A DNA stretch of 53,877 nt. It comes from a virus. The notes under the pieces are model-generated. The model searched no databases, was not told the DNA's origin, and worked only from the letters and a program-made list of their open reading frames with translations. Below are positions 1-53,877 of this stretch, one piece after another. The stretch is from the IMG/VR virus record IMGVR_UViG_3300046170_000029, positions 1 through 53,877 of that record; one strand, 5' to 3'. Within the stretch, counting starts at the first letter, position 1. Each line of letters opens with the position of its first letter. Position numbers and translations under genes: made by a program.

Positions 1-786
1 ACAAAAGTTGATGGCAAAACTTTGGCAGCCTTGAACCTTACGAAATTGTCAGGTGCGATAGCACGCAGAGCATACGAAGTATGGCTTGGGCGTGGCGTGT
101 ACTTGGCTAACGCTGTTACATCAGTAGCACGTAAGGTTTATTCGTATGGAATGGAGATGGGATATGCTGAGAGCAACCCTTTCTCCACTTTCAAACGTAA
201 ATCTACACATGTTAGACGTACTGTGTGGACACAAGAACAAGTGATACAGTTTTTAGACGTAGCTTATAGTGATTTTAAGTACAGAAATGTAGGTTTGATA
301 GTACAAATGGCATATGAATGGTGTCAACGTATAGGAGATATGCGATTATTGCAGTTCTCAAGTATAGATTTTGATAAAAGTGTGCTAAATTTGCAACAGT
401 CCAAGAGAAGAAGTGTAGTACACCTACCAATTTCACTTGACTTATTAGAAATGTTAGTTCAGCAGAAGGAAGAATATGGTTTTCAACCCTATGTGACCCC
501 ACATTATCGACCTGTACGTGGGGAATACAAGCCTTATACCTTAGTAAGACTGTCAAAAGTAGGCAGAAGACTGATGGACATGGCTAAATTACCTAGTGAC
601 TTACGTATGATGGACTTAAGAAGGACAGGTACAACAGAAATGGTGGAAGCAGGAGTGCCAATGGGTCAAATTATGTCTGTCACAGGGCATGCTAACCCTC
701 AATCTGTTAAACCTTACATGAAAAATACGTATGAATCTGCAAATAATGCATTGACACTACGTAAAACCCATGGTATAAGCAAGTAA
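1..786 (+). CDS. int: Tyrosine-recombinase integrase, 5' end outside the window
   Basis: The frame is open from the first base, so the N-terminal part of the DNA-binding arm is missing; about 261 residues are visible. The first possible internal start is TTG at 22, but coding continues upstream of it. The C-terminal catalytic domain has the expected order: Arg in CQRIGDMRLL (about nt 334-363), a Lys in the following beta-hairpin (QQSKRR), box II as MDLRRTG, then TGH and a Tyr in KPYM near the end. In box II the usual His of HxxR is Met (MxxR); this is the most variable catalytic position in the family. Phages of this type often carry such an integrase upstream of the replication genes, implying site-specific integration. 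No attP or tRNA fragment is visible next to it. Confidence 0.9.
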   Translation, partial: TKVDGKTLAALNLTKLSGAIARRAYEVWLGRGVYLANAVTSVARKVYSYGMEMGYAESNPFSTFKRKSTHVRRTVWTQEQVIQFLDVAYSDFKYRNVGLIVQMAYEWCQRIGDMRLLQFSSIDFDKSVLNLQQSKRRSVVHLPISLDLLEMLVQQKEEYGFQPYVTPHYRPVRGEYKPYTLVRLSKVGRRLMDMAKLPSDLRMMDLRRTGTTEMVEAGVPMGQIMSVTGHANPQSVKPYMKNTYESANNALTLRKTHGISK

Positions 787-811
787 ATGCCGACAAGGAA
801 AGTGATATATA

Positions 812-1591
812 ATGTATAATATGAATGAAATAATAAAAGAGTTAGATGTACCTAATGGTATGACAAAAAGAATCAACTGTCCTGTTTGTAAAGGATACAA
901 AACATTTACTGTAACAAACAACAAAGGTAAAGTGATTTGGAATTGTTACAAAGCTACATGTGAGACTAAAGGTGGACACAGAGTACACCTGTCAGTACAA
1001 GACATACGTGATGCTATCACACCTGATGTGATGGACACAGGAGAGATTGAGTTTAATCTACCTGACTTCGTAGTACCACATGGAGATAGAGAAGAGGTCA
1101 TAGACTTCTGCAAACAATGGAAGTTAGATGCAGATGAGCTTGACCTACACTATGATGTAAAAGAAAAACGTGTCGTGTTCCTAGTTAAAAGTAATGGCAC
1201 TACTGTGGATGCAGTAGGTAGGTCAGTCACAAATAGACTACCTAAGTGGAAACGATATGGAAAGAATAGTCTACCTTATACATACGGATGTGGTAAGGTA
1301 GCAGTAGTTGTTGAGGATTGTGTGAGTGCTTCAGTTGTAGGCAATGATGTATATGTTGGGTTAGCTGTGTTGGGTACGTCATTATCAGAATCACATAAGC
1401 AGTATCTCTCACAGTTCTCAACAGCAATTATTGCACTAGACCCTGATGCATTGCCAAAAACACTAGCCTTTGCAAAAGAGTTACGAGGATACGTTAATGA
1501 TATTAAAGTTCTTCGATTGACAGATGACTTGAAATATCGTAATACAATAGACATAGAGAATTTAAACAACCTAACCCAACAACAACAATAG
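812..1591 (+). CDS. DNA primase (zinc ribbon plus TOPRIM)
   Basis: A 259-residue T7 gp4-like primase half. The N-terminus has a zinc-binding module (CPVC at 23-26, Cys45 and Cys50). A TOPRIM core follows, with the acidic residue in VVVEDC (E168) and the DxD pair in ALDPDAL (D210, D212), which bind Mg2+ during primer synthesis. The helicase is a separate gene 12 bp downstream, so T7's fused primase-helicase is split in two here. The ATG at 812 follows an AAGGAAAG ribosome site; a second ATG at 824 is possible. It should make RNA primers for the family A polymerase. The function is well supported by motifs. Confidence 0.88.
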   Translation: MYNMNEIIKELDVPNGMTKRINCPVCKGYKTFTVTNNKGKVIWNCYKATCETKGGHRVHLSVQDIRDAITPDVMDTGEIEFNLPDFVVPHGDREEVIDFCKQWKLDADELDLHYDVKEKRVVFLVKSNGTTVDAVGRSVTNRLPKWKRYGKNSLPYTYGCGKVAVVVEDCVSASVVGNDVYVGLAVLGTSLSESHKQYLSQFSTAIIALDPDALPKTLAFAKELRGYVNDIKVLRLTDDLKYRNTIDIENLNNLTQQQQ

Positions 1592-1603
1592 AAGGAGACC
1601 AAC

Positions 1604-2089
1604 ATGGAACTATCATTAATAAGAAGTCTTATGGACAAAACATTCTACGATGACCACAGAGGTGCTAAATGTCCTGACAGATTATTCAGCAAAGATGTAC
1701 GTCAGATAAAGAGTGCCATAGATAAAGCTATGGATACGTATGAAAGAACAGTAACACCTGATGAGATTGAAGCATTGTTCATGTCCAACAATCCATCAAT
1801 GACTACTGCACAGAAGCAAGCATACTCTAGTTTGTTTCATCAGATAAAGAAGGAGCAACCACTTGGAACAGATATCGCACAAGAAGTATTGTCAAAACTA
1901 TTTCAGCAAGTTGTTGGCGAAGACATTGCTAATCTTGGTTTTGATTATGTTAATGGTGCTAAGTCCTCTCTTGAACCTCTTCGTAATATACTTGAGCATT
2001 ATGGGGATGACTTTACACCTAATCTTAGCATAGAGTGGGATGACATTGACTTAGATACTCTACTAGCTAAGAATGACTTTAGAAGCTAG
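1604..2089 (+). CDS. DnaB-like replicative helicase, N-terminal part (frame 1 of 2)
   Basis: 161 residues up to a TAG at 2087. It is all-helical and lacks the ATPase core, as expected for the N-terminal and linker region of a DnaB-type helicase. It is preceded by a good AAGGAG site. The RecA-like core continues in the +1 frame (next entry), which is open only from 2067, so the frames must join within 2067-2089, around the codons GAC TTT AGA. Removing one base there gives a single 407-residue protein, a normal length for a phage DnaB-like helicase. It is either interrupted by a one-base insertion or read by a frameshift. It cannot be a working helicase on its own. Confidence 0.8.
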   Translation: MELSLIRSLMDKTFYDDHRGAKCPDRLFSKDVRQIKSAIDKAMDTYERTVTPDEIEALFMSNNPSMTTAQKQAYSSLFHQIKKEQPLGTDIAQEVLSKLFQQVVGEDIANLGFDYVNGAKSSLEPLRNILEHYGDDFTPNLSIEWDDIDLDTLLAKNDFRS

Positions 2090-2828
2090 ATGGACATTCA
2101 ACATACCTAGTCTTACACGTAAGGTAGAAGGTGTGAATGCAGGACACTTGATTGAGATAGGTGCTAGACCTAATACAGGTAAGACATCTTTCCATGCTAG
2201 TCTGATTGCTAGTCCAAATGGTTTTGCACATCAAGGTGCTAACTGCATTATCCTATGTAACGAAGAAGGATATCACAGAGTAGGTGCAAGATACTTGACT
2301 GCATCGACAGGTATGGAAATGCGAGAGATAAAAGCTAACCCTGCTAAAGCACGTGACTTGTATGCACCTGTCAAAGATAGAATCAAGATTAAGGATGCGA
2401 CAGGTAGAGATATGGCATGGGTTGAGAGCATATGTAAAGCATACAAACCTGATGTAGTACTCTTGGATATGGGAGATAAGTTTGCACGTACAGGTGGCTT
2501 TGCTAGGCAGGATGAAGCACTAAAAGCAAATGCAGTATACGCTAGACAAATAGCTAAACAACATGAGTGTGCAGTCTTTTACATGTCACAGTTATCTGCT
2601 GAAGCTGAAGGTAAAGTTATACTGAACCAAGCCATGATGGAAGGGTCACGTACAGGTAAGGCAGCGGAAGCTGACTTGATGATACTGATTGCTAAGAACC
2701 CACAGGTAGAAGGGCAAGATGAAGAAGATACACAACGACATTTAAATGTAGTTAAAAATAAGTTGACAGGTTGGCATGGTAGTGTACACTGTGAATTGAA
2801 TTACAGAACAGCGAGGTACGAAGCATGA
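2073..2828 (+). CDS. DnaB-like replicative helicase, ATPase core (frame 2 of 2)
   Basis: 251 residues with a RecA-type motor: Walker A GARPNTGKTS (30-39), Walker B VVLLD (128-132), a QLS motif after the next strand, and the C-terminal basic KNKLTGW segment typical of DnaB hexamer interfaces. It would unwind DNA ahead of the polymerase using ATP. The ATG at 2073 lies inside the end of the preceding gene and lacks a convincing ribosome site, which supports its being the second half of one gene rather than an independent start. Its end overlaps the polymerase start (ATGA-type overlap at 2825), suggesting translational coupling along the replication operon. Confidence 0.85.
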   Translation: MTLEARWTFNIPSLTRKVEGVNAGHLIEIGARPNTGKTSFHASLIASPNGFAHQGANCIILCNEEGYHRVGARYLTASTGMEMREIKANPAKARDLYAPVKDRIKIKDATGRDMAWVESICKAYKPDVVLLDMGDKFARTGGFARQDEALKANAVYARQIAKQHECAVFYMSQLSAEAEGKVILNQAMMEGSRTGKAAEADLMILIAKNPQVEGQDEEDTQRHLNVVKNKLTGWHGSVHCELNYRTARYEA

Positions 2829-3358
2829 AGCTAACATTAGACGTAGAGAATACAGTAACACATAGAGATGGTAAGTTACACCTAGACCCATTCGAGAAAG
2901 ACAACAAGCTAGTGATGGTAGGTTGCTTAACAGATACAGGTAAGGAGTATTTATTCAGAGATAACTATGATGGCTTACAAGAGTTGTTAGATGAAGCAAC
3001 TATTCTCATTGGTCACAATATTGTACATGACTTGATGTGGATATGGGAATGTGGATTCAAGTATGATGGCTCTGTGTTTGATACAATGTTAGGTGAGTAT
3101 GTCTTACAACGTGGACAGAAACAACCACTCTCTCTTGAAGCATGTGCAGAAAGATATAACTTGAATACTAAGAAGCAAGATACATTAAAAGAGTATTTCA
3201 AGAAAGGTCTTGGTGTAGATGAGATACCTGCTGATGAATTATCAGAGTATCTATCTGCTGACTTACATGCTACACAAGAGTTAAGCAATGAGATATATAA
3301 AAAGCTAAACTCTAGTGAGTATGGCGGACTGATGACTACTGTAGTCCTTAACGAATAG
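2825..3358 (+). CDS. Family A DNA polymerase, 3'-5' exonuclease part (frame 1 of 2)
   Basis: 177 residues forming a DnaQ-like proofreading domain: Exo I DVE (D6, E8), Exo II in GHNIVHD (D69), Exo III YLSAD (Y142, D146). The frame stops at TAG 3356. The polymerase domain continues in the +1 frame, which opens at 3345, so the join must fall within about 14 bases, around GTC CTT AAC GAA TAG. A +1 step there yields a smooth 671-residue polymerase (…TTVVL then TNRVAVTLARIY…). The CTT-A context resembles known +1 slip sites, but a one-base insertion explains it equally well. Proofreading and synthesis are expected to be one polypeptide in this family. Confidence 0.85.
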   Translation: MKLTLDVENTVTHRDGKLHLDPFEKDNKLVMVGCLTDTGKEYLFRDNYDGLQELLDEATILIGHNIVHDLMWIWECGFKYDGSVFDTMLGEYVLQRGQKQPLSLEACAERYNLNTKKQDTLKEYFKKGLGVDEIPADELSEYLSADLHATQELSNEIYKKLNSSEYGGLMTTVVLNE

Positions 3359-4841
3359 AGTAGCAGTTACACTAGCTAGGATATATCAAAGAGGATTTAC
3401 TGTAGATATAACTGCATTGGATAGTGTTAGAAAAGAGTTTGAACAGGAACGAAAAGACTTGAGAGCATCTTTGAATGAGCAAGTGAGTAAACTCATGGGA
3501 GATATACGTATCAATCTTAATAGTCCTGAGCAATTATCTTGGGTCATCTACAGTAGAAAGCCACATGATAAAGCTATGTGGGCAAATAACTTTGAGCCAT
3601 ACATGAGTGACTCAATGTTTCGTACAAATATTAAACAACACTCTAAAGTTCTTTACAAGCAACGTGCATCTACTTGCGTTGAGTGTAATGGATGGGGAGA
3701 AATTAGAAAGGTAAAGAAAGATGGAACACCTTATGCCAACCCTACCAAATGTAAGAATTGTAATGGGGATGCTCATACTTTTACTGATATTGTGGACAGT
3801 GTGGCGGGATTAAAGTTTAATGCACCTAATCCTAAATGGATAAGTGCTAATGGGTTCTCAACTAGCAAGACACAACTAGAGTTACTAGAAGGTGTAGCAA
3901 GACAACGTGGCATGAAAGAAGCTGAGAAGTTCTTACATGATGTACGTAGATTGAGTGCAGTTGAGACATACTTATCATCATTCGTTGATGGTATTAATAC
4001 ATACCTAAAGCCTGATGGAAAGCTTCATGTGAGATTATTACAACACAGAACTTCAACAGGTAGGTTTAGTGGTGCTGACCCTAATATGCAGAACATGCCA
4101 CGTGGCGGTACGTTTCCTGTGAAGAAGGTGTTTGTGTCACGTTGGAATGAAGGCAAGATACTTGAAGCTGACTTTGCACAGTTAGAGTTCAGAGTATCTG
4201 CCTTCTTATCACAAGATGAGGTAGCTATAAATGAAGTTTCTACAGGGTTCGATGTTCACTCGTATACGTCTAAAGTTATTACAGATGCAGGTCAACCTAC
4301 TACTCGCCAAGATGCGAAGGCACACACGTTTGCACCGCTATATGGAGCAACAGGATTTGGAAGAACTAAAGCAGAAGCTGAGTACTACTCCCACTTCACA
4401 GAGAAGTACAAAGGCATCAAGTCATGGCATTCCCGATTGGCTAAAGAAGCTGTAAACACAGGCAAGATAAAGACACCATCAGGTAGAGAGTTTTCTTTTC
4501 CTGATGTAAAGAGAAGAAGAAATGGAAGTGTATCGCACTTTACACAGATAAAGAACTATCCTGTTCAGTCATTTGCTACTGCTGATATAGTTCCATTGAT
4601 TCTACTAAAGATAGATGAGTTACTTAAACCTATACAAAGTTGTGTAGTAAATAGTGTACACGATTCTATTGTAATTGACGTTCATCCTAGTGAAGAAAGA
4701 CAGGTACTTGATATCATAACACATGTCAATTCACAGATGAATAGTTTGATTGAAACCCACTTTGGTATATCATTTAATGTACCATTATTATTAGAAGCAA
4801 AAATAGGAAACAATTGGCTTGACACTAAAGATGTTAGCTGA
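3345..4841 (+). CDS. Family A DNA polymerase with DnaJ-like zinc finger (frame 2 of 2)
   Basis: The frame is open from 3345; the first start-like codon is TTG 3417, but coding homology plainly begins before it. Numbering from 3417: an inserted zinc finger with two CxxCxG pairs (C87/C90 and C112/C115), then TSTGRFSG, motif A with D252 (ADFAQLEFR), motif B R297/K301/Y309 (ending LYG) and motif C VHDS (H415, D416). All catalytic residues are present, although motif C has S where E is usual. A family A polymerase carrying a partial DnaJ central domain was reported as a peculiarity of SAR116 phage HMO-2011, which is the main reason for assigning this window to that group. Confidence 0.9.
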   Translation, partial: SLTNRVAVTLARIYQRGFTVDITALDSVRKEFEQERKDLRASLNEQVSKLMGDIRINLNSPEQLSWVIYSRKPHDKAMWANNFEPYMSDSMFRTNIKQHSKVLYKQRASTCVECNGWGEIRKVKKDGTPYANPTKCKNCNGDAHTFTDIVDSVAGLKFNAPNPKWISANGFSTSKTQLELLEGVARQRGMKEAEKFLHDVRRLSAVETYLSSFVDGINTYLKPDGKLHVRLLQHRTSTGRFSGADPNMQNMPRGGTFPVKKVFVSRWNEGKILEADFAQLEFRVSAFLSQDEVAINEVSTGFDVHSYTSKVITDAGQPTTRQDAKAHTFAPLYGATGFGRTKAEAEYYSHFTEKYKGIKSWHSRLAKEAVNTGKIKTPSGREFSFPDVKRRRNGSVSHFTQIKNYPVQSFATADIVPLILLKIDELLKPIQSCVVNSVHDSIVIDVHPSEERQVLDIITHVNSQMNSLIETHFGISFNVPLLLEAKIGNNWLDTKDVS

Positions 4842-4884
4842 TATAACTATAAGACTTTAACAACTAGAGAAAGGAAATATATAT

Positions 4885-5784
4885 ATGACAAATGAAGTAA
4901 TAACAATTGATAAGGACAACTATTCAGCGATGGCTAAAGTCATGGGCATGTCAGGTGAAAGCACTTCTGAGAAGAAGCAAGTGAGTACTCTAGCAAGGCT
5001 ACGAATTAACCACACTCCTATCATGGGAGAAGAAGAGGTTAAGGGTAAGATGACTAAAGTCGAAGTAGTTGAGGGTGGTACTTACAAACTTGAGATACCT
5101 GACGGAGATACTTACTTTGCTACTTCAGCTAAGATAAGACCTTACATGCAGAGATTCATGTATAAAAGATTCGTCATGGGCACAGGTGATAAACCTAATC
5201 GTTACATTAAAACTATCATGGGAGACAATCTCAATATAGATTTAAAAGATAATGATGGTGGCTTCAACTGTGGTAAACCATCAGGTTGGATTAAGGACTT
5301 CAAGGCATTGCCTGAGAAGATGCAGGATTTAATCAGACAGATTAAAAGAGTACGTGCAGTGTTTGGCACGATTGAATTAATCAATCCAACAGATAGTGCA
5401 GGTAATCCTGTAGAAGTAGACAGTCTTCCTTTCATATGGGAAGTAGAGAATAGGGATGCCTTTAAAAGTGTAGGTGCTATCTTTTCTCAACTCGCCAAGA
5501 TGAAGAGACTGCCTGTACAACATATCGTTACAGCGAATACAGAAGAGAGAAAGTTACCTAATGGTAATAGCTTCTATCTACCTGTCACATCTCTTGATGT
5601 TACATCTGTATTAGACTTAAGCGATGCAGAGCAGACAAGGTTCGCTGACTTCGTAGCTTGGGTGCAGAATTACAATGAGTATATAATAAATGCTTGGAGT
5701 GAGAATGCAAACAGAGATATGAAGGATGAAGACATGAGTACAGTCGAGGACTTTGTAGACATTGATGCAGAAGAAGTAGCATAA
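4885..5784 (+). CDS. Putative single-stranded DNA-binding protein
   Basis: 299 residues, starting after a strong AAGGAAA site. No catalytic motif is visible. It sits between the polymerase and two nucleases, where T7-like phages encode their SSB. It ends in a strongly acidic tail (DEDMSTVEDFVDIDAEEV), the hallmark by which SSBs contact helicase and polymerase. The body has a beta-rich basic stretch suitable for nucleic-acid binding. The role is inferred from position, size and acidic tail rather than a recognised fold. Another replication accessory role is possible. Its last base overlaps the start of the next gene. Confidence 0.5.
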   Translation: MTNEVITIDKDNYSAMAKVMGMSGESTSEKKQVSTLARLRINHTPIMGEEEVKGKMTKVEVVEGGTYKLEIPDGDTYFATSAKIRPYMQRFMYKRFVMGTGDKPNRYIKTIMGDNLNIDLKDNDGGFNCGKPSGWIKDFKALPEKMQDLIRQIKRVRAVFGTIELINPTDSAGNPVEVDSLPFIWEVENRDAFKSVGAIFSQLAKMKRLPVQHIVTANTEERKLPNGNSFYLPVTSLDVTSVLDLSDAEQTRFADFVAWVQNYNEYIINAWSENANRDMKDEDMSTVEDFVDIDAEEVA

Positions 5785-6639
5785 TGAACCATCCTGCTGA
5801 ACTCGCAGTACATCAGTACATGTCTGATGCTGTCAATGGTAAGTCTGCTATGTCTGAAGAAGTAATTCAACAGGTAGGGCAATGACGTTATGGATGCCCT
5901 GCGAAAGCAGTTTGGTGGGGATAACAAAAGGGGTGACTTCACTTTACGTATGTCCAACTTAGGTAGACCTACTTGTCAATTGTGGTTTGAGAAGAATAAA
6001 CCTGAAGTTGCTTCAGCTAAACCAAATAACTTTATGATGAACATGATGTTAGGCGATATAGTTGAAGCAGTCTTCAAGGGTATACTCAAGAGTGCAGGTG
6101 TCAAGTATGAAGAACCTGAGAATGTATCCTTAAATATAGGAGACACAAAGGTATCAGGCACGTATGACTTAGTTATAGATGGTGCAGTTGACGATGTTAA
6201 GTCTGCATCTGCTTGGTCATACGATAATAAGTTTGAGTCCTTTGAGACATTGAGTGAGGGTGACCCCTTTGGCTACGTCAGTCAGCTTGTAGGTTATGCA
6301 AAAGCAGCCAAGAAAAAGATTGGTGGTTGGTGGGTAATCAATAAAGCTAATGGTGCATTTAAATATGTATCAGCACAAAATGCTGATGCAGACTATGAGA
6401 TGAAGAAGATGGAAGCAACAGTGGAGACTGTAAAGCATAATAAGTTTGCACGTTGCTTTGAACCTGTTGAGGAAACCTTTAGGGGTAAACCTACAGGCAA
6501 CAAGATACTAGGAGTTAGTTGCAGTTTTTGTAACTACAAACACTCTTGTTGGGATAACTTGAAAGAGTTACCTTCAGTTAAATCTAAGGCACAGTTCCCT
6601 AAGTTAGTAAACTATGTTGAATTAAATGTCACCTCATAG
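5784..6639 (+). CDS. PD-(D/E)XK exonuclease, Cas4/RecB-like, with +1 break near codon 30
   Basis: The first frame starts at ATG 5784 (overlapping the previous TAA as TAATG) and runs 33 codons to TGA at 5883. The main frame, open from 5878 with an in-frame ATG at 5890, is +1 relative to it and encodes the remaining 250 or so residues. Joining GTA GG(G) CAA TGA C as GTA GGC AAT GAC gives one 284-residue protein. The core shows E and D-x-K-like residues (VEAVFKGIL, AVDDVKSA) and C-terminal cysteines (SCSFCNYKHSC), as in Cas4/AddB-type Fe-S nucleases. It probably resects DNA for recombination or host DNA breakdown. The break site (SD-like AGGTAGGG, then TGA C) resembles RF2-type frameshift signals. 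Confidence 0.72.
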
Positions 6640-7081
6640 TGTTCGTAGAGAAGCTATAAAATATGGGTATAGGAGTGGGTTAGAGCATGCCCTCTCCTTA
6701 TACTTAAAGGAACATAAGCACAAGTATGATTATGAATCTATTAAGATAGAGTGGGAAGATTTAACCTACAGAACCTATACCCCTGACTTTATATTAAACA
6801 ATGGTATTATAATAGAAACCAAAGGAAGATTCTTAGCAGCTGACAGAAAGAAACATTTATGTATAAAGAAACAACATCCTAATCTAGATATACGATTTGT
6901 ATTTACAAACAGTAGAAGTAAACTAAGCAAGGGTGCTAAGTCAACGTATGCACAGTGGTGCATGAAACATGGCTTTAGATACTATGACAGGATTATTCCT
7001 GAAGAATGGTTAAAAGAGAAGGGTAAGAATAAGCACCCTACCTTCATAAAGTTTAAGGGTACAAAGATAAAAAGGAGATAG
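6626..7081 (+). CDS. Endonuclease I, T7 gp3-like Holliday junction resolvase
   Basis: 151 residues, very close in plan to T7 endonuclease I (149 aa). The four active-site residues fall at nearly the T7 positions: E20 (SGLEHA), D54 (YTPDF), E64 and K66 (IETKG). The downstream FVFTNSRSKL-KGAKSTYAQW block is also family-typical. It cleaves branched DNA, resolving replication intermediates before packaging and helping degrade host DNA. Its start lies 14 bases inside the end of the exonuclease gene, so the two nucleases are likely translationally coupled. Confidence 0.92.
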   Translation: MSPHSVRREAIKYGYRSGLEHALSLYLKEHKHKYDYESIKIEWEDLTYRTYTPDFILNNGIIIETKGRFLAADRKKHLCIKKQHPNLDIRFVFTNSRSKLSKGAKSTYAQWCMKHGFRYYDRIIPEEWLKEKGKNKHPTFIKFKGTKIKRR

Positions 7082-7084
7082 ATT

Positions 7085-7471
7085 ATGGATAAGACACCTA
7101 GAAAAAAACGAAGGGTAAGAGCAAGACTATTAAGAAAAGACTTTATTATACGAGTAAGACCTAGCCTTAACAGAAGGCACGAATGGACTGGTGCTGTTGA
7201 CATAGGAATAATAACAGACCCTGATAATAAAATGAACGATGACGATTATTATCAAGTGTTACATTTGTGCAAGATGATGTGTGCAATAGTTCCTTTGACA
7301 GAAGATGACAACGAACTTCGTGATGACATAAATGATTTTATAGAAAAGGTTGTTGACAAAGACTACCATGATATGATAAAAGAAAAGAACAAACCAAAAG
7401 CTAACATAGTTGGTGTCAAAGATAATGTTATACATATAACTATTGATTCGGACACTGAAGGCAATGCATAA
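7085..7471 (+). CDS. Conserved-type hypothetical protein in replication operon
   Basis: 128 residues with a very basic N-terminus (RKKRRVRARLLRKDF) and an acidic C-terminus. No recognised domain and no membrane segment. It starts 3 bases after the endonuclease I stop behind AAAAGGAG, and its stop overlaps the next ATG (TAATG), so it belongs firmly to the replication operon. The basic head suggests nucleic-acid contact, which is inference only. Confidence 0.7.
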   Translation: MDKTPRKKRRVRARLLRKDFIIRVRPSLNRRHEWTGAVDIGIITDPDNKMNDDDYYQVLHLCKMMCAIVPLTEDDNELRDDINDFIEKVVDKDYHDMIKEKNKPKANIVGVKDNVIHITIDSDTEGNA

Positions 7472-7743
7472 TGGAAAGGTATACAGATTATATGGCAAGA
7501 AAACTTAAAGAAGTAGAGCATACAAAACAGGACATGGTTAATAGTCCTGTCCATTATAACAAAGCAGGTATTGAAACCATTGATGCCTTAGAAGCTATGT
7601 TAGTGGATGGGTTTGACTATTATTTACAAGGTAACATAGTTAAGTACCTATGGAGATTTAGATACAAGAATGGTGTAGAAGACTTAAGGAAAGCACAATG
7701 GTATCTAAATAAACTTATTGAGGTCTACGATGATAAAAGTTAA
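7471..7743 (+). CDS. DUF3310 family protein
   Basis: 90 residues. It matches the phage DUF3310 pattern (sometimes called nucleotide kinase-like): SPVHYNKAGIETIDALEA, then a helix with YLQGNIVKYLWRFRYK and a final RKAQWYLNKLI. Members are small, common in T7-like and marine phage replication operons, and their biochemical role is not settled. It shares a base with the preceding stop and overlaps the following small gene by 14 bases. Confidence 0.85.
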   Translation: MERYTDYMARKLKEVEHTKQDMVNSPVHYNKAGIETIDALEAMLVDGFDYYLQGNIVKYLWRFRYKNGVEDLRKAQWYLNKLIEVYDDKS

Positions 7744-7891
7744 AGTATTTCTTACATTGGAGATAGACCCTGAAGAGTACCCTATACCTGCTGATGAGAA
7801 TGTAGGAATAGAAATAGAAGAAGGCATACAAGAATACTTCTATGATGTAGAAGGAACTAAAATTAAGAACATAAAAACAATAACGGAGTAA
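7730..7891 (+). CDS. Small acidic hypothetical protein
   Basis: 53 residues (MIKVKVFLTLEIDPEEYPIP…), starting inside the end of the DUF3310 gene and stopping 5 bases before the RNR start. It has an amphipathic beta N-terminus and many acidic residues (EIEEGIQEY). Reading-frame length, tight packing on both sides and codon use like its neighbours support it as a gene. The pattern of a short strand, acidic turn and EGIQEYFYDV recalls small phage proteins of unknown function. Confidence 0.65.
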   Translation: MIKVKVFLTLEIDPEEYPIPADENVGIEIEEGIQEYFYDVEGTKIKNIKTITE

Positions 7892-7896
7892 TAAAC

Positions 7897-9585
7897 ATGA
7901 TACAAAACTATTTACCAACGGACTACCAAAACTTCATAGCACTCTCTCGCTATGCAAGATGGAAGGAAGATGAACAGAGGAGAGAGAATTGGGGTGAGAC
8001 AGTAGACAGATACTTTAATTACATGTCTGACCACCTTAAGAAGAACTATTCGTACACTATTACTAAAGCTTTAAAAGATAAGCTTACAGAGCAGATAATG
8101 AGTTTAGGTGTGATGCCTAGCATGAGAGCCTTAATGACTGCAGGACCAGCTCTAGACAGGTGTCACGTGGGTGGTTATAACTGTAGCTACATACCTGTAG
8201 ATAGTCCACGTTCATTTGATGAATGTATGTACATTTTAATGTGTGGTACAGGTGTAGGTTTCTCTGTTGAAAGAGAAAGTGTAGACAAACTACCTGTAGT
8301 CAATGAGCATTTTGAGAAGTCATCTACAATAATAAAAGTAGCTGATAGTAGACCCGGTTGGGCACGTGCATTACGAGAGTTAATATCTTTATTATATGCA
8401 GGACAAGTTCCTACATGGGATGTATCTGAGGTAAGACCTGCAGGTGCTAGGCTAAAAACATTTGGCGGTAGGGCATCAGGACCTGCACCTTTAGTTGAGC
8501 TGTTTCAATTCTGCATACAGAAGTTTGAAGGTGCTAAAGGTAGAAGACTATTTCCTATTGAGTGCCACGACCTTATGTGCAAGATAGGTGAGGTTGTAGT
8601 TGTTGGTGGAGTACGTAGGTCTGCTCTTATATCTCTATCTAACTTAGGTGATGACCAAATGAGACACGCCAAGTCAGGTCAATGGTGGGAGAATGAAGGG
8701 CAGAGAGCACTAGCCAATAACTCTGTAGCATTTAAAGGTAAGCCTGAGATGGGTACATTCATGCGAGAGTGGACATCATTATATGAATCTAAGTCAGGTG
8801 AACGTGGTATCTTCAACAGACAAGCAGCCAAAGTTAAGGCATCTGAGAATGGTAGACGAGAGATTGAACACGAGTTTGGTTGCAATCCCTGTAGTGAAAT
8901 CATACTTAGACCATATCAGTTCTGTAACCTAACTGAGGTAGTATGTAGGGCTACGGATGACTTAGCATCTCTAACAGAGAAAGTACGTATGGCTACTATA
9001 TTAGGTACATTACAATCTACTCTTACTAGCTTTAAGTATTTACGTAAGATATGGAAGGATAATACAGAAGAAGAAAGATTATTAGGAGTTTCCCTAACAG
9101 GTATCCTAGATAATAATATATGGACAGAAGAAGTTCTCTCTATACTAAGAGAAGTGGCAGTAGAAACTAATAAGAAGATGGCTAAAGACTTAGGTATACC
9201 ACAGTCAACTGCTATCACTTGTGTAAAACCAAGTGGTACAGTTAGTCAATTAGTTGACAGTGCTTCAGGTATTCATGCTAGACACAATGACTACTACATC
9301 AGAACTGTACGTGGTGATAACAAAGACCCATTGACACAGTTTATGAAGGAGAGTGGTATACCAAACGAGCCTTGTGTTATGAAACCTGATAGCACTACTG
9401 TGTTCAGCTTTCCAATGAAGTCACCTGAAGGTGCAGTCACTAGAACACAGATGTCAGCTATTGAACAGCTAGAGTATTGGCTCATGTTCCAAAGACATTG
9501 GTGTGAGCACAAGCCTTCTGTTACTGTGTCTGTCAAGGAAGATGAGTGGATGGATGTAGGGAGCATGGGTGTACAAGAACTTTGA
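7897..9585 (+). CDS. nrdJ: Class II (B12-dependent) ribonucleotide reductase, main part (frame 1 of 2)
   Basis: 562 residues of a monomeric adenosylcobalamin-dependent ribonucleotide reductase, starting after ACGGAG. Key residues: C96 in GGYNCSY (first redox Cys), the radical site N-P-C-S-E (N330, C332, E334), and CGTGVGFSVE. It reduces ribonucleotides to deoxyribonucleotides without oxygen, so the phage relies on host cobalamin. The 0-frame ends with TGA at 9583 in a nonsense tail (SMGVQEL), while the conserved WVYKNFDEVSG continuation lies in the +1 frame. A single extra G in GTA GGG AGC explains this: GTA GGA GCA TGG reads VGAW. The repaired protein has 637 residues. Confidence 0.9.
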   Translation: MIQNYLPTDYQNFIALSRYARWKEDEQRRENWGETVDRYFNYMSDHLKKNYSYTITKALKDKLTEQIMSLGVMPSMRALMTAGPALDRCHVGGYNCSYIPVDSPRSFDECMYILMCGTGVGFSVERESVDKLPVVNEHFEKSSTIIKVADSRPGWARALRELISLLYAGQVPTWDVSEVRPAGARLKTFGGRASGPAPLVELFQFCIQKFEGAKGRRLFPIECHDLMCKIGEVVVVGGVRRSALISLSNLGDDQMRHAKSGQWWENEGQRALANNSVAFKGKPEMGTFMREWTSLYESKSGERGIFNRQAAKVKASENGRREIEHEFGCNPCSEIILRPYQFCNLTEVVCRATDDLASLTEKVRMATILGTLQSTLTSFKYLRKIWKDNTEEERLLGVSLTGILDNNIWTEEVLSILREVAVETNKKMAKDLGIPQSTAITCVKPSGTVSQLVDSASGIHARHNDYYIRTVRGDNKDPLTQFMKESGIPNEPCVMKPDSTTVFSFPMKSPEGAVTRTQMSAIEQLEYWLMFQRHWCEHKPSVTVSVKEDEWMDVGSMGVQEL

Positions 9586-9811
9586 TGAAGTATCAGGTAT
9601 ATCCTTCTTACCATTCAGTGACCACACATATGCTCAAGCACCTTACCAAGATATAGATGAAGCAAAGTATTATGCCTTGTCACAAGAGATGCCTGAGTCA
9701 ATTGATTGGTCTAAGTTAGCAGACTATGAGAAGGAAGACACTACATCAGGTGGTAGAGAACTAGCTTGCACAGCAGATGCCTGTGAAGTAGTTGACTTGA
9801 CATCTAATTAA
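9560..9811 (+). CDS. nrdJ: Class II ribonucleotide reductase, C-terminal part (frame 2 of 2)
   Basis: The frame is open from 9560; the first start-like codon is GTG 9569. It encodes the end of the reductase: GAWVYKNFDEVSGISFLP, then a C-terminal segment ending in ACTADACE, whose cysteine pair would carry electrons from thioredoxin to the active site as in other class II enzymes. No ribosome site precedes 9569, so it is not an independent gene. It must be joined to the preceding frame by a +1 step or by correcting one base. The stop overlaps the start of the next small gene. Confidence 0.85.
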   Translation, partial: GAWVYKNFDEVSGISFLPFSDHTYAQAPYQDIDEAKYYALSQEMPESIDWSKLADYEKEDTTSGGRELACTADACEVVDLTSN

Positions 9812-9987
9812 TGTTAGAATCTGCTGAGTTATTATGGTGGCAATGGTGGTTACTTATCGCCATTTCCATCAATACAACTATAAACTTAATCGTGTTCTTT
9901 AAAGGTAGGAAGCTACACATAAGGGAACTATTACATCTTAAACCTAAGAGAAAAGGAGTTACACATGGAAAACCTAGCACCAAGTAA
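9811..9987 (+). CDS. Small membrane protein
   Basis: 58 residues (MLESAELLWWQWWLLIAISI…). One strong transmembrane helix with a Trp-rich start (about residues 8-30, ending VFFKGRK) is followed by a basic cytoplasmic tail. The start overlaps the RNR stop (TAATG) and the end overlaps the following gene by 23 bases. Position and composition suggest an inner-membrane protein of the early operon; its role is unknown. Confidence 0.6.
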   Translation: MLESAELLWWQWWLLIAISINTTINLIVFFKGRKLHIRELLHLKPKRKGVTHGKPSTK

Positions 9988-10390
9988 AGAGAACAGAAAG
10001 AAGTTTGATATAGACCTAGAGTATGGACAGGTAAGAGAACAGCTAGTAGCTGATATGTTACAAGATAAAAAGATAGAAGTTAAAAGTGAAAGAGATATGT
10101 GGCAACGTACAGGTAACATTGCCATTGAGTACCAATCTTATGGTAAGCCAAGTGGAATAGATGCAACTGAATCTGACTATTGGTTTCATAATTTGTGTGT
10201 AGGAGAAGATACTTTCTGTACATTAGTATTTAATACAGAGAGTTTAAAGAAAATAATAAAGAACTTAGATTATAAAAGGTCTGTCTCAGGTGGCGATAAT
10301 AACGCATCTAGAATGTACCTACTTAATTTACAAAAATTATTTTCATCTGATGTTATTAAAGCATTCAAGGAAGGAGAAGCAACAACATGA
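9965..10390 (+). CDS. PD-(D/E)XK nuclease-like protein
   Basis: 141 residues after AAAAGGAG. It contains an acidic residue in the first helix (EYGQVREQ), a KIEVKSE strand (E-x-K), IAIEYQS, and GKPSGIDATESDYW. This order (E, ExK, then Gln/Glu and a G-x-x-S-G-I loop) fits small PD-(D/E)XK endonuclease-like proteins found in marine phages. It might cut host DNA or process phage DNA. The assignment rests on motif order only, so the enzymatic role is tentative. It overlaps the next gene by ATGA. Confidence 0.55.
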   Translation: MENLAPSKENRKKFDIDLEYGQVREQLVADMLQDKKIEVKSERDMWQRTGNIAIEYQSYGKPSGIDATESDYWFHNLCVGEDTFCTLVFNTESLKKIIKNLDYKRSVSGGDNNASRMYLLNLQKLFSSDVIKAFKEGEATT

Positions 10391-10647
10391 GAGACATGAT
10401 ATTAAACGCAATCAAAACTAAGATGATAGGGCAGATGAATGCTCATATAGCTAACATAGAAGTGATGTTAGAGAACCCTGTTGGTGCACGAGACCGTGCA
10501 ACCGTAATAGACACTATTGAGAAAGAGATGTCTGCACTAGAGCATCTTGATGGAAGAATTAACGTACTAGTAAAATACTTTGAAAGGAGTAAAGAGAATG
10601 CAATTGAGAATCAACAACAAGAGAAAGAGAAATCCAAATCTAAGTAA
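10387..10647 (+). CDS. Helical hypothetical protein
   Basis: 86 residues, almost entirely predicted helix with heptad-like spacing (IANIEVMLENPVGARDRATVIDTIEKEMSAL), ending in a lysine-rich tail (EKEKSKSK). It is probably a small coiled-coil protein. It starts in a four-base overlap with the previous stop and overlaps the next gene by 50 bases in another frame. No function recognised. Confidence 0.65.
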   Translation: MRDMILNAIKTKMIGQMNAHIANIEVMLENPVGARDRATVIDTIEKEMSALEHLDGRINVLVKYFERSKENAIENQQQEKEKSKSK

Positions 10648-10846
10648 ATATGATGCACCTCTAAAAATACAATTTAGTAGAGGTCTGAATGATTTTAAAA
10701 GAGGCAAGACACTTAATCCATATCACCCCAATACGATGCAAGCAAGAGAGTGGGATAGGGGGTTTAATGTATCCTACTTTCAACGATTAGAAAGGGTCAA
10801 AAGAGATGAAGCTAGAAGAAGAAGCGAACAGATACATGAAAGATAA
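10598..10846 (+). CDS. Rmf/CrpP-like small basic protein
   Basis: 82 residues from ATG 10598, chosen because AAAGGAGTAAAGAG precedes it; a TTG at 10580 is less likely. The centre reads FSRGLNDFKRGK…NPYHPNTMQAREWDRGFN, which follows the spacing of ribosome modulation factor (RG-x-x-x-x-x-x-G, PY, R-x-W-x-x-G). Bacterial RMF dimerises 70S ribosomes in stationary phase, and related short proteins occur in phages and plasmids. Here it could tune host translation, but direct ribosome binding is inference. The C-terminus is highly basic and overlaps the MazG start. Confidence 0.5.
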   Translation: MQLRINNKRKRNPNLSKYDAPLKIQFSRGLNDFKRGKTLNPYHPNTMQAREWDRGFNVSYFQRLERVKRDEARRRSEQIHER

Positions 10847-11195
10847 GTTGGTCATAGCAGAAGTAATGACTGCTGAGTTCTATGAAATGAAAGCAGGACA
10901 AACAGCCATCTTCCCTAAAGACAAAGCCCTAGAGTATTTAGCTCTAGGGTTAACAAGTGAAGCAGGGGAAGTAGCAGGTAAAGTAAAGAAACTTATACGT
11001 GATGGTGCGGATATGGAAGGCTATGAGCTAAAAAAGATTGCCATCTCATCAGAGATAGGTGACGTACTTTGGTATTGTGCTATGATGGCTAAAGAGGTAG
11101 GTGTTCCATTGAATGAGATTATGAAAGAAAACTTGAAGAAGTTACATAGCAGAAAGGAACGTGGAACATTATCAGGTTCAGGAGATGATAGGTAA
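10806..11195 (+). CDS. MazG-like nucleotide pyrophosphohydrolase
   Basis: 129 residues. The all-alpha NTP pyrophosphatase signature is clear: GLTSEAGEVAGKVKKLIRDG (E-x-x-E), then SSEIGDVLWYCAMMAKE (E-x-x-D), the four acidic Mg2+ ligands. Phage MazG proteins hydrolyse (d)NTPs and have been linked to lowering alarmone or shifting host nucleotide pools, consistent with the RNR nearby. The ATG at 10806 lies in the preceding gene; a later ATG at 10836 would also keep the domain. It is the last gene of the + arm before the convergent junction. Confidence 0.88.
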   Translation: MKLEEEANRYMKDKLVIAEVMTAEFYEMKAGQTAIFPKDKALEYLALGLTSEAGEVAGKVKKLIRDGADMEGYELKKIAISSEIGDVLWYCAMMAKEVGVPLNEIMKENLKKLHSRKERGTLSGSGDDR

Positions 11196-11197
11196 CA

Positions 11198-11230
11198 GTA
11201 ATGGGCAGGATATTGCACCTGCCTAATTAC
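11198..11230. terminator. Hairpin at the convergence of the two arms
   Basis: GGCAGG (11204-11209) pairs with CCTGCC (11218-11223) around an 8-nt loop, and flanking GTAAT (11198-11202) pairs with ATTAC (11226-11230). The total is 11 bp with a small internal loop. It lies exactly between the MazG stop and the stop of the first minus-strand gene, where a two-way terminator is expected. Neither side has a long U-run, so intrinsic termination may be weak. Confidence 0.5.
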
Positions 11231-14200
11231 TTATTAAAAGCTTTTCTAAAAGTTTTACCTATCGTAGTTAGGGTAGCTAAATCTTTTGCATTAGAAGCAT
11301 CAGGCTCTTTATTATTTAAGTCTACATATTTTGTCATGGCTCTTCTGCGAAAGTCTTTGGGTAATTTTCTAAACTCTACTAGTGCTTTTATATAATTACT
11401 AGATTGTCCTGTTTTTATATCGGATAAACCTGTCCTTACTTTATTTAAACGTGCTTTTATAAGAGGTTTTATATCTGAATTTACGTAATCTTGTTCAGAA
11501 AACTTATCTTTAACTGACTTAGGAGAATTTATATATTCTTCTCTTACAATGTTTTCTCTTATCTTTACTGCCCTTACTATTTCAGGCAAGGCTTCTCTAA
11601 GAATTTTATTTTCAAATCGTTTTACAGTAGGTACTTTAGACTTACTGCCTAAATCATATTCATTAAAGCCTAATTTTTTTAAATACTCTCCTTCCAAACT
11701 ATCCTTTGTAGTCAAATTAACACCTAAAAATAACCTAGATAAAGGTGCTACTCTTTTTCTTTCTTCAGTAAATAAATATTCTTTTTTAGGAGCTACCTCT
11801 TCTTCTTCAGGAGTTACAGTAAAACCTCTTTGCCTTAAAGGTTTACCAAGTTCTTTCATAAAAGTAGTGCCAAAGTTTAAGTCAGGGTCTTCTTGCAAAT
11901 CTTTATAAGTTAACCCCCTATTTCCTGATGCCCTTTGTGCCTCTATTACTTGAGCAAAAGGAACAAGCCAACTAGATAAGTATTCTCCTAGAGGTCTAGC
12001 TAATGCTTTAGCACCTGCTTCTTTATCTGTTAAATCAGAACTAGATATAATATCAGATATATCTTGAAATACACTTTGACCAACACCTGTTCTAAAGTTA
12101 GTACCTGCAAAAGTCTCAACGAACTCTCTTGCATCAAAGAAGTCATAAAAAGTTCCATTCTTCATTTGCTTTACAGCTTCTCCTAAATATAAGAACTGTC
12201 TCATAGGAAATTGTGGAGTTATATTTGCTACAGTATCATCATCAACTTTCATTTCTTTGTAGTCTGCGGGAGCATCATCCGATGTTCTATATTGATAAGC
12301 CGCACCAGCAACTGCTATCCCAACTAAATTACGTGATATTCTTTGTCTATCTTTCGGAGTTAATTTTCCTTTACCTACTTTGCCTAACGTAACTATATTA
12401 GCTATTTTACGTGATAGAGGTAAAAGTGAACCCCCACCATATTGACCCATCAGTTCCATACTATTAAACATAAAGCGTGGGAAAGGAAGAACAACAGTTA
12501 AACCATTACGCACAATAAAATTTGAGGTAGACCTAAATACAGGTATATCAGGTTGTTTGGCATAAGTAACATCTAATGCTTTATTGGTAGCATCTGCAAC
12601 TATCTCAGTAAAAGACTTAGCACCTGAAGGTCTCACAGAGGAAGCATCATTTAGTAAGTCACGTATCTTTCCATCATTGAGGGTATCAATTAAGTCTATT
12701 CCATACTCTCTTTTAGTAAGTCTTTCTAGCTCACCTAAGAAAGCACCTCGTCTAACTAAAAATTCTTGCCACCTGTTAGGTATATTTAAAGCTTGAACAG
12801 CATCTTCACCTTCAGTAAGAACTTTATCTAATACACCACCTCTGCCACGACCTGTAGCTATCATAATTTCATTTATATTATTAAATAATAAATCTGATTG
12901 TCCTGCTAACTCAGGTCTATCTAATATAAAATCTACAACTTCTTTAGTTTCTTTTGGGTTCTCAAACATATATCTCATATGTCTAAAACTATCTCTCCAG
13001 TTATTAGGAGATAATAAGCTTTTTGCTCCTGATAAAACACCCTCATTAGATAAATTATACAAAGCAGTGTCTACTACATTACCCAAACCTTCCATAGGTG
13101 CTCTTATACCTGCTGATGTTAAGTTACGAGATGCTGTAGCTATTTGTGATACTAACCCACCTCTACGTATATTCTCAACACGCATAATAGTATTACGTAT
13201 AACATCTTGATTCTTTAATGTAGCAGCTTGTTGCAAAGCTACCATTTCATTTACGGGTCTTGCTCTTTTTATTTGAGATAATTTATTTAATACTTTACCC
13301 GCTGTTGAACCTGAACCAACAACAGTTAGTACATAGTCTTCAAAAGATACATCATATTTATTTAACATATCTATGAGTTTGTCACCTGCTATTAACTGTT
13401 TGTTTACAGTTAGCTCGAACAGGTTATCAATAATTGTTTTATTATTTTTAAACGCTTCAGGATTAGCTTTCTTTAAATCACTAGCTACTGCAACAATACC
13501 ATCAAACTTTTCTGGTTTTAATATAGGTTGCAGAAGCGTGTCACCTTGACCAAATAGTCTAGCATCATCGCTTATCTTTGCACTTCCTGTAACCTCCTCT
13601 AGAACTTTGTCTGATAGACTAGCTCCTTTAGATTCAGTTATATCTACAGCAGTGTCTATACCTGCTTCTCTAGCTAAATTATAGTCTAAGGTTTTTTGAC
13701 CAGTTTTACTAGTCTTTGATATAGTTTTACCAGTGCTTTTTTCAAACTCAGTAATAAGTTGATTAGCAATTTCTTTATTTTGATTAGCCACTTTACTAGC
13801 TTCATCCTGTTTCTCCTTTAATTGTTGTGCTGTAGCACCCTTCATCTTCTGTACGTTAAGTCTTCTATTCCAATCCTTTACTGCCTTTTCTTTTTTCTTG
13901 GCTAGTTCTGCACTCAACCTCCTAGAAATACGTGCACTAGCAGTAGGAAATTTTACCACATTACCTAAGACAGGCACAGTTTCCAAAAACTCTATACCTG
14001 CCATAGTACCTCTACCCATTTTTGAAGCAAAGTCTTTAGGGTTTATTCCTATTGCACTATCATAAGCATCAGGGAACGCTTCTTGGGTTTCTTTAGCTAC
14101 CTTCTCTATAACATCTTGGTAACTAGCACCTAGATAATTCATACCATAGCCTAAAGCATTCAATACTTTATAACCCGGACTGCCTGTTATATTCAAGAAC

Positions 14201-14841
14201 TTCTTCATTAAGTTAGTACTACCATCTTCATTAGTATCAGGCATACTATTAACCATGTCAGTTATAAATTTATCTTCTTCTTTTGCTGTCATTTCAGGAA
14301 CTTCAAAGTCTTCATCCAACTTTTCTATTCTACGAAAATCCATTTCATTCTTTGCATTTTGTTTTTGAACAGCGACTGCTTGTGACTCTGTATTATAAGT
14401 AAAACCAAAAGGGATAGCATCACTTTTAGTACTGATATGACCTGCAGTAACGCCCTCATCATCAAGTGCTACAGGACTTACCTCATTTACTATGCCTAAT
14501 TCCTTAGCTGCATCATAGTCTACGAGTTTTCCATTATCAAATAGTTCAGGGTATTTCTCACTGTACTGATTGTATAGGTTATCTTGGGAAGGAGCTAACA
14601 TCCTTTCAGTTTGTTCTTTAAGTTCGTGCTCTTCAGGTACATTAGAGACAGCAACTGTATCAACTATACTAGTAGACACCTCTTCTGGTGCATCATCTTC
14701 TATATTAGATAGTTGATTTAGTAGAGCTTCAGTATTAATATCTTGATTGACTTCTTCTTTTTCCACAATGGTTTGTTCTTCATCACCATCGTCAGGAATA
14801 GAAGATAACTGATTTGTAATTATATCATTATTTAAATCCAT
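11227..14841 (-). CDS. Very large virion/internal protein (1204 aa)
   Basis: The largest protein here. The N-terminal 100 residues are acidic and Gln/Asn-rich. A region of K/E-rich coiled coil (about 310-380) follows. The middle to C-terminal part is helical with Arg-rich stretches (NIRRGGLVSQIATASRNL) and a hydrophobic helix (NLVGIAVAGAAYQY). It is the last gene of the structural arm, next to other large proteins, the place where podoviruses encode internal virion (ejection) proteins. No lytic-transglycosylase or enzyme motif is recognised. Internal virion/ejection protein is the best guess from size and position. Confidence 0.6.
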   Translation of the reverse strand: MDLNNDIITNQLSSIPDDGDEEQTIVEKEEVNQDINTEALLNQLSNIEDDAPEEVSTSIVDTVAVSNVPEEHELKEQTERMLAPSQDNLYNQYSEKYPELFDNGKLVDYDAAKELGIVNEVSPVALDDEGVTAGHISTKSDAIPFGFTYNTESQAVAVQKQNAKNEMDFRRIEKLDEDFEVPEMTAKEEDKFITDMVNSMPDTNEDGSTNLMKKFLNITGSPGYKVLNALGYGMNYLGASYQDVIEKVAKETQEAFPDAYDSAIGINPKDFASKMGRGTMAGIEFLETVPVLGNVVKFPTASARISRRLSAELAKKKEKAVKDWNRRLNVQKMKGATAQQLKEKQDEASKVANQNKEIANQLITEFEKSTGKTISKTSKTGQKTLDYNLAREAGIDTAVDITESKGASLSDKVLEEVTGSAKISDDARLFGQGDTLLQPILKPEKFDGIVAVASDLKKANPEAFKNNKTIIDNLFELTVNKQLIAGDKLIDMLNKYDVSFEDYVLTVVGSGSTAGKVLNKLSQIKRARPVNEMVALQQAATLKNQDVIRNTIMRVENIRRGGLVSQIATASRNLTSAGIRAPMEGLGNVVDTALYNLSNEGVLSGAKSLLSPNNWRDSFRHMRYMFENPKETKEVVDFILDRPELAGQSDLLFNNINEIMIATGRGRGGVLDKVLTEGEDAVQALNIPNRWQEFLVRRGAFLGELERLTKREYGIDLIDTLNDGKIRDLLNDASSVRPSGAKSFTEIVADATNKALDVTYAKQPDIPVFRSTSNFIVRNGLTVVLPFPRFMFNSMELMGQYGGGSLLPLSRKIANIVTLGKVGKGKLTPKDRQRISRNLVGIAVAGAAYQYRTSDDAPADYKEMKVDDDTVANITPQFPMRQFLYLGEAVKQMKNGTFYDFFDAREFVETFAGTNFRTGVGQSVFQDISDIISSSDLTDKEAGAKALARPLGEYLSSWLVPFAQVIEAQRASGNRGLTYKDLQEDPDLNFGTTFMKELGKPLRQRGFTVTPEEEEVAPKKEYLFTEERKRVAPLSRLFLGVNLTTKDSLEGEYLKKLGFNEYDLGSKSKVPTVKRFENKILREALPEIVRAVKIRENIVREEYINSPKSVKDKFSEQDYVNSDIKPLIKARLNKVRTGLSDIKTGQSSNYIKALVEFRKLPKDFRRRAMTKYVDLNNKEPDASNAKDLATLTTIGKTFRKAFNK

Positions 14842-16128
14842 TTAGAGAAACCCTACCCCAGTCCATATTATAGTTTTAGTTTTAGGATTTCCTCTCTCAT
14901 CCATTTCGCCTGTTTTATAAGTAACAACATCCCCGGGCTTGACTAATGGTTCTTTGATAATTTTACCAGCATTATCTCTCTCTCCAATTACACCTTTTTC
15001 TAAGTCAACTCTGCTCTCTAACATATGATATTTCTTTCCTCTTAAGTTTACTCCTTGCCTGAAGTCATACTTATAGGCTTTAATATCTTGTTGAGTATTT
15101 TGTATAACACTATTTATTTTCTTAGATAGTACGTTGTCAGTATTACCATATTCTTTTTTTAAGTTTTCCATACCTCTTAAAGTACCTGCGAATATCTTAT
15201 GCTCATTACCTTCTAATTGTGTTACCAGTTCTCCCTCTAGGCTTTTTACAATATTAGAATCATTAACACCTCTAGTTATACCATTGTTAACTATCTTATC
15301 TCTGTTAGTTTTACTAAACATGGATGACTCACTTGTACCTGCCCGTTTAACAGATAGTTTTTTGTTATGTTCTTCTTTTATTCTTTCTAGTATTGTTTTC
15401 CTTTTAGTTTTAAGAAAATCTAATTTTTCCTTATCTTTTGTATAAAACATTTCATCTTCAATTTTTAATAATGTAGCTTCGTTTGTTGAACCACTTTCAA
15501 ATCTATTAGTTTTTTCAAATGCTTTAAACTCCATAAACTCATTATAGTTTATTTTAGCAGGAGTAATAAAAGACGTATCTGTAACAGTTTCTTTTGGCAA
15601 CGGTGCTATAGTGTCTGTTTGTCTCATTACTTGTTTTCCTAATTTAGGTTTAAATAAAGCACTATATAAACCTGACGCAGGAATATCTTCATCGTAGGCA
15701 GGTAATGGCTTAACTGCACCCACAGAACCATCTACGAAATTGTTTAAATAATCTGCTGGTTTAATGTTTTCAGGAGCATTAACAGATGAAAATTCTAAAG
15801 CCTTATTAATATCAAAGTCATCACCTAAAGTTCTTTGACTTTTAACAGCAACATCATAAAACTTATTAGCATCAGATATATTATTTCCTGCTGCCTTATA
15901 CATTTGTATAGCTTTTGTTGTATCACCGCCCACCAAACTAGCTAACTTTAAAACACTTTCTCTTAACTCTTCTTTCTCTTTATCTTTTCTTTCTAATGCT
16001 GCCCTTCTACGAGTAACACGATATTGTGCCATACCGTCAATTCTATCTTGAGTACGTTTCATGTCTGTTTTAAGTTGGTCATCTACACTTTTAGCGAGAC
16101 CTGTTAAAAAACCTGTAGCAAAACTCAT
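14842..16128 (-). CDS. Probable internal virion protein, coiled-coil
   Basis: 428 residues, ending one base before the start of the 1204-aa gene. The N-terminus is a long charged helix (MKRTQDRIDGMAQYRVTRRRAALERKDKEKEEL). The middle is rich in K/E helices. The C-terminus is a beta segment (GDVVTYKTGEMDERGNPKTK). No enzyme motif. Its position among the large virion proteins suggests an internal or ejection protein. Its start overlaps the preceding stop by ATGA. Confidence 0.6.
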   Translation of the reverse strand: MSFATGFLTGLAKSVDDQLKTDMKRTQDRIDGMAQYRVTRRRAALERKDKEKEELRESVLKLASLVGGDTTKAIQMYKAAGNNISDANKFYDVAVKSQRTLGDDFDINKALEFSSVNAPENIKPADYLNNFVDGSVGAVKPLPAYDEDIPASGLYSALFKPKLGKQVMRQTDTIAPLPKETVTDTSFITPAKINYNEFMEFKAFEKTNRFESGSTNEATLLKIEDEMFYTKDKEKLDFLKTKRKTILERIKEEHNKKLSVKRAGTSESSMFSKTNRDKIVNNGITRGVNDSNIVKSLEGELVTQLEGNEHKIFAGTLRGMENLKKEYGNTDNVLSKKINSVIQNTQQDIKAYKYDFRQGVNLRGKKYHMLESRVDLEKGVIGERDNAGKIIKEPLVKPGDVVTYKTGEMDERGNPKTKTIIWTGVGFL

Positions 16129-16679
16129 TGTGTTCTCCTTGCCATTAAGCCTTTAGGCTCTTCTATTTCGTCATCTTCCATTGATATATCGTTAGTGTCT
16201 TCCATCTCCATTTCATCTTCGCCTTTAATTTCATCCTCACTGAACAACATACCTTCTTTTGCATCTAATTCAGTTTGTAATTTAGTTCGCACACTTTCTA
16301 ACAATGTATCTCTTGTTTTACCTTTATTAGGATTTTCCATACCACTGTCATACTTAATACCTGCCATGTCACCAACAAGCATAATCATTTCCATAAGTAG
16401 CGGCATTACTAACATGCCTACATCAATACTGTGTTTACCATCCATAACACCTGCCATCTGAATTGTATTAGCAAGAGTTGTGACAGGTACATCCATCTCT
16501 AATACATCTACAAGTTGGTCAGCAAAATCTTCAGATGCCATTCTATCTAAGTAATATTCAATTGCTTCATCAACAGTAGTATATTGAGGTGCTTGTTGCC
16601 AAGGTCTACCACCTAACTCTGATGTCATGTGTTGCCCTGCTATCGGAGCATCTAGTGCGATTTCATTAAGCTCTGCCAT
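16125..16679 (-). CDS. Hypothetical virion-arm protein with hydrophobic centre and acidic tail
   Basis: 184 residues. The middle holds a Met-rich hydrophobic helix (GMLVMPLLMEMIMLVGDMAGI). The C-terminal 45 residues are very acidic (EDEMEMEDTNDISMEDDEIEE) and end in the motif PKGLMARR. Similar tails occur in other proteins of this arm. It may be a virion-associated or chaperone-type protein. It overlaps both neighbours by a few bases, consistent with one polycistronic message. Confidence 0.55.
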   Translation of the reverse strand: MAELNEIALDAPIAGQHMTSELGGRPWQQAPQYTTVDEAIEYYLDRMASEDFADQLVDVLEMDVPVTTLANTIQMAGVMDGKHSIDVGMLVMPLLMEMIMLVGDMAGIKYDSGMENPNKGKTRDTLLESVRTKLQTELDAKEGMLFSEDEIKGEDEMEMEDTNDISMEDDEIEEPKGLMARRTQ

Positions 16680-16884
16680 TTACTTCTTCTCTTTTTCTAC
16701 GTATAATAGATACATGTTTAGCAACCCTAATAGAAGGTTGCTCTACATCCATTTCTTTTCTAACCTTATTTGCTTGACCACGTGACAATAAACCACGTGT
16801 AGCTTTTATATCAGTGTCTTCACCTTTTTCAACTTGAAGATTTCTATATAAAGTCTGTGCAGGATTATTTCCAATACTAGCCAT
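16666..16884 (-). CDS. Small basic hypothetical protein
   Basis: 72 residues when started at the ATG at 16884 (MASIGNNPAQTLYRNLQ…), which has AAAAGGATGG upstream. An upstream start at 16908 would add eight residues with no better site. It is rich in Lys/Arg toward the end (SIIRRKREEVNGRA) and soluble. No family recognised. It lies between two virion proteins and overlaps both. Confidence 0.55.
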   Translation of the reverse strand: MASIGNNPAQTLYRNLQVEKGEDTDIKATRGLLSRGQANKVRKEMDVEQPSIRVAKHVSIIRRKREEVNGRA

Positions 16885-19800
16885 ATGACACCATCCTTTT
16901 CTTTTCAACTACTAAGTCCATTAGTTTTTTAGTAACCCATTTAAGCACGGGCTTATTCTTGATAAACTTAGCATAGTCTTCACCATACTTTTTATATAAT
17001 TTAACAAACCACTTAGGTGCTTTGTAGTTTAACCACATACGGAATACATACCAACGTGGGTCACCTTTACCATACACCTCTCTAGCCACCCAACAGAAAC
17101 CACCAAAACTAGACATGATGTACGCACTTCCTAATGTACCTATTAAGCTACCAATAGCATTACCTGCAGCTGTTGATGCTCCTCGTTTAGCAACAGCAGC
17201 TTGAGTGTCAGCATTTAAGTTAGCGATAGACATATCAGCGTATCTATTCAACTCATTCTCAGCAGATGTCCATGCCCATTCCATTGTGTCTCCATAGTAG
17301 TTCCACAAGTTATTATAGGCTTGATTAGATGTCTGCAATAAATTAGTAGCATTTATTTCATTGACACGATTTGTTGTCGCTGTGTTTATTGTAGCAATTT
17401 GCCTTCGCCATTGTGCGTTATTCTGTGCAATTACAAGTTGGTTCTGAGCATTGAAAGTATCACGCTGATTGTTAAGTTCAGCATTAAATCTTTCTAATAC
17501 ATTTCTCTGACCTGCGTTATATTGTGATTGAGCATTGGCTTGAGTTGCATTAAACTGGGCTGTTTGAGTTGCTAGATTAGCAAAGAATTGGTCAGTTTGA
17601 TTTTGACTTGATGCATTAAATTGTCTAGCAGCATTTTCCGCCGCTTGGTCAGTAAACAATGATTGCACTCTTTGCTGTGCCTTAAACAATTCTGTCTGCT
17701 GACGATTACTTAAGTTAGCCATGTCTCTTTGTAAGAATGATTGTGCATTCTGAACTGCTGCTTGCTGTCTGTTATTTAAATTAGCTGTATCTAAGTTAGC
17801 GAGAGCAGAAGCTTCAGCCATAACCAACGCCTGATTATTACTTAAGTTCTGTAAATTCATAGTGTTAGCAACACGACTATTCTCTAGTGCTATCTGTTGT
17901 TCAGCAGTAAAGTTTTGATTAGCTACATCAGCTATTCTAGAAGCATTTTGAACTCTTGCTTGAAAGGCTTGGTCAAACTCTTGACCTATAAACTGTGCAC
18001 GTTGTTGTGCAGCAAGCATTGCTCTCTGCTGTCGATTAGATAAGTTTTGAGATTCAAACTGTGCTTGTGTTTGTGCATCAGCCTGTGCTATTGGAAGGGC
18101 AGATTCTAATGCACCTTGTATAAGTGCTTGACCTGCAATTGAAGATGCACCCAAACCTCTAGCTGCTAGTTTGCCTTGGATAGCACGAAGAGTTCCAGCT
18201 GCCCATGCAGGTGGATTGTTAGCATCAAAGTCTGCAGTAAGTTCAGCTAGTTGCCCTTGTACAGTAGCTTTTGCTGAAGGTGTAGCAGTCGCTGCCTGTA
18301 TTTGCTCAGTGAACTTTGAAGCCTTCTCTGCATCTGCTACACCTGATATTAATTCACCATCCTGTATTTCACGTTGTACAGGGTTCTCTAACAGTGTAGC
18401 GTTACCTTGAGCAGCATCTAAATTACCAACGCTTGATGTTGTTTGTTGTGCTGCAGTAACTTTAGCTCTTGGGTCATTAGGGTCTACTTGAGCTGCTTGT
18501 GTAGCATTTAAAGCTGTGTTTACAGCGGTAGCACTATCAGCGGCAGTCATTGTGGCAGTGTCTGTTTGTGTAGGTACTTCTGCCATAGTCGTAGTAGCCA
18601 TAGCAGTAGGAACTGCGACAGCACCTTCAACCTGACCGACATCAGTTCCTATCATTTGACTAGGGTCTTGCTGTACACCTGCTCCTTGAACCACTGTACC
18701 CGGGGGTAATGAAGGGTCTTGCAGACGTTCTGCAGTTATATCTGTTATATCCCTTTTACTCTTAGGTTGTGCAGGTAAATAACCGGGTATTGTAGCTATA
18801 GGGCTATTTTTTTGTACATTTAAAAGTGAACCATCAACAGTTATACCAGAATCTTGTGCATATTTTTTAAACTCTTCGGTAAAAGTCTTACCATCTTCTC
18901 TATACAGAGGACCACTATATATGTTTTGCACATATTTTAATATTGAATCTGACCTTTTTTTCAAATCCTCTGGTTTAGGAGTAGGTGCTAATTCCTTTTC
19001 TAATTCTTTAGACATCTCATCAAAAGAAGTTTGAATAGCAGGATTCTTAAAAGTTCCTGTTTCAGGAAAAACTTCTACATTTTTTCTGTAGTCAGCATAA
19101 GGGTCTTCAGGTGGTTGATATGGTTGTGTTGTAGGTATATACTGCTGTGGTAACCCTTGAGGTTGTCTTGGGTCAATAGGAAACAAACCACCATCATCTT
19201 CACCTCCAGCCATTGTTTTAGCTATAGGTCGTTGCATAGGTGGTAGCTCAGGTGGTTGCATAGGTGGCACTGGCTCACCTTCTTCACCCTGTGCTTCTGT
19301 TGTAACTTGTGGCGGTCTGTCAAATATAGGTAGAGGTTCTAGTGGTGGCTCACCTTCTTCACCATATGCCATAGTTGTTGCTATAGGGCGATTAGCTATT
19401 AAAGGTCTAGGACCAGTACCATCTTCACCCATAGCTCTAGTTGCTCCGACAGGTCTAGCTATAGCATCAGCCATATTACCATCTTCGCCTACAGCTTGTG
19501 TAATAGGTGGCATAGTTGGAATTTTTCCTATAAGTTTACCACCTATATCGCCATCATCTTCACCGACTGCCATGGTTTTTGCAATAGGTTGATTAACAAG
19601 CGGTGAAAGACTTGGATTAAAATCTTCTGCTCCCCTTGTCATCTGTTTTACTATTTTGGGGTCTAATTGTTGAATATCACCTATAGGCATACCACCACTA
19701 CCATCTTCACCCATAGCTCTAGTTGTTGAACTTACTCGCTTTGGCATTTGGGGAAGGTTACCGCCATATGCTCGTCTAGTTTCTTGACGTGGTGCTTCTG

Positions 19801-20062
19801 GTAGATTTTGTATTTGACCTGCAGGTGTAGTGGGAACAGCACTTTGAAATTGTTTATCATTAAGTGTTCCACCTACTTGCATCTTACGTACAGCACCACC
19901 CTGTGCCATTTGCATAGCACGTTGATTGTACATATTCATCATGTTTTGTTTGTCAGGGTTCTGCTGTAAGTAACTGTCAAAGCCTTCCATGCTACCAGTA
20001 TAACCCATACGGTTAGCTATCTTTTGTAATCCTTGTGGCTTAAAGCCTTTAAACATTGCCAT
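16877..20062 (-). CDS. Large repeat-rich virion protein (1061 aa)
   Basis: Four distinct parts. Residues 1-65 carry paired Gly motifs (AQGGAVRKMQVGG). Residues 110-295 contain seven exact T-x-A-x-G-E-[DE] repeats in a Pro-rich, acidic background. Residues about 560-960 are a long Ala/Gln/Asn-rich helical region with recurring NLSNRQQ units. The last 100 residues (WVAREVYGKGDPRWYVFRMW…) resemble a C-terminal module common in phage tail or internal proteins. It is likely a virion structural protein. It lies 10 bases downstream of the ATP-grasp ligase in the same message, which makes its repeats a candidate substrate. Confidence 0.65.
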   Translation of the reverse strand: MAMFKGFKPQGLQKIANRMGYTGSMEGFDSYLQQNPDKQNMMNMYNQRAMQMAQGGAVRKMQVGGTLNDKQFQSAVPTTPAGQIQNLPEAPRQETRRAYGGNLPQMPKRVSSTTRAMGEDGSGGMPIGDIQQLDPKIVKQMTRGAEDFNPSLSPLVNQPIAKTMAVGEDDGDIGGKLIGKIPTMPPITQAVGEDGNMADAIARPVGATRAMGEDGTGPRPLIANRPIATTMAYGEEGEPPLEPLPIFDRPPQVTTEAQGEEGEPVPPMQPPELPPMQRPIAKTMAGGEDDGGLFPIDPRQPQGLPQQYIPTTQPYQPPEDPYADYRKNVEVFPETGTFKNPAIQTSFDEMSKELEKELAPTPKPEDLKKRSDSILKYVQNIYSGPLYREDGKTFTEEFKKYAQDSGITVDGSLLNVQKNSPIATIPGYLPAQPKSKRDITDITAERLQDPSLPPGTVVQGAGVQQDPSQMIGTDVGQVEGAVAVPTAMATTTMAEVPTQTDTATMTAADSATAVNTALNATQAAQVDPNDPRAKVTAAQQTTSSVGNLDAAQGNATLLENPVQREIQDGELISGVADAEKASKFTEQIQAATATPSAKATVQGQLAELTADFDANNPPAWAAGTLRAIQGKLAARGLGASSIAGQALIQGALESALPIAQADAQTQAQFESQNLSNRQQRAMLAAQQRAQFIGQEFDQAFQARVQNASRIADVANQNFTAEQQIALENSRVANTMNLQNLSNNQALVMAEASALANLDTANLNNRQQAAVQNAQSFLQRDMANLSNRQQTELFKAQQRVQSLFTDQAAENAARQFNASSQNQTDQFFANLATQTAQFNATQANAQSQYNAGQRNVLERFNAELNNQRDTFNAQNQLVIAQNNAQWRRQIATINTATTNRVNEINATNLLQTSNQAYNNLWNYYGDTMEWAWTSAENELNRYADMSIANLNADTQAAVAKRGASTAAGNAIGSLIGTLGSAYIMSSFGGFCWVAREVYGKGDPRWYVFRMWLNYKAPKWFVKLYKKYGEDYAKFIKNKPVLKWVTKKLMDLVVEKKRMVSYG
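19190..19726 (-). repeat. Seven T-x-A-x-G-E-[DE] peptide repeats within the 1061-aa protein
   Basis: Copies start at Thr residues 114, 163, 188, 208, 230, 255 and 283. Each has Ala at +2, Gly at +4, Glu at +5 and Asp/Glu at +6 (for example TMAVGEDDG, TRAMGEDG, TMAYGEEG, TMAGGEDDG). Spacers of 20-49 residues are Pro-rich, and several copies are preceded by [RQ]PIA[KT]. The motif is kept while the spacers diverge, so selection seems to act on the short motif. Confidence 0.85.
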
Positions 20063-20072
20063 ATTATTTTAC

Positions 20073-20840
20073 CTATATATTGTTAAGTTCATATCTTATT
20101 GCTTTAGCTAACTTGCCTTGCACTTCCAAATCAAAAGCTACAAACATAGGACCTGTATTTGTTTCTAAATACCATAGCCCTTCTTCATCTTCCATGAAAT
20201 CACTAGCACCAAAGTTTAAGTTTAATCTTTGCATTAAGTGCTTTACTTTTTCTACTGTAACGTCATCTATTTCTGTAACAACAACCTTACTTTCAGGGTC
20301 ATCTCGGTAGTCTAGTTTATCTGTTACTACCTCAAAAGCAAAGTGTTTATCATTTACAACATACAATCTTTTATTTCTACCTGTTATCTTTTGTTGTATA
20401 ATACAAGGGTAAACAGCTTCGTTGCCTTCTAGTGTATGTTGCCCACCTGTTACAGGTTTTATTATAGTATTCTGTTTAGTGCTTTTTTCGGTTACTTCTG
20501 TGTAAGGTAGTCTTAAACCCAACTGTTTTGCTATGATTAAATTATTTAACTTTCTTACTTCTTGATAACGATAGTCTTTATTATATGTAGTTACTTTGTG
20601 ACATTGTATATAATTACTCAGTATATGAAAGTTTGTATATTTCTTAAAAGTACTCTCTTCAAATACATTGTTTCTCATATATATAGCAGTTAAATCTGTT
20701 ACAGGTTGACCTTCTATATATAATACATCTTCTGTTATATTCCATTCTATGTTAGCGTCTTGGTCTATAAACTTATCAAAAAGAGGATGTAGTGCTTTTA
20801 CATTTGGGTCACTTAATTGACCAAATAAATATGTTGACAT
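20073..20840 (-). CDS. ATP-grasp ligase, RimK/graspetide-synthetase-like
   Basis: 255 residues. After a short N-terminal domain (about 1-95) comes an ATP-grasp fold: nucleotide-binding Lys in IIKP (K128) followed by TGGQHT, a second strand CIIQQKITGRNKRLYVV, and metal-binding residues D214 (GASDF) plus E226/N228 (YLETNTGPMF). The E-x-N and overall order match RimK and MvdC/MvdD-type peptide ligases, which form amide or ester bonds on protein side chains or termini using ATP. It is shorter than those (about 300-325 aa). It lies among tail genes, directly upstream of the T-x-A-x-G-E repeat protein. The substrate is inferred, not shown. Confidence 0.75.
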   Translation of the reverse strand: MSTYLFGQLSDPNVKALHPLFDKFIDQDANIEWNITEDVLYIEGQPVTDLTAIYMRNNVFEESTFKKYTNFHILSNYIQCHKVTTYNKDYRYQEVRKLNNLIIAKQLGLRLPYTEVTEKSTKQNTIIKPVTGGQHTLEGNEAVYPCIIQQKITGRNKRLYVVNDKHFAFEVVTDKLDYRDDPESKVVVTEIDDVTVEKVKHLMQRLNLNFGASDFMEDEEGLWYLETNTGPMFVAFDLEVQGKLAKAIRYELNNI

Positions 20841-20844
20841 ACAC

Positions 20845-21039
20845 CTACTTCATCACAATCGCAACCACTAAAGCTACCACACCAAGTGTACCCACCATAG
20901 ACATAGCTTCTATTCGCCACATTCTTTTGTCTAGGGTTTCTAGCTTGTCATTAACTGCTTGGTAGCGGACAGCACACTCTTTCTCATGTGCATCCAATTC
21001 CATTTGTACTTTGAGTTCAGGTTGTATTTCCATTTTCAC
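20845..21039 (-). CDS. Small coiled-coil plus membrane protein (holin-like)
   Basis: 64 residues: a hydrophilic helical N-terminus with heptads (AVNDKLETLDKRMWRIEAM) followed by one C-terminal transmembrane helix (VGTLGVVALVVAIVMK). This topology is that of XhlA-type and similar small phage membrane proteins associated with lysis. The lysozyme is about 19 kb away in the same arm, so a lysis role is plausible but not certain. It abuts the fibre-assembly gene (shared base). Confidence 0.55.
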   Translation of the reverse strand: MKMEIQPELKVQMELDAHEKECAVRYQAVNDKLETLDKRMWRIEAMSMVGTLGVVALVVAIVMK

Positions 21040-21614
21040 TAGTTCACCTCATCAGGAAAGTCATATATAGGTGCATTTCCTGTTGGAACATTATTTTCAT
21101 CTACAGGTGTTACAAACAGTGCCTTGAACTCATCAAGTGTAGTACAAGCATTAATGGCTGTTTCTATTGTGCCTGTAGCAGTTCTGACCGCTGCTCTGTA
21201 TGTTGCAATATCTGTGGGTATTGCTGTGCCTGTCTCAGCTTTACGAGTTGCATACCAATCTGTGCTTGCTAGTAGACTATTAGCAGTTGATTTGGTTTGA
21301 GCAATCCAAGTTGACTTTAAACCTTTAGTAACTGTCTGATTGCCATCATCATCTAGCATAGGATTACCATCTTCATCAACATCATTAACATCATCTAAAC
21401 TTTTTGGTACATCTTTTGCCCAATAGAATGTTGAATCAAAGCTAGTGTCTTCTTCGTCTTGCCATACTAGACCATTACTAGCTTTGTCTTCATCAGACCA
21501 AATCATCCAGTTTTTAGGATGGACTACATCAAAGCTATTACCATCTTCATCAGTAGCCGAGCCAACCCAACTGCGACCTGCTTTTATTTCTGTTCCATTG
21601 TATAACCAAGCCAT
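21039..21614 (-). CDS. Probable tail-fibre assembly/accessory protein
   Basis: 191 residues. The C-terminal half (LLASTDWYATRKAETGTAIPTDIATYRAAVRTA) matches the pattern of phage tail-fibre assembly proteins: a Trp-Tyr helix, a P-x-x-[IV]-x-x-Y-R-x-A-[VL]-R segment, then short helices. The N-terminus is a beta-rich acidic domain. It follows the two large fibre genes, the usual place for such a chaperone. It probably helps fibre folding or attachment; virion presence cannot be judged. Confidence 0.6.
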   Translation of the reverse strand: MAWLYNGTEIKAGRSWVGSATDEDGNSFDVVHPKNWMIWSDEDKASNGLVWQDEEDTSFDSTFYWAKDVPKSLDDVNDVDEDGNPMLDDDGNQTVTKGLKSTWIAQTKSTANSLLASTDWYATRKAETGTAIPTDIATYRAAVRTATGTIETAINACTTLDEFKALFVTPVDENNVPTGNAPIYDFPDEVN

Positions 21615-21626
21615 TATTATTTTCTC

Positions 21627-24023
21627 CTATCTTGCATTAGCGTATTTAAAAGGTTGCTCTGCGAAAGCTATGTAAATATAAGTTTCACCATTACCATTAG
21701 TTCTGCCATCACCACTTCTAATTTTAAAACCATTAGATGTTAAATCTACATCACTACCCCATGGTGGTGTACCATCAGACTGACTACTGTCTGTAACAAG
21801 GTCTGTTTTTGCAGGATTATAGGCGTTTTGTCTCAATCTATCATACAAAAACCAACTTCTACCCCCATTTGTTCCTTTAAGTATTAAAAAAGCAGGTTTA
21901 AATCCAGTGTAGATAAACGTACCATTTGCCGATGAACCATTTCCCTTGTAAGTGCCTATACTTGAATAGCCCTCTACCTCGTGAAAACAATATGCAACGA
22001 AGTTACCTGAAGATTGATTGATGTGACCATCATTTCCTATTGTGTAAGTCGATGAACCAACTGCCTTAACAGTCTGTGAGTTTGATGTTGTGCCATCACC
22101 TGCATTTAATCTCAAATAACCACCTGTGCCTACATTTTTATGAAATACGGGCCATAACCAACCACTTCCCGGAGAACCACCTTGTCTAAATTTTGTGATA
22201 ATCATATCAGGTGCTTGGGATAATCCATGACCAATAGTTGCACCACTAGTTGCATTACCTGTGTAGGTGAGAATACTAAATCCTGCTTCTTGGTTTGCAC
22301 TTACTGAAGATGTGATAGAGCCATTGGTATTGCTTGATGCACTTCCTCCTGCTTTCCAACTCCAAGCAACATAAGTTCTCCCAGAGGTGTTTACGTCACC
22401 ACCAGAACCAGAACCATTAAGGTCATATCCATCCGAAGCAAAATCAACAAAGCCATTTGCTACAGTTGATTCGTTATCTGTACTATTTGGAAATAGACGT
22501 TTACCCGCACCACGAACAATGTCATGTACTTCATGAGATGTTCCATTGCTTCTTGACTTGAACCATCCCCAATCAGGTTGAAATCCAACGCCTGTTACCG
22601 TTCTAACTCCACCTGTTCCAGTATATAGCACAGTATTAAAATAATCTTTTGCACTTTCATCTTCATCATTATCTATCGCAGCAGTTAGGTTAGCACTACA
22701 TAAAGCTAAATAACCACTAGGAGGTGTATAATAAAAGTCACCTTGTCCGTTAGAGTCGGTGTTACCTTGAGCCGTTACACCACCTGAAAATGAACTATCC
22801 TGACCAAAGTTGATATTTAATTTAGAAGTACCTGCGTTAGCTCTACAATAAATAATTGGAACCCAATCTCCTTCAGGTAGGTTAGTTTTTGCATTACCCT
22901 GACTTGTATTATTCTTACGAAAAGAAATAGTTGTGTTGTCTAAGTCTAACTCAACACCTATTATCTCTCCTCCTGCTTGCCAAGATGCACCATAACTACT
23001 CTGAGAGCCATCGTACCTAAATTGTCCGTTGTCTCTATATATAGCTTCTTTTAATGTATTTACATCCGCAAAGCCAACACCATCTGTCCTAGCACCAGCT
23101 TCTGGTTTGTAAACTTCAAAATACCATTTGCCACTTCTAACACTTGTAGTTCCATATGCTTCACTATTTGTACCAGTGCTTAATCTTAATGCTCCATCAA
23201 TAGCTGTTGCAAAAACATTATGTACTACACCATCACTTTTACCTTCATTGTGCATAGTGCAAAAGTTATTTTCAGGGCAGTCAGGAACGTAGTCATGTGA
23301 GCTTACATTAAATGTAGTAAAGTTATTACCATTACCGCTGCTATCATTACCATTACCATTGAACTCTAGTCTAAAACCATTAGTGCCATATGAACCACTA
23401 TATTGTTTTGGTATCCAAATATCATTTATAGTTTCACCAAATGCTGTAGGAGCTTGTGACGAACCAACATTATTAAATTCAGCTATGTAACCATCATAAT
23501 GATTAGCAACATTGCCTTGCTGATAACCTATCCTGTGACTACTTGTGTTATTCCAAAAAGCAACATTATAGTTTTGCGATGGATAACTAGACGTGGCAAA
23601 GGATGTTTCTTGCTCACCATTGATGTAAAGGCGAACTCTATTTGAAGATGTACCTTGAGTAGTATCTACCCTTACAACAATATGATACCAAGCACCTACA
23701 TCCCTAAAAAGCCTATTTGTTCTTAAGTCTATGTTTCTATTGTTACTTGGTCTGTCAGTAAACAGAAGCTGATGTGAGTTTTCAAACAACAGAGCAGTTT
23801 GGTTGTCCTTTGAGTGATTTGCCTCAAAAATACCTTGCAAGCCTATATTGCTACGCTTAACCCAACAAGATACTGTAAAGGTCTGTCTGTTTGCTGCACT
23901 AGATGGAGTTCTTTGTAAATAAGCACTGCTTGCATCATCAAACCTTAATGACTGCGTAGCTACACCGCTGTAAAAGCCTGTGCTAGGGTTGTACATCCAT
24001 GATGGTGAATTAGTAAGAGACAT
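21627..24023 (-). CDS. Tail fibre/adhesin with LamG-like and SPRY-like domains
   Basis: 798 residues. Residues about 25-230 form a LamG/concanavalin-like beta sandwich (FTVSCWVKRSN… WYHIVVRVDTT… RLYINGEQ). About 270-440 form a SPRY-like domain (GKWYFEVYKPEAG… GDWVPIIYCRANAG). The C-terminal part has repeated Gly/Ser/Thr-rich beta modules (VAWSWKAGG… ILTYTGNA… IGHGLSQAPD). Such proteins are common receptor-binding or adhesin proteins in marine podoviruses. It likely binds host surface sugars or proteins. The start ATG at 24023 follows AAAGGAAACAC. Confidence 0.75.
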   Translation of the reverse strand: MSLTNSPSWMYNPSTGFYSGVATQSLRFDDASSAYLQRTPSSAANRQTFTVSCWVKRSNIGLQGIFEANHSKDNQTALLFENSHQLLFTDRPSNNRNIDLRTNRLFRDVGAWYHIVVRVDTTQGTSSNRVRLYINGEQETSFATSSYPSQNYNVAFWNNTSSHRIGYQQGNVANHYDGYIAEFNNVGSSQAPTAFGETINDIWIPKQYSGSYGTNGFRLEFNGNGNDSSGNGNNFTTFNVSSHDYVPDCPENNFCTMHNEGKSDGVVHNVFATAIDGALRLSTGTNSEAYGTTSVRSGKWYFEVYKPEAGARTDGVGFADVNTLKEAIYRDNGQFRYDGSQSSYGASWQAGGEIIGVELDLDNTTISFRKNNTSQGNAKTNLPEGDWVPIIYCRANAGTSKLNINFGQDSSFSGGVTAQGNTDSNGQGDFYYTPPSGYLALCSANLTAAIDNDEDESAKDYFNTVLYTGTGGVRTVTGVGFQPDWGWFKSRSNGTSHEVHDIVRGAGKRLFPNSTDNESTVANGFVDFASDGYDLNGSGSGGDVNTSGRTYVAWSWKAGGSASSNTNGSITSSVSANQEAGFSILTYTGNATSGATIGHGLSQAPDMIITKFRQGGSPGSGWLWPVFHKNVGTGGYLRLNAGDGTTSNSQTVKAVGSSTYTIGNDGHINQSSGNFVAYCFHEVEGYSSIGTYKGNGSSANGTFIYTGFKPAFLILKGTNGGRSWFLYDRLRQNAYNPAKTDLVTDSSQSDGTPPWGSDVDLTSNGFKIRSGDGRTNGNGETYIYIAFAEQPFKYANAR

Positions 24024-24035
24024 GTGTTTCCTTTA

Positions 24036-26321
24036 TTAACTAACTGCTAGTTGTGGTGTTCCAAGTATAATGTTTCCACTAGACCTTACATAGTAGGGAA
24101 CGATGTCAACTGCACCTGATGTGCCTGATAGAGTAAGACCTGCACCACCTACTGTTTCATATTGTGCACCTACTGATACAGTTCTACCTGCTCCACTGTG
24201 AATAAATACAAATACACCTGACATACCTGCCACTTCAGTAGTTGGACTACCTAGTGTTATGTTGCCTGTAAGTGTTAAAACAAAGCTATTATAAACGTTC
24301 ATGTTTGGAGTTATAGCAGATGAAACGCTTGTTGTCTGTACATTACCTACACTGTTAGCACCAAGAAGTAGATAGCTATCATTGACCTCAAGCATCTCTG
24401 TGCCACCAGTAACAACACGCCATTGATTTGCCGCATGGAACTGGGTGTAAGTGTCTGTGTCACCTTCGTGATAAATAGCACCTGCAAGATATATAGTGTC
24501 TACTGCATTGATAACACCATTTATGTTGATACCACTTGATGTGGTGTTTAGTTTTGAAACAGCATTATGATAAAGTGTTACTGTTCCACCAGTACCAGTG
24601 TCATCAAATACTGCAAAATTATTTCCTTCTCTATCTTGAAGGTAAACGTCTGTTCCACGAATTACCAAAGAGCCAGTTCCAATATCTTCAATGTAGCTAT
24701 TAGACCCATCGTGTCTAAGCTGAAGGTCATCGCTAGAACCAATTAATATATCATCATTATCTTGAAGGTCTATATTACCACCCATTGTGAGTGTGCCACT
24801 GATATTAGCTGCACCATCAATGTCTAGGCTGTCTGCTTGCAGTTCACCTGTAATGTCCACGCCATCTGACTTAGTAGCAAATTTTTCTACATTGTTATAC
24901 CTTAATGAAACTTTACCATCATCATTAAATACAGCATAGTATTCACCCCCATCACCTGAACGAAAATTTATTGTACTAGAACCATCAATGAAAAGATTAC
25001 CTGTGCCATTGTCTTTGATAATACTATTGCTACCATCATGATAAATCTGTAAATCTTGGCTAGAACCTAATTGTAATATGTCACCGTCTTGTAGGTTTAC
25101 ATTATTGTGCATAGTTAGCTGACCACTAATATCAGCATTGCCATTGATATCTAAGGTAGTCGCTTCAAGTTCACCAGTGATAAGGACACCATCTGATTTG
25201 GTGGCGAGTTTTAAGTCACCACTATATCTTAAACTAACTGCACCTGCATCGTTAAATTCAGCAAGAGAAGTGCCATCTGTTGCATCAAATTCTATATTTG
25301 TTCCTTGTATAACTAATGCACCAGTACCTTGTTCATATATATGACTTTTACCAGTAGCAGCATCATGGTAAATTTGTAAGTCATTACTTGCACCAAATAA
25401 AGCTCCTTTGCCATCAACAAAACTAATATTATTACCCATAGCAAGTGTGCCACTAATATCAGCATTGCCATCTACATCAAGACTATCTGACTGTAGTTCT
25501 CCAGTGATGTCTACGCCATCTGTTTTGGTGGCGAGTTTGGCTGAATTATTATGATAAAGTGTAACTGCACCATTTGCGATAGCATTAAAATATGTTTCGC
25601 CAGTTGATGTTGCTTGAAGCTCTAAGTTCTCTCCATAAATTTTAAGATTCCCTGTACCTGCATCACTAATAATACTTTCAGTACCAGTGTGATAAATCTG
25701 TAAATCATCACCTGCACCAAAGATTGCTTTATCGTTATCGCCTAGATTAAGATTAGCTGAAAGGGTAGTCTCACCTGTAACACCAAGAGTACCTGCTACC
25801 TGTATATTATTAGCAAGTTTATCTCCTGTAACAGCATCGTTGGCTATATGAGCAGTATCAATACTACCATCTACGTAGTGTTCAGAGTCTATAGAATCAT
25901 CTGCTATTTTAGTACCATCTACGATATCAGCAGCAAGATGAACTCTGTCAATTGAACCATCTGTATAATGTTCTGAATCAACTGCATTATCAGCTAACTT
26001 TGTTCCGTCAATAGCATCTGCTGCAATCTTGGCAGTTGTAACTTGTAAGTTGCCTATGTGAGCAGTGTCAATTGACCCATCTACATAATGTTCAGAATTA
26101 ATTGAATCATCAGCTATCTTTGTTCCATCAATAGCGTCTGCTGCTATTCCTGCTGTGTCAATCTGTGGTCCTTCACCACTTGTTCCATCGTGTGAGTGTC
26201 CTGTTGTACCGTTAAACGCAGCTTGTACCGCATCAAACTCTCCATCAAGGTCTGAAGCATTAATAACGTTACCATCAGCAATGTTATTAGATGTATCGTT
26301 ACGTGTGTAGCCTGTTCCCAT
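24036..26321 (-). CDS. Tail fibre with internal repeats
   Basis: 761 residues. The N-terminus (MGTGYTRNDTSNNIADGNVINASDLDGEFDAV as a pattern) is the virion-attachment type of marine T7-like fibres. Residues about 60-165 hold short tandem units around DGTK[IL]AD-x-[SA]-[IV]-[ND]-SEHY-x-DGSID. Residues about 180-600 hold four units of roughly 95 residues (DDLQ-IYH…GTG-L-I…LATK-DGVDITGEL…DISG-L-M). The C-terminal part is a unique beta domain, probably the receptor-facing tip. Repeats at DNA level could allow length change by recombination. Confidence 0.75.
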   Translation of the reverse strand: MGTGYTRNDTSNNIADGNVINASDLDGEFDAVQAAFNGTTGHSHDGTSGEGPQIDTAGIAADAIDGTKIADDSINSEHYVDGSIDTAHIGNLQVTTAKIAADAIDGTKLADNAVDSEHYTDGSIDRVHLAADIVDGTKIADDSIDSEHYVDGSIDTAHIANDAVTGDKLANNIQVAGTLGVTGETTLSANLNLGDNDKAIFGAGDDLQIYHTGTESIISDAGTGNLKIYGENLELQATSTGETYFNAIANGAVTLYHNNSAKLATKTDGVDITGELQSDSLDVDGNADISGTLAMGNNISFVDGKGALFGASNDLQIYHDAATGKSHIYEQGTGALVIQGTNIEFDATDGTSLAEFNDAGAVSLRYSGDLKLATKSDGVLITGELEATTLDINGNADISGQLTMHNNVNLQDGDILQLGSSQDLQIYHDGSNSIIKDNGTGNLFIDGSSTINFRSGDGGEYYAVFNDDGKVSLRYNNVEKFATKSDGVDITGELQADSLDIDGAANISGTLTMGGNIDLQDNDDILIGSSDDLQLRHDGSNSYIEDIGTGSLVIRGTDVYLQDREGNNFAVFDDTGTGGTVTLYHNAVSKLNTTSSGININGVINAVDTIYLAGAIYHEGDTDTYTQFHAANQWRVVTGGTEMLEVNDSYLLLGANSVGNVQTTSVSSAITPNMNVYNSFVLTLTGNITLGSPTTEVAGMSGVFVFIHSGAGRTVSVGAQYETVGGAGLTLSGTSGAVDIVPYYVRSSGNIILGTPQLAVS

Positions 26322-26323
26322 AT

Positions 26324-27388
26324 CTATCTCCTAGCGTTAGTAATATACTGCAGGGTGGCAGCATCTATGGTAAACACAGCGTCTGTGTTAGTTCCTGTGG
26401 TTTCATATAATATTGACACTGTAAATCCTGAACCTATTGTCTGTACTTCATATATAGCTTTTTGCTTGCTTCCAAATAAAGATGTTCCATATATACCTGA
26501 ACCATATGTTATGGATGCCGCTGCATCACTTGACAATATTGAATCAGGTTGAATACTTGATGGTTGGTCAAAGTCAAACTTGAGAGAAAACTCAAGGTCA
26601 AAGTCACCGTTTACATCTAAGTACGTTGTTCCCTTATATATTGTCTTTCTAACATTTGGGTCTCCTAATGGAATAAAAGGAGTAGCAAATGTAGCAGGAA
26701 TATCTGTTCCAGCAAATGAGTTACCCTGTTCCATCTGATAGACATAACCATCAGTAGCACCAAAGTAAATACGTTCTGCAAAACCATCATATTCACTATA
26801 AGTTACAAAAGCATTAAAGCCACGTAAATCATTGAAAGCTAATCCACTTTCTAATTGGGTTGCTCCAATTGCTTTTGCCGAGTCATTTGTGTATGTTGTA
26901 TTATACCCAAATATTCTATATTGACTTTTCTCACGAATAACTGTACTTGAAAAACCATTAGGACTACTAGCAATTAAATCTAATATTTCAACCTGTATAG
27001 TTTTTGATACAGAAGCAAGACTAAAGTCACCTATTCTATCTGTGGCTGAAAATAATCTTAAACCATCAGGTCCTAAGAATATGACATCACCACCTATCTC
27101 TTGAATGGTATCTTCAGCTACACAACCTAAATCACGAGATACAGGTTGCATTTGAAAATCAACTACACTATTACCATTAAGTACATTTATACTACTTTCG
27201 CTAAATATAATTAATTGTTCACGGAAAACGATTAAACCTGTAATTGTATCCGTTACATTAATTATACCACCACCACTAGCAATTGTCAAGTCATTATCTT
27301 GATAAGGTGCAGTATAAGCTATCTTTTTTCCGTTACCAAAGAATATATGGTTTTTAAAATTGACTACAAAACTTGCACCCTGAAACAT
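26324..27388 (-). CDS. Tail tubular protein B-like, C-terminal part (frame 2 of 2)
   Basis: 354 residues, beta-rich (FGNGKKIAYTAPYQDNDLTIASGGG…), typical of the large tubular/nozzle tail protein of podoviruses. The apparent ATG at 27388 lies inside the upstream frame without a good ribosome site. The natural protein reads …PSDVSG then ASFVVNFKNH…, obtained by dropping one G from TCA GGG TGC. The repaired gene (26324-27848) encodes 507 residues. This part holds the propeller-like body that would form the nozzle below the tail tube. Confidence 0.72.
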   Translation of the reverse strand: MFQGASFVVNFKNHIFFGNGKKIAYTAPYQDNDLTIASGGGIINVTDTITGLIVFREQLIIFSESSINVLNGNSVVDFQMQPVSRDLGCVAEDTIQEIGGDVIFLGPDGLRLFSATDRIGDFSLASVSKTIQVEILDLIASSPNGFSSTVIREKSQYRIFGYNTTYTNDSAKAIGATQLESGLAFNDLRGFNAFVTYSEYDGFAERIYFGATDGYVYQMEQGNSFAGTDIPATFATPFIPLGDPNVRKTIYKGTTYLDVNGDFDLEFSLKFDFDQPSSIQPDSILSSDAAASITYGSGIYGTSLFGSKQKAIYEVQTIGSGFTVSILYETTGTNTDAVFTIDAATLQYITNARR

Positions 27389-27848
27389 CTGAAGGTAGAG
27401 AAGTTAATTGTTCAAATGTAGTTCCATCAAATCTAAAGGGCTTACCTGTACCATCAACAAGCATTAGTTTCTCTGTACCATCAAAGTCGTACTTGAGAAA
27501 TCTTACTTTGCCTGTTCCACCGATTGTAACACCTGCACTGTTATAAGTTGCATTGTCACTTATCTGTGTCCATCCTGAACCACTAGACCTAAATAGGTCA
27601 TTTCCTCTTACAGCATATACTTGATTATCATATCTTACTATACCTCTGATAACACCCGTATTAGGTACAGTAGCAGTATCAAACTTTTCATATCCTTCTA
27701 CTCTTGTGTAACCACCAAATATAGAAGGCTCAAAGTTACGCAGTATACGTGCTGAACCGGGTGCTTGAAATCCTTGCTGATAAGGAGAAAGGTTTGTTAT
27801 CAAGCCACCTTTAAATTCAAATGAATGGGTTTGCCATGCGTCTGCCAT
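27354..27848 (-). CDS. Tail tubular protein B-like, N-terminal part (frame 1 of 2)
   Basis: 164 residues. It starts with MADAWQTHSFEFKGGLITNLSPYQQG, a typical start for this family (sequence pattern GGL-x-T-N-x-S-P-x-x-Q), followed by EPSIFGGYTRVEGYEKF. The frame runs out in a nonsense tail (CKFCSQF) ending at 27354. The +1 frame continues the protein. The start overlaps the stop of the preceding gene by one base. As a podovirus tail gene it belongs directly after the tubular protein A gene, as found here. Confidence 0.75.
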   Translation of the reverse strand: MADAWQTHSFEFKGGLITNLSPYQQGFQAPGSARILRNFEPSIFGGYTRVEGYEKFDTATVPNTGVIRGIVRYDNQVYAVRGNDLFRSSGSGWTQISDNATYNSAGVTIGGTGKVRFLKYDFDGTEKLMLVDGTGKPFRFDGTTFEQLTSLPSDVSGCKFCSQF

Positions 27849-28336
27849 TAGATAACAGACCTAGAAAATCCCATCCTACCACCACCTGTATTCTGTGGTA
27901 TCATTGTAGAACGCAAGTAATATGTTCTGTTGATTAATACAATACGCATATTCTTTATACCTTCATCAAACTTTTGTTTGGCTACCATTGCGTCTTGTGA
28001 ATTACCACGGAATAAATAAGCATAGTGCATTGCACCATCAACAATAATATGTTTAAATCTTTCAGGAACAGCAGGAACATCATCGTGCAAAATTAAATCT
28101 ACAGGAACACGATAGTATTCATACACAAGTGTATATGCCTTATCGGGTTCAGGAGTAAGTATATATTCTAAAGCAGGTCCATGTGCTACCATCTGTGGCA
28201 CACCACTTCTACCATTAGTATTGTATTCTTGGTCTACATACTTATCTAAGTATTCTTCATAAGCTATGATGCCTAGTTTTGTTGTTGCATTGCCTAGTGT
28301 TGTGTCTTCTTTTATTCTAAAGCTATCAAAGTCCAC
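27848..28336 (-). CDS. Tail tubular protein A-like, C-terminal part (frame 2 of 2)
   Basis: 162 residues (VDFDSFRIKEDTTLGN… DKAYTLVYEYYRVP… YAYLFRGNSQDAMVAKQKF). This is the conserved beta-then-helix end of podovirus head-tail adaptor/tubular A proteins. The apparent start at 28336 has no ribosome site. The frame is +1 relative to the preceding one and joins it at a run of five C (TTT CCC CCA): with four C it reads SFPQDAKLVDFDS. The repaired 242-residue protein is the usual length for this family. Confidence 0.72.
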   Translation of the reverse strand: MDFDSFRIKEDTTLGNATTKLGIIAYEEYLDKYVDQEYNTNGRSGVPQMVAHGPALEYILTPEPDKAYTLVYEYYRVPVDLILHDDVPAVPERFKHIIVDGAMHYAYLFRGNSQDAMVAKQKFDEGIKNMRIVLINRTYYLRSTMIPQNTGGGRMGFSRSVI

Positions 28337-28577
28337 TAGCTTTGCATCTTGGGGGAAATGAGTATCTTGTTACGTTAGCAGATAAAACATCTTCTTGTTC
28401 TACATGATTAAAGGGCCAATTAAATTCATGTTGATTAATATCACGAAGAGATGCATTGATTGCATCTTTCACTTGAGCATAAAAACCTGTAGCAGTAGAA
28501 AAGTTACTTGAAGTAAGTTCTGTTTCATTTAGTCTGCGATTTACTTGATTGACAAGTTCTAGATAATTATAAGCCAT
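28326..28577 (-). CDS. Tail tubular protein A-like, N-terminal part (frame 1 of 2)
   Basis: 83 residues beginning MAYNYLELVNQVNRRLNE, the standard helical opening of the adaptor family, followed by AINASLRDINQHEFNWPFNH. The frame ends 11 codons after the C5 run in a non-homologous tail (RCKASGL). Tubular A proteins form a ring between portal and nozzle. Its start overlaps the preceding stop (TAATG). Confidence 0.75.
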   Translation of the reverse strand: MAYNYLELVNQVNRRLNETELTSSNFSTATGFYAQVKDAINASLRDINQHEFNWPFNHVEQEDVLSANVTRYSFPPRCKASGL

Positions 28578-28921
28578 TAATTTTCCCTTATTCGCATCTT
28601 AACAGTTCTTTCAGCTTGACTTCCTGTACTGTCTACTATGTTACAAGTAAATATATATTCACGATTAAGTACTCCACCACCTAAATTAATAGTGGCTACT
28701 GTATTTGTATTAGTTTGAGCTATGTTTTGTATACTGTCAGTTACAGCATTAGATGACGCAGTTGTTAGTGTTTGTCCTGCAGCTAATGTTGTCTTACCTA
28801 TTTCAGGTGTTTGAACTGACCATGTAACAGAAGATATTGTAGCAGTATCTAAAAACCTAGACCAATCTATACTATAATCTAAACTTTCATCTGGGTCTTT
28901 TGTTGTCCAACGAAATGACAT
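28577..28921 (-). CDS. Ig-like structural protein
   Basis: 114 residues. It starts with a conserved-looking DPDESLDYSIDWSRFLD segment, then a beta-rich domain (ISSVTWSVQTPEIG… REYIFTCNIVDSTGSQAERTVKMRIRE) with the alternating pattern of an immunoglobulin-like fold. Such small domains occur in capsid- or tail-attached marine phage proteins and may act as decoration. Position between capsid and tail genes fits. No enzyme motif. Confidence 0.65.
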   Translation of the reverse strand: MSFRWTTKDPDESLDYSIDWSRFLDTATISSVTWSVQTPEIGKTTLAAGQTLTTASSNAVTDSIQNIAQTNTNTVATINLGGGVLNREYIFTCNIVDSTGSQAERTVKMRIREN

Positions 28922-28930
28922 TAAGTTCTC

Positions 28931-29801
28931 CTATGCAGCAGCTCTTCGTTCAGCCACTGTATCTTGTCTTGGTACGTATACAACTCTTTTTCTGTCGTAG
29001 TCAGCAGCAACAAAATTAAAAGTAACTCCTGTAGCTGTGACTGTGCCAATTGAAAATGTTCCTACAACACCTGTTACTGTAAAGCTGTTACTAAATGCTA
29101 ATGTACCAATAGCACCTGTTGCTTGTACACCTGTTGCTATTCGTTCTAGTGGTTGGTCTTCTACTTCACCAATCTGACCTACACCTTCAACACCTGTTAC
29201 TACAAACGAGTTACTAAGTGCTACTGTACCTATGCTACCTGTTGCGGATACGCTAGATACTTTTTCAGATATATTAACTTGAATAGAACCTAGTGCTGTA
29301 GTACCTTGGACACCTATGGCAAATGGCTCATCCACATTAGGACTTACCACACCTATAGAACCTGTCATAGGTGAACCTGTTATAGGAACACGGTTAACAG
29401 ACCTAATATTAAGTGTACCAATAGTAAAAGTCGCAGATATACTGTCTACTTTTTCTGATACTGTATGCTGTGGTTCAGTAAGACCTGTACCTGTAGTAGC
29501 TTCTACACCTGTAATACCAAAAGCAATGTTTGGTGAAACTGTACCAATTTGTCCAGTACCTGCTACACCTGTAAGAGTTACAGTGTTAGCAAACTCAAGT
29601 GTACCTATAGAGCCTGTAAGAGCATTAGGACCATACAAAGGTTCTGTGATATCTACTTCAAATGCATTTATATGTAAAGTACGAGTAAGAGCAGTTGCAC
29701 TTACACCTGTTACAGAAACAGTAGGAGTTACAATGCCATAGCTTGCAGCTCCATATTGTCCAGTACCATAAATAGGCATCAGCAGTATCATAGAACGCCA
29801 T
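28931..29801 (-). CDS. Repeat-containing beta structural protein, +1 break at codon 8
   Basis: The well-formed start is ATG 29801 (MAFYDTAD…) behind AAAGGAG that overlaps the previous stop. After eight codons this frame must step +1 (GAT GCC TAT to GAT CCT ATT) to enter the long frame IYGTGQYGAASYG…. The repaired protein has 289 residues. Without the step, the only starts (29791, 29779) lack a ribosome site. The body is a series of about eight units of 25-33 residues with the pattern [VI]TGV-x-[AG]-[TV]-x-x-IGTV, predicted beta, like a stacked fibre or decoration protein. The C-terminus (RKRVVYVPRQDTVAERRAA) is basic. Confidence 0.65.
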
Positions 29802-29812
29802 GTTCTACTCCT

Positions 29813-30251
29813 TTAAGCTATACGTACAATAGCGTTTGATGCGTCAGCAGTTGGGAACTCTATAGTTAAATCACCTGCAGTAGCAGACACTGTACCACCA
29901 AAGTCAATGACAGCAGATAGCAGAGTTACTGTTTGCAGTGTTATATATAATACAACCATCAGCAGATACGGTTACGTTACTAAATACTTCGTCAGTAAAG
30001 TCTACAGTAGCAGTTGTGCCATCTACAGCGATAGTTGCACCATCTAGTGCTTGACCACCTGCAGTATAGTTCGTACCGCTTGCTTCATCAGAGTTACCTG
30101 TTACGTCAGAATAGTTAGTTGTAGCAGCACCATATGTACCTGTTGGTGATTCTTTAATAAGTGCTAGTTTAAGTGAATCAGTATCAAGGTCGTGTAGACC
30201 ACCTAATAACTCAGACTTAAAACTTGTGCACATTGCAGTCGTGATAGCCAT
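29813..30251 (-). CDS. Small virion protein, +1 break near residue 114
   Basis: The frame from ATG 30251 reads MAITTAMCTSFKSELLGG… and ends in an aberrant ICCH at 29904. The +1 frame continues sensibly: AIAVIDFGGTVSATAGDLTIEFP… to a TAA at 29813. Joining ATC (T) GCT GTC restores one 145-residue beta-rich protein. The N-terminal pattern (SFKSELLGGLHDL… LKLALIKESPTGTYGAATTNY) is found in small phage structural proteins near the capsid gene. A role as capsid decoration or head-tail joining is inferred from location. Confidence 0.65.
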
Positions 30252-30317
30252 TTATAATCTCCTATAATATCACATAAAGTAAGGGCAACCCTAAAGCTGC
30301 CCTTCACTTATATTAAG

Positions 30318-30827
30318 TTAAGCTAAAGTGTCTCTATCTACTTCGTCAGCAGTCATGTCACCAAGACCGTCAACATCCATAAGTATAGCGAAAACACGTA
30401 ATACACCGTCAGATGGTGCAGTTGTAATTGAATCTAATTCTAGGTCAATTGTATCTGCAGTACCACCGATGATTACTGGAGCAGAGCCATCTGCCATAGT
30501 AGCATATGTACCTGCAGGAGCATCAGCAGCGTCAATTTCAAATCCACCAACGAATCTGTCTACGTCTCCTCCTGTAACTCCAAGACTCATTAATGCATCT
30601 GCAGAGTTACCACCTTCAACTGTTGTGATTTCAAATCCAGCAGTCATAATCATGGTATTTGCAGGTACAGTAATTGCCTGAATAATTTCGCCAGCCTCAA
30701 GAGCACTACCTTTTGCAGTTACTGCAGCGGCTAGGTCTATTGATTTCTCAACGAAATACGGTTGTCTACCTCTTGCAGAAGAACCTCTTGCAACAGATGC
30801 GAGTGTGGAAATTGTTCCAGCAGCCAT
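30318..30827 (-). CDS. Probable head decoration/structural protein
   Basis: 169 residues following the capsid gene. It is beta-rich and acidic (FVEKSIDLAAAVTAKGSAL… GEIIQAITVPANTMIMTAGFEITTVEGG… DRFVGGFEID). The QAITVPANT segment and overall plan occur in marine phage structural proteins encoded next to the capsid. It is likely a head-associated (decoration or stabilising) protein. Intact, good start with a GGAGGA-type site. Confidence 0.6.
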   Translation of the reverse strand: MAAGTISTLASVARGSSARGRQPYFVEKSIDLAAAVTAKGSALEAGEIIQAITVPANTMIMTAGFEITTVEGGNSADALMSLGVTGGDVDRFVGGFEIDAADAPAGTYATMADGSAPVIIGGTADTIDLELDSITTAPSDGVLRVFAILMDVDGLGDMTADEVDRDTLA

Positions 30828-30841
30828 GTTTCAGTCCTCCC

Positions 30842-31324
30842 TTACGCTAAGTGATAAGCACAAGTAGCGATTGCTTCTGGGCGAAGTATCTTTCTACCGT
30901 ACAAATGCATACCACGAACAATATCAGCAAAAGAATCAGGGTCTCTGTAAGTCTCTGTCTTGTTGATTTGCTCGGCAGTAGCTACTGATGAAGAATGACC
31001 AGCAACAATTATACCAAAGTCAGTAGCACTGTTCGCACCTGTATTAGATGGTCCGCTTCCGATTGCTGGTAAATTGTTTGACTGATAAACCTTGAAACCA
31101 TGTAGGTTGTTTAGGATTAAACCATTCTGTAGTCCAGTACCACCAAAGTCTGCATCAAATAATCTTGAATCTTCATCCTTTAGTACTTCTATAAATACAG
31201 GGTCTAATACTAACCATCTACCATTAGTGTCAACATTCTGTTGGTCTAATAGTCTTGACATTCTAGCTATAACAGTTAATGGGTTTCTATCTCCATTAGC
31301 AGGAGCTGCAGAAGTAGCTGCCAC
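30842..31324 (-). CDS. Major capsid protein, C-terminal part (frame 2 of 2)
   Basis: 160 residues (VAATSAAPANGDRNP… LLDQQNVDTNGRWLVLDPVFIEVLKDEDSRL… LHGFKVYQSNNLP… MHLYGRKILRPEAIATCAYHLA), matching the second half of HK97-fold capsid proteins of marine podoviruses: the NVP/NVD-x-x-GRW-LVLDP core and the LHG-FKVY-SNNLP loop. The apparent start lies in the upstream frame. The frame is +1 relative to the first part and joins near AGA ACA GGT GGC, where removing one G gives RTVAATSAAP. The repaired capsid protein has 352 residues. Confidence 0.82.
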   Translation of the reverse strand: MAATSAAPANGDRNPLTVIARMSRLLDQQNVDTNGRWLVLDPVFIEVLKDEDSRLFDADFGGTGLQNGLILNNLHGFKVYQSNNLPAIGSGPSNTGANSATDFGIIVAGHSSSVATAEQINKTETYRDPDSFADIVRGMHLYGRKILRPEAIATCAYHLA

Positions 31325-31901
31325 CTGTTCTTGGTAAGATAGCTACAGCCTCACCTGCTGAACCACCGAAGTTTCCTGCATCAAGTTTCATTGATGATAA
31401 GAGTTCGTCAGAACCTGCAGTTGAAACAGCAACAGTACCATTAGTGGTAGTATTAGCTGTATCAGGTGAACCGTGTATAGCTGATTGCTTATAACCTGAC
31501 ATATAACCAAGTACGTCTTGGTCAAATTGGTCGGCTAGTCTATAAGCTGCTCTATCTGATGCTAACTGCTGAAAGTTAATATGAGAATGAGCTTCTTCAA
31601 TGTCATCCACTTTAAATGCAAAGTAATTAGCTTTGTCAATTGTAAGTGAAAATTCTTCGTCATCAAGGTCTTGAGGAGTAATAGTTGTTCCTCTTTCATA
31701 TGCCTTGACTGTTATTTCTGGTTCTTTGATAACCTTAACGGAATCGCCCATATTAGCAATCTCACCAAAGTAATCACTGTTAGTGATAGCTTCAGCGACA
31801 GACCCCTTGCGGAAAGCAAGTTGAACCTGTTTGCTGTAAATAATAGGACTAAAATTACCGTTAGGAAGATTACCATAACCAGCTGCTGCTGTAAATGCCA
31901 T
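31296..31901 (-). CDS. Major capsid protein, N-terminal part (frame 1 of 2)
   Basis: 201 residues: N-arm, E-loop and start of the P-domain of an HK97-fold capsid protein (SVAEAITNSDYFGEIANMGDSVKVIKEPEITVKAY… TIDKANYFAFKVDDIEEAHSHIN… LADQFDQDVLGYM). It follows AAGGAGATTAAAA and its own promoter and structured leader, consistent with high expression. The frame decays into SYFCSSC at 31296. Breaking the capsid gene would be lethal, so either the frame is corrected in expression or the extra base is not in the real genome. Confidence 0.85.
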   Translation of the reverse strand: MAFTAAAGYGNLPNGNFSPIIYSKQVQLAFRKGSVAEAITNSDYFGEIANMGDSVKVIKEPEITVKAYERGTTITPQDLDDEEFSLTIDKANYFAFKVDDIEEAHSHINFQQLASDRAAYRLADQFDQDVLGYMSGYKQSAIHGSPDTANTTTNGTVAVSTAGSDELLSSMKLDAGNFGGSAGEAVAILPRTGGSYFCSSC

Positions 31902-31929
31902 TTTTAATCTCCTTAAACATTTATCAAAT

Positions 31930-31946
31930 GTACACGGAATGTGTAC
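31930..31946 (-). promoter_or_regulatory. Inverted repeat in capsid-gene leader
   Basis: GTACAC-GGAAT-GTGTAC, a perfect 6-bp inverted repeat with a 5-base centre, about 15 bases upstream of the capsid ribosome site. As RNA it would be a small hairpin near the ribosome site; as DNA, a protein site. Function unknown. Confidence 0.4.
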
Positions 31947-32060
31947 TATTAGTTTTAGTCATTTTACTTTATAAGGACCATTCATGCGTTGAGGTTGTAC
32001 GTAGGATAGCGATTCCTTTGTAGGCTCACATAATTGGGTAATCTCTAAAGTTTCGGGAAT

Positions 32061-32100
32061 AGTGCAACACAAGTAACCAAGTATGGGGTTATGTTACACT
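32061..32100 (-). promoter_or_regulatory. 5'-terminal hairpin of capsid mRNA leader
   Basis: Read on the minus strand, AGTGTAACA pairs with TGTTGCACT (nine pairs including one U-G), and the inner TAACC pairs with GGTTA, leaving a 4-nt bulge and an 8-nt loop. It would begin within about 8 nt of the predicted start of transcription from 32115-32142. Such 5' hairpins commonly protect phage mRNAs from decay, fitting abundant capsid message. Confidence 0.5.
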
Positions 32101-32114
32101 TTTAGTTATGTATA

Positions 32115-32142
32115 GTTATATACATAAATCTTTTGTTGTCAA
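32115..32142 (-). promoter_or_regulatory. Sigma70-type promoter for the capsid gene
   Basis: On the minus strand TTGACA (32137-32142) and TATAAC (32115-32120) are separated by 16 bases. It lies just past the scaffold stop, in a 254-bp gap ahead of the capsid gene. With no phage polymerase in the window, host RNAP is the likely user. Confidence 0.6.
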
Positions 32143-32155
32143 CTTTATTTTTAAT

Positions 32156-33034
32156 TTATCTAGCTGAACCTGATATATCATATATAAAGTTACCTGACCT
32201 GATAGCTTCCATTATTGCATCAGCTTGTTTCTCATACTGTGCAGCGGACATTTTTTGAACGGCAGACTCAAGTATTTTTTTACCTGACTCTGCAGTATCC
32301 ACTTTTGTCTTTGTAGTTTTCGTTCCAACATCCATAGCAGCACCCTTGTCACTCTGTGTCTTAGTACTCTTACTAATGTTTCTGTCTGCTTTGTATAAGT
32401 CAATAGCTCTTGCTGCTGACCTTGCATCATTGTCATTTTCATAAAGTGCATCCTGTACCCATTTAGGTTGTTCTTCTGCCCAATCGTGAAAATCATCACT
32501 GTCTCTAATAGAATCAAAATCAGGATGAAGTCTCATTAATTCTGCTTCAGCTTTATCTTTTTGTGCTTCTGCAGACATCTCATCTATCTTCTGTAGCCTA
32601 GTTTCTATTTCTGCTGATTGCTCTCTTGCTTTCTTCATAGCAATTGTTTCTACAATCTTTGCTACATCAGGATAATCTTTTGCCCATGCTTCTATGTCTT
32701 CGTCAGACTTAGGTAGCTTCATTTCTTTCTTAGTTGCTTTATCTAGTTGTTCTTTTAAATCATTTAACTGTTTCTGAAACTCTCTTTCTTTTTCTTGGGT
32801 ATGTCTTCGTAAGTCTCCATAACGCTTTTTAAAAGTTTTCTCTTCAGCAGAAGTCGGTTCTTCTTCACTCGTATCTTCCGATTCTTCAGCCTTAGTTTCA
32901 ACTTCACCCTTTTGCTCTTTCAGTAGTTGTTCTAATTCTTGTTCTTCTTTTTGTATTCTTTCTTCTTGTGTGTAAGGTTTACTTACAAATGCAACTTTCT
33001 TAGGTGTTGTTTCTTTAATCATAGCGTCTGCCAT
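32156..33034 (-). CDS. Scaffolding protein
   Basis: 292 residues, highly charged and almost wholly helical, with long E/K/Q-rich coiled coil (about 20-170: EERIQKEEQELEQLLKEQ…, FKKRYGDLRRHTQEKEREFQ). It lies immediately upstream of the capsid gene and downstream of the portal region. Size, charge, helicity and position all match podovirus scaffolding proteins, which guide capsid assembly and then leave. The segment RRHTQEKE-x-F resembles known phage scaffolds. It has its own promoter upstream. Confidence 0.8.
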   Translation of the reverse strand: MADAMIKETTPKKVAFVSKPYTQEERIQKEEQELEQLLKEQKGEVETKAEESEDTSEEEPTSAEEKTFKKRYGDLRRHTQEKEREFQKQLNDLKEQLDKATKKEMKLPKSDEDIEAWAKDYPDVAKIVETIAMKKAREQSAEIETRLQKIDEMSAEAQKDKAEAELMRLHPDFDSIRDSDDFHDWAEEQPKWVQDALYENDNDARSAARAIDLYKADRNISKSTKTQSDKGAAMDVGTKTTKTKVDTAESGKKILESAVQKMSAAQYEKQADAIMEAIRSGNFIYDISGSAR

Positions 33035-33091
33035 TAGTCTTCTCCTTTGGGGTTATCGTAGCCATTTATTATTGTTGGGGGATAAGTAGCC

Positions 33092-33120
33092 ATTATATCA
33101 CGACTTAATTGTTAAGTCAA
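33092..33120 (-). promoter_or_regulatory. Sigma70 promoter with overlapping palindromic operator
   Basis: On the minus strand TTGACT (33115-33120), a 17-base spacer and TATAAT (33092-33097). The spacer and -35 hold a perfect 17-bp palindrome GACTTAACAATTAAGTC (33102-33118). A protein bound there would block RNAP, so this reads as a repressible promoter for scaffold and capsid. Its TTAACAAT core recurs in two palindromes of the control region near 46.7 kb. Confidence 0.65.
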
Positions 33121-33137
33121 TGAATTATTATTGTGGA

Positions 33138-35081
33138 TTATTTTTTAGAAGCTAACCCACCTTGCTTCATATACTTTTTCTTTAGTTTGCCGGATGCTTT
33201 GCGTTTAGTTATGAGTGAACCTTTAGCAACATCTTCTCCACCCATATCAGAACCCGGACCAGAATCAGGACCTGAACCATCGTTTCCCTGATTTGCATCA
33301 TCAGACACATCACTAAAATCAGGAGCAGATGGAGCTTCTCCACTACCGAATGTTTCCTCTACATTAAATCCATATTCGCCTCTTGCACCTGTACCAACTT
33401 CTTGTGATATTGTATCTAACTCAGATTCTACTTCTGCATCACTTCTACTATCATCTTCCATTCCTCTAAATGCTGATTTATTTTGCATTGCATTAACAAC
33501 TTGTTGAGCTTTTTTATTTCCTTGTTTAGCTTGTTGTTTTGCTCTACCTAATGTTCCAGCATATCCAAATTTACTTGCTGTACTTAAGTAACCTAACATA
33601 TCAGTTATACTACTATACTCAGCTTTATCAGGGTCATTACCTACACCATTACCATCATAAAAAGTTCCTGTACTACTTATCTGACCCGGATTAGTACCAC
33701 GAGCTATTGCAACATTTCCAGCACCTAGATTAGTATAACTTGGTGCTATACCATATTCTCTTTGAATATCTGCAACAGTTATTCCTTTAATGCCACCACG
33801 AGTTTTGTCTTCAGTGCCTGTCATTACACCGCCAAATATAGCAGTGTTAATAGCATTCTGTTGGTCTATTCCTGCTAGGCTTGCATCCATAGGGTCATCA
33901 AAATCATAACTTGTTGGGTCATATCCAAAAGCACCTGTAATAGCATCCCTACTTGCCATGTCAGGTTGACCAATACCTAAACCTTTACCACCACTGAATC
34001 TACTGACTGCATCATAAGCTCCCATAACTGAACCTATAGGACCTCCTAATAAAGACATCCCCGCTGTAGTTAAGTTTTTACCTAAAGTACTCATACCTCT
34101 TGATGCGTCAATTGCATCCATAACAGATTTACCTCTATCAGAAGAACCCATTTTACCTATGTTTTCTGACACTTTATCTTTTGTTTGACTAGCGAAATTT
34201 GTATCCACAAGGGAATTATCTATTCCTCTAACTTGGCTAGTGCCTGAAAGTACATCAGAATCATTATCACCTGTAACCTGAGTTGTTGTACCTGTAACTG
34301 GTGCTTGTTCAGTTTGAGTTTGTTGTTCTTCTGTATAGCGTCTATAACCTTCAGGTATAGGATATATAGGCTGACCATTTACAAAAGGAATAAATAACTT
34401 TTGTCCTGCTGCGTTTCTGTATTCAAATGTTTCTCTTCTAGCATTTACTGTAGGAATTAATTCATTAAAGGGAATGTAAGATTGTTTTTGTCTCGGTTCT
34501 ACTGGTCTTGGTTGAAATGTTTGACTAGGTACAAATGGTTGAAATGGAGCTACAGTTTGTTTATAGTTAGCAAAGTAAGAAGGTTGTGTAGCTATATTAG
34601 TAGGTACTTGATATGTTCCTGTAGGATTAGTAAATCCACCTACTTGCATATTTAATGGTTTACCTGCTACTGTAGGTACAGGCATGGGCTTACCTCCTAC
34701 CATAACATAACCACCTTCTGCCATTTCCATTTCCTCTTGTGGCTCATCTTCCTCTTCTATATCTAAATCATCCATGTCAAACGGAACATCATCAGGTAAT
34801 ATAGCTTCTTCACTATTACCCATCTGACCCATTGCTTCCATTTTAGCTAGACCTTGTTTAGCTTCATCACGTAATTCCATTATCTTTTCTAAGCCATGAT
34901 ATCTAACAACATCAGCAGGTAATACAAACTCTCCTTCACTTAATTGTGCAGGGATATCATCTCTTACTTCTTCTCGTGTAGAACCTGTAGGTACATCATT
35001 ACCTGATACTTCATCAACCATGCCTCCCTCATCTTTGAGACCACCATCTTCAAATAGTTCCATTTGTTTATTTAATTCCAT
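33138..35081 (-). CDS. Hypothetical virion-arm protein with Gly-Gly motifs (647 aa)
   Basis: Between portal and scaffold. N-terminal 110 residues: acidic, with DDIPAQLSEGEFVLPADVVRYHGL, a recurring block in marine phage structural proteins. Then Gly-Gly motifs (MAEGGYVMVGGKPMP, MQVGGF), a Pro/Gln-rich low-complexity region (about 155-260), a Gly/Ala-rich helical region, and a basic tail ending KKYMKQGGLASKK. No enzyme motif. The tail motif is shared with short proteins of this arm. It is probably a head-associated protein packaged with the capsid; its function is unknown. Confidence 0.6.
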   Translation of the reverse strand: MELNKQMELFEDGGLKDEGGMVDEVSGNDVPTGSTREEVRDDIPAQLSEGEFVLPADVVRYHGLEKIMELRDEAKQGLAKMEAMGQMGNSEEAILPDDVPFDMDDLDIEEEDEPQEEMEMAEGGYVMVGGKPMPVPTVAGKPLNMQVGGFTNPTGTYQVPTNIATQPSYFANYKQTVAPFQPFVPSQTFQPRPVEPRQKQSYIPFNELIPTVNARRETFEYRNAAGQKLFIPFVNGQPIYPIPEGYRRYTEEQQTQTEQAPVTGTTTQVTGDNDSDVLSGTSQVRGIDNSLVDTNFASQTKDKVSENIGKMGSSDRGKSVMDAIDASRGMSTLGKNLTTAGMSLLGGPIGSVMGAYDAVSRFSGGKGLGIGQPDMASRDAITGAFGYDPTSYDFDDPMDASLAGIDQQNAINTAIFGGVMTGTEDKTRGGIKGITVADIQREYGIAPSYTNLGAGNVAIARGTNPGQISSTGTFYDGNGVGNDPDKAEYSSITDMLGYLSTASKFGYAGTLGRAKQQAKQGNKKAQQVVNAMQNKSAFRGMEDDSRSDAEVESELDTISQEVGTGARGEYGFNVEETFGSGEAPSAPDFSDVSDDANQGNDGSGPDSGPGSDMGGEDVAKGSLITKRKASGKLKKKYMKQGGLASKK

Positions 35082-35304
35082 TTACTTCATCCCTTAATAG
35101 TTTTAATTTATTCAAAATTGCTATTGCACCTTGAGACCTATGTAGAGTAATTGTATCACTAGACTGTTCTAATAATTTATGTTGTTTACTTATCTGTAAG
35201 TCAATATAATCATTGAAGCTGTTCATTAGCTTGGGGTTGTTCACTAGCGGCTTGAGTTGCTGCAGCACCTGCTTGTCCATCATTTCCTGTAAATCCTTGT
35301 TCAT
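35068..35304 (-). CDS. Small helical protein overlapping portal
   Basis: 78 residues, nearly all helix (LQEMMDKQVLQQLKPLVNNPKLMNSFNDYIDLQISKQHKLLEQ as a pattern of short helices). It begins 95 bases inside the 3' end of the portal gene in another frame and overlaps the start of the next gene. A small helical gene directly after portal is common in this phage group. Role unknown; perhaps an assembly factor. Confidence 0.6.
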   Translation of the reverse strand: MNKDLQEMMDKQVLQQLKPLVNNPKLMNSFNDYIDLQISKQHKLLEQSSDTITLHRSQGAIAILNKLKLLRDEVNGIK

Positions 35305-37363
35305 TAGGTCCTGGAGCTTGTCCTGTACCTATATTACCACCACCTGCTCCTGTGGGGTCTAATGGGTTAGCACCTACAGGTGGTTGTCCTGCCTGTTGTG
35401 GTTGTTGCTGTTGGGGTTGTGTGCTTTGCATACCTTTGAGTATTTCTGCTTGTACAGCAGCTTCTTCCATACTATTAGTAACTTTTTCTGGGTCAAGTTC
35501 CATAGACTTTGCTATTTCTCTAACTATATAAGGAAACTTAGCAAAAGGTGCTAAAGAAGGATTAGATGCTACTTGTAAGAATGACATTAGTCTTTGACTA
35601 CGTACTTCGTTAGCCATCAGACTTTCTGTTCCACGTGCAACAACTTCTAAGTCACCTTTTATATCTTTATTAAAGTTAAACTGCATATTAAAACGAAACA
35701 TACCTTCACCTAATGGTTTTAGTAAATAATCGTCTACATTTTTTATAACAGTTTTAATACTACCTGCAGCAGCATTCATTAACATAGATATACCTGAAGC
35801 TGTTCTACCTACTCCGGAGACACCTGTCTGTCCATGAGCAAATGATGGAAACCCTGTACTTTCGTCTGCAAGTTGTCTAGCTTTGTCAAACAATTGTAAG
35901 TTTTCATTTGATACATTAGGAAACTTTGTACCAAATATAGCTTGACCCGGTGCACCACCTTGCCTTCTAAATACTTTACCCGGATACACCGACAAGTCTT
36001 GACCCGGAACTAAATTCGTTTCATCTACTTCTATAAGTAAATTTCCTGACAACACTGCATTATCTACAGACATTCTCATAAAGCCATTCATTAAAGTTTG
36101 AGTATCATCCATATTTTCAGCTAAACCGACCCCAAAAAAAGAATACGGATTAAGTTCGTAAGGAACTGCCATGTAAGGTATTGTGGCAGGTTTAAAAGGA
36201 TTAAGAACCATTCTTATTAGCTTACCATTACTAATCCATATATTTGCCTGTAGCTCATCATATTCCTTTAGTTCAGCAGGTATGTCTACGTCATTTTCTT
36301 TAAGCATATCTACATCACACATACCCCAATACTCTAGAACCTCAAATCTATCAATTCCATGCTCAGGTGCATAATCAGATAAATCGTCTTCCCAATATTT
36401 TTTATCGTAAGACTCCCCTTGTTGTATAACTTCATCGATTACATTGCCACGAAAAAAAGGTCTCTTTTTAAGGGCACGTAATTGTGTTCTTGACATCTTA
36501 TGTCTTTCAATTACATATTGTGCTTCATCCATATTGGAAGCATCAGGGTCTGGATAAAAGTTCCAAACTGACACATGTGATGTAGAAGGTACTGTTTTAA
36601 AAACAGGACTATATTCACCTTCTTCATCCCAATTAGGATATTCTTTATCTACAGCAAAAGGACCTTTCATAACACCTGTACCAAACAAAGCCATCTCAAA
36701 TGCTGTGCTTCTTAACTGCTTACTTGCATTTGATTCTTGTAGCTGGTCCATAATTTGCTTTTCCATATTTTTGGCAGCAACCATAGCAGGACTAAGTGTA
36801 ATAGATGTAGGTGTTTTACCTACCCCTTCTTCCAAGCCTTCAATTTTTTCCAACTTGTCTTTAAGAGGTCCAAGCTTGTCTTGAAGAGATTGTGAAGTAG
36901 CTCCCTTGGGTAGCTCTTGACCATCACCTTCAAAACCATACGGAGAAGATAAAGAAGTTTCTCCCCTAAGTTGTTCAGGTTTATTGGGGTCAAAGTTAAC
37001 ATCCGCTGCGACACCTTCAGGTAAAACTGTTGGCTCAACGCTAATAGGAAACTTGTTACCTGCAAATAACACATCAACAATTTGTCCATAAGCTGCGAGA
37101 GTTTTGGTTTTAGTGACTTTAATAAATACTCTTGACTTTTCTGCTTCAGTGAATTGAACATCGCTTCCGTATAACCCCCTGTAATTTCTATAAGACCTTA
37201 ACCAACGTTCTTCATCATTATATCTATAATCTTCGGCACGTTGATATCTGTCCATGACAAAAGGAATAATGCCACTTATTCCTGCATCATCAATTGTAGA
37301 TTCCTCTGTATCTTCTAATACTATAGAATCATCTTCAAGTATTGCTTCATCTTGTTCTGCCAT
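35210..37363 (-). CDS. Portal protein (head-tail connector)
   Basis: 717 residues between terminase and scaffold. Helical N-terminus (MDRYQRAEDYRYNDEERWLRSYRNYRGLYG), then KSRVFIKVTKTKTLAAYGQIVDVLF, the wing-stem region with VSVWNFYPDPDASNMDEAQYVIERH, and a conserved YMAVPYELNPYSFFGVGLAENMDDTQTLMN. The C-terminal 80 residues are Gln/Pro/Gly-rich low complexity. Such large portals are typical of this podovirus type. The dodecamer forms the DNA channel and docks terminase. Intact in one frame, with AAGGATTTAAT before the ATG. Confidence 0.85.
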   Translation of the reverse strand: MAEQDEAILEDDSIVLEDTEESTIDDAGISGIIPFVMDRYQRAEDYRYNDEERWLRSYRNYRGLYGSDVQFTEAEKSRVFIKVTKTKTLAAYGQIVDVLFAGNKFPISVEPTVLPEGVAADVNFDPNKPEQLRGETSLSSPYGFEGDGQELPKGATSQSLQDKLGPLKDKLEKIEGLEEGVGKTPTSITLSPAMVAAKNMEKQIMDQLQESNASKQLRSTAFEMALFGTGVMKGPFAVDKEYPNWDEEGEYSPVFKTVPSTSHVSVWNFYPDPDASNMDEAQYVIERHKMSRTQLRALKKRPFFRGNVIDEVIQQGESYDKKYWEDDLSDYAPEHGIDRFEVLEYWGMCDVDMLKENDVDIPAELKEYDELQANIWISNGKLIRMVLNPFKPATIPYMAVPYELNPYSFFGVGLAENMDDTQTLMNGFMRMSVDNAVLSGNLLIEVDETNLVPGQDLSVYPGKVFRRQGGAPGQAIFGTKFPNVSNENLQLFDKARQLADESTGFPSFAHGQTGVSGVGRTASGISMLMNAAAGSIKTVIKNVDDYLLKPLGEGMFRFNMQFNFNKDIKGDLEVVARGTESLMANEVRSQRLMSFLQVASNPSLAPFAKFPYIVREIAKSMELDPEKVTNSMEEAAVQAEILKGMQSTQPQQQQPQQAGQPPVGANPLDPTGAGGGNIGTGQAPGPNEQGFTGNDGQAGAAATQAASEQPQANEQLQ

Positions 37364-37372
37364 ATTAAATCC

Positions 37373-38950
37373 TTAATATCCAAATGTAGCATCTGCCATT
37401 GGCATATTACTACTAGGTCTACCCATTGGGTCATAGTCAAATATACTAAATCTTGGTCTTGACATTATCCCATATCTTAATGCATCATATAAATGGTCTT
37501 CTGAATGTGTATCTATGTCCTCTGGATTCTTTTTATCAATAGGTAATGCAGGTAGTTGTGCTGTTATATTTGTACAAGTATTAAAGAAAACTAATCTTGG
37601 TTCTTCTGTAAACTCATCTACCTGTAAACGTCTATGTATTTCATTCTTTCCTGATACACGACTGCCTTTACTTCTATCTGATGGTCTCCAACGACACCCT
37701 TTCATAATCATTTGTTCCGCAAGAGAAGGACCAGTATCGCCACGTTTATGCCAAAGGCTACTGTCAAGAACACCGTACTTAATATTTCCATCACCTGATT
37801 CTGCCTCTAATATCATATCTGCCAAATCTGTGGCAAGGACTTTGCTAACATACAATTCTCTATATACAATAATTTGTTCAGACGGTGATACAGCAAACCA
37901 AAGAACCCCACTAAAAGAACCGTACCCATAATCGCAAGCTCTAAACTTAACCCAATTACTAGGTATGCGAAAAGGTTCAACAGTGTGAATACTCCTATCA
38001 AACTCAGTAAAAGCAGCACCTTCCTTAATATCCCAATCGCCATCCAATAATTGCCTTCGTTGTTGTTCAGGCAATGATAAGAGCATGGCTTCGTAATCCC
38101 CTTGCTCTGCAAGGTAAGGATTGTCTGATAATCGTGCAGGGATAAATCTCCTTTTAAATAACGGTCTTCCAGCCTTCGCATGTCCTGCCGGATACTTGAG
38201 CACTTCTCCTGTTTCAATGTCTGTTGCATCATACGCTTTTCCATAAGGTGATGGGTCAATAAACATTTTCTTTACCCAGTGATGACCCCTTCCACCCGGG
38301 TTAGTTGTTGCCCTCATGTAGATAGGCAAGTCAGGTGCAGTAGAACGAAGTCGTGACCTCATGTAATTCCAAGCGTATGGAGTAGACCATTGTGTTAATT
38401 CATCAAATCCTATCCAACTAAATGCCAAACCTTGATAACGAAGTACATCATCATCTCGGTCTAAGTATGACATCCATAACCTTGCACCCGATGGTGCAAC
38501 CCATTGCATCTTTCTTTCTGACCACTTAATCCCCGGATATACTTTAGGATATATTTCCTGAGATTTAAATATAAGTTCTCTTAATTCTTCTGTTGTATGT
38601 CGTAGTAACAATCCGCTAAATGATGGATGACCCATGTATCTTAGTGGGTCTGCTAACATAGCATATGATTTACCACCACCTGCTGAACCACCATACAAAA
38701 CTTCTCTTTCATTAGCAGCAAGAAAATCTGTTTGAGGTCCTTCGTTAGGTTTAAATATCACATTATGTGATTCTTCTAAAGACTCAATCTTTTCTTGAAC
38801 CTGTATACTAGGAGTCTGTACCTGTTGCTTCTTTTTTTTGGCTTGCACCTGTTCTTGCTTCTTCGATTTCTTTCGCTTTGGTGATTGCCTTTTCTGCATA
38901 CTCTGCCCACTTGCGTAAGCTTCTAGCTTTGTTTTTACGGTGTTGCTCAT
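37373..38950 (-). CDS. terL: Terminase large subunit, ATPase and nuclease part (frame 2 of 2)
   Basis: 525 residues. Walker A GGSAGGGKS (87-95), Walker B WIGFDE (D183, E184), coupling motif RATTNPGG, and a nuclease domain starting with D340 (RACDYGYG), then VLDSS and a final DHLYDALRYG acidic residue. Residues before about 40 in this frame are a non-natural basic stretch (KRKKSKKQEQVQAKKKKQQ) that overlaps the upstream frame. The natural protein joins the HTH part at a run of eight A; with seven A it reads …SQKKKQQVQTPSIQV…, giving 620 residues. It drives DNA packaging. Confidence 0.9.
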   Translation of the reverse strand: MSNTVKTKLEAYASGQSMQKRQSPKRKKSKKQEQVQAKKKKQQVQTPSIQVQEKIESLEESHNVIFKPNEGPQTDFLAANEREVLYGGSAGGGKSYAMLADPLRYMGHPSFSGLLLRHTTEELRELIFKSQEIYPKVYPGIKWSERKMQWVAPSGARLWMSYLDRDDDVLRYQGLAFSWIGFDELTQWSTPYAWNYMRSRLRSTAPDLPIYMRATTNPGGRGHHWVKKMFIDPSPYGKAYDATDIETGEVLKYPAGHAKAGRPLFKRRFIPARLSDNPYLAEQGDYEAMLLSLPEQQRRQLLDGDWDIKEGAAFTEFDRSIHTVEPFRIPSNWVKFRACDYGYGSFSGVLWFAVSPSEQIIVYRELYVSKVLATDLADMILEAESGDGNIKYGVLDSSLWHKRGDTGPSLAEQMIMKGCRWRPSDRSKGSRVSGKNEIHRRLQVDEFTEEPRLVFFNTCTNITAQLPALPIDKKNPEDIDTHSEDHLYDALRYGIMSRPRFSIFDYDPMGRPSSNMPMADATFGY

Positions 38951-39236
38951 TATCCAATCTTTTTCTTAAACCTACGTGTGAAATATATCTACCTGTTTGT
39001 TTACTTAACCAATTAGCTACTTCACGATAAGAATATTGATTTACATATTTACGAGCCATCTCTAGCTTGTTTAGTTCGTCAGGTATAGGGTCTAGTAAGT
39101 AAGAGTCATCTTCATTTAGTTTGTAGCCAAAAGGAACAGTCCTTGCTATTCTTGGTATCTGTATCCATTCAGTTTCATCTTTTAAATCTGTTGGCTGTGG
39201 TAACTTCCATCTACCTATAGACCTAGCTGTTGTCAT
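38808..39236 (-). CDS. terL: Terminase large subunit, N-terminal HTH part (frame 1 of 2)
   Basis: 142 residues: RSIGRWKLPQPTDLKDETEW, IPRIARTVPFGYKLNEDD…LLDPIP, then a helix-turn-helix YSYREVANWLSKQTGRYISHVGLRKRL. In related marine phages this segment is the N-terminus of the large terminase itself. Here it ends at 38808 after an A8 run, and the motor continues in the +1 frame. The HTH probably contacts DNA or the small subunit. If it were a separate gene it would be an HTH protein of unknown role. Confidence 0.7.
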   Translation of the reverse strand: MTTARSIGRWKLPQPTDLKDETEWIQIPRIARTVPFGYKLNEDDSYLLDPIPDELNKLEMARKYVNQYSYREVANWLSKQTGRYISHVGLRKRLDNEQHRKNKARSLRKWAEYAEKAITKAKEIEEARTGASQKKEATGTDS

Positions 39237-39606
39237 CTTCTTCTTGTTCTACTTGTTTGGGTGGCATTAATACAACTCCACCCGTTGCTTCAACCTGCAT
39301 CTTCTCAGTTTTTACTAAACCTGTTCTATCTAACAGTTCTTTTGCTGCAGTCATCTTATCTCTTATACCTAACTCAGTAGGGTCATACAAACCTCCTACC
39401 ATAGCCATAGCAGCTTTAGGTGCATTCCTACTCATGTATAATTGAGTAGCTTCCATGATTTCATCTTTCATAGATTTAACTACTTCAGACGTATTAGATT
39501 TATCAGAATACCCTGCTAACTTTTTAGCCGCTACTACATCTCCACCTGCTTCATCAAATAAAACAGCTAGAAACTTTTGTTGTCTTTCAGTTAATTCTCT
39601 ACTCAT
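39223..39606 (-). CDS. terS: Terminase small subunit (putative)
   Basis: 127 residues: LTERQQKFLAVLFDEAGGDVVAAKKLAGYSDKSN…VVKSMKDEI, the N-terminal HTH pattern of small terminases (L-x-x-x-Q-x-x-F…A…AGY), followed by a central oligomerisation helix (RDKMTAAKELLDRTGLVK) and an acidic tail (KQVEQEEDDNS). It is directly upstream of the large subunit, overlapping it by 14 bases. It would recognise phage DNA and load the motor. Confidence 0.8.
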   Translation of the reverse strand: MSRELTERQQKFLAVLFDEAGGDVVAAKKLAGYSDKSNTSEVVKSMKDEIMEATQLYMSRNAPKAAMAMVGGLYDPTELGIRDKMTAAKELLDRTGLVKTEKMQVEATGGVVLMPPKQVEQEEDDNS

Positions 39607-40070
39607 ACTGGTGGGTTCTCTCTATGATGTTGCCTATCCACAATTGCTATTAGACGTTTTGCTCTATTGGGAGTTTGTTTAAACCAACGAGAGTCTTCCA
39701 TTTCGTCTGCCATTTTATGCCAATCTAAATCTTCTACGGCAGCAATCATGTTCTTAAATTTAGATAAGCGAGGTCTACCTAATTGGAAACACATATTAGC
39801 CAATACATGTTGTATATCTTCAGGTAGATTATCGAATTGCGAAAACAATAGGTTACAATCTTTTATAGTTGTTTCTATGTCTTTCGCAAACCAATCATCC
39901 ACTTGTTCGTGTGGAATCCTTGTTCCTATGGGTTTTTCGTAATACTCTTCATCCCATTCTGTAATCAGATGTCCAATACCCCCTGTAGGGTATCCTTCTG
40001 AACATTTATATATTTCGTACTTAACGCCTTCATCGTCTGCTATTTCATCTTGTAATTTTATTAAGTTCAT
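39603..40070 (-). CDS. T4-type lysozyme (endolysin), Asp-to-Cys at the D20 position
   Basis: 155 residues of the GH24 family: DEGVKYEIYKCSEGYPTGGIGHLI aligns directly to T4 lysozyme, giving E14 (catalytic acid, T4 E11), C23 (T4 D20) and T29 (T4 T26). The C-terminal half has the usual helices (LANMCFQLGRPRLSKFKNM, SRWFKQTPNRAKRLI). No signal peptide, so a holin should release it. The D20 site is Cys here; engineered T4 D20C is known to stay active, so this is likely a working enzyme. It overlaps the TerS start (ATGA). Confidence 0.85.
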   Translation of the reverse strand: MNLIKLQDEIADDEGVKYEIYKCSEGYPTGGIGHLITEWDEEYYEKPIGTRIPHEQVDDWFAKDIETTIKDCNLLFSQFDNLPEDIQHVLANMCFQLGRPRLSKFKNMIAAVEDLDWHKMADEMEDSRWFKQTPNRAKRLIAIVDRQHHRENPPV

Positions 40071-40310
40071 TTAGTTATTTACTTTCCTTGCTGTTGTACT
40101 AATCATGTGTTCTAAGTGACTTACTAAAATCTTTCTCATATTCTCTGCTCTTTGTCTATCTGTAAAAGAATATTCACGAATATCATCATTACTTATTTTA
40201 AGTGAGAATGTATAGAAAGCACCTTTCTTTATAATACTAGAAGCACTGCCATTGGCTACCCTAGCAGGATTAATTAGCGTACCAAAGTTTGTTTCAATTA
40301 CGTTTGTCAT
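40071..40310 (-). CDS. Hypothetical protein in the lysis cluster
   Basis: 79 residues, soluble, beta-rich at first (TFSLKISNDDIREYSFTD) then a helix (RQRAENMRKILVSHLEHMI). The pattern 'I-K-K-G-A-F-Y-T-F-S-L-K-I' followed by a TDRQRAENMR helix has no family I can name. It touches both the lysozyme and the holin-like gene (shared bases), so it is cotranscribed with them. Confidence 0.6.
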   Translation of the reverse strand: MTNVIETNFGTLINPARVANGSASSIIKKGAFYTFSLKISNDDIREYSFTDRQRAENMRKILVSHLEHMISTTARKVNN

Positions 40311-40702
40311 TACTTCTTCCCCATAATCTTCATAGCTTGTCCTGCACCTTTGATACCAAATGATGCACTAATAGCTATAAACAAAAGGTACTGATACCAT
40401 TCAGGTAGTGTATTCAATACCTCAAATCCTGTTCTTACATATTCTGTCATGCTAGGAATGAACACTAGTATAGCAGGTAAAAGTAAAACTGTCAAGGCAA
40501 ATTCGTCTTTCCATGAATTATCTGTGGCATCTGCCATAGACTTTTCCCATTCAACTTCGCCTGTTGCTACCTTCTCAGCTACAACTGCTTTAGCTTTAGC
40601 TTGTGCTACCTTTGCCTGTCCTTCAGCTTTAACCTTCTCAACCTTGCTGTCCATCCAAGAACTAGCGAGATTTGCGATTGGTCCTATCAACGCTGTTAAC
40701 AT
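40310..40702 (-). CDS. Holin-like membrane protein
   Basis: 130 residues from the ATG at 40702, which has an ideal AAAGGAGATAATC before it; an upstream start at 40747 is less likely. It has a helical Lys/Ala-rich N-terminal half (KVEKVKAEGQAKVAQAKAKAV) and two hydrophobic helices (FALTVLLLPAILVFIPS; YQYLLFIAISASFGIKGAG). This is the layout of a phage holin family found beside lysozyme genes. It would time lysis by opening the inner membrane. Confidence 0.7.
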   Translation of the reverse strand: MLTALIGPIANLASSWMDSKVEKVKAEGQAKVAQAKAKAVVAEKVATGEVEWEKSMADATDNSWKDEFALTVLLLPAILVFIPSMTEYVRTGFEVLNTLPEWYQYLLFIAISASFGIKGAGQAMKIMGKK

Positions 40703-40910
40703 GATTATCTCCTTTATGTTCGTGACCCATCCAAATGCCAAAGACACCTGTCATCACACCCATAACTACTGACACGAAAGCTGACTGAGCCGCTGTTGGT
40801 GCATCAAGTTCCATAAACCATTCTGCACATCTCCATGACATTACTGTGCTTGCAAGCATCATACATCTAGGAAGTATCTTCCATTCTAAGAATTGTTCAA
40901 CGGTTACCAC
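40662..40910 (-). CDS. Small membrane protein, second holin candidate
   Basis: 82 residues from a GTG at 40910 preceded by AGGAAAG. It has two hydrophobic stretches (MMLASTVMSWRCAEWFM; AFVSVVMGVMTGVFGIWMG) and a hydrophilic C-terminus. It overlaps the holin-like gene's start by 41 bases. The pair could be holin and antiholin, or this could be an accessory lysis protein. Confidence 0.6.
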   Translation of the reverse strand: MVTVEQFLEWKILPRCMMLASTVMSWRCAEWFMELDAPTAAQSAFVSVVMGVMTGVFGIWMGHEHKGDNHVNSVDRTNRKSR

Positions 40911-40925
40911 TAAAGTCTTTCCTGC

Positions 40926-41066
40926 CTAATTCTTTGTTTTGCTTGCCACTGTCTCAGAGCCTTTACGTGTTTTAGCATTAGATAGTTTCCTACCTTCTGG
41001 AAGGGCTTCGCTAATTTTAGATATAGCTCGTATTTTCTCATCTAAATCTCTTCGTTTTTGCAGCAA
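40926..41066 (-). CDS. Short basic hypothetical protein (uncertain start)
   Basis: If started at TTG 41066, 46 residues: QKRRDLDEKIRAISKISEALPEGRKLS…KGSETVASKTKN. The frame is open further upstream, but that part is antisense-like in character and overlaps the neighbouring gene, so a late start is chosen. It has no strong ribosome site; coupling to the overlapping upstream gene is possible. It may also be a 3' remnant. Confidence 0.35.
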   Translation of the reverse strand: MLQKRRDLDEKIRAISKISEALPEGRKLSNAKTRKGSETVASKTKN

Positions 41067-41283
41067 TCTTTTTGGGCTGTTTAGATACCTGTTTACCTGC
41101 TCTAGTTGCTTTTCGTTTAGCAGCCGTAGAGGCGGCGTATTCTTGGGGAGAAAGAGCCTTAATTGCTTTCGCAGGTAGATAACGCTCACCTGTAGCTTTT
41201 GACCCCTGTGTACTAGGCTTCCCACTTTTAGTTCTCCACTTTTGTTTTGTCCAGTTTGCCAGTGATTTTTGTGGTTTTTTCAT
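41038..41283 (-). CDS. Small basic phage protein
   Basis: 81 residues, pI very high: MKKPQKSLANWTKQKWRTKSGKPSTQGSKATGERYLP…ALSPQEYAASTAAKRKATRAGKQVSKQPKKIA. This is a familiar family of short, basic proteins in marine and other phages, recognisable by K-S-L-x-x-W-T-x-Q-x-W-R-T-K-S-G-K-P-S. Its role is not established; DNA or nucleoprotein association is likely from charge. It begins after AAAGGAAGCAT. Confidence 0.7.
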   Translation of the reverse strand: MKKPQKSLANWTKQKWRTKSGKPSTQGSKATGERYLPAKAIKALSPQEYAASTAAKRKATRAGKQVSKQPKKIAAKTKRFR

Positions 41284-41364
41284 ATGCTTCCTTTATTTGT
41301 TCTATTGTTCTAAAGCATCCTGTACAGACATTTCCTTGTAACTTGCAGATGCCTACACACGGAC

Positions 41365-41808
41365 TCAAAACTTCCCTACCCATTTACCTGCTGCCCATGC
41401 TAACAGTCCTGCAAAGAATATAACAACTATAAATGCTATTCCGTAACCTACATATTCCATCAACTCTTGTTGACGCTTCTCTGCCATCTTTTCTTGATAA
41501 CGTCTAGACTTACGAGCTTCAGCTTGAAAAGCTTGCCAATCTTGCCATAATCCGGGTCTGCCTAGATATATCATCATCTTCTTGAGTTCTTCTTCTTTTT
41601 CTTTTATCTGCTCAAGAGCCATGAACTCTTCTAGGTCTGTGCCTCCTACGCCTTTAGCTTTCTTTTTCTTTAGGTTCTTTTCTATTGCTTCTTTAGAGAA
41701 TACGAAATCGCTTATATGTTTTGCACATCCACTCAGTTCTTTACCGTTGGACACGAATTGTTTTATAACACTGAAAGCAGCGTTTGCTGCAGCTAATTCT
41801 GCCAACAT
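41365..41808 (-). CDS. Coiled-coil protein with C-terminal membrane helix
   Basis: 147 residues. It has an N-terminal Ala-rich helix (MLAELAAANAAFSVIKQF), a Lys/Glu-rich coiled coil (about 40-110, including KEKEEELKKMMIYLGRPGLWQDWQAF) and one transmembrane helix near the end (VGYGIAFIVVIFFAGLLAWAAG). This architecture recurs in marine phages beside tail/lysis genes. It might be an internal or membrane-contacting virion protein, or act in lysis. The 80 bp between this gene and the next contain nothing recognisable. Confidence 0.6.
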   Translation of the reverse strand: MLAELAAANAAFSVIKQFVSNGKELSGCAKHISDFVFSKEAIEKNLKKKKAKGVGGTDLEEFMALEQIKEKEEELKKMMIYLGRPGLWQDWQAFQAEARKSRRYQEKMAEKRQQELMEYVGYGIAFIVVIFFAGLLAWAAGKWVGKF

Positions 41809-41811
41809 TGT

Positions 41812-42150
41812 TTAATTCCTTTGTGGTATATAGGATTCTTTTACACGAACAGATACTGTTACTGCACTACCTGCACTTGCTAATCCTCTTAACTTATCTC
41901 CTTTGTATAACCAAAATGGTTCGCTATTTATCTGAAGCATTGAATTACCTAATAGTTCTACTGTCTCAGCTAAAGTGTAGTATGTTGTATTTTGGCTATC
42001 ATACCAATCCAAGCTAAATGTTACATTAGATGAACTAGCATTGCTTATAAAGATGCTGTATACTTCTGCTTCATAGTTGGATGGAACTGTATAGATGTCA
42101 CCATTAGATGTGCCTAGTTCTAATGCTACTGTACGATTTTTTGCTTCCAT
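41812..42150 (-). CDS. Beta-rich structural protein
   Basis: 112 residues, alternating hydrophobic beta pattern (TVALELGTSNGDIYTVPSNYEAEVYSIFISNASSSNVTFSLDWYD as short strands, …AVTVSVRVKESYI). Small beta proteins of this kind accompany virion genes in marine phages. It starts one base after the stop of the 249-aa beta protein, with which it probably functions. No signal peptide. Confidence 0.6.
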   Translation of the reverse strand: MEAKNRTVALELGTSNGDIYTVPSNYEAEVYSIFISNASSSNVTFSLDWYDSQNTTYYTLAETVELLGNSMLQINSEPFWLYKGDKLRGLASAGSAVTVSVRVKESYIPQRN

Positions 42151-42151
42151 C

Positions 42152-42901
42152 TTAGTTCTCTATATAAATAATATCAAAAGTTGTTGAAACTCTTAAATCT
42201 GCATTTGAACTATCTGCTATTGCACGGAACTCAATATCTGTTTTCTCAGCTATTGGTTGTGGGCAAGTAATATCTTGATGATACGAGCCTTCAAATAAAT
42301 CAAACTTCTGTTGAGTACGAAATACACCATTAAGTTCTCTTGTCAACATTCTTATCGTAGCAACTTTATTGTTCTGTACTGTAAATGCTGTTGTATCTAT
42401 CTGAAACAAATATGCTGTATAACCTGCAGGTACAGTCCATAGTGCCATCAAAGTCTGTTGGTCAGCAGATGACAGATACGCATAGGTTGTTCCACCATTT
42501 GCAATTGTGATGTTACCTGCCGATGCTGTACCACTTGCTACAAAAGCACGATATACTCGTAAGAAGCTACCTGTAGTTGTTGCAGTTCCTGATGCGTTAA
42601 GTGTTACCGTTTCAGACAATTCATTGTAACTTGCATCTACACCTTGAATCGTAACTTGTACATTTTCATCTGTAGCACCTGAACTACTAGTTGCTGTCAT
42701 TGTTACAGCACTAGATGGGTAAGCATATATGCCACCTACATCCCAAATAGTTTCTTCTACGTTTTGTATTTCTCCGTTATATCCGAATTTGAATACACGC
42801 TTGTGTCCAGCAACAAGTCCACGTGATACCTGTAAGAAGTAAGGATAATAACCTACACCTCCACCCATTCCCATGAGTTGTGGATAACTTGTAATGCTCA
42901 C
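42152..42901 (-). CDS. Beta-rich virion protein
   Basis: 249 residues: MSITSYPQLMGMGGGVGYYPYFLQVSRGLVAGHKRVFKFG…, then a Thr/Ser-rich beta domain (VTMTATSSSGATDENVQVTIQG…) and a C-terminal beta domain (FRTQQKFDLFEGSYHQDITCPQPIAEKTDIEFRA). The pattern, with QVSRG-x-V-x-GH-x-x-V-x-K-F-G near the start, is known from marine phage structural proteins. It likely sits on the particle surface. Confidence 0.6.
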   Translation of the reverse strand: MSITSYPQLMGMGGGVGYYPYFLQVSRGLVAGHKRVFKFGYNGEIQNVEETIWDVGGIYAYPSSAVTMTATSSSGATDENVQVTIQGVDASYNELSETVTLNASGTATTTGSFLRVYRAFVASGTASAGNITIANGGTTYAYLSSADQQTLMALWTVPAGYTAYLFQIDTTAFTVQNNKVATIRMLTRELNGVFRTQQKFDLFEGSYHQDITCPQPIAEKTDIEFRAIADSSNADLRVSTTFDIIYIEN

Positions 42902-42902
42902 T

Positions 42903-43085
42903 CTATCTTTTCCTTATTGGTTTGCAGTATGCTGTAATCTGTAGATTGGGTCCTTCTTTCTGTGGTATTGAAGGTTGGTCATGTAATCTTTCTGCAAAGT
43001 ACAAGCATCTATCTATATCTTGGAAGGTTTGTGTTTGGTCTACTACTCTTAATCCCATCATAAACACTAACACAAACTCAATCAT
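42903..43085 (-). CDS. Small protein with hydrophobic N-terminus
   Basis: 60 residues: MIEFVLVFMMGLRVVDQTQTFQDIDRCLYFAERL…LQITAYCKPI. The first 12 residues are hydrophobic, like a short signal or anchor, and two Cys (C27, C54) could form a disulfide outside the cytoplasm. A resemblance to the 65-aa protein at 45613-45810 (hydrophobic start, spaced Cys) suggests a common type. It overlaps the Cys-rich gene (ATGATTGA). Confidence 0.55.
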   Translation of the reverse strand: MIEFVLVFMMGLRVVDQTQTFQDIDRCLYFAERLHDQPSIPQKEGPNLQITAYCKPIRKR

Positions 43086-43176
43086 TACCTTTCTCTGCTA
43101 CCTGCTCTTCATGGCATTCACAGTTACATTCTTCGCAGTCACAGTCGTAACATTCACAAGTCTCACATCTATCCAC
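43078..43176 (-). CDS. Cysteine-rich 32-aa miniprotein
   Basis: GTG start at 43176 behind GGAGG with a 5-base gap; this start is chosen over longer in-frame options because of that site. The product (MDRCETCECYDCDCEECNCEC…) has nine Cys in its first 21 residues, in CxxC and CxC pairs, interleaved with Asp/Glu, like a metallothionein or Fe-S/zinc-binding peptide. It is followed by HEEQVAEKGND. It starts inside the end of the preceding basic gene. Small size makes the call moderate, but the ribosome site and composition are strong. Confidence 0.55.
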   Translation of the reverse strand: MDRCETCECYDCDCEECNCECHEEQVAEKGND

Positions 43177-43456
43177 GGTATCCTCCACCCTTGGCTTTAT
43201 ATTGCTTGGCAAGCATTTGGGCTTTTCTTGCAGACCATTGTCCAGCTCCACCACCCTTTGAACCCGACTTGATTTGGCTAAATAGTCGCTTACGCATGGT
43301 TGGTTTAGTATAATTCCCAGCACTGTTTACTGTACTCCCGCCTTTGTTTAACTTGATTTTAGATAAAGCCTTTGCTTGACCTGCATGTGCTTTACTAGCT
43401 TTCTTTAATTTACTTGCTACTTTTTTTATTGTTGCTTTTGCTTTTTTTATTGCCAT
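43169..43456 (-). CDS. Small very basic phage protein
   Basis: 95 residues from ATG 43456 (GAGGATAGGG upstream; an ATG at 43468 is also possible). Lys/Ala-rich helix (AIKKAKATIKKVASKLKKASKAHAG), then NYTKPTMRKRLFSQIKSGSKGG and a C-terminal GQWSARKAQMLAKQYKAKGGGY, a pattern common in short proteins of marine phages. Probably a nucleic-acid-binding or packaged protein. It starts in the end of the 234-aa gene. Confidence 0.65.
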   Translation of the reverse strand: MAIKKAKATIKKVASKLKKASKAHAGQAKALSKIKLNKGGSTVNSAGNYTKPTMRKRLFSQIKSGSKGGGAGQWSARKAQMLAKQYKAKGGGYRG

Positions 43457-44114
43457 CCCTATCCTCATAAAGATTATTAAATGTAGTATATGGGTCTAAG
43501 TAAGACTCATGTGACTCTGCTGAGTGTGTCCACTGTGATGGTGTAAAATCAGGAGCACCTTCACCTGTAACCCATAAAGCAGGGCTTGTGGCTCTTACTC
43601 TGTTATTCGGCAAGGCTACAATGTTACCTGTCCATTTACCTGCATCAATCAAATACATTACGTGTGATTGTTTATGCTGTGCAGGGTCATCTGCTATGTC
43701 ACTGTCAGTATAGTCAACTGTGAACATATACTTAGCTTTGTAGAACTCATTGTCTATCTTACACAGCCACGGACTAGAACTTACTCTATCCATCACTATG
43801 ACACTGTGATTCCTAGACTCACAATCCCATGGTTGACACAAGTGGTCTTCCATTGGCTCTGCCCACTCATCTACAGGTATATCAGCTACAAGTGCTTGTA
43901 TTGGCATCCTAGCCCACATTGCACCACCATGTACATTCTCGTCTTCTGTACAACCTGTGAAGACTACCTGAAAACTTAGTGACCTATCAGGTATCGTATT
44001 AACTGCGAAAGCTAATGCGTGGAGATATTCTCCGTGGTAGTCCAGATGATTACATGTGAACTCCCTACGTACCCAACATTTAAAATGTGGTACGTTACTT
44101 ATCAGATAGGGCAT
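43410..44114 (-). CDS. Conserved marine-phage hypothetical protein
   Basis: 234 residues: YLISNVPHFKCWVRREFTCNHLDYHGEYLHALAFAV…, then SLSFQVVFTG…HGGAMWARMPIQALVAD, QPWDCESRNHSVIVMDR. The Cys/His content and HGGAMWARMPI block recall a family seen repeatedly in marine phage genomes without assigned function. The C-terminus is basic and low complexity (KKSKSNNKKSSK). Its ATG overlaps the stop of the previous small gene (TAATG). Confidence 0.7.
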   Translation of the reverse strand: MPYLISNVPHFKCWVRREFTCNHLDYHGEYLHALAFAVNTIPDRSLSFQVVFTGCTEDENVHGGAMWARMPIQALVADIPVDEWAEPMEDHLCQPWDCESRNHSVIVMDRVSSSPWLCKIDNEFYKAKYMFTVDYTDSDIADDPAQHKQSHVMYLIDAGKWTGNIVALPNNRVRATSPALWVTGEGAPDFTPSQWTHSAESHESYLDPYTTFNNLYEDRDGNKKSKSNNKKSSK

Positions 44115-44242
44115 TACTTCTTTTTAGCTGCTCCACCTTTGGAATACATCTTAGTCTTTTTAGTTGCACCACCTTTAGCCATATACTTAGTCTTCTTCAT
44201 TCCACCTTTAGCCATGTATTTTGTTTTCTTTTTCATAGGCAT
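44114..44242 (-). CDS. 42-aa protein of three KKTK-Y-M-AKGG repeats
   Basis: MPMKKKTKYMAKGG, then MKKTKYMAKGG, then ATKKTKMYSKGG, and a KKK tail: three tandem units of about 11-12 residues, each ending in Lys-Gly-Gly. It is nearly all Lys/Gly/Met/Thr/Tyr/Ala. It fits exactly between two genes (7 bases from one, TAATG overlap with the other). The unit's Gly-Gly ending also appears in several larger proteins of this arm. Function unknown. Confidence 0.6.
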   Translation of the reverse strand: MPMKKKTKYMAKGGMKKTKYMAKGGATKKTKMYSKGGAAKKK

Positions 44243-44248
44243 TGTTTA

Positions 44249-44563
44249 TTATCCTTTTGTTATTTTATTATATGCTTCAGGACTAGCTTTCTTTAATGCA
44301 CGTAATCCCGGGTTATCAGTGACTGAGCCACCTGCTGAGTACATGTGTTTCTTACCACCTGACATACCACCGTATGCCATCTCAGCTTTTTTCTTTTTCA
44401 TTTTTTTCTTAGAGGGTCTAGGTTTAGGTGTAGCTATTATAATTGATACAGAAGAAGGTCCAGTCATTTCTTTGTTCATTGGATTTGCAGGGTCGGCATC
44501 GTGATACTCACCTGTCTTGTCATAGTAATCTGCAAATTGTTTCTTCGTCATTTTACTTTTCAT
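44249..44563 (-). CDS. Small hypothetical protein with Gly-Gly motif
   Basis: 104 residues: TKKQFADYYDKTGEYHDADPANPMNKEM…, a basic linker (PRPSKKKMKKKKAE), then MAYGGMSGGKKHMYSAGG and VTDNPGLRALKKASPEAYNKI. The Met-Tyr-x-x-Gly-Gly motif is shared with the 42-aa repeat protein next to it. Soluble; probably packaged or structural. Confidence 0.6.
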   Translation of the reverse strand: MKSKMTKKQFADYYDKTGEYHDADPANPMNKEMTGPSSVSIIIATPKPRPSKKKMKKKKAEMAYGGMSGGKKHMYSAGGSVTDNPGLRALKKASPEAYNKITKG

Positions 44564-44566
44564 AAT

Positions 44567-45328
44567 CTATTTCCTTTTGTTCTTTCTGTTATCTACAGTT
44601 GATAGTACATACCCACCTTTTCTGTAATCGTTTGTTCCTATACGTCTTTTGTTCTCAACAGCACTACCTACACTTTTAGGTGCACTCTTTGGTTCTGCTA
44701 GTTTAGCTTCTGCTCCTTTTCTAAAATCTGATTTTTCTCTAGCTAATCTATTTCTATTAGCTGTTTCTATTTGATTAGGAGTTGGGTCCTTTACCCAGTT
44801 ATTAATACTATTTTCTTTTCCACCTTTTGTAAGTTTGTTTTGAAACTTAGGATTTTTTATAGTTTCTCCAGTTTGTTTATTAAAGTATTCACCATCAGGC
44901 ACTTTTTTCGGAGGTCGCACACCACGTTCTTGTTTACTTTTTGCTAATGCATCTGCTCTTTCTCTTGCTTTTAATTCAGCAGATTCTTTTTTAGTAGCAG
45001 TTCCCTCTTTTTCTTTTTTTCTTATCATCTCTTTTCTCTCAGCGTGTTTCTTACCACCTACAGTACGAGTGATATCTTGAGGTGTTCCTACATTAATCTT
45101 TTCACCTGTCTTAGTAATACCTGTTCTACCTACAACTACAGGTGTATCTATTTCTCTGTCAGGCATACGTATATCTTTATTCTTAGATAGTTTCAAACCT
45201 TTCTGTGTAGCAGTTTTTGATTTGTTCTTTTTAATAGCTTTATCTTTAGCTATTTTTTTACGTAGCTCTTCAGCATTTTTTTTAGATAGCGTTGCAATAC
45301 TTTTAAAGAATGAAGTTTTACCTGCCAT
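44567..45328 (-). CDS. Lysine-rich hypothetical protein
   Basis: 253 residues, strongly basic throughout with no hydrophobic core regions. It has short repeats of K-K/E-rich helix (EELRKKIAKDKAIKKNKSK, KKHAERKEMIRKKEKEG) and a C-terminus ending YRKGGYVLSTVDNRKNKRK, again with the YxKGG motif. Likely disordered and nucleic-acid associated, perhaps packaged with DNA. No enzymatic motif. Confidence 0.6.
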   Translation of the reverse strand: MAGKTSFFKSIATLSKKNAEELRKKIAKDKAIKKNKSKTATQKGLKLSKNKDIRMPDREIDTPVVVGRTGITKTGEKINVGTPQDITRTVGGKKHAERKEMIRKKEKEGTATKKESAELKARERADALAKSKQERGVRPPKKVPDGEYFNKQTGETIKNPKFQNKLTKGGKENSINNWVKDPTPNQIETANRNRLAREKSDFRKGAEAKLAEPKSAPKSVGSAVENKRRIGTNDYRKGGYVLSTVDNRKNKRK

Positions 45329-45340
45329 TATCTTATCTCC

Positions 45341-45616
45341 TTACCATTTAACTTTATGTGACCAGTACTTCGCTGATAGCTTCGTAGTTGGTTTGCCTTG
45401 AGCATTATGCCTTGCATAGTAACTCTTCTTACGTGCCTTATCTTTAGCTGTTGTAGGATTCTTACCTGCACCTTTAACACCTTGCTGTCCAAAGCGTATT
45501 AGTTTTATAGTGTCACCCTCTTTCGCTAACACGGCATGTGATTTCTTAGGATGCTTAGGAGTACGTTTAGGTTTGTTGTAACCTGCAAATGTTTCTCCTG
45601 ATTTCTCTACAGTCAT
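45341..45616 (-). CDS. Small basic conserved phage protein
   Basis: 91 residues: KKSHAVLAKEGDTIKLIRFGQQGVKG…KARKKSYYARHN…SAKYWSHKVKW. The pattern [KH]-x-V-x-x-K-x-G-D-x-x-K-L-I-R-F-G, K-S-[FY]-x-A-R-H and S-A-x-Y-W-[SC] marks a widespread family of short phage proteins of unknown function. Basic with conserved aromatic residues; probably nucleic-acid or capsid associated. It overlaps the next gene's end by ATGA. Confidence 0.7.
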   Translation of the reverse strand: MTVEKSGETFAGYNKPKRTPKHPKKSHAVLAKEGDTIKLIRFGQQGVKGAGKNPTTAKDKARKKSYYARHNAQGKPTTKLSAKYWSHKVKW

Positions 45617-45810
45617 ACGTCTTGTCCTTTGGTATCACATTTATATCTAACAGCTACATACTCAGGCATCCACTCAGGTAACTCTACAGCTATCTGATAA
45701 GCTCTCTTTACACACTGTGACTCTCTTTGATATGGTCCTTGTGTATCCTGTAGTGTCTGACAGTTCGTTGGGTCTTTCAACATACAAATAAATACAAATG
45801 CTTCAAACAT
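45613..45810 (-). CDS. Small Cys-containing probable exported protein
   Basis: 65 residues: MFEAFVFICMLKDPTNCQTLQDTQGPYQRESQCVKRAYQIA…VRYKCDTKG. It has a hydrophobic N-terminus and four cysteines (9, 17, 33 and near 58), spaced as for disulfides in the periplasm. It is widespread in style among marine phages. It overlaps the next gene's start. Confidence 0.55.
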   Translation of the reverse strand: MFEAFVFICMLKDPTNCQTLQDTQGPYQRESQCVKRAYQIAVELPEWMPEYVAVRYKCDTKGQDV

Positions 45811-46015
45811 CTTTTAACATCCCCTCGTGTCTCATTGCATTCTCTACATGTTTCAATGTATAACGTACACCTGTATCAGCTTCAATGGCGGCACGTACAT
45901 AAAACACGGAACTGTGGGGTATATGTAAGTCTTTTAGCTTATTAGTACGAATAGCATCATAGAATGCTTCTAACATATTCTCTGGTGTATATAGTTTTAC
46001 TGATTTTCGTTTCAT
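45803..46015 (-). CDS. First gene of the late arm, small basic protein
   Basis: 70 residues from ATG 46015 (an in-frame TTG at 46021 is less likely): MKRKSVKLYTPENMLEAFYDAIRTNKLKDLHIPHSSVFYVRAAIEADTG…. Helical, basic, with an HTH-like length and the pattern 'VFYVRAAIEADTGVRYTL-HVENAM', so DNA-binding is possible but not demonstrable. It is the gene closest to the strong late promoter at 46202-46230 and would be transcribed first from it. Confidence 0.55.
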   Translation of the reverse strand: MKRKSVKLYTPENMLEAFYDAIRTNKLKDLHIPHSSVFYVRAAIEADTGVRYTLKHVENAMRHEGMLKDV

Positions 46016-46144
46016 TGTCAAGTCTAATTTTATTTTGTACGAGTATTTATTCTAAAGGGGAATCATTTAAAGTGAATAGTTAAAGTGTATATTTAAATGT
46101 TTATATACTTAAGTGTTTATATAAGTTATATTATAAGTACTATC

Positions 46145-46178
46145 TAAGTGTTTTAGTTTAAGTGTTACAGTTTAAGTG
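46145..46178. repeat. 14-bp tandem repeats (TAAGTGTTwyAGTT)
   Basis: Units TAAGTGTTTTAGTT, TAAGTGTTACAGTT and a partial TAAGTG start at 46145, 46159 and 46173, an exact 14-bp period. Further AAGTG copies lie at 46070, 46083 and 46111. They lie just downstream of the minus-strand promoter, that is, in its 5' leader as repeated CACTTA. They could be operator, antitermination or iteron-type sites. Confidence 0.65.
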
Positions 46179-46201
46179 ACCTCCCAGTCAACTTATATAT
46201 A

Positions 46202-46230
46202 ATTATACTCGATTATGGTGTCCTTGTCAA
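46202..46230 (-). promoter_or_regulatory. Consensus sigma70 promoter for the late (virion) arm
   Basis: On the minus strand, TTGACA (46225-46230), a 17-base spacer and TATAAT (46202-46207): perfect -35, spacing and -10. It points toward the structural arm, about 185 bp upstream of its first gene. The 14-bp repeats lie in the transcribed leader. Confidence 0.8.
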
Positions 46231-46267
46231 GAGTAAATATTTTAAATGCTGTACGATTGTTCATATG

Positions 46268-46287
46268 GTGTGATAAATATGTCACAC
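46268..46287. promoter_or_regulatory. Inverted repeat GTGTGA-N8-TCACAC
   Basis: GTGTGATAAATATGTCACAC, perfect 6-bp arms and an 8-base centre, about 40 bp upstream of the late -35. The half-site resembles CRP/FNR-family sites but the spacing is two bases longer than the CRP consensus. Candidate regulator site. Confidence 0.45.
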
Positions 46288-46502
46288 TATTCATATATAT
46301 GTAGACAGTTACCTCTGTGGTTAACAGTAGAAATACCTAATCTGTGTACTTATGTGTATATACTACGCATACACCCCCCCATGGCACTCGCCCACCCACC
46401 CTCGAATGTGTGAATATGTGTGCATATATGCATGTGTATGCAGGGAAAATGTTCCATTTTATGTGTTATGCCTAGGTAATGCATAAGAAAACCTAGCATT
46501 AT

Positions 46503-46518
46503 CAATGATTTATCATTG
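46503..46518. promoter_or_regulatory. Inverted repeat CAATGAT-TT-ATCATTG
   Basis: Perfect 7-bp arms with a 2-base centre. It is too tight for a stable RNA hairpin loop, so a DNA-binding protein site is more likely. Mid control region. Confidence 0.4.
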
Positions 46519-46734
46519 TATGTAAACTGTTATGCTATCAGTTACCCTTGTTTCATCGTATGTGAACAGTAGAATTACACAAAACAACAAGAATTGTTGA
46601 TGCTGATGCACATAATATACCCCCCATTACGTGTGGGCATTATACGTGTATACATACACATGATATCAGCATGTATAATACACATGAGATATATCACTAT
46701 GTTTGTTCTTGTTTCGTTCTCTATCCTAGTTTAA

Positions 46735-46790
46735 TTAACAATGTTAATGAAATAACCAATTCGTAGCTCCTATTTAGTTAACAATGTTAA
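46735..46790. promoter_or_regulatory. Pair of 13-bp palindromes TTAACAATGTTAA
   Basis: Identical palindromes at 46735-46747 and 46778-46790, centres 43 bp apart, about four helical turns, so on the same DNA face. A degenerate third, TTAAC-N6-GTTAA, is at 46817-46832. The TTAACAAT core recurs in the palindrome over the scaffold promoter at 33102-33118. They lie upstream of the early promoter, as expected for a repressor or activator array. Confidence 0.65.
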
Positions 46791-46852
46791 ATTAAATATC
46801 ATGTAAAAACAATCACTTAACAAATTAGTTAAAATAACTACACTTGACACTA

Positions 46853-46879
46853 TTGACAGATTTTTAATCTGCTTATAAT
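46853..46879 (+). promoter_or_regulatory. Sigma70-type early promoter with internal inverted repeat
   Basis: TTGACA (46853-46858), 15-base spacer, TATAAT (46874-46879); perfect hexamers with short spacing. A perfect inverted repeat CAGATT-TTT-AATCTG (46857-46871) fills the spacer, where a bound protein would block RNAP. It reads into the early gene at 46922. Confidence 0.65.
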
Positions 46880-46921
46880 AATCAAATCACGTTCACATTA
46901 ACAAACATACGGAGAAACGAA

Positions 46922-47296
46922 ATGACACACACAAACAACAACAACCTAGACTGCCCTCAATACTTTGAGTATTGGACTTGTGATGGTATTGCTGAGAATT
47001 TACCATGTGATAACAAGGGTATTGCAGATAAGACTTATGCACACATATGGAACATAATAATTCCTCAAATGGAATTAGACCAAAAGGCATCATTAAAAGA
47101 GATTGGTTATGATAGTTTAAATAACTATTATGAAAATGTAGGTGGTGATGATGGTACACTACGTGAAATGTGTGAAATGCAAAAGTATTGGCATTTATTA
47201 AAAGATGATATGAAAGCCTTTTTAATAGAATTTGCAAGAGCAAAGCAAGATGAAGAAGATGCTTGGCTAAAGGAATTTAACAACTCTAATCTTTAA
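46922..47296 (+). CDS. First early gene, hypothetical protein
   Basis: 124 residues after CGGAGAAACGAA. Asn-rich start (MTHTNNNNLDCPQYFEYWTCDG), two to three Cys near the N-terminus, then acidic helices (MCEMQKYWHLLKDDMKAFLIEFARAKQDEEDAWL). No family recognised. As the first gene after the early promoter it probably acts soon after infection, where host-takeover proteins are typical; that role is inferred only from position. A long hairpin follows its stop by 8 bases. Confidence 0.7.
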   Translation: MTHTNNNNLDCPQYFEYWTCDGIAENLPCDNKGIADKTYAHIWNIIIPQMELDQKASLKEIGYDSLNNYYENVGGDDGTLREMCEMQKYWHLLKDDMKAFLIEFARAKQDEEDAWLKEFNNSNL

Positions 47297-47304
47297 ACCC
47301 TTAT

Positions 47305-47364
47305 GTTATATAATACTTAAATACTTCCATTTATGGGTAAAAAGTATTTAAGTATATATATAAC
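47305..47364 (+). ncRNA. Intergenic hairpin A (shared 15-nt loop)
   Basis: Stem 14 bp (47313-47326 with 47342-47355) extended by 8 bp (47305-47312 with 47357-47364, one bulged A). The loop 47327-47341 is CCATTTATGGGTAAA. The same loop occurs in hairpin B at 48385-48399, while the stems differ and are each fully complementary. It sits between two early genes, with no U-run after it. Candidate structured RNA element or DNA cruciform. Confidence 0.75.
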
Positions 47365-47386
47365 TAACAACATAGGAATTGACACA

Positions 47387-47638
47387 ATGAGACTTCGATA
47401 CGAAAGAAAACAAATCATGCTTAAGAAAGCATCTAACTATTCAGCAATCAGCTTCATGGCTTACTTATGTGCTATAATAGTACCACTATTTGCAGGTACT
47501 GCTATTGACATTATCCTTGATAATGATGAAGTGCTAGTGAATGTATGTACATTGACATTCCTAGGTTTTGGAATGTTGGGTATTGTGACAATGGCATTGT
47601 CATTTATTTACACAGAAAAAGCTTACGAAAGGAATTAA
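47387..47638 (+). CDS. Small membrane protein (two helices)
   Basis: 83 residues from ATG 47387, preceded by AGGAA with 8-base spacing. An in-frame ATG at 47333 lies in the hairpin loop without a ribosome site and is rejected. Basic N-terminus (MRLRYERKQIMLKK), then two hydrophobic helices (AISFMAYLCAIIVPLFAGTA; VCTLTFLGFGMLGIVTMALS) joined by an acidic loop. A small inner-membrane protein expressed early; possibly superinfection exclusion or membrane remodelling, by analogy only. Confidence 0.65.
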   Translation: MRLRYERKQIMLKKASNYSAISFMAYLCAIIVPLFAGTAIDIILDNDEVLVNVCTLTFLGFGMLGIVTMALSFIYTEKAYERN

Positions 47639-47642
47639 TCAC

Positions 47643-48356
47643 ATGGCTTATAAAACTTTTACAGTTGGCAGTAATGCCAAAACTATCAAAGGCGATAATG
47701 ACATATACGAAACTGCAATCACTTATATGAAACCATATAAGACTGAGATTAATGGCAAGGTACACAACCTATGTGCTTTAGCCGATAAGGCTAAATGCTA
47801 TGAGGGTTGCCTATACTCAGCAGGTCGTGGACAGATGAATAGTGTGCAACAATCACGTAGCAATAAAACAGAATGGTTTATTGTTGATAGAATAGGCTAC
47901 ATTGATGCATTGATAAATGATTTGACTAAGTTTAGTCAAAAGTGTGAACGTAAAGGCATTAAACCTTGTGTAAGGTTAAATGGTACTTCAGATATCCAAT
48001 GGGAAAAAATGGGCATCATGGAGCAATTCCCAAACATTCAATTTTATGATTACACTAAAATTGTAAAACGTGCTTATGGTAAGTTACCTAGTAACTACCA
48101 CTTAACCCTATCATATAGCGAGGCTGATGCAGATTATGCAGATAGTGTGTACAAGGCAACATGTGAGACTAAAACCAATATGGCAGTTGTGTTTAGAAGT
48201 AAACACAGTATACCTAAAACCTTTAGGGGTTTACGTGTTGTTGACGGAGACAAAGACGATTTACGTTTCCTAGACCCCAAAGGGGTTGTGGTTGCATTGT
48301 ATGCGAAGGGTAAAGCCACTAAAGATACTAGTGGTTTTGTGATTGACGTTGCATAA
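47643..48356 (+). CDS. Gene product 88-like protein
   Basis: 237 residues after GAAAGGAATTAATC. It matches the plan of the phage 'gene product 88' family: CALADKAKCYEGCLYSAGRG (three Cys in the spacing C-x7-C-x3-C and a following S-x-G-R), an R-x-N-KTEWF segment, and VRLNGTSDIQWEK. It then has beta-alpha units (YHLTLSYSEADADYAD; MAVVFRSKHSIPKTFRG) ending in VVDGDKDDLRFLDPKGVVVALYAKG. The family has no assigned biochemical role; the cysteines suggest metal binding. A good candidate for an early host-acting protein. Confidence 0.65.
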   Translation: MAYKTFTVGSNAKTIKGDNDIYETAITYMKPYKTEINGKVHNLCALADKAKCYEGCLYSAGRGQMNSVQQSRSNKTEWFIVDRIGYIDALINDLTKFSQKCERKGIKPCVRLNGTSDIQWEKMGIMEQFPNIQFYDYTKIVKRAYGKLPSNYHLTLSYSEADADYADSVYKATCETKTNMAVVFRSKHSIPKTFRGLRVVDGDKDDLRFLDPKGVVVALYAKGKATKDTSGFVIDVA

Positions 48357-48361
48357 CTTAC

Positions 48362-48422
48362 GTATCATAACATTAATATTACTTCCATTTATGGGTAAAA
48401 AGTAATATTAATTTATATGATA
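48362..48422 (+). ncRNA. Intergenic hairpin B (same loop as A, different stem)
   Basis: Stem 13 bp (48372-48384 with 48400-48412), then a small internal loop and 8 bp more (48362-48369 with 48415-48422). The loop 48385-48399 is CCATTTATGGGTAAA, identical to hairpin A. It lies after the GP88-like gene and before the 61-aa gene. The stem keeps pairing despite different sequence, which is covariation between the two copies. Confidence 0.75.
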
Positions 48423-48450
48423 CTTACACTAACTAAAAGGAATTTACATC

Positions 48451-48636
48451 ATGGCTAAAATTTACAGATTACCACAAACATCACACAAACCCTTGAGAGC
48501 ATGTTGGGTTGAGTACGATTGCAATGCGAGAGAAGACGAAGTGATTACAATATATAGTGGCAAGGTTAAAACCTATGGTTTTGATATGACTAGAAAAGGT
48601 AAAAGAAAAAGATTTGTAAGAAAATCAAGTGCTTAG
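48451..48636 (+). CDS. Small basic hypothetical protein
   Basis: 61 residues after AAAAGGAATTTACATC: MAKIYRLPQTSHKPLRACWVEYDCNAREDEVITIYSGKV…, ending in a basic stretch (MTRKGKRKRFVRKSS). It has a small beta core with a basic tail. Its stop codon's last base begins hairpin C. It lies between two hairpins, so it may be one of a set of separately controlled early genes. Confidence 0.6.
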   Translation: MAKIYRLPQTSHKPLRACWVEYDCNAREDEVITIYSGKVKTYGFDMTRKGKRKRFVRKSSA

Positions 48637-48697
48637 TTATTTAAATTAAAAAACACTTGATACTTTAGTGAAAGTGTTTATTTAATTATAAAATAAC
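48636..48697 (+). ncRNA. Intergenic hairpin C (related architecture, different loop)
   Basis: Three pairing blocks from the loop outward: AAACACTT/AAGTGTTT (8 bp), AATTAAA/TTTAATT (7 bp), GTTATTT/AAATAAC (7 bp), with bulges on the 3' side only. The total is about 22 bp, like hairpins A and B. Loop 48659-48671 is GATACTTTAGTGA, unlike theirs, but the loop is again closed by ACTT/AAGT. It follows a short early gene. Confidence 0.65.
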
Positions 48698-48732
48698 TTA
48701 TAACAACAACAACAACGTGAAAGGTTAAACAA

Positions 48733-49011
48733 ATGTTAATTACAAGAAAATCAGTAATAAGTGGTAACGTCAACACAATGGACATAAACGTAACCCAAGA
48801 GCAGTTATCTGCTTGGGAAAGTGGTACTCTCATACAGAATGCCATGCCACACATATCAGCAGATGAACGTGAGTTCATTATGACGGGTATCACTCCTCAA
48901 GAGTGGGATAATGAAATGGGTTGTGACGAAGATGATGACGAAGATGATGGGCAACCCTCATGGGAGCAAGAGTGGGAAGATTTTGGCGAGGTATATTCTG
49001 ATGAGTACTAA
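48733..49011 (+). CDS. Acidic hypothetical phage protein
   Basis: 92 residues: a basic start (MLITRKSVISGNVNTM), DINVTQEQLSAWESGTLIQNAMPHISADEREFIMTGITPQEWD, then a very acidic tail (CDEDDDEDDGQ). The ERE-F-x-x-TGITPxEWD block is common in phage small proteins of unknown function. Acidic tails of this type can mimic DNA, so an inhibitor role is conceivable but not shown. The last 11 bases overlap the next gene. Confidence 0.65.
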   Translation: MLITRKSVISGNVNTMDINVTQEQLSAWESGTLIQNAMPHISADEREFIMTGITPQEWDNEMGCDEDDDEDDGQPSWEQEWEDFGEVYSDEY

Positions 49012-49165
49012 GACATGGAAGGACATACGTATTGACGAAATCAATGCGAGTGGTGCAACTTATGCACCTAGTGACGAATACTTCAATGAAGTATATGCTA
49101 TCTACGATAGTAAAGCAGAAACTTATGAACAATTTAAAATGGAGTTTGAAAATGCAAAAAGTTAG
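49001..49165 (+). CDS. Small acidic hypothetical protein
   Basis: 54 residues from ATG 49001 (GAGG nine bases upstream): MSTKTWKDIRIDEINASGATYAPSDEYFNEVYAIYDSKAETYEQF…. Start chosen because upstream in-frame sequence lies in the preceding gene and is of shadow character. Soluble, aromatic-rich, acidic. No family recognised. It overlaps both neighbours slightly. Confidence 0.55.
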   Translation: MSTKTWKDIRIDEINASGATYAPSDEYFNEVYAIYDSKAETYEQFKMEFENAKS

Positions 49166-49559
49166 AGTGTATTGGAACTTACACAAGAACGTGTGGAGCA
49201 TACAAGATTGTAAGAGTGGTCTAGTTATAGACCATATGAATGACCTTGTTTTAGAAGATGCAAAGTTTATTGTCCGTAAAGGTGGACAAAAGCGAGTACG
49301 TGAGGAAGGCAAAAAGAATGTCCATGCCTTTGCAGTAGGTTACATCTACAAGGGTAATGCTATACCTTATGCAAAAGGTAGATTGCATCTTGATTGGGAT
49401 AGGGTTAAGTATAACCCGCATACTGATGACTATTTCATGCATCAAAGACATGATGATAATCAGTATAAGCCTAATGAGTGGAATGAAATTCCAAGAGATT
49501 TTAGTGGGTGGATTCTTATGGATTCCACAGAAAATGGTAACCCAAAAGTGTACATATAG
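49152..49559 (+). CDS. Hypothetical phage protein, early cluster
   Basis: 135 residues from ATG 49152 (GGAG seven bases before): MQKVRVYWNLHKNVWSIQDCKSGLVIDHMNDLVLEDAKFIVRKGGQKRV…VHAFAVGYI, then PYAKGRLHLDWDRVKYNPHTDDYFM. The pattern 'VYWNLHKNVWSI…AKF-VR-GGQ-RVR…KNVHAFV-G' is found in many phage genomes. It starts like a beta-rich domain with Arg/Lys patches, possibly nucleic-acid binding. Biochemical role unknown. Confidence 0.65.
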   Translation: MQKVRVYWNLHKNVWSIQDCKSGLVIDHMNDLVLEDAKFIVRKGGQKRVREEGKKNVHAFAVGYIYKGNAIPYAKGRLHLDWDRVKYNPHTDDYFMHQRHDDNQYKPNEWNEIPRDFSGWILMDSTENGNPKVYI

Positions 49560-49569
49560 GAGTGTGACA

Positions 49570-49719
49570 ATGGCTAGAAAAAATGAATTGCAAATGTTTG
49601 AAAAGATTAGTATAACTAAAAAAATTAAAAAGGATTCCAAGCACAATGACGATTGGAAACGTGCAAGGAAGTTACAACGTAAAACTAAACTAAACATACA
49701 AGAAAGGAGTTTTGTATAA
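49570..49719 (+). CDS. Small very basic protein
   Basis: 49 residues from ATG 49570, behind AGGAGTGTGACA: MARKNELQMFEKISITKKIKKDSKHNDDWKRARKLQRKTKLNIQ…. About a third Lys/Arg. Start chosen by the ribosome site; upstream in-frame sequence belongs to the other gene. Likely nucleic-acid or ribosome associated by charge. Overlaps the next ATG (TAATG). Confidence 0.55.
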   Translation: MARKNELQMFEKISITKKIKKDSKHNDDWKRARKLQRKTKLNIQERSFV

Positions 49720-50021
49720 TGATTAAAGATTATATCCACGTTCAGCTTAAGAGTATCTCTTACTTTTTGAAAGGTCAAAAGCCTACAAGATTTAGAATTA
49801 ATGAAAAGAAATCTAGAGGTTATTGTGTAACATATACAGATGGTGGTAAGAGTGGAGAAGGCTTTATAGCCTTGAACAAGGGCAAGAAGGTATCTTACTT
49901 TCCTAACTATGATAGGAAGGGTAAGACACGTACCTTAGATTATGTACCATTTAAGCAGATGTTTGGCTTGATGAAGTACCAACACAAAAACCCTATAACT
50001 ACAAATAGAAAGGTAGGTTAA
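49719..50021 (+). CDS. Basic hypothetical protein
   Basis: 100 residues after AAAGGAGTTTTGTA: MIKDYIHVQLKSISYFLKGQKPTRFRINEKKSRGYCVTYTDGGKSGEGF…LNKGKKVSYFPNYDRKG. Alternating beta strands with Lys/Arg/Gly loops suggest a small nucleic-acid-binding fold. No family recognised. Confidence 0.6.
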   Translation: MIKDYIHVQLKSISYFLKGQKPTRFRINEKKSRGYCVTYTDGGKSGEGFIALNKGKKVSYFPNYDRKGKTRTLDYVPFKQMFGLMKYQHKNPITTNRKVG

Positions 50022-50023
50022 TC

Positions 50024-50206
50024 ATGAGTACACCTTATTGGCAAGTAGGCTTGAAGATAGGTGCTGAGAGTGGGCAAGTTAATGTCCACTCAGATGCCTT
50101 ACCTAATGCATCATGGGATTATGCTATAGAGCATGCTATGGATACTGCGAGAGCAGTACACCCAAATGAGAGAATAGAATTTTTATATGTGAAGGAGTAC
50201 AACTAA
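50024..50206 (+). CDS. Small hypothetical protein
   Basis: 60 residues: MSTPYWQVGLKIGAESGQVNVHSDALPNASWDYAIEHAMDTARAVHPNERIEFLYVKEY. A beta strand, a helix and a final beta strand, a compact alpha/beta unit. Tightly packed between genes (2-base gap before, shared base after). Confidence 0.6.
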   Translation: MSTPYWQVGLKIGAESGQVNVHSDALPNASWDYAIEHAMDTARAVHPNERIEFLYVKEYN

Positions 50207-50589
50207 TGAAAGCATATCTAATTGATACTAAGTATGAGTTAATTACAGAAGTAGATGTTAAAGATTATTATCATAAGCTAGAGTTACTTAACTGTAGAAT
50301 GTTAGAAGTATATCCATATAACTTGAATGGCAATGACATATGGGTAGACGAAGAAGGCAATCTAAAAGAAAGTAATTACTTTGCTGAACTTGATGTAGAT
50401 AACGAAGGCATAGCTAACTATGTTATAAGTGGCAATGCACTAGTGCTTAGTTGTGATGACGAAGGTAACTCTGCAGATGTTAAAGACTTGACTCTTGAGG
50501 AATTAAAATCTAGGATTAAGTTTCATGGTAGGAGATTTATTGAACACAATGGATATGGTTTTACCACAAGGGCATGGGAAGATGCCTAA
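50206..50589 (+). CDS. Acidic hypothetical protein
   Basis: 127 residues after GAAGGAGTACAACTA: MKAYLIDTKYELITEVDVKDYYHKLELLNCRMLEVYPYNLNGNDIWVDEEGNLKESNYF…. This resembles small phage proteins with the pattern of a beta start, then IWVDEEG-L, then LS-DDEG-S-DV, which have no assigned function. Net acidic. Confidence 0.6.
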   Translation: MKAYLIDTKYELITEVDVKDYYHKLELLNCRMLEVYPYNLNGNDIWVDEEGNLKESNYFAELDVDNEGIANYVISGNALVLSCDDEGNSADVKDLTLEELKSRIKFHGRRFIEHNGYGFTTRAWEDA

Positions 50590-50602
50590 CGACAAGGATA
50601 CA

Positions 50603-50665
50603 ATGATTGTGCTTATTATTAGCACATTTGTTGTGTTATATTTTTCATGTTACATAGGAGTATAA
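50603..50665 (+). CDS. 20-aa transmembrane micropeptide
   Basis: MIVLIISTFVVLYFSCYIGV: a single hydrophobic helix with nothing else, after AAGGATACA with a 5-base gap to ATG. Ends 2 bases before the methyltransferase ATG and contains its ribosome site. Too short to be certain, but the ribosome site, composition and snug fit support translation; it may also couple translation to the methyltransferase. Confidence 0.4.
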   Translation: MIVLIISTFVVLYFSCYIGV

Positions 50666-50667
50666 GT

Positions 50668-51888
50668 ATGAATGTATTAAGTTTATTTGATGGTTGTAGT
50701 GGTGGTCAACTTGCCTTGCAGAGGGCGGGTATCCACGTAGATAACTACTATGCAAGTGAGATTGATAAGTATGCAATCAAAGTGACACAAGCTAACTTTC
50801 CTAACACTATTCAGCTAGGAGATGTTACACAAGTAAATCCTAGTGAAAGAGGTATGGGTGTTGACTATGCCTTAGACTATGACCCACCTATTGATTTGCT
50901 TATGGGTGGTTCGCCTTGTCAAGGATTCTCATTCGCAGGACATCAGCTTAACTTTGATGACCCACGTAGTAAGTTATTCTTTGACTTCATACGTATACGA
51001 GATGAGTGTAAGCCTAAGTATGTACTGCTAGAGAATGTACGAATGGCTAAGAAATCTCAAGATGTAATATCTGAGTATATGGGATTTGAACCACAAGTAT
51101 TGAACTCAAGTAAAGTGTCAGCACAAAACAGATACAGATTATATTGGTTTGGTAGACTATACTATGATGTTGAAGATGACTTTGAACACTATCCTAAGTA
51201 CGAGCAGATAACTATACCACCTATAATTGACAAGGGTATTACTATGCAAGACATACTAGAGGATGGCTATGCTACAGATGAGATGACTAGCAATGGCAAG
51301 TCTCATTGTCTTACTGCAAGATATAATGGTGCAGTATGGTGGAATAGTATTGAACGTAAACAACGTACTATGGTACTCAAGGATAACCCTACCATGTCCA
51401 AAGATGGATTGATTAGGGTAGGTACTGCTGACCTCAAAGGACACGACTCAATCAAGCGAGTGTATGCACAAGAAGGCAAAGCACCTACCCTTACCACCAT
51501 GCAAGGTGGACACAGAGAACCAAAGGTTGCAGTAGGTAGGATTGTTAATCGTAGATTAGATGAGCAAGGTACTAGGAAAGATGACCAACTTGAGCTACCT
51601 TATACAAGACAGATAGAAGTTCGCAAAGATGAGAAGTCTAATTGTCTCACTACTGTACAAAAAGATAATGTGCTAGTGTCTAAAGATATGTGGAGAAAGC
51701 TAACACCCCTAGAGTGTGAACGATTGCAGACATTACCTGATAACTACACCAATCATGTATCCAACTCACAGAGATATAAGATGATTGGAAATGGGTGGAC
51801 AGTTGATGTGATTGCACATATACTCAAGGGCATACCATTAGCTGAGACATGGCATGAAATGTATAACAATAATAAGGAGTATGTATAA
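50668..51888 (+). CDS. C5-cytosine DNA methyltransferase (Dcm-like)
   Basis: 406 residues from ATG 50668 (TAGGAG upstream). Motif I FDGCSGGQLALQRAG (7-21), motif IV GGSPCQGFSF with nucleophile C84, motif VI LENV (E122), motif VIII QNRYRLY (153-159), a long target-recognition region, motif IX TPLECERLQTLP and motif X MIGNGWTVDVIA. The recognition region has three related C-L-T or P-T-L-T units (about 214, 275, 320), a feature of some phage C5 enzymes. It would methylate phage DNA, probably to evade host restriction. No restriction endonuclease is adjacent. Confidence 0.92.
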   Translation: MNVLSLFDGCSGGQLALQRAGIHVDNYYASEIDKYAIKVTQANFPNTIQLGDVTQVNPSERGMGVDYALDYDPPIDLLMGGSPCQGFSFAGHQLNFDDPRSKLFFDFIRIRDECKPKYVLLENVRMAKKSQDVISEYMGFEPQVLNSSKVSAQNRYRLYWFGRLYYDVEDDFEHYPKYEQITIPPIIDKGITMQDILEDGYATDEMTSNGKSHCLTARYNGAVWWNSIERKQRTMVLKDNPTMSKDGLIRVGTADLKGHDSIKRVYAQEGKAPTLTTMQGGHREPKVAVGRIVNRRLDEQGTRKDDQLELPYTRQIEVRKDEKSNCLTTVQKDNVLVSKDMWRKLTPLECERLQTLPDNYTNHVSNSQRYKMIGNGWTVDVIAHILKGIPLAETWHEMYNNNKEYV

Positions 51889-52322
51889 TGATTGAAGCAC
51901 TCATGTGTCTAGCACTCAATGTCTACCATGAAGCTAAGAACCAAAGTTTCATAGGGCAAGTAGCAGTAGCACAAGTTGTTATGAATAGGGTAAAGGATGA
52001 AAGGTATCCTAACAATGTATGTGACGTAGTTAAACAAGGCTTAACATACAAATGGAATCCATCTATACCTATCAAGAACAAATGCCAATTCAGTTGGTAT
52101 TGTGATGGCAAGAGTGACAAGCCTAAGAACAAGCAAGCTATCAAGCAAGCATTGAAAGTTGCAAGTGGTGTATACAAGGGTAACCTAGATGACTTTGTTG
52201 AAGGTGCGACACACTACCATGCCTACTATGTGAATCCTAGTTGGGCAGAGACTAAGACTTATGTAACAAGAATAGATGACCACATATTTTATAGGTGGGA
52301 TATTGAAAGGAGTAATAAATGA
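51888..52322 (+). CDS. SleB-type cell wall hydrolase
   Basis: 144 residues of the Hydrolase_2/SleB family: LALNVYHEAKNQSFIGQVAVAQVVMNRV with catalytic Glu E15 (YHEA), then CDVVKQG…CQFSWYCDGKSD and a C-terminal GATHYHAYYVNPSWA. Family members are lytic transglycosylases or amidases acting on peptidoglycan. No signal peptide. The phage has another lysin (T4-type) in the late arm; this one, in the early arm, may be for a different step such as cell-wall remodelling. Shares a base with the methyltransferase stop. Confidence 0.85.
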   Translation: MIEALMCLALNVYHEAKNQSFIGQVAVAQVVMNRVKDERYPNNVCDVVKQGLTYKWNPSIPIKNKCQFSWYCDGKSDKPKNKQAIKQALKVASGVYKGNLDDFVEGATHYHAYYVNPSWAETKTYVTRIDDHIFYRWDIERSNK

Positions 52323-52450
52323 CACGTGAAGATAAGATAAAGTTTATTATCAGACAAGAAAGATTAGCAGGAAATCTTTGGAAATGGATTGAAGAAGCTG
52401 ATGATGAAACAGTAAATGATTTGTATGATTATTGGACACAGGAGTTATAA
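52319..52450 (+). CDS. Small acidic helical protein
   Basis: 43 residues after GAAAGGAGTAATAA: MTREDKIKFIIRQERLAGNLWKWIEEADDETVNDLYDYWTQEL. One or two amphipathic helices. It overlaps the SleB stop by 4 bases (ATGA) and ends 1 base before the next ATG. Too short to assign. Confidence 0.55.
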   Translation: MTREDKIKFIIRQERLAGNLWKWIEEADDETVNDLYDYWTQEL

Positions 52451-52451
52451 C

Positions 52452-52961
52452 ATGAATAGATTTATAATAGAACAAACACCACGTGAAATAGCATCATCTC
52501 TATGTGACCAACACGTAGTAAAGATGCCACTTGAAGAAGCACAGATGCTATGCACTACACTATGGCATCATGCACCTGACTATGCAGAGGAGCATGGCTT
52601 GTACAAACCTGTTCATCAGAAGCACCCTTGCACACTATGGGCAATGGAATGTCAACTTAATTACATATGGGCATTTGGTTTGTATGATGCTATGTTGACT
52701 GAGTACACTAGAAGATATAAAAAAATACATGGTGCAGTCAAACATTTTACACCCCTATGGGAAGGTAGAAAGTTTGTGCCTGATTGGAAGAACTTTATAA
52801 CACCACACCCACAATGCTTTAGTGGGCATGATGAACTCAAGACAGATGAGAGCTTTCCTATTGAAGCATATCGTGCATTTTATAAAGTTGACAAACTTAA
52901 ATTTGCTAGGTATAAGTATACACAGAAACCACAATGGCTAGAGGAGAAACAGATTGCCTAA
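52452..52961 (+). CDS. Pyrimidine-dimer-glycosylase-like phage protein
   Basis: 169 residues from ATG 52452 (GGAG upstream; an earlier in-frame start is of shadow type). Pattern: LCDQHVVKMPLEEAQMLCTTLW, then HPCTLWAMECQLNYIWAFGLYDAMLTEYTRRYKKIH and PQCFSGHDEL…AYRAFYKVDKLKFARYKYTQKPQW. This is a phage family often annotated as pyrimidine dimer DNA glycosylase-like (D/C-x-HVVKM start, HP-x-x-W, Y-x-x-Y-K-x-K…W). DNA-repair activity has not been shown for this branch. Overlaps the next start. Confidence 0.6.
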   Translation: MNRFIIEQTPREIASSLCDQHVVKMPLEEAQMLCTTLWHHAPDYAEEHGLYKPVHQKHPCTLWAMECQLNYIWAFGLYDAMLTEYTRRYKKIHGAVKHFTPLWEGRKFVPDWKNFITPHPQCFSGHDELKTDESFPIEAYRAFYKVDKLKFARYKYTQKPQWLEEKQIA

Positions 52962-53283
52962 ATTAGCAACAAGTAGGACAGGAGATGTAACTGAATTAGA
53001 AGTGGCTACTCATTTTTTGAAACAAGGATATGAAGTATTCAGAAATATGGGTAGCACAGGACTAATAGATATAGTTGTAGTATGTCCTAAGACTAAAGAG
53101 ATATTGTTATATGATGTTAAGACTACAACTGAATATAAAGATAAAGAGGGTGTAACTACTGTCTATGCCAATACATCTACAGAGGAACAAAGAAAGTTAG
53201 GTGTAGAGGTAGTAGCACTATACAAAGGAAAAATATATACAGACCCAATTAGAATAAAGGAGAGATTTACAGATGAAAATTAA
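52954..53283 (+). CDS. PD-(D/E)XK nuclease, Holliday-junction-resolvase-like
   Basis: 109 residues from TTG 52954, a start supported by GAGGAG seven bases upstream. Active-site pattern: E in TELEVATHFL, then D in STGLIDIVVV, then D-x-K in YDVKT. This is the small Hjc/VRR-like fold (E, D, DxK). It may resolve branched DNA or cut host DNA. A second candidate resolvase beside endonuclease I (6626-7081). Overlaps the next gene by 11 bases. Confidence 0.7.
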   Translation: MPKLATSRTGDVTELEVATHFLKQGYEVFRNMGSTGLIDIVVVCPKTKEILLYDVKTTTEYKDKEGVTTVYANTSTEEQRKLGVEVVALYKGKIYTDPIRIKERFTDEN

Positions 53284-53877
53284 ACAATTAATTAAAATAG
53301 CAGAAGCAATAAATGGTAAGTTACCTGCAGATATGTATGAGTTAGATGAGATAGAACATCATTCTTTTCATAGAGATGAACCCATAAAAATCGCTGACAT
53401 GGATGTTGTGTATTTAGTCAGAGCATTTAGACATCAGGAACGTATGTTAAATAGGCAAGTAGGTGTTACAGATACAGCACTTAAGATAGCTAAGGAACGT
53501 GACATGTGGAAAGAGAAAGCCATGAACATGGTAGAGAAACACTCATTCAATAAAGTTAAAGATGCTCTAGCTGAATTGAATAGACAACCAACTGTTAAAG
53601 CAGAAGCCTATGACATAGCATGGAAAGAAGTTGACAGGGCTAATGCAAGGGCAAATATGTGGAAGAAAGAGTATGAGAAGGCTACATCTAAAAAGGGTTG
53701 TAACTATGTATTCAGCGAGATACCTAATGACACAGAAGGTCAAGAGTTTGTAGACACTATGAAGAAGTATCTCAACAAAGAATCTTACAAGATGAGAGTA
53801 AGAGGGCAACATGTCAAGGAAGAACTCAAGGGTACAGGTGCTACCTATTGGGGTCAAGGCTTGAATGAGTCATCTCA
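53273..53877 (+). CDS. Hypothetical early protein, 3' end outside the window
   Basis: 201 residues visible from ATG 53273 behind AAAGGAGAGATTTACAG; open to the window edge. Begins MKIKQLIKIAEAINGKLPADMYELDEIEHH…, followed by long K/E-rich helices (YLVRAFRHQERMLNRQVG…RDMWKEKAMNMVEKH), and near the edge YKMRVRGQHVKEELKG. Helical with likely coiled coil. No enzyme motif. The pattern at the edge suggests few residues are missing. As the window starts with a + strand integrase, this gene and the integrase are probably close neighbours in the real genome. Confidence 0.65.
   Translation, partial: MKIKQLIKIAEAINGKLPADMYELDEIEHHSFHRDEPIKIADMDVVYLVRAFRHQERMLNRQVGVTDTALKIAKERDMWKEKAMNMVEKHSFNKVKDALAELNRQPTVKAEAYDIAWKEVDRANARANMWKKEYEKATSKKGCNYVFSEIPNDTEGQEFVDTMKKYLNKESYKMRVRGQHVKEELKGTGATYWGQGLNESS

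Follow-up and report, generated by a model that had tools for sequence, protein, structure and literature searches.

The uncultured virus record IMGVR_UViG_3300046170_000029, kin of the HMO-2011 group of marine phages, carries a gene for an ATP-grasp ligase beside a gene whose 1061-aa product displays seven copies of the motif T-x-A-x-G-E-[DE]. As judged by sequence comparison, the ligase is closest to the graspetide macrocyclases, with PsnB of the plesiocin system as its best match, rather than to RimK, and the repeated motif is the plesiocin core motif. Because the phage has its own graspetide-type enzyme and presents the target motif of such an enzyme seven times in the neighbouring protein, the virus probably cross-links part of its own particle. 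We hold with good confidence the overall reading that a phage macrocyclase of the PsnB type rings these repeats in place on the adjoining, probably virion, protein. What the sequences show is the family of the enzyme, the identity of the motif, their co-occurrence and the covariation, whereas bond chemistry, location and function are inferred. The proposal of the initial annotation that the ligase modifies the repeats as a structural modification is thus supported, without experimental proof of either the Thr-Glu linkage or the virion location. Features of the window, by which we mean the whole stretch of 53,877 bases, are collected in Table 1.

Table 1. Positions of the ligase gene, the repeat-bearing gene and its parts in the window.
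Feature	Position	Strand	Remarks
ATP-grasp ligase, 255 aa	20073..20840	-	graspetide-synthetase-like, PsnB/TIGR04187 branch, viral clade
Repeat-bearing protein, 1061 aa	16877..20062	-	homologue of HMO-2011 phage1322_25; presumed substrate, presumed virion/ejection protein
Repeat-bearing segment, residues about 66-310	19133..19867	-	missing from HMO-2011 and other ligase-less homologues
Repeat 1, TRAMGED	19703..19723	-	T before
Repeat 2, TMAVGED	19556..19576	-	K before, D after
Repeat 3, TQAVGED	19481..19501	-	I before
Repeat 4, TRAMGED	19421..19441	-	A before
Repeat 5, TMAYGEE	19355..19375	-	T before
Repeat 6, TEAQGEE	19280..19300	-	T before
Repeat 7, TMAGGED	19196..19216	-	K before, D after
Conserved Q/N/A-rich domain, residues 541-960	17183..18442	-	also in ligase-less homologues; basis of tree

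The ligase stop codon and the start of the 1061-aa ORF are separated by exactly 10 bases, and the ORF listing agrees with the coordinates first given for both genes. The seven copies lie at residues 114, 163, 188, 208, 230, 255 and 283 of the larger protein, divided by diverged spacers of 13-42 aa. When residues 66-310 were shuffled 20,000 times, a mean of 0.001 and a maximum of one copy resulted. The earlier description of seven exact copies with diverged spacers holds. No copy occurred in the other ORFs of the window and of the loci fetched by then (approximately 749,000 residues), except in the same gene of ligase-bearing loci. The copies vary at synonymous sites (ACT, ACC or ACA for Thr, GCT or GCA for Ala). 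Given these differences and the divergence of the spacers, it is the amino-acid motif that has been conserved, and the repeats do not merely reflect recent copying of DNA.

The precursor fragment co-crystallised with PsnB ends in GGPYTTLAIGEE and has the substrate core TTLAIGEE, so that TLAIGEE is an exact instance of T-x-A-x-G-E-[DE]. Related ligases in bacteria adjoin proteins with 2-17 copies of TTxAxGEE; the copies follow HPF...GG leaders, are carried on a folded domain, or come after a twin-arginine-like signal. Four bacterial proteins encoded at L161 (3793-4692), L175 (3721-4650), L164 (5284-6066) and L212 (5041-5826) have 9-16 TTxAxGEE-like copies each, which sit on folded domains, follow a twin-arginine-like signal, or occur in a protein ending in PFGRY or PFGQF. 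These four look like unexplored multicore substrates. Among 292 bacterial copies, the outer Thr or Ser is present in 96% and the outer Glu in 97%, whereas across 153 viral copies both positions are relaxed to other residues, which is also a difference from plesiocin. The inner Thr and Glu occur at i and i+5 in every copy, which satisfies the core-motif criterion of graspetide precursors, although this constancy arises partly by construction, since the search pattern fixed those positions.

Near the 1061-aa gene no dedicated leader, leader peptidase or transporter was recognised, as had been noted at the outset for the peptidase and transporter. The N-terminus of the window protein is common to ligase-less homologues, and at L109, L116 and L128 the cores begin at residue 2-3. 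Known graspetide enzymes require a leader, which may be N-terminal or even shifted to the C-terminus (PMC13003496). As no dedicated leader is visible, we infer that the ligase probably recognises the core directly or through another part of the protein. Because the expectation of a leader, a peptidase and export is not met, we place the enzyme in the macrocyclase branch without filing its product as a graspetide.

Homologues of the 1061-aa protein are annotated only as 'hypothetical'. Its gene, together with three further genes, closes the structural block, and MazG adjoins in relatives. In another group of ligase-bearing phages, which we call polA-linked, the protein that bears the repeats also has an SLT transglycosylase domain and matches internal virion, lytic tail and endolysin families. 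On the basis of this gene position and of the SLT-domain repeat protein, the substrate is probably a virion protein, with an ejection protein as our best guess; the label 'virion protein' in the initial annotation gains from both observations, yet it remains an inference that has not been demonstrated. At L267 (642-2693, minus strand), a 684-aa phage protein bears three T-x-A-x-G-E-D repeats alongside an SLT transglycosylase domain. Elsewhere on the minus strand of the window are encoded a 798-aa protein with Laminin_G_3, SPRY and DUF7483 domains that probably serves as a tail fibre or in receptor binding (21627-24023), a 191-aa protein similar to tail fibre assembly proteins or tail assembly chaperones (21039-21614), and a 354-aa protein with a match to a family of phage amidases and a weak one to internal virion proteins (26324-27388). 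In Pelagibacter phage HTVC033P (L012, 3088-4432), two adjacent 2OG-Fe(II) oxygenases are located in the same gene block, upstream of the homologue of the 1061-aa protein, and this pair is possibly another modifying module at that spot.

PsnB and AMdnC process multiple cores in a distributive manner (PMC5934393). By analogy, the ligase is predicted to use ATP to phosphorylate the carboxylate of the invariant Glu in each repeat. The invariant Thr lies five residues before this Glu, and its hydroxyl would then attack to form an omega-ester ring, each ring costing 18 Da. Some copies may have a second, outer link between the residue before Thr (Thr/Ser or Lys) and the acid after Glu. Since neither a dedicated leader nor a peptidase or transporter was recognised, the ringed product would stay in place, such that the neighbouring protein, probably an internal or ejection protein of the virion, could carry up to seven short ringed loops. 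The most likely use of these loops would be to resist or inhibit proteases, guarding the particle protein while virions are assembled or cross the host envelope.

Action against proteases of the host, perhaps serine proteases, is the function we prefer by analogy, and it is unproven. It remains quite possible that the rings only stiffen or shield the protein and have no protease-related role, given that the repeats form part of a large phage protein for which ring closure is a plausible stabiliser, and that protease inhibition is untested. Two points speak against this simpler function. Serine proteases are inhibited by graspetides such as microviridin and plesiocin, and by plesiocin more potently the more of its motifs are cyclised (PMC13097080), and the viral residue that follows Thr is the variable one (M, R, Q or L), which corresponds to position 5, the position that sets protease specificity in microviridins (PMC7823629). 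Returning to the anti-protease function, its most elaborate form is one we offer only tentatively and regard as rather doubtful: that a virus-specific macrocyclase clade, present in several phage lineages, puts arrays of plesiocin-like rings on particle proteins delivered with the DNA, and that the variable residue behind each Thr turns these into multi-headed serine-protease inhibitors able to disarm or withstand proteases of the host envelope at entry.

The outer motif positions were left free by the search pattern, and their residues covary across the 153 viral copies. Thr or Ser at position -1 is paired with Glu at +6 in 56 of 77 copies, and Lys at -1 with Asp at +6 in all 20; where another residue occupies -1, Glu is found at +6 in only 5 of 56 copies and no acid in 22 of 56. 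Shuffling within each protein, which takes out differences between phages, reached the observed T/S-E (55) and K-D (20) counts in none of 20,000 trials. Such covariation is expected if the outer side-chain pair is also joined, as a Thr-Glu ester or a Lys-Asp amide. However, the copies are still kin by duplication, and therefore the evidence for a second, outer link in some copies is strong but not conclusive. The same chemistry could conceivably act between chains or between repeats, stapling copies of the protein together without forming small rings. No result excludes this arrangement, and the spacers between the repeats, which are rich in proline and glycine, look flexible. Nevertheless, the pairing residues covary inside single copies, and the i, i+5 spacing is that of the plesiocin core, in which the hairpin rings form within one motif (PMC13097080). 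We consequently judge stapling to be improbable relative to rings within each motif.

When used alone, the window ligase is only weakly recognised, by PsnB in the PDB (3.8e-6) and by TIGR04187, the ATP-grasp ribosomal peptide maturase model (2.5e-11). Its NCBIfam score against TIGR04187 (GRASP_SAV_5884) is 43.3 bits, which does not meet the curated cut-off of 350, and thus we do not file it under that family; the bacterial relatives tried also fall under the cut-off (39-161 bits). Additional members were collected with a DNA pattern for the C-terminal motif LExNxxxMFxxF[DE] of the enzyme, a search in which the repeats played no part, and this added about 30 viral ligases and many from bacteria. 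The assigned catalytic residues K128, D214, E226 and N228 proved invariant across 72 aligned ligases, and the same holds for Q149, R158, D177, R179 and P231-M232-F233. A profile of the 72 sequences retrieves PsnB at 1.1e-51, AMdnB at 2.9e-32 and MdnB at 1.2e-30, with graspetide synthetases spanning 1e-51 to 1e-26, and RimK at 1.3e-8. An AlphaFold model built from the 72-row alignment of viral and bacterial ligases has a pLDDT of 95.3 and a pTM of 0.90, whereas six close ligases alone gave a pLDDT of 34. In a PDB fold search with this model, complexes of PsnB with peptide rank at the top, and BFVD returned distant viral ATP-grasps only.

The ligase had been described as RimK/MvdD-like, with graspetide-type and RimK-type chemistry both entertained; the family-model and profile searches favour the graspetide branch over the RimK branch. 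We considered that a RimK-like ligase might instead add amino acids such as glutamates to the Glu or Asp of the repeats without forming rings. RimK folds follow PsnB closely (Foldseek E 2.4e-13), so that fold alone is not decisive and the profile decides, and the PHROG match of the window ligase is named S6 glutaminyl transferase. This reading is nonetheless very improbable. PsnB leads RimK by more than 40 orders of magnitude in the profile search, the window ligase has no match to the Pfam RimK model and none to TIGR00768 at E<=0.01, and tagging of acids alone would predict neither an invariant Thr at fixed spacing nor the T-E and K-D covariation.

On a quick tree in which some branches are long, the viral ligases form a single clade (SH-aLRT 99) that is distributed over at least six phage backbones, with cyanobacterial, proteobacterial and planctomycete ligases placed next to it. 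A search of INPHARED with five viral ligases found no matching phage record.

On the conserved-domain tree, changes in ligase and in repeats coincide, and the two co-occur even where they are unlinked, a pattern that the sequences support. Repeats as a general trait of the 1061-aa protein family are not borne out: 94 homologues without a visible ligase, including the INPHARED phages examined, have zero copies. In the enlarged tree set, among homologues for which both traits could be scored, the motif is present in 10 of 10 with a ligase and absent from 63 of 63 without one, for concordance in all 73 informative homologues. The repeat label requires seven changes on the tree, six of them forced by well-supported branches, and the supported branches hold five independent ligase contrasts, all of them concordant; the best tree has six. 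A sign test on independent pairs gives p=0.0625, which is the best attainable with five pairs and cannot reach 0.05.

Among the viral ligases collected with the enzyme-only DNA pattern, the repeat gene adjoins the ligase at ten loci (L105, L109, L114, L116, L125, L131, L138, L141, L146 and L147), and at L120 and L123 only the ligase end is visible. On quite different backbones, the repeat gene is directly downstream of the viral ligase. In the polA-linked group the ligase adjoins a DNA-polymerase-like gene and the repeats are 10-15 kb away, yet both are present in all five records longer than 17 kb. A DNA scan with the motif alone returned 32 loci with at least two copies, of which two have the ligase in the same locus; among the 30 other repeat records, G003, G005 and G008 proved to bear a ligase. 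Many repeat-bearing contigs are fragments that are uninformative on ligase presence, and the longer ligase-less records G024, G028, G037 and G039 end at or before the expected ligase position. Every repeat-bearing record with a full ligase-side polA gene has the ligase (5/5). For the single-copy loci from the scan, a ligase search found none. It had been proposed that repeats without a ligase, or a ligase without repeats, would count against the pairing. No clean counterexample emerged, and two cases are unresolved: G031, an incomplete repeat-bearing record of 18.8 kb in which no ligase was seen, and L121, a contig with a bacterial-type ligase and no repeats in the stretch covered. That the two genes adjoin only by chance or shared descent is scarcely credible, even though the closest pairs come from related phages and many loci are fragmentary, in view of the five independent contrasts that co-change, the unlinked co-occurrence and the same pairing in bacteria.

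The plesiocin system (PsnB and PsnA2) is the nearest known counterpart, with the closest solved enzyme by profile and fold, the core T-x-A-x-G-E-[ED], and several cores per precursor chain (PMC5934393). Its differences are that PsnB has 334 aa, making the phage-encoded ligase about 80 aa shorter, and that the phage substrate is a large presumed virion protein without a GG-site leader, a peptidase or a transporter. The uncharacterised, TIGR04187-like multicore loci of cyanobacteria, Planctomycetes and Proteobacteria encode the nearest ligases on the tree and repeat the motif up to 17 times, but on secreted-looking or small cellular proteins with the full TTxAxGEE. RimK, the S6 glutamate ligase, shares the ATP-grasp fold and acts on protein carboxylates, but differs in its far weaker profile match, its glutamate-tail product and the lack of a repeat substrate. 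In the capsid of HK97, side chains of a phage particle protein are known to be joined covalently, but as Lys-Asn amides that form autocatalytically, with no ATP-dependent ligase taking part. Our literature search, which was not exhaustive, found no description of graspetide-type enzymes or ATP-grasp modification in phages or virions.

The ring chemistry is of a known kind, and what is new is the clade of viral ligases, the lack of a leader and the presumed particle protein as substrate. If our interpretation is correct, this virus would encode a RiPP-type macrocyclase that acts on its own particle protein without leader or secretion, and an enzyme-made side-chain ring would join the known modifications of virions. 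A leaderless cyclase would also become available to protein engineering, and there would be a hint that phages bring peptide protease inhibitors into cells.

What the first reader, a model, noticed from the sequence alone, without database searches (positions are those of the whole stretch)
47305..48422. Two hairpins with an identical 15-nt loop and compensated different stems
Hairpins A and B share the loop CCATTTATGGGTAAA exactly, but their 21-22 bp stems are different sequences that each pair. Keeping the loop and pairing, not the stem sequence, points to selection on structure. Both follow early genes and lack U-runs, so simple terminators are unlikely. The loop can itself fold CCA-TTTA-TGG and contains an ATG (MGKK in both). 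Options: RNA processing or stability element, protein-binding RNA, or DNA cruciform used in replication or recombination. I know of no named family with this loop.
Basis: seen in the sequence. Interest (0 to 1): 0.75.

Follow-up and report, generated by a model that had tools for sequence, protein, structure and literature searches.

The report
Phage hairpins with a fixed loop
Marine viruses of bacteria carry, just in front of some of their early genes, hairpin-shaped DNA whose tip is nearly identical everywhere while its stem is rewritten freely as long as it still pairs; this looks like an undescribed control element read through the tip.

Summary
Confirmed and larger than reported. Hairpins A (47305-47364) and B (48362-48423) share an exact 15-nt loop on unrelated, fully paired stems. 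The window holds a third (D, 48635-48698) with loop GATACTTTAGTGA. IMG/VR has 19 C-loop hairpin sites in 12 loci. The G-loop and its variants fill over 100 more, in HMO-2011-type podoviruses (HMO-2011, CRP-1, CRP-345) and at least one, probably two, unrelated phage groups. Covariation is extreme: 12/12 and 8/9 inner pairs change on both sides. Elements sit between a stop codon and the next start, always on the sense strand, 1-4 per genome, early region only, and their presence follows the downstream gene. They are not terminators, T7-type RNase III sites or Rfam families, and neighbouring genes are not shuffled more than elsewhere. Wobble pairs are almost absent (5 G-T, 13 A-C, 2279 Watson-Crick; control hairpins 41 G-T, 12 A-C, 622), so pairing looks selected in DNA rather than in sense RNA. 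Best guess: a leader hairpin, probably extruded DNA, whose loop is read to control the downstream early gene, as N4 early promoters are. No reader protein was found, and an RNA leader remains the main rival.

The parts
47305..47364 (+). Hairpin A: arms 47305-47326 / 47342-47364, loop 47327-47341 CCATTTATGGGTAAA
   Evidence: same stem and loop in L075, L091, L099, L102
48362..48423 (+). Hairpin B: arms 48362-48384 / 48400-48423, loop 48385-48399 CCATTTATGGGTAAA
   Evidence: orthologues in L075, L091, L099, L103 with compensatory stem changes
48635..48698 (+). Hairpin D (not in the finding): arms 48635-48658 / 48672-48698, loop 48659-48671 GATACTTTAGTGA; its foot overlaps the stop codon of the upstream gene
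   Evidence: same loop in HMO-2011 and CRP-1
46853..46882 (+). Sigma-70-like promoter TTGACA-18-AATAAT at the head of the early operon; it has no hairpin of this family
   Evidence: 11 of 12 matches; consensus match only
46922..47296 (+). First early gene, unknown function; hairpin A begins 9 nt after its stop
47387..47638 (+). Early gene downstream of A (MRLRYERK..., small, probably membrane protein)
47643..48356 (+). GP88-domain protein (PF17338, phrog_1617); B starts 6 nt after its stop; in HMO-2011 the homologous gene is followed by a G-loop hairpin
48451..48636 (+). Early gene downstream of B (MAKIYR..., small basic protein)
48733..49011 (+). Early gene downstream of D (phrog_20898); one of the two gene families most often preceded by such a hairpin

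Best explanation
A and B belong to a family of leader hairpins placed between the stop codon of one early phage gene and the start of the next, always in the sense orientation. Two things are kept: an exposed apical loop (GATACTTTAGTGA and variants, or CCATTTATGGGTAAA, each with an internal mini-palindrome around TTTA) and a long Watson-Crick stem of any sequence. Shown: the family, the covariation, the position, the strand and the linkage to the downstream gene. Inferred: because wobble pairs are not tolerated, the pairing matters in DNA; the AT-rich stem extrudes from supercoiled incoming DNA, or forms on a single strand, and a protein reads the presented loop and starts or controls transcription of the downstream early gene, as hairpin extrusion and loop contacts do at phage N4 early promoters. 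The reader protein is unknown.
For: Family and loop. Covariation: searches (100% of cells paired, 12/12 pairs changed on both sides, score 1.03 against 0.25 shuffled and at most 0.24 slid; 8/9 pairs, 0.61 against 0.15 shuffled and at most 0.21 slid), with no one-sided (G-U type) changes in either. Wobble: 105 unique elements have 2279 WC, 5 G-T and 13 A-C pairs against 622, 41 and 12 in 56 terminator-like hairpins of the same loci; Fisher p=0.0003 for the ratio, 0.0009 on merged events. Position: loop a median 25 nt after the stop and 68 nt before the start. Linkage: when the other neighbour differs, a hairpin precedes homologues of the downstream gene in 47% of pairs at 30-50% identity (background 11%) but follows homologues of the upstream gene in 10%. 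Restricted to the early region. N4 precedent: hairpin needed, non-conserved stem bases free if pairing is kept, sheared G:A in the DNA loop (PMC4496689); most loops here begin GA and end GA.
Against: No RNA polymerase or other candidate reader was found. N4 hairpins are much smaller (stem about 7 bp, 3-nt loop). The unrelated group-2 phage shows no polymerase among its large genes. In L006/L013 and L339 the Shine-Dalgarno-like AGGAG lies inside the 3' arm, which would fit RNA-level control. Wobble counts are small and elements related; the event merging was by hand. No conserved start site is proven, although YTAAC recurs 22-26 nt after the loop.
Confidence: 0.36

Rival explanations
1. RNA leader hairpin: the transcript folds, and the loop is bound by a phage or host RNA-binding protein, or the hairpin protects, processes or represses the downstream early mRNA.
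For: Always on the sense strand between stop and start; linked to the downstream gene; loops beginning GA and ending GA with an AC/GU mini-stem look like an RNA-binding motif; AGGAG lies in the 3' arm in L006/L013 and L339.
Against: G-U no more frequent than A-C in the stems, unlike control RNA hairpins; stems mostly A-T and weak; no Rfam match.
Confidence: 0.33
2. Intercistronic RNase III processing site as in the T7 early region.
For: Position between early genes, about 20-25 bp with bulges and internal loops.
Against: T7 sites read here conserve the stem (AAGGTC..GGCCTT) and vary the loop, the reverse of this family; bacterial RNase III is not known to read the loop (own knowledge); wobble absent.
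Confidence: 0.08
3. Single-strand recombination or gene-cassette site (integron attC-like) or replication/nicking site (CTTG^ATA resembles HUH nick sites) acting on a DNA hairpin.
For: DNA-level pairing with variable stem, abutting stop codons, tyrosine integrase in the same phages; early gene order varies.
Against: Gene neighbours are not shuffled more across hairpins than across other early junctions; hairpin presence follows the downstream, not the upstream, gene; integrase-bearing relatives CRP-2, CRP-3, CRP-207 and others have no such hairpin; in C-loop hairpins and some G-loop hairpins CTTGATA is not kept.
Confidence: 0.12
4. Mutational maintenance: arms are kept complementary by template-switch repair of quasi-palindromes without selection on pairing.
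For: Perfect Watson-Crick arms with two-sided A-T/T-A changes and hardly any intermediates.
Against: One-sided indels and bulges are common and persist; does not explain the near-invariant loop, the restriction to leaders of certain genes or its presence in unrelated phage groups.
Confidence: 0.06

Closest known systems
Phage N4 early (virion RNA polymerase) hairpin promoters
   Different: Here 13-15 nt loops and 20-25 bp AT-rich stems instead of a 3-nt loop on about 7 bp; no virion RNA polymerase recognised; start site unknown
Single-stranded DNA promoters (Frpo/ssi) of conjugative plasmid leading regions
   Same: Hairpin-type leader in front of the first genes expressed after entry (own knowledge; PMC11541004 listed, not read)
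   Different: dsDNA tailed phages; fixed loop with free stem, not a promoter embedded in the stem
T7 early RNase III sites (R0.3-R1.3)
   Same: Intergenic hairpins in an early operon
   Different: T7 keeps the stem and varies the loop and has G-U pairs; the reverse here
Integron attC sites
   Same: DNA hairpin, variable stem, next to a stop codon (own knowledge)
   Different: attC conserves stem boxes and extrahelical bases with a variable tip; no cassette shuffling seen
Intrinsic terminators
   Same: Hairpin after a stop codon
   Different: No U-run, AT-rich stem, fixed loop, no wobble

Membership tests
N4-type vRNAP hairpin promoter | DNA inverted repeats upstream of early genes, stem sequence replaceable if pairing kept | tested here: met
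   (comparative evidence, not biochemical)
N4-type vRNAP hairpin promoter | 3-nt loop on a 5-7 bp stem with conserved loop/stem bases | tested here: not met
   13-15 nt loops, 20-25 bp stems
N4-type vRNAP hairpin promoter | Giant virion-packaged T7-like RNA polymerase encoded by the phage | tested here: not met
   No profile or motif match in the large proteins; a very divergent one cannot be excluded; no structure was predicted
Intrinsic terminator | G+C-rich stem followed by a U-run | tested here: not met
T7-type RNase III processing site | RNA hairpin with conserved upper stem in early intergenic regions, cleaved by RNase III | tested here: not met
   Stem not conserved, loop conserved; cleavage not testable
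Integron attC | Recombination between sites moving cassettes | tested here: not met
   neighbour conservation equal across hairpin and other junctions in nearly all identity bins
HUH nick site hairpin (phiX174/pC194 CTTG^ATA) | CTTGATA motif conserved and an HUH endonuclease present | tested here: not met
   Motif absent from C-loop and several G-loop variants; no HUH protein among the window proteins scanned (not all proteins scanned)
Any Rfam 15 RNA family | Covariance-model match at gathering score | tested here: not met
   0 matches in the window
This conserved-loop hairpin family | Exact or near-exact loop, paired free stem, sense strand, between stop and start of early genes | tested here: met

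The most novel reading that the evidence does not exclude
A loop-read DNA hairpin switch or promoter for early genes of double-stranded DNA phages that encode no recognisable RNA polymerase, shared by unrelated marine phage groups with two interchangeable loops: a mode of early gene control not described before.
Probability: 0.2. Interest if true: 0.88.

Novelty: new variant of a known kind. Interest (0 to 1): 0.7.

Why it matters
HMO-2011-type phages are among the most abundant viruses in the ocean (PMC9038755), yet I found nothing on how their early genes are controlled (that paper has no mention of promoters, terminators or hairpins). A cis-element that is nearly invariant in its loop, free in its stem and shared by unrelated phages points to an undescribed reader. 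Cultured phages (CRP-1, CRP-345, HMO-2011) carry it, so it can be tested directly. The wobble test used here is also a cheap way to tell DNA-level from RNA-level hairpins in comparative data.

Tried and rejected
ATG in the loop as a start (MGKK): frame relation varies and G-loops have no ATG. Sigma-70 promoter inside the hairpin: TTGAC is enriched 33-49 nt upstream of the loop in about a dozen of 67 elements, but absent for the window's copies. Gene-cassette or recombination hotspot: neighbour-conservation test negative. Chance similarity in Anabaena phage A-1(L): an AT repeat without the loop. Bacterial homes: the single genome-contig hit has no stem. C-G closed loops: none with a real stem entered the element set except one probable coding chance match. 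Hits inside coding sequence with chance pairing (L137, L163, L166, L220, L268) were excluded. Candidate readers: genes in hairpin-bearing but not hairpin-lacking HMO-type phages (L5 gp82-like, Hydrolase_2, Pyr_excise, virion protein) simply mark the subgroup. RNA-polymerase motifs in large proteins: none convincing. No covariance model was built and no structure predicted. A phrogs scan of L339 failed on coordinates and was not repeated.

Full report
OBSERVATION. The loop CCATTTATGGGTAAA occurs exactly at 47327-47341 and 48385-48399 and nowhere else in the window within 2 mismatches. Both flanks pair: A over 22 bp with a bulge, B over 13+8 bp around a small internal loop; both fold far better than shuffles as RNA and as DNA. 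The shared block is 25 nt (TACTT-loop-AAGTA); outside it the arms differ. A third hairpin (D) with the same architecture lies at 48635-48698 with another loop, GATACTTTAGTGA. The window is an IMG/VR virus record of HMO-2011 type: terminase, portal, PolA-like polymerase, ribonucleotide reductase, integrase, GP88 (and gene matches).

A FAMILY. A scan of 2.9 million viral contigs for the 15-mer gave 114 stretches. Sites fall into two classes: 19 with at least 12 paired flanking bases, all in HMO-2011-type contigs, and the rest with 5 or fewer, mostly coding chance matches. L075 and L091 carry three C-loop hairpins each with three different stems. The second loop, found because HMO-2011 carries it with a different stem, gave over 120 stretches, most with long paired flanks. 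It is in HMO-2011 (17 and 1217) and CRP-1 (1003); CRP-345 has a variant (GAATATTTGTGA, 831). It was not found in CRP-2, CRP-3, CRP-207, CRP-235, CRP-603, CRP-738 or HTVC033P (most of each genome scanned, for CRP-603 only the first 12 kb). Loop variants keep a common plan: GA at the 5' side, GA at the 3' side, between them usually an AC..GU mini-stem around TTTA (GAACTTTAGTGA, GAAACATAGTGA, GATATTTATTGA, GAATTTGTGA...). The variant GAACTTTAGTGA was used as an independent probe and gave 28 unique elements including GC-bearing stems (CCCCTT/AAGGGG, GTCTT/AAGAC, CACCT/AGGTG), again paired. A set of phages of 36-41 kb with CobS/CobT-like genes and almost no shared proteins with HMO-2011 types (L130, L146, L194, L200, L208, L230) has the same G-loop hairpins, and L339 appears to be a third unrelated group. 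Bacterial genomes show none: the only hit in 84,980 species genomes has no stem.

COVARIATION. On unique, ungapped inner stems: C-loop, 8 sequences, 100% of cells paired, 12 of 12 pairs with a change on both sides, score 1.03 against 0.25 in shuffles and at most 0.24 with partners slid. G-loop, 30 sequences, 8 of 9 pairs, 0.61 against 0.15 and at most 0.21. No pair in either set departs by a G-U change. Rows are related, so counts are not independent events; even so two-sided change is spread over nearly every pair. Between window B and its orthologue in L075 two pairs differ by double changes.

DNA OR RNA. Under sense-RNA selection G-U pairs should be tolerated and A-C should not; A-to-G and T-to-C changes are complementary, so the G-T to A-C ratio is largely independent of base composition. 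In 105 unique elements: 2279 Watson-Crick, 5 G-T, 13 A-C, 75 other mismatches. In 56 terminator-like hairpins of the same loci: 622, 41, 12. Fisher p=0.0003 on cells and 0.0009 on events merged by hand. The independent loop variant gave 5 G-T, 6 A-C, 598 WC (some elements overlap), again without a G-T excess, though on its own it does not differ significantly from the control (p=0.06). I read this as selection on pairing in DNA, or at least pairing that refuses wobble. The AT-richness of most stems in genomes of 37-50% G+C would fit extrusion. This is an inference from counts; a hidden reason for wobble avoidance in RNA is not excluded.

POSITION AND LINKAGE. Nearly all elements lie on the sense strand in the gap between two co-directional early genes; the loop is a median 25 nt after the stop and 68 nt before the next start, and such gaps are about 106 nt against a median of 1 nt for other early gaps. 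Exact G-loops are 1-2 per record in the records searched whole and lie in the early part only. Across loci where the other neighbour differs, a hairpin precedes homologues of the downstream gene in 47%, 60% and 59% of pairs (30-50, 50-75, 75-97% identity) and follows homologues of the upstream gene in 10%, 39% and 69% (background 11%). At distance, where it is informative, the hairpin belongs to the downstream gene: it is a leader. Frequent downstream families are phrog_20898 (as after D), an INPVAKAL small basic protein and a MYKDAYGFRP protein. At the position after GP88 the window has a C-loop and HMO-2011 a G-loop, which suggests that the loops can replace each other.

WHAT IT IS NOT. No U-run. 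No Rfam family. T7 RNase III sites, read as a yardstick, keep the stem and vary the loop. Gene neighbours are not shuffled more across hairpins than elsewhere: conserved-neighbour fractions are 0.08 against 0.08, 0.19 against 0.21, 0.25 against 0.50, 0.52 against 0.48 and 0.72 against 0.75 in rising identity bins; one bin lower, no general effect. No RNA polymerase motif in the large proteins. The early operon itself starts at a good sigma-70-like promoter upstream of gene 1, so the hairpins are internal leaders.

MECHANISM. Shown: family, covariation, lack of wobble, strand, position, linkage to the downstream gene, near-invariant loop. Inferred: the loop is a recognition site presented by a stem that only needs to pair, probably as DNA. 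The best precedent is the N4 early promoter, where supercoiling extrudes a hairpin, non-conserved stem bases are free if pairing is kept, and the loop with a sheared G:A is contacted (PMC4496689). Size differs strongly and no polymerase was found, so I do not file it as an N4-type promoter; I say only that it may work like one. The main rival is an RNA leader bound at the loop, favoured by the AGGAG inside the 3' arm in L006/L013 and L339.

CAVEATS. Contigs in IMG/VR are often fragments and relatives are over-represented. Loop invariance is partly a search effect, but variants were sought without that bias in held loci. Gene calls are heuristic. No expression data were available.

Noticed in passing
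HMO-type relatives, e.g. L117 1250-1270, L141, L145: A second small palindrome GTCCRAYRTYGGAC with pair-preserving changes often lies between the AT hairpin and the Shine-Dalgarno; the window itself lacks it.
   Followed up: partly
L006 5330 and L013 3173 (reverse strand), L339 6862 (reverse strand): The Shine-Dalgarno-like AGGAG lies inside the 3' arm of the hairpin, so an RNA form could mask it; in L006/L013 the start codon follows directly.
   Followed up: partly
L305, L299, L213, L141, L147 and others: Another hairpin class, TATCTCAC-TTCTT-GTGAGATA with varying tips, recurs in these phages outside the studied leaders.
   Followed up: no
window 46735-46790: Imperfect 20-bp hairpin ttaacaatgttaatgaaata / tatttagttaacaatgttaa with loop ACCAATTCGTAGCTCC upstream of the early promoter.
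   Followed up: no
window 9965-10390: phrog_13596 protein with a possible PD-(D/E)XK-like motif (own reading), present in the window, HMO-2011 and the unrelated group-2 phage but not in CRP-1 or CRP-345.
   Followed up: partly
window 46202-46230 (-) and 46853-46882 (+): Divergent near-perfect sigma-70-like promoters (12 and 11 of 12 matches) mark the switch between late and early operons.
   Followed up: no
L122 (CRP-4, MK613346) about 1698-1748: Intergenic threefold repeat TTAAAGTATC / GATACTTTAA / AGATACTTAAAGG in a cobavirus, reminiscent of the G-loop.
   Followed up: no
About a dozen relatives, 33-49 nt upstream of the loop: TTGACA/TTGACT is enriched at -35-like distance before the hairpin in some relatives, not in the window copies.
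   Followed up: partly
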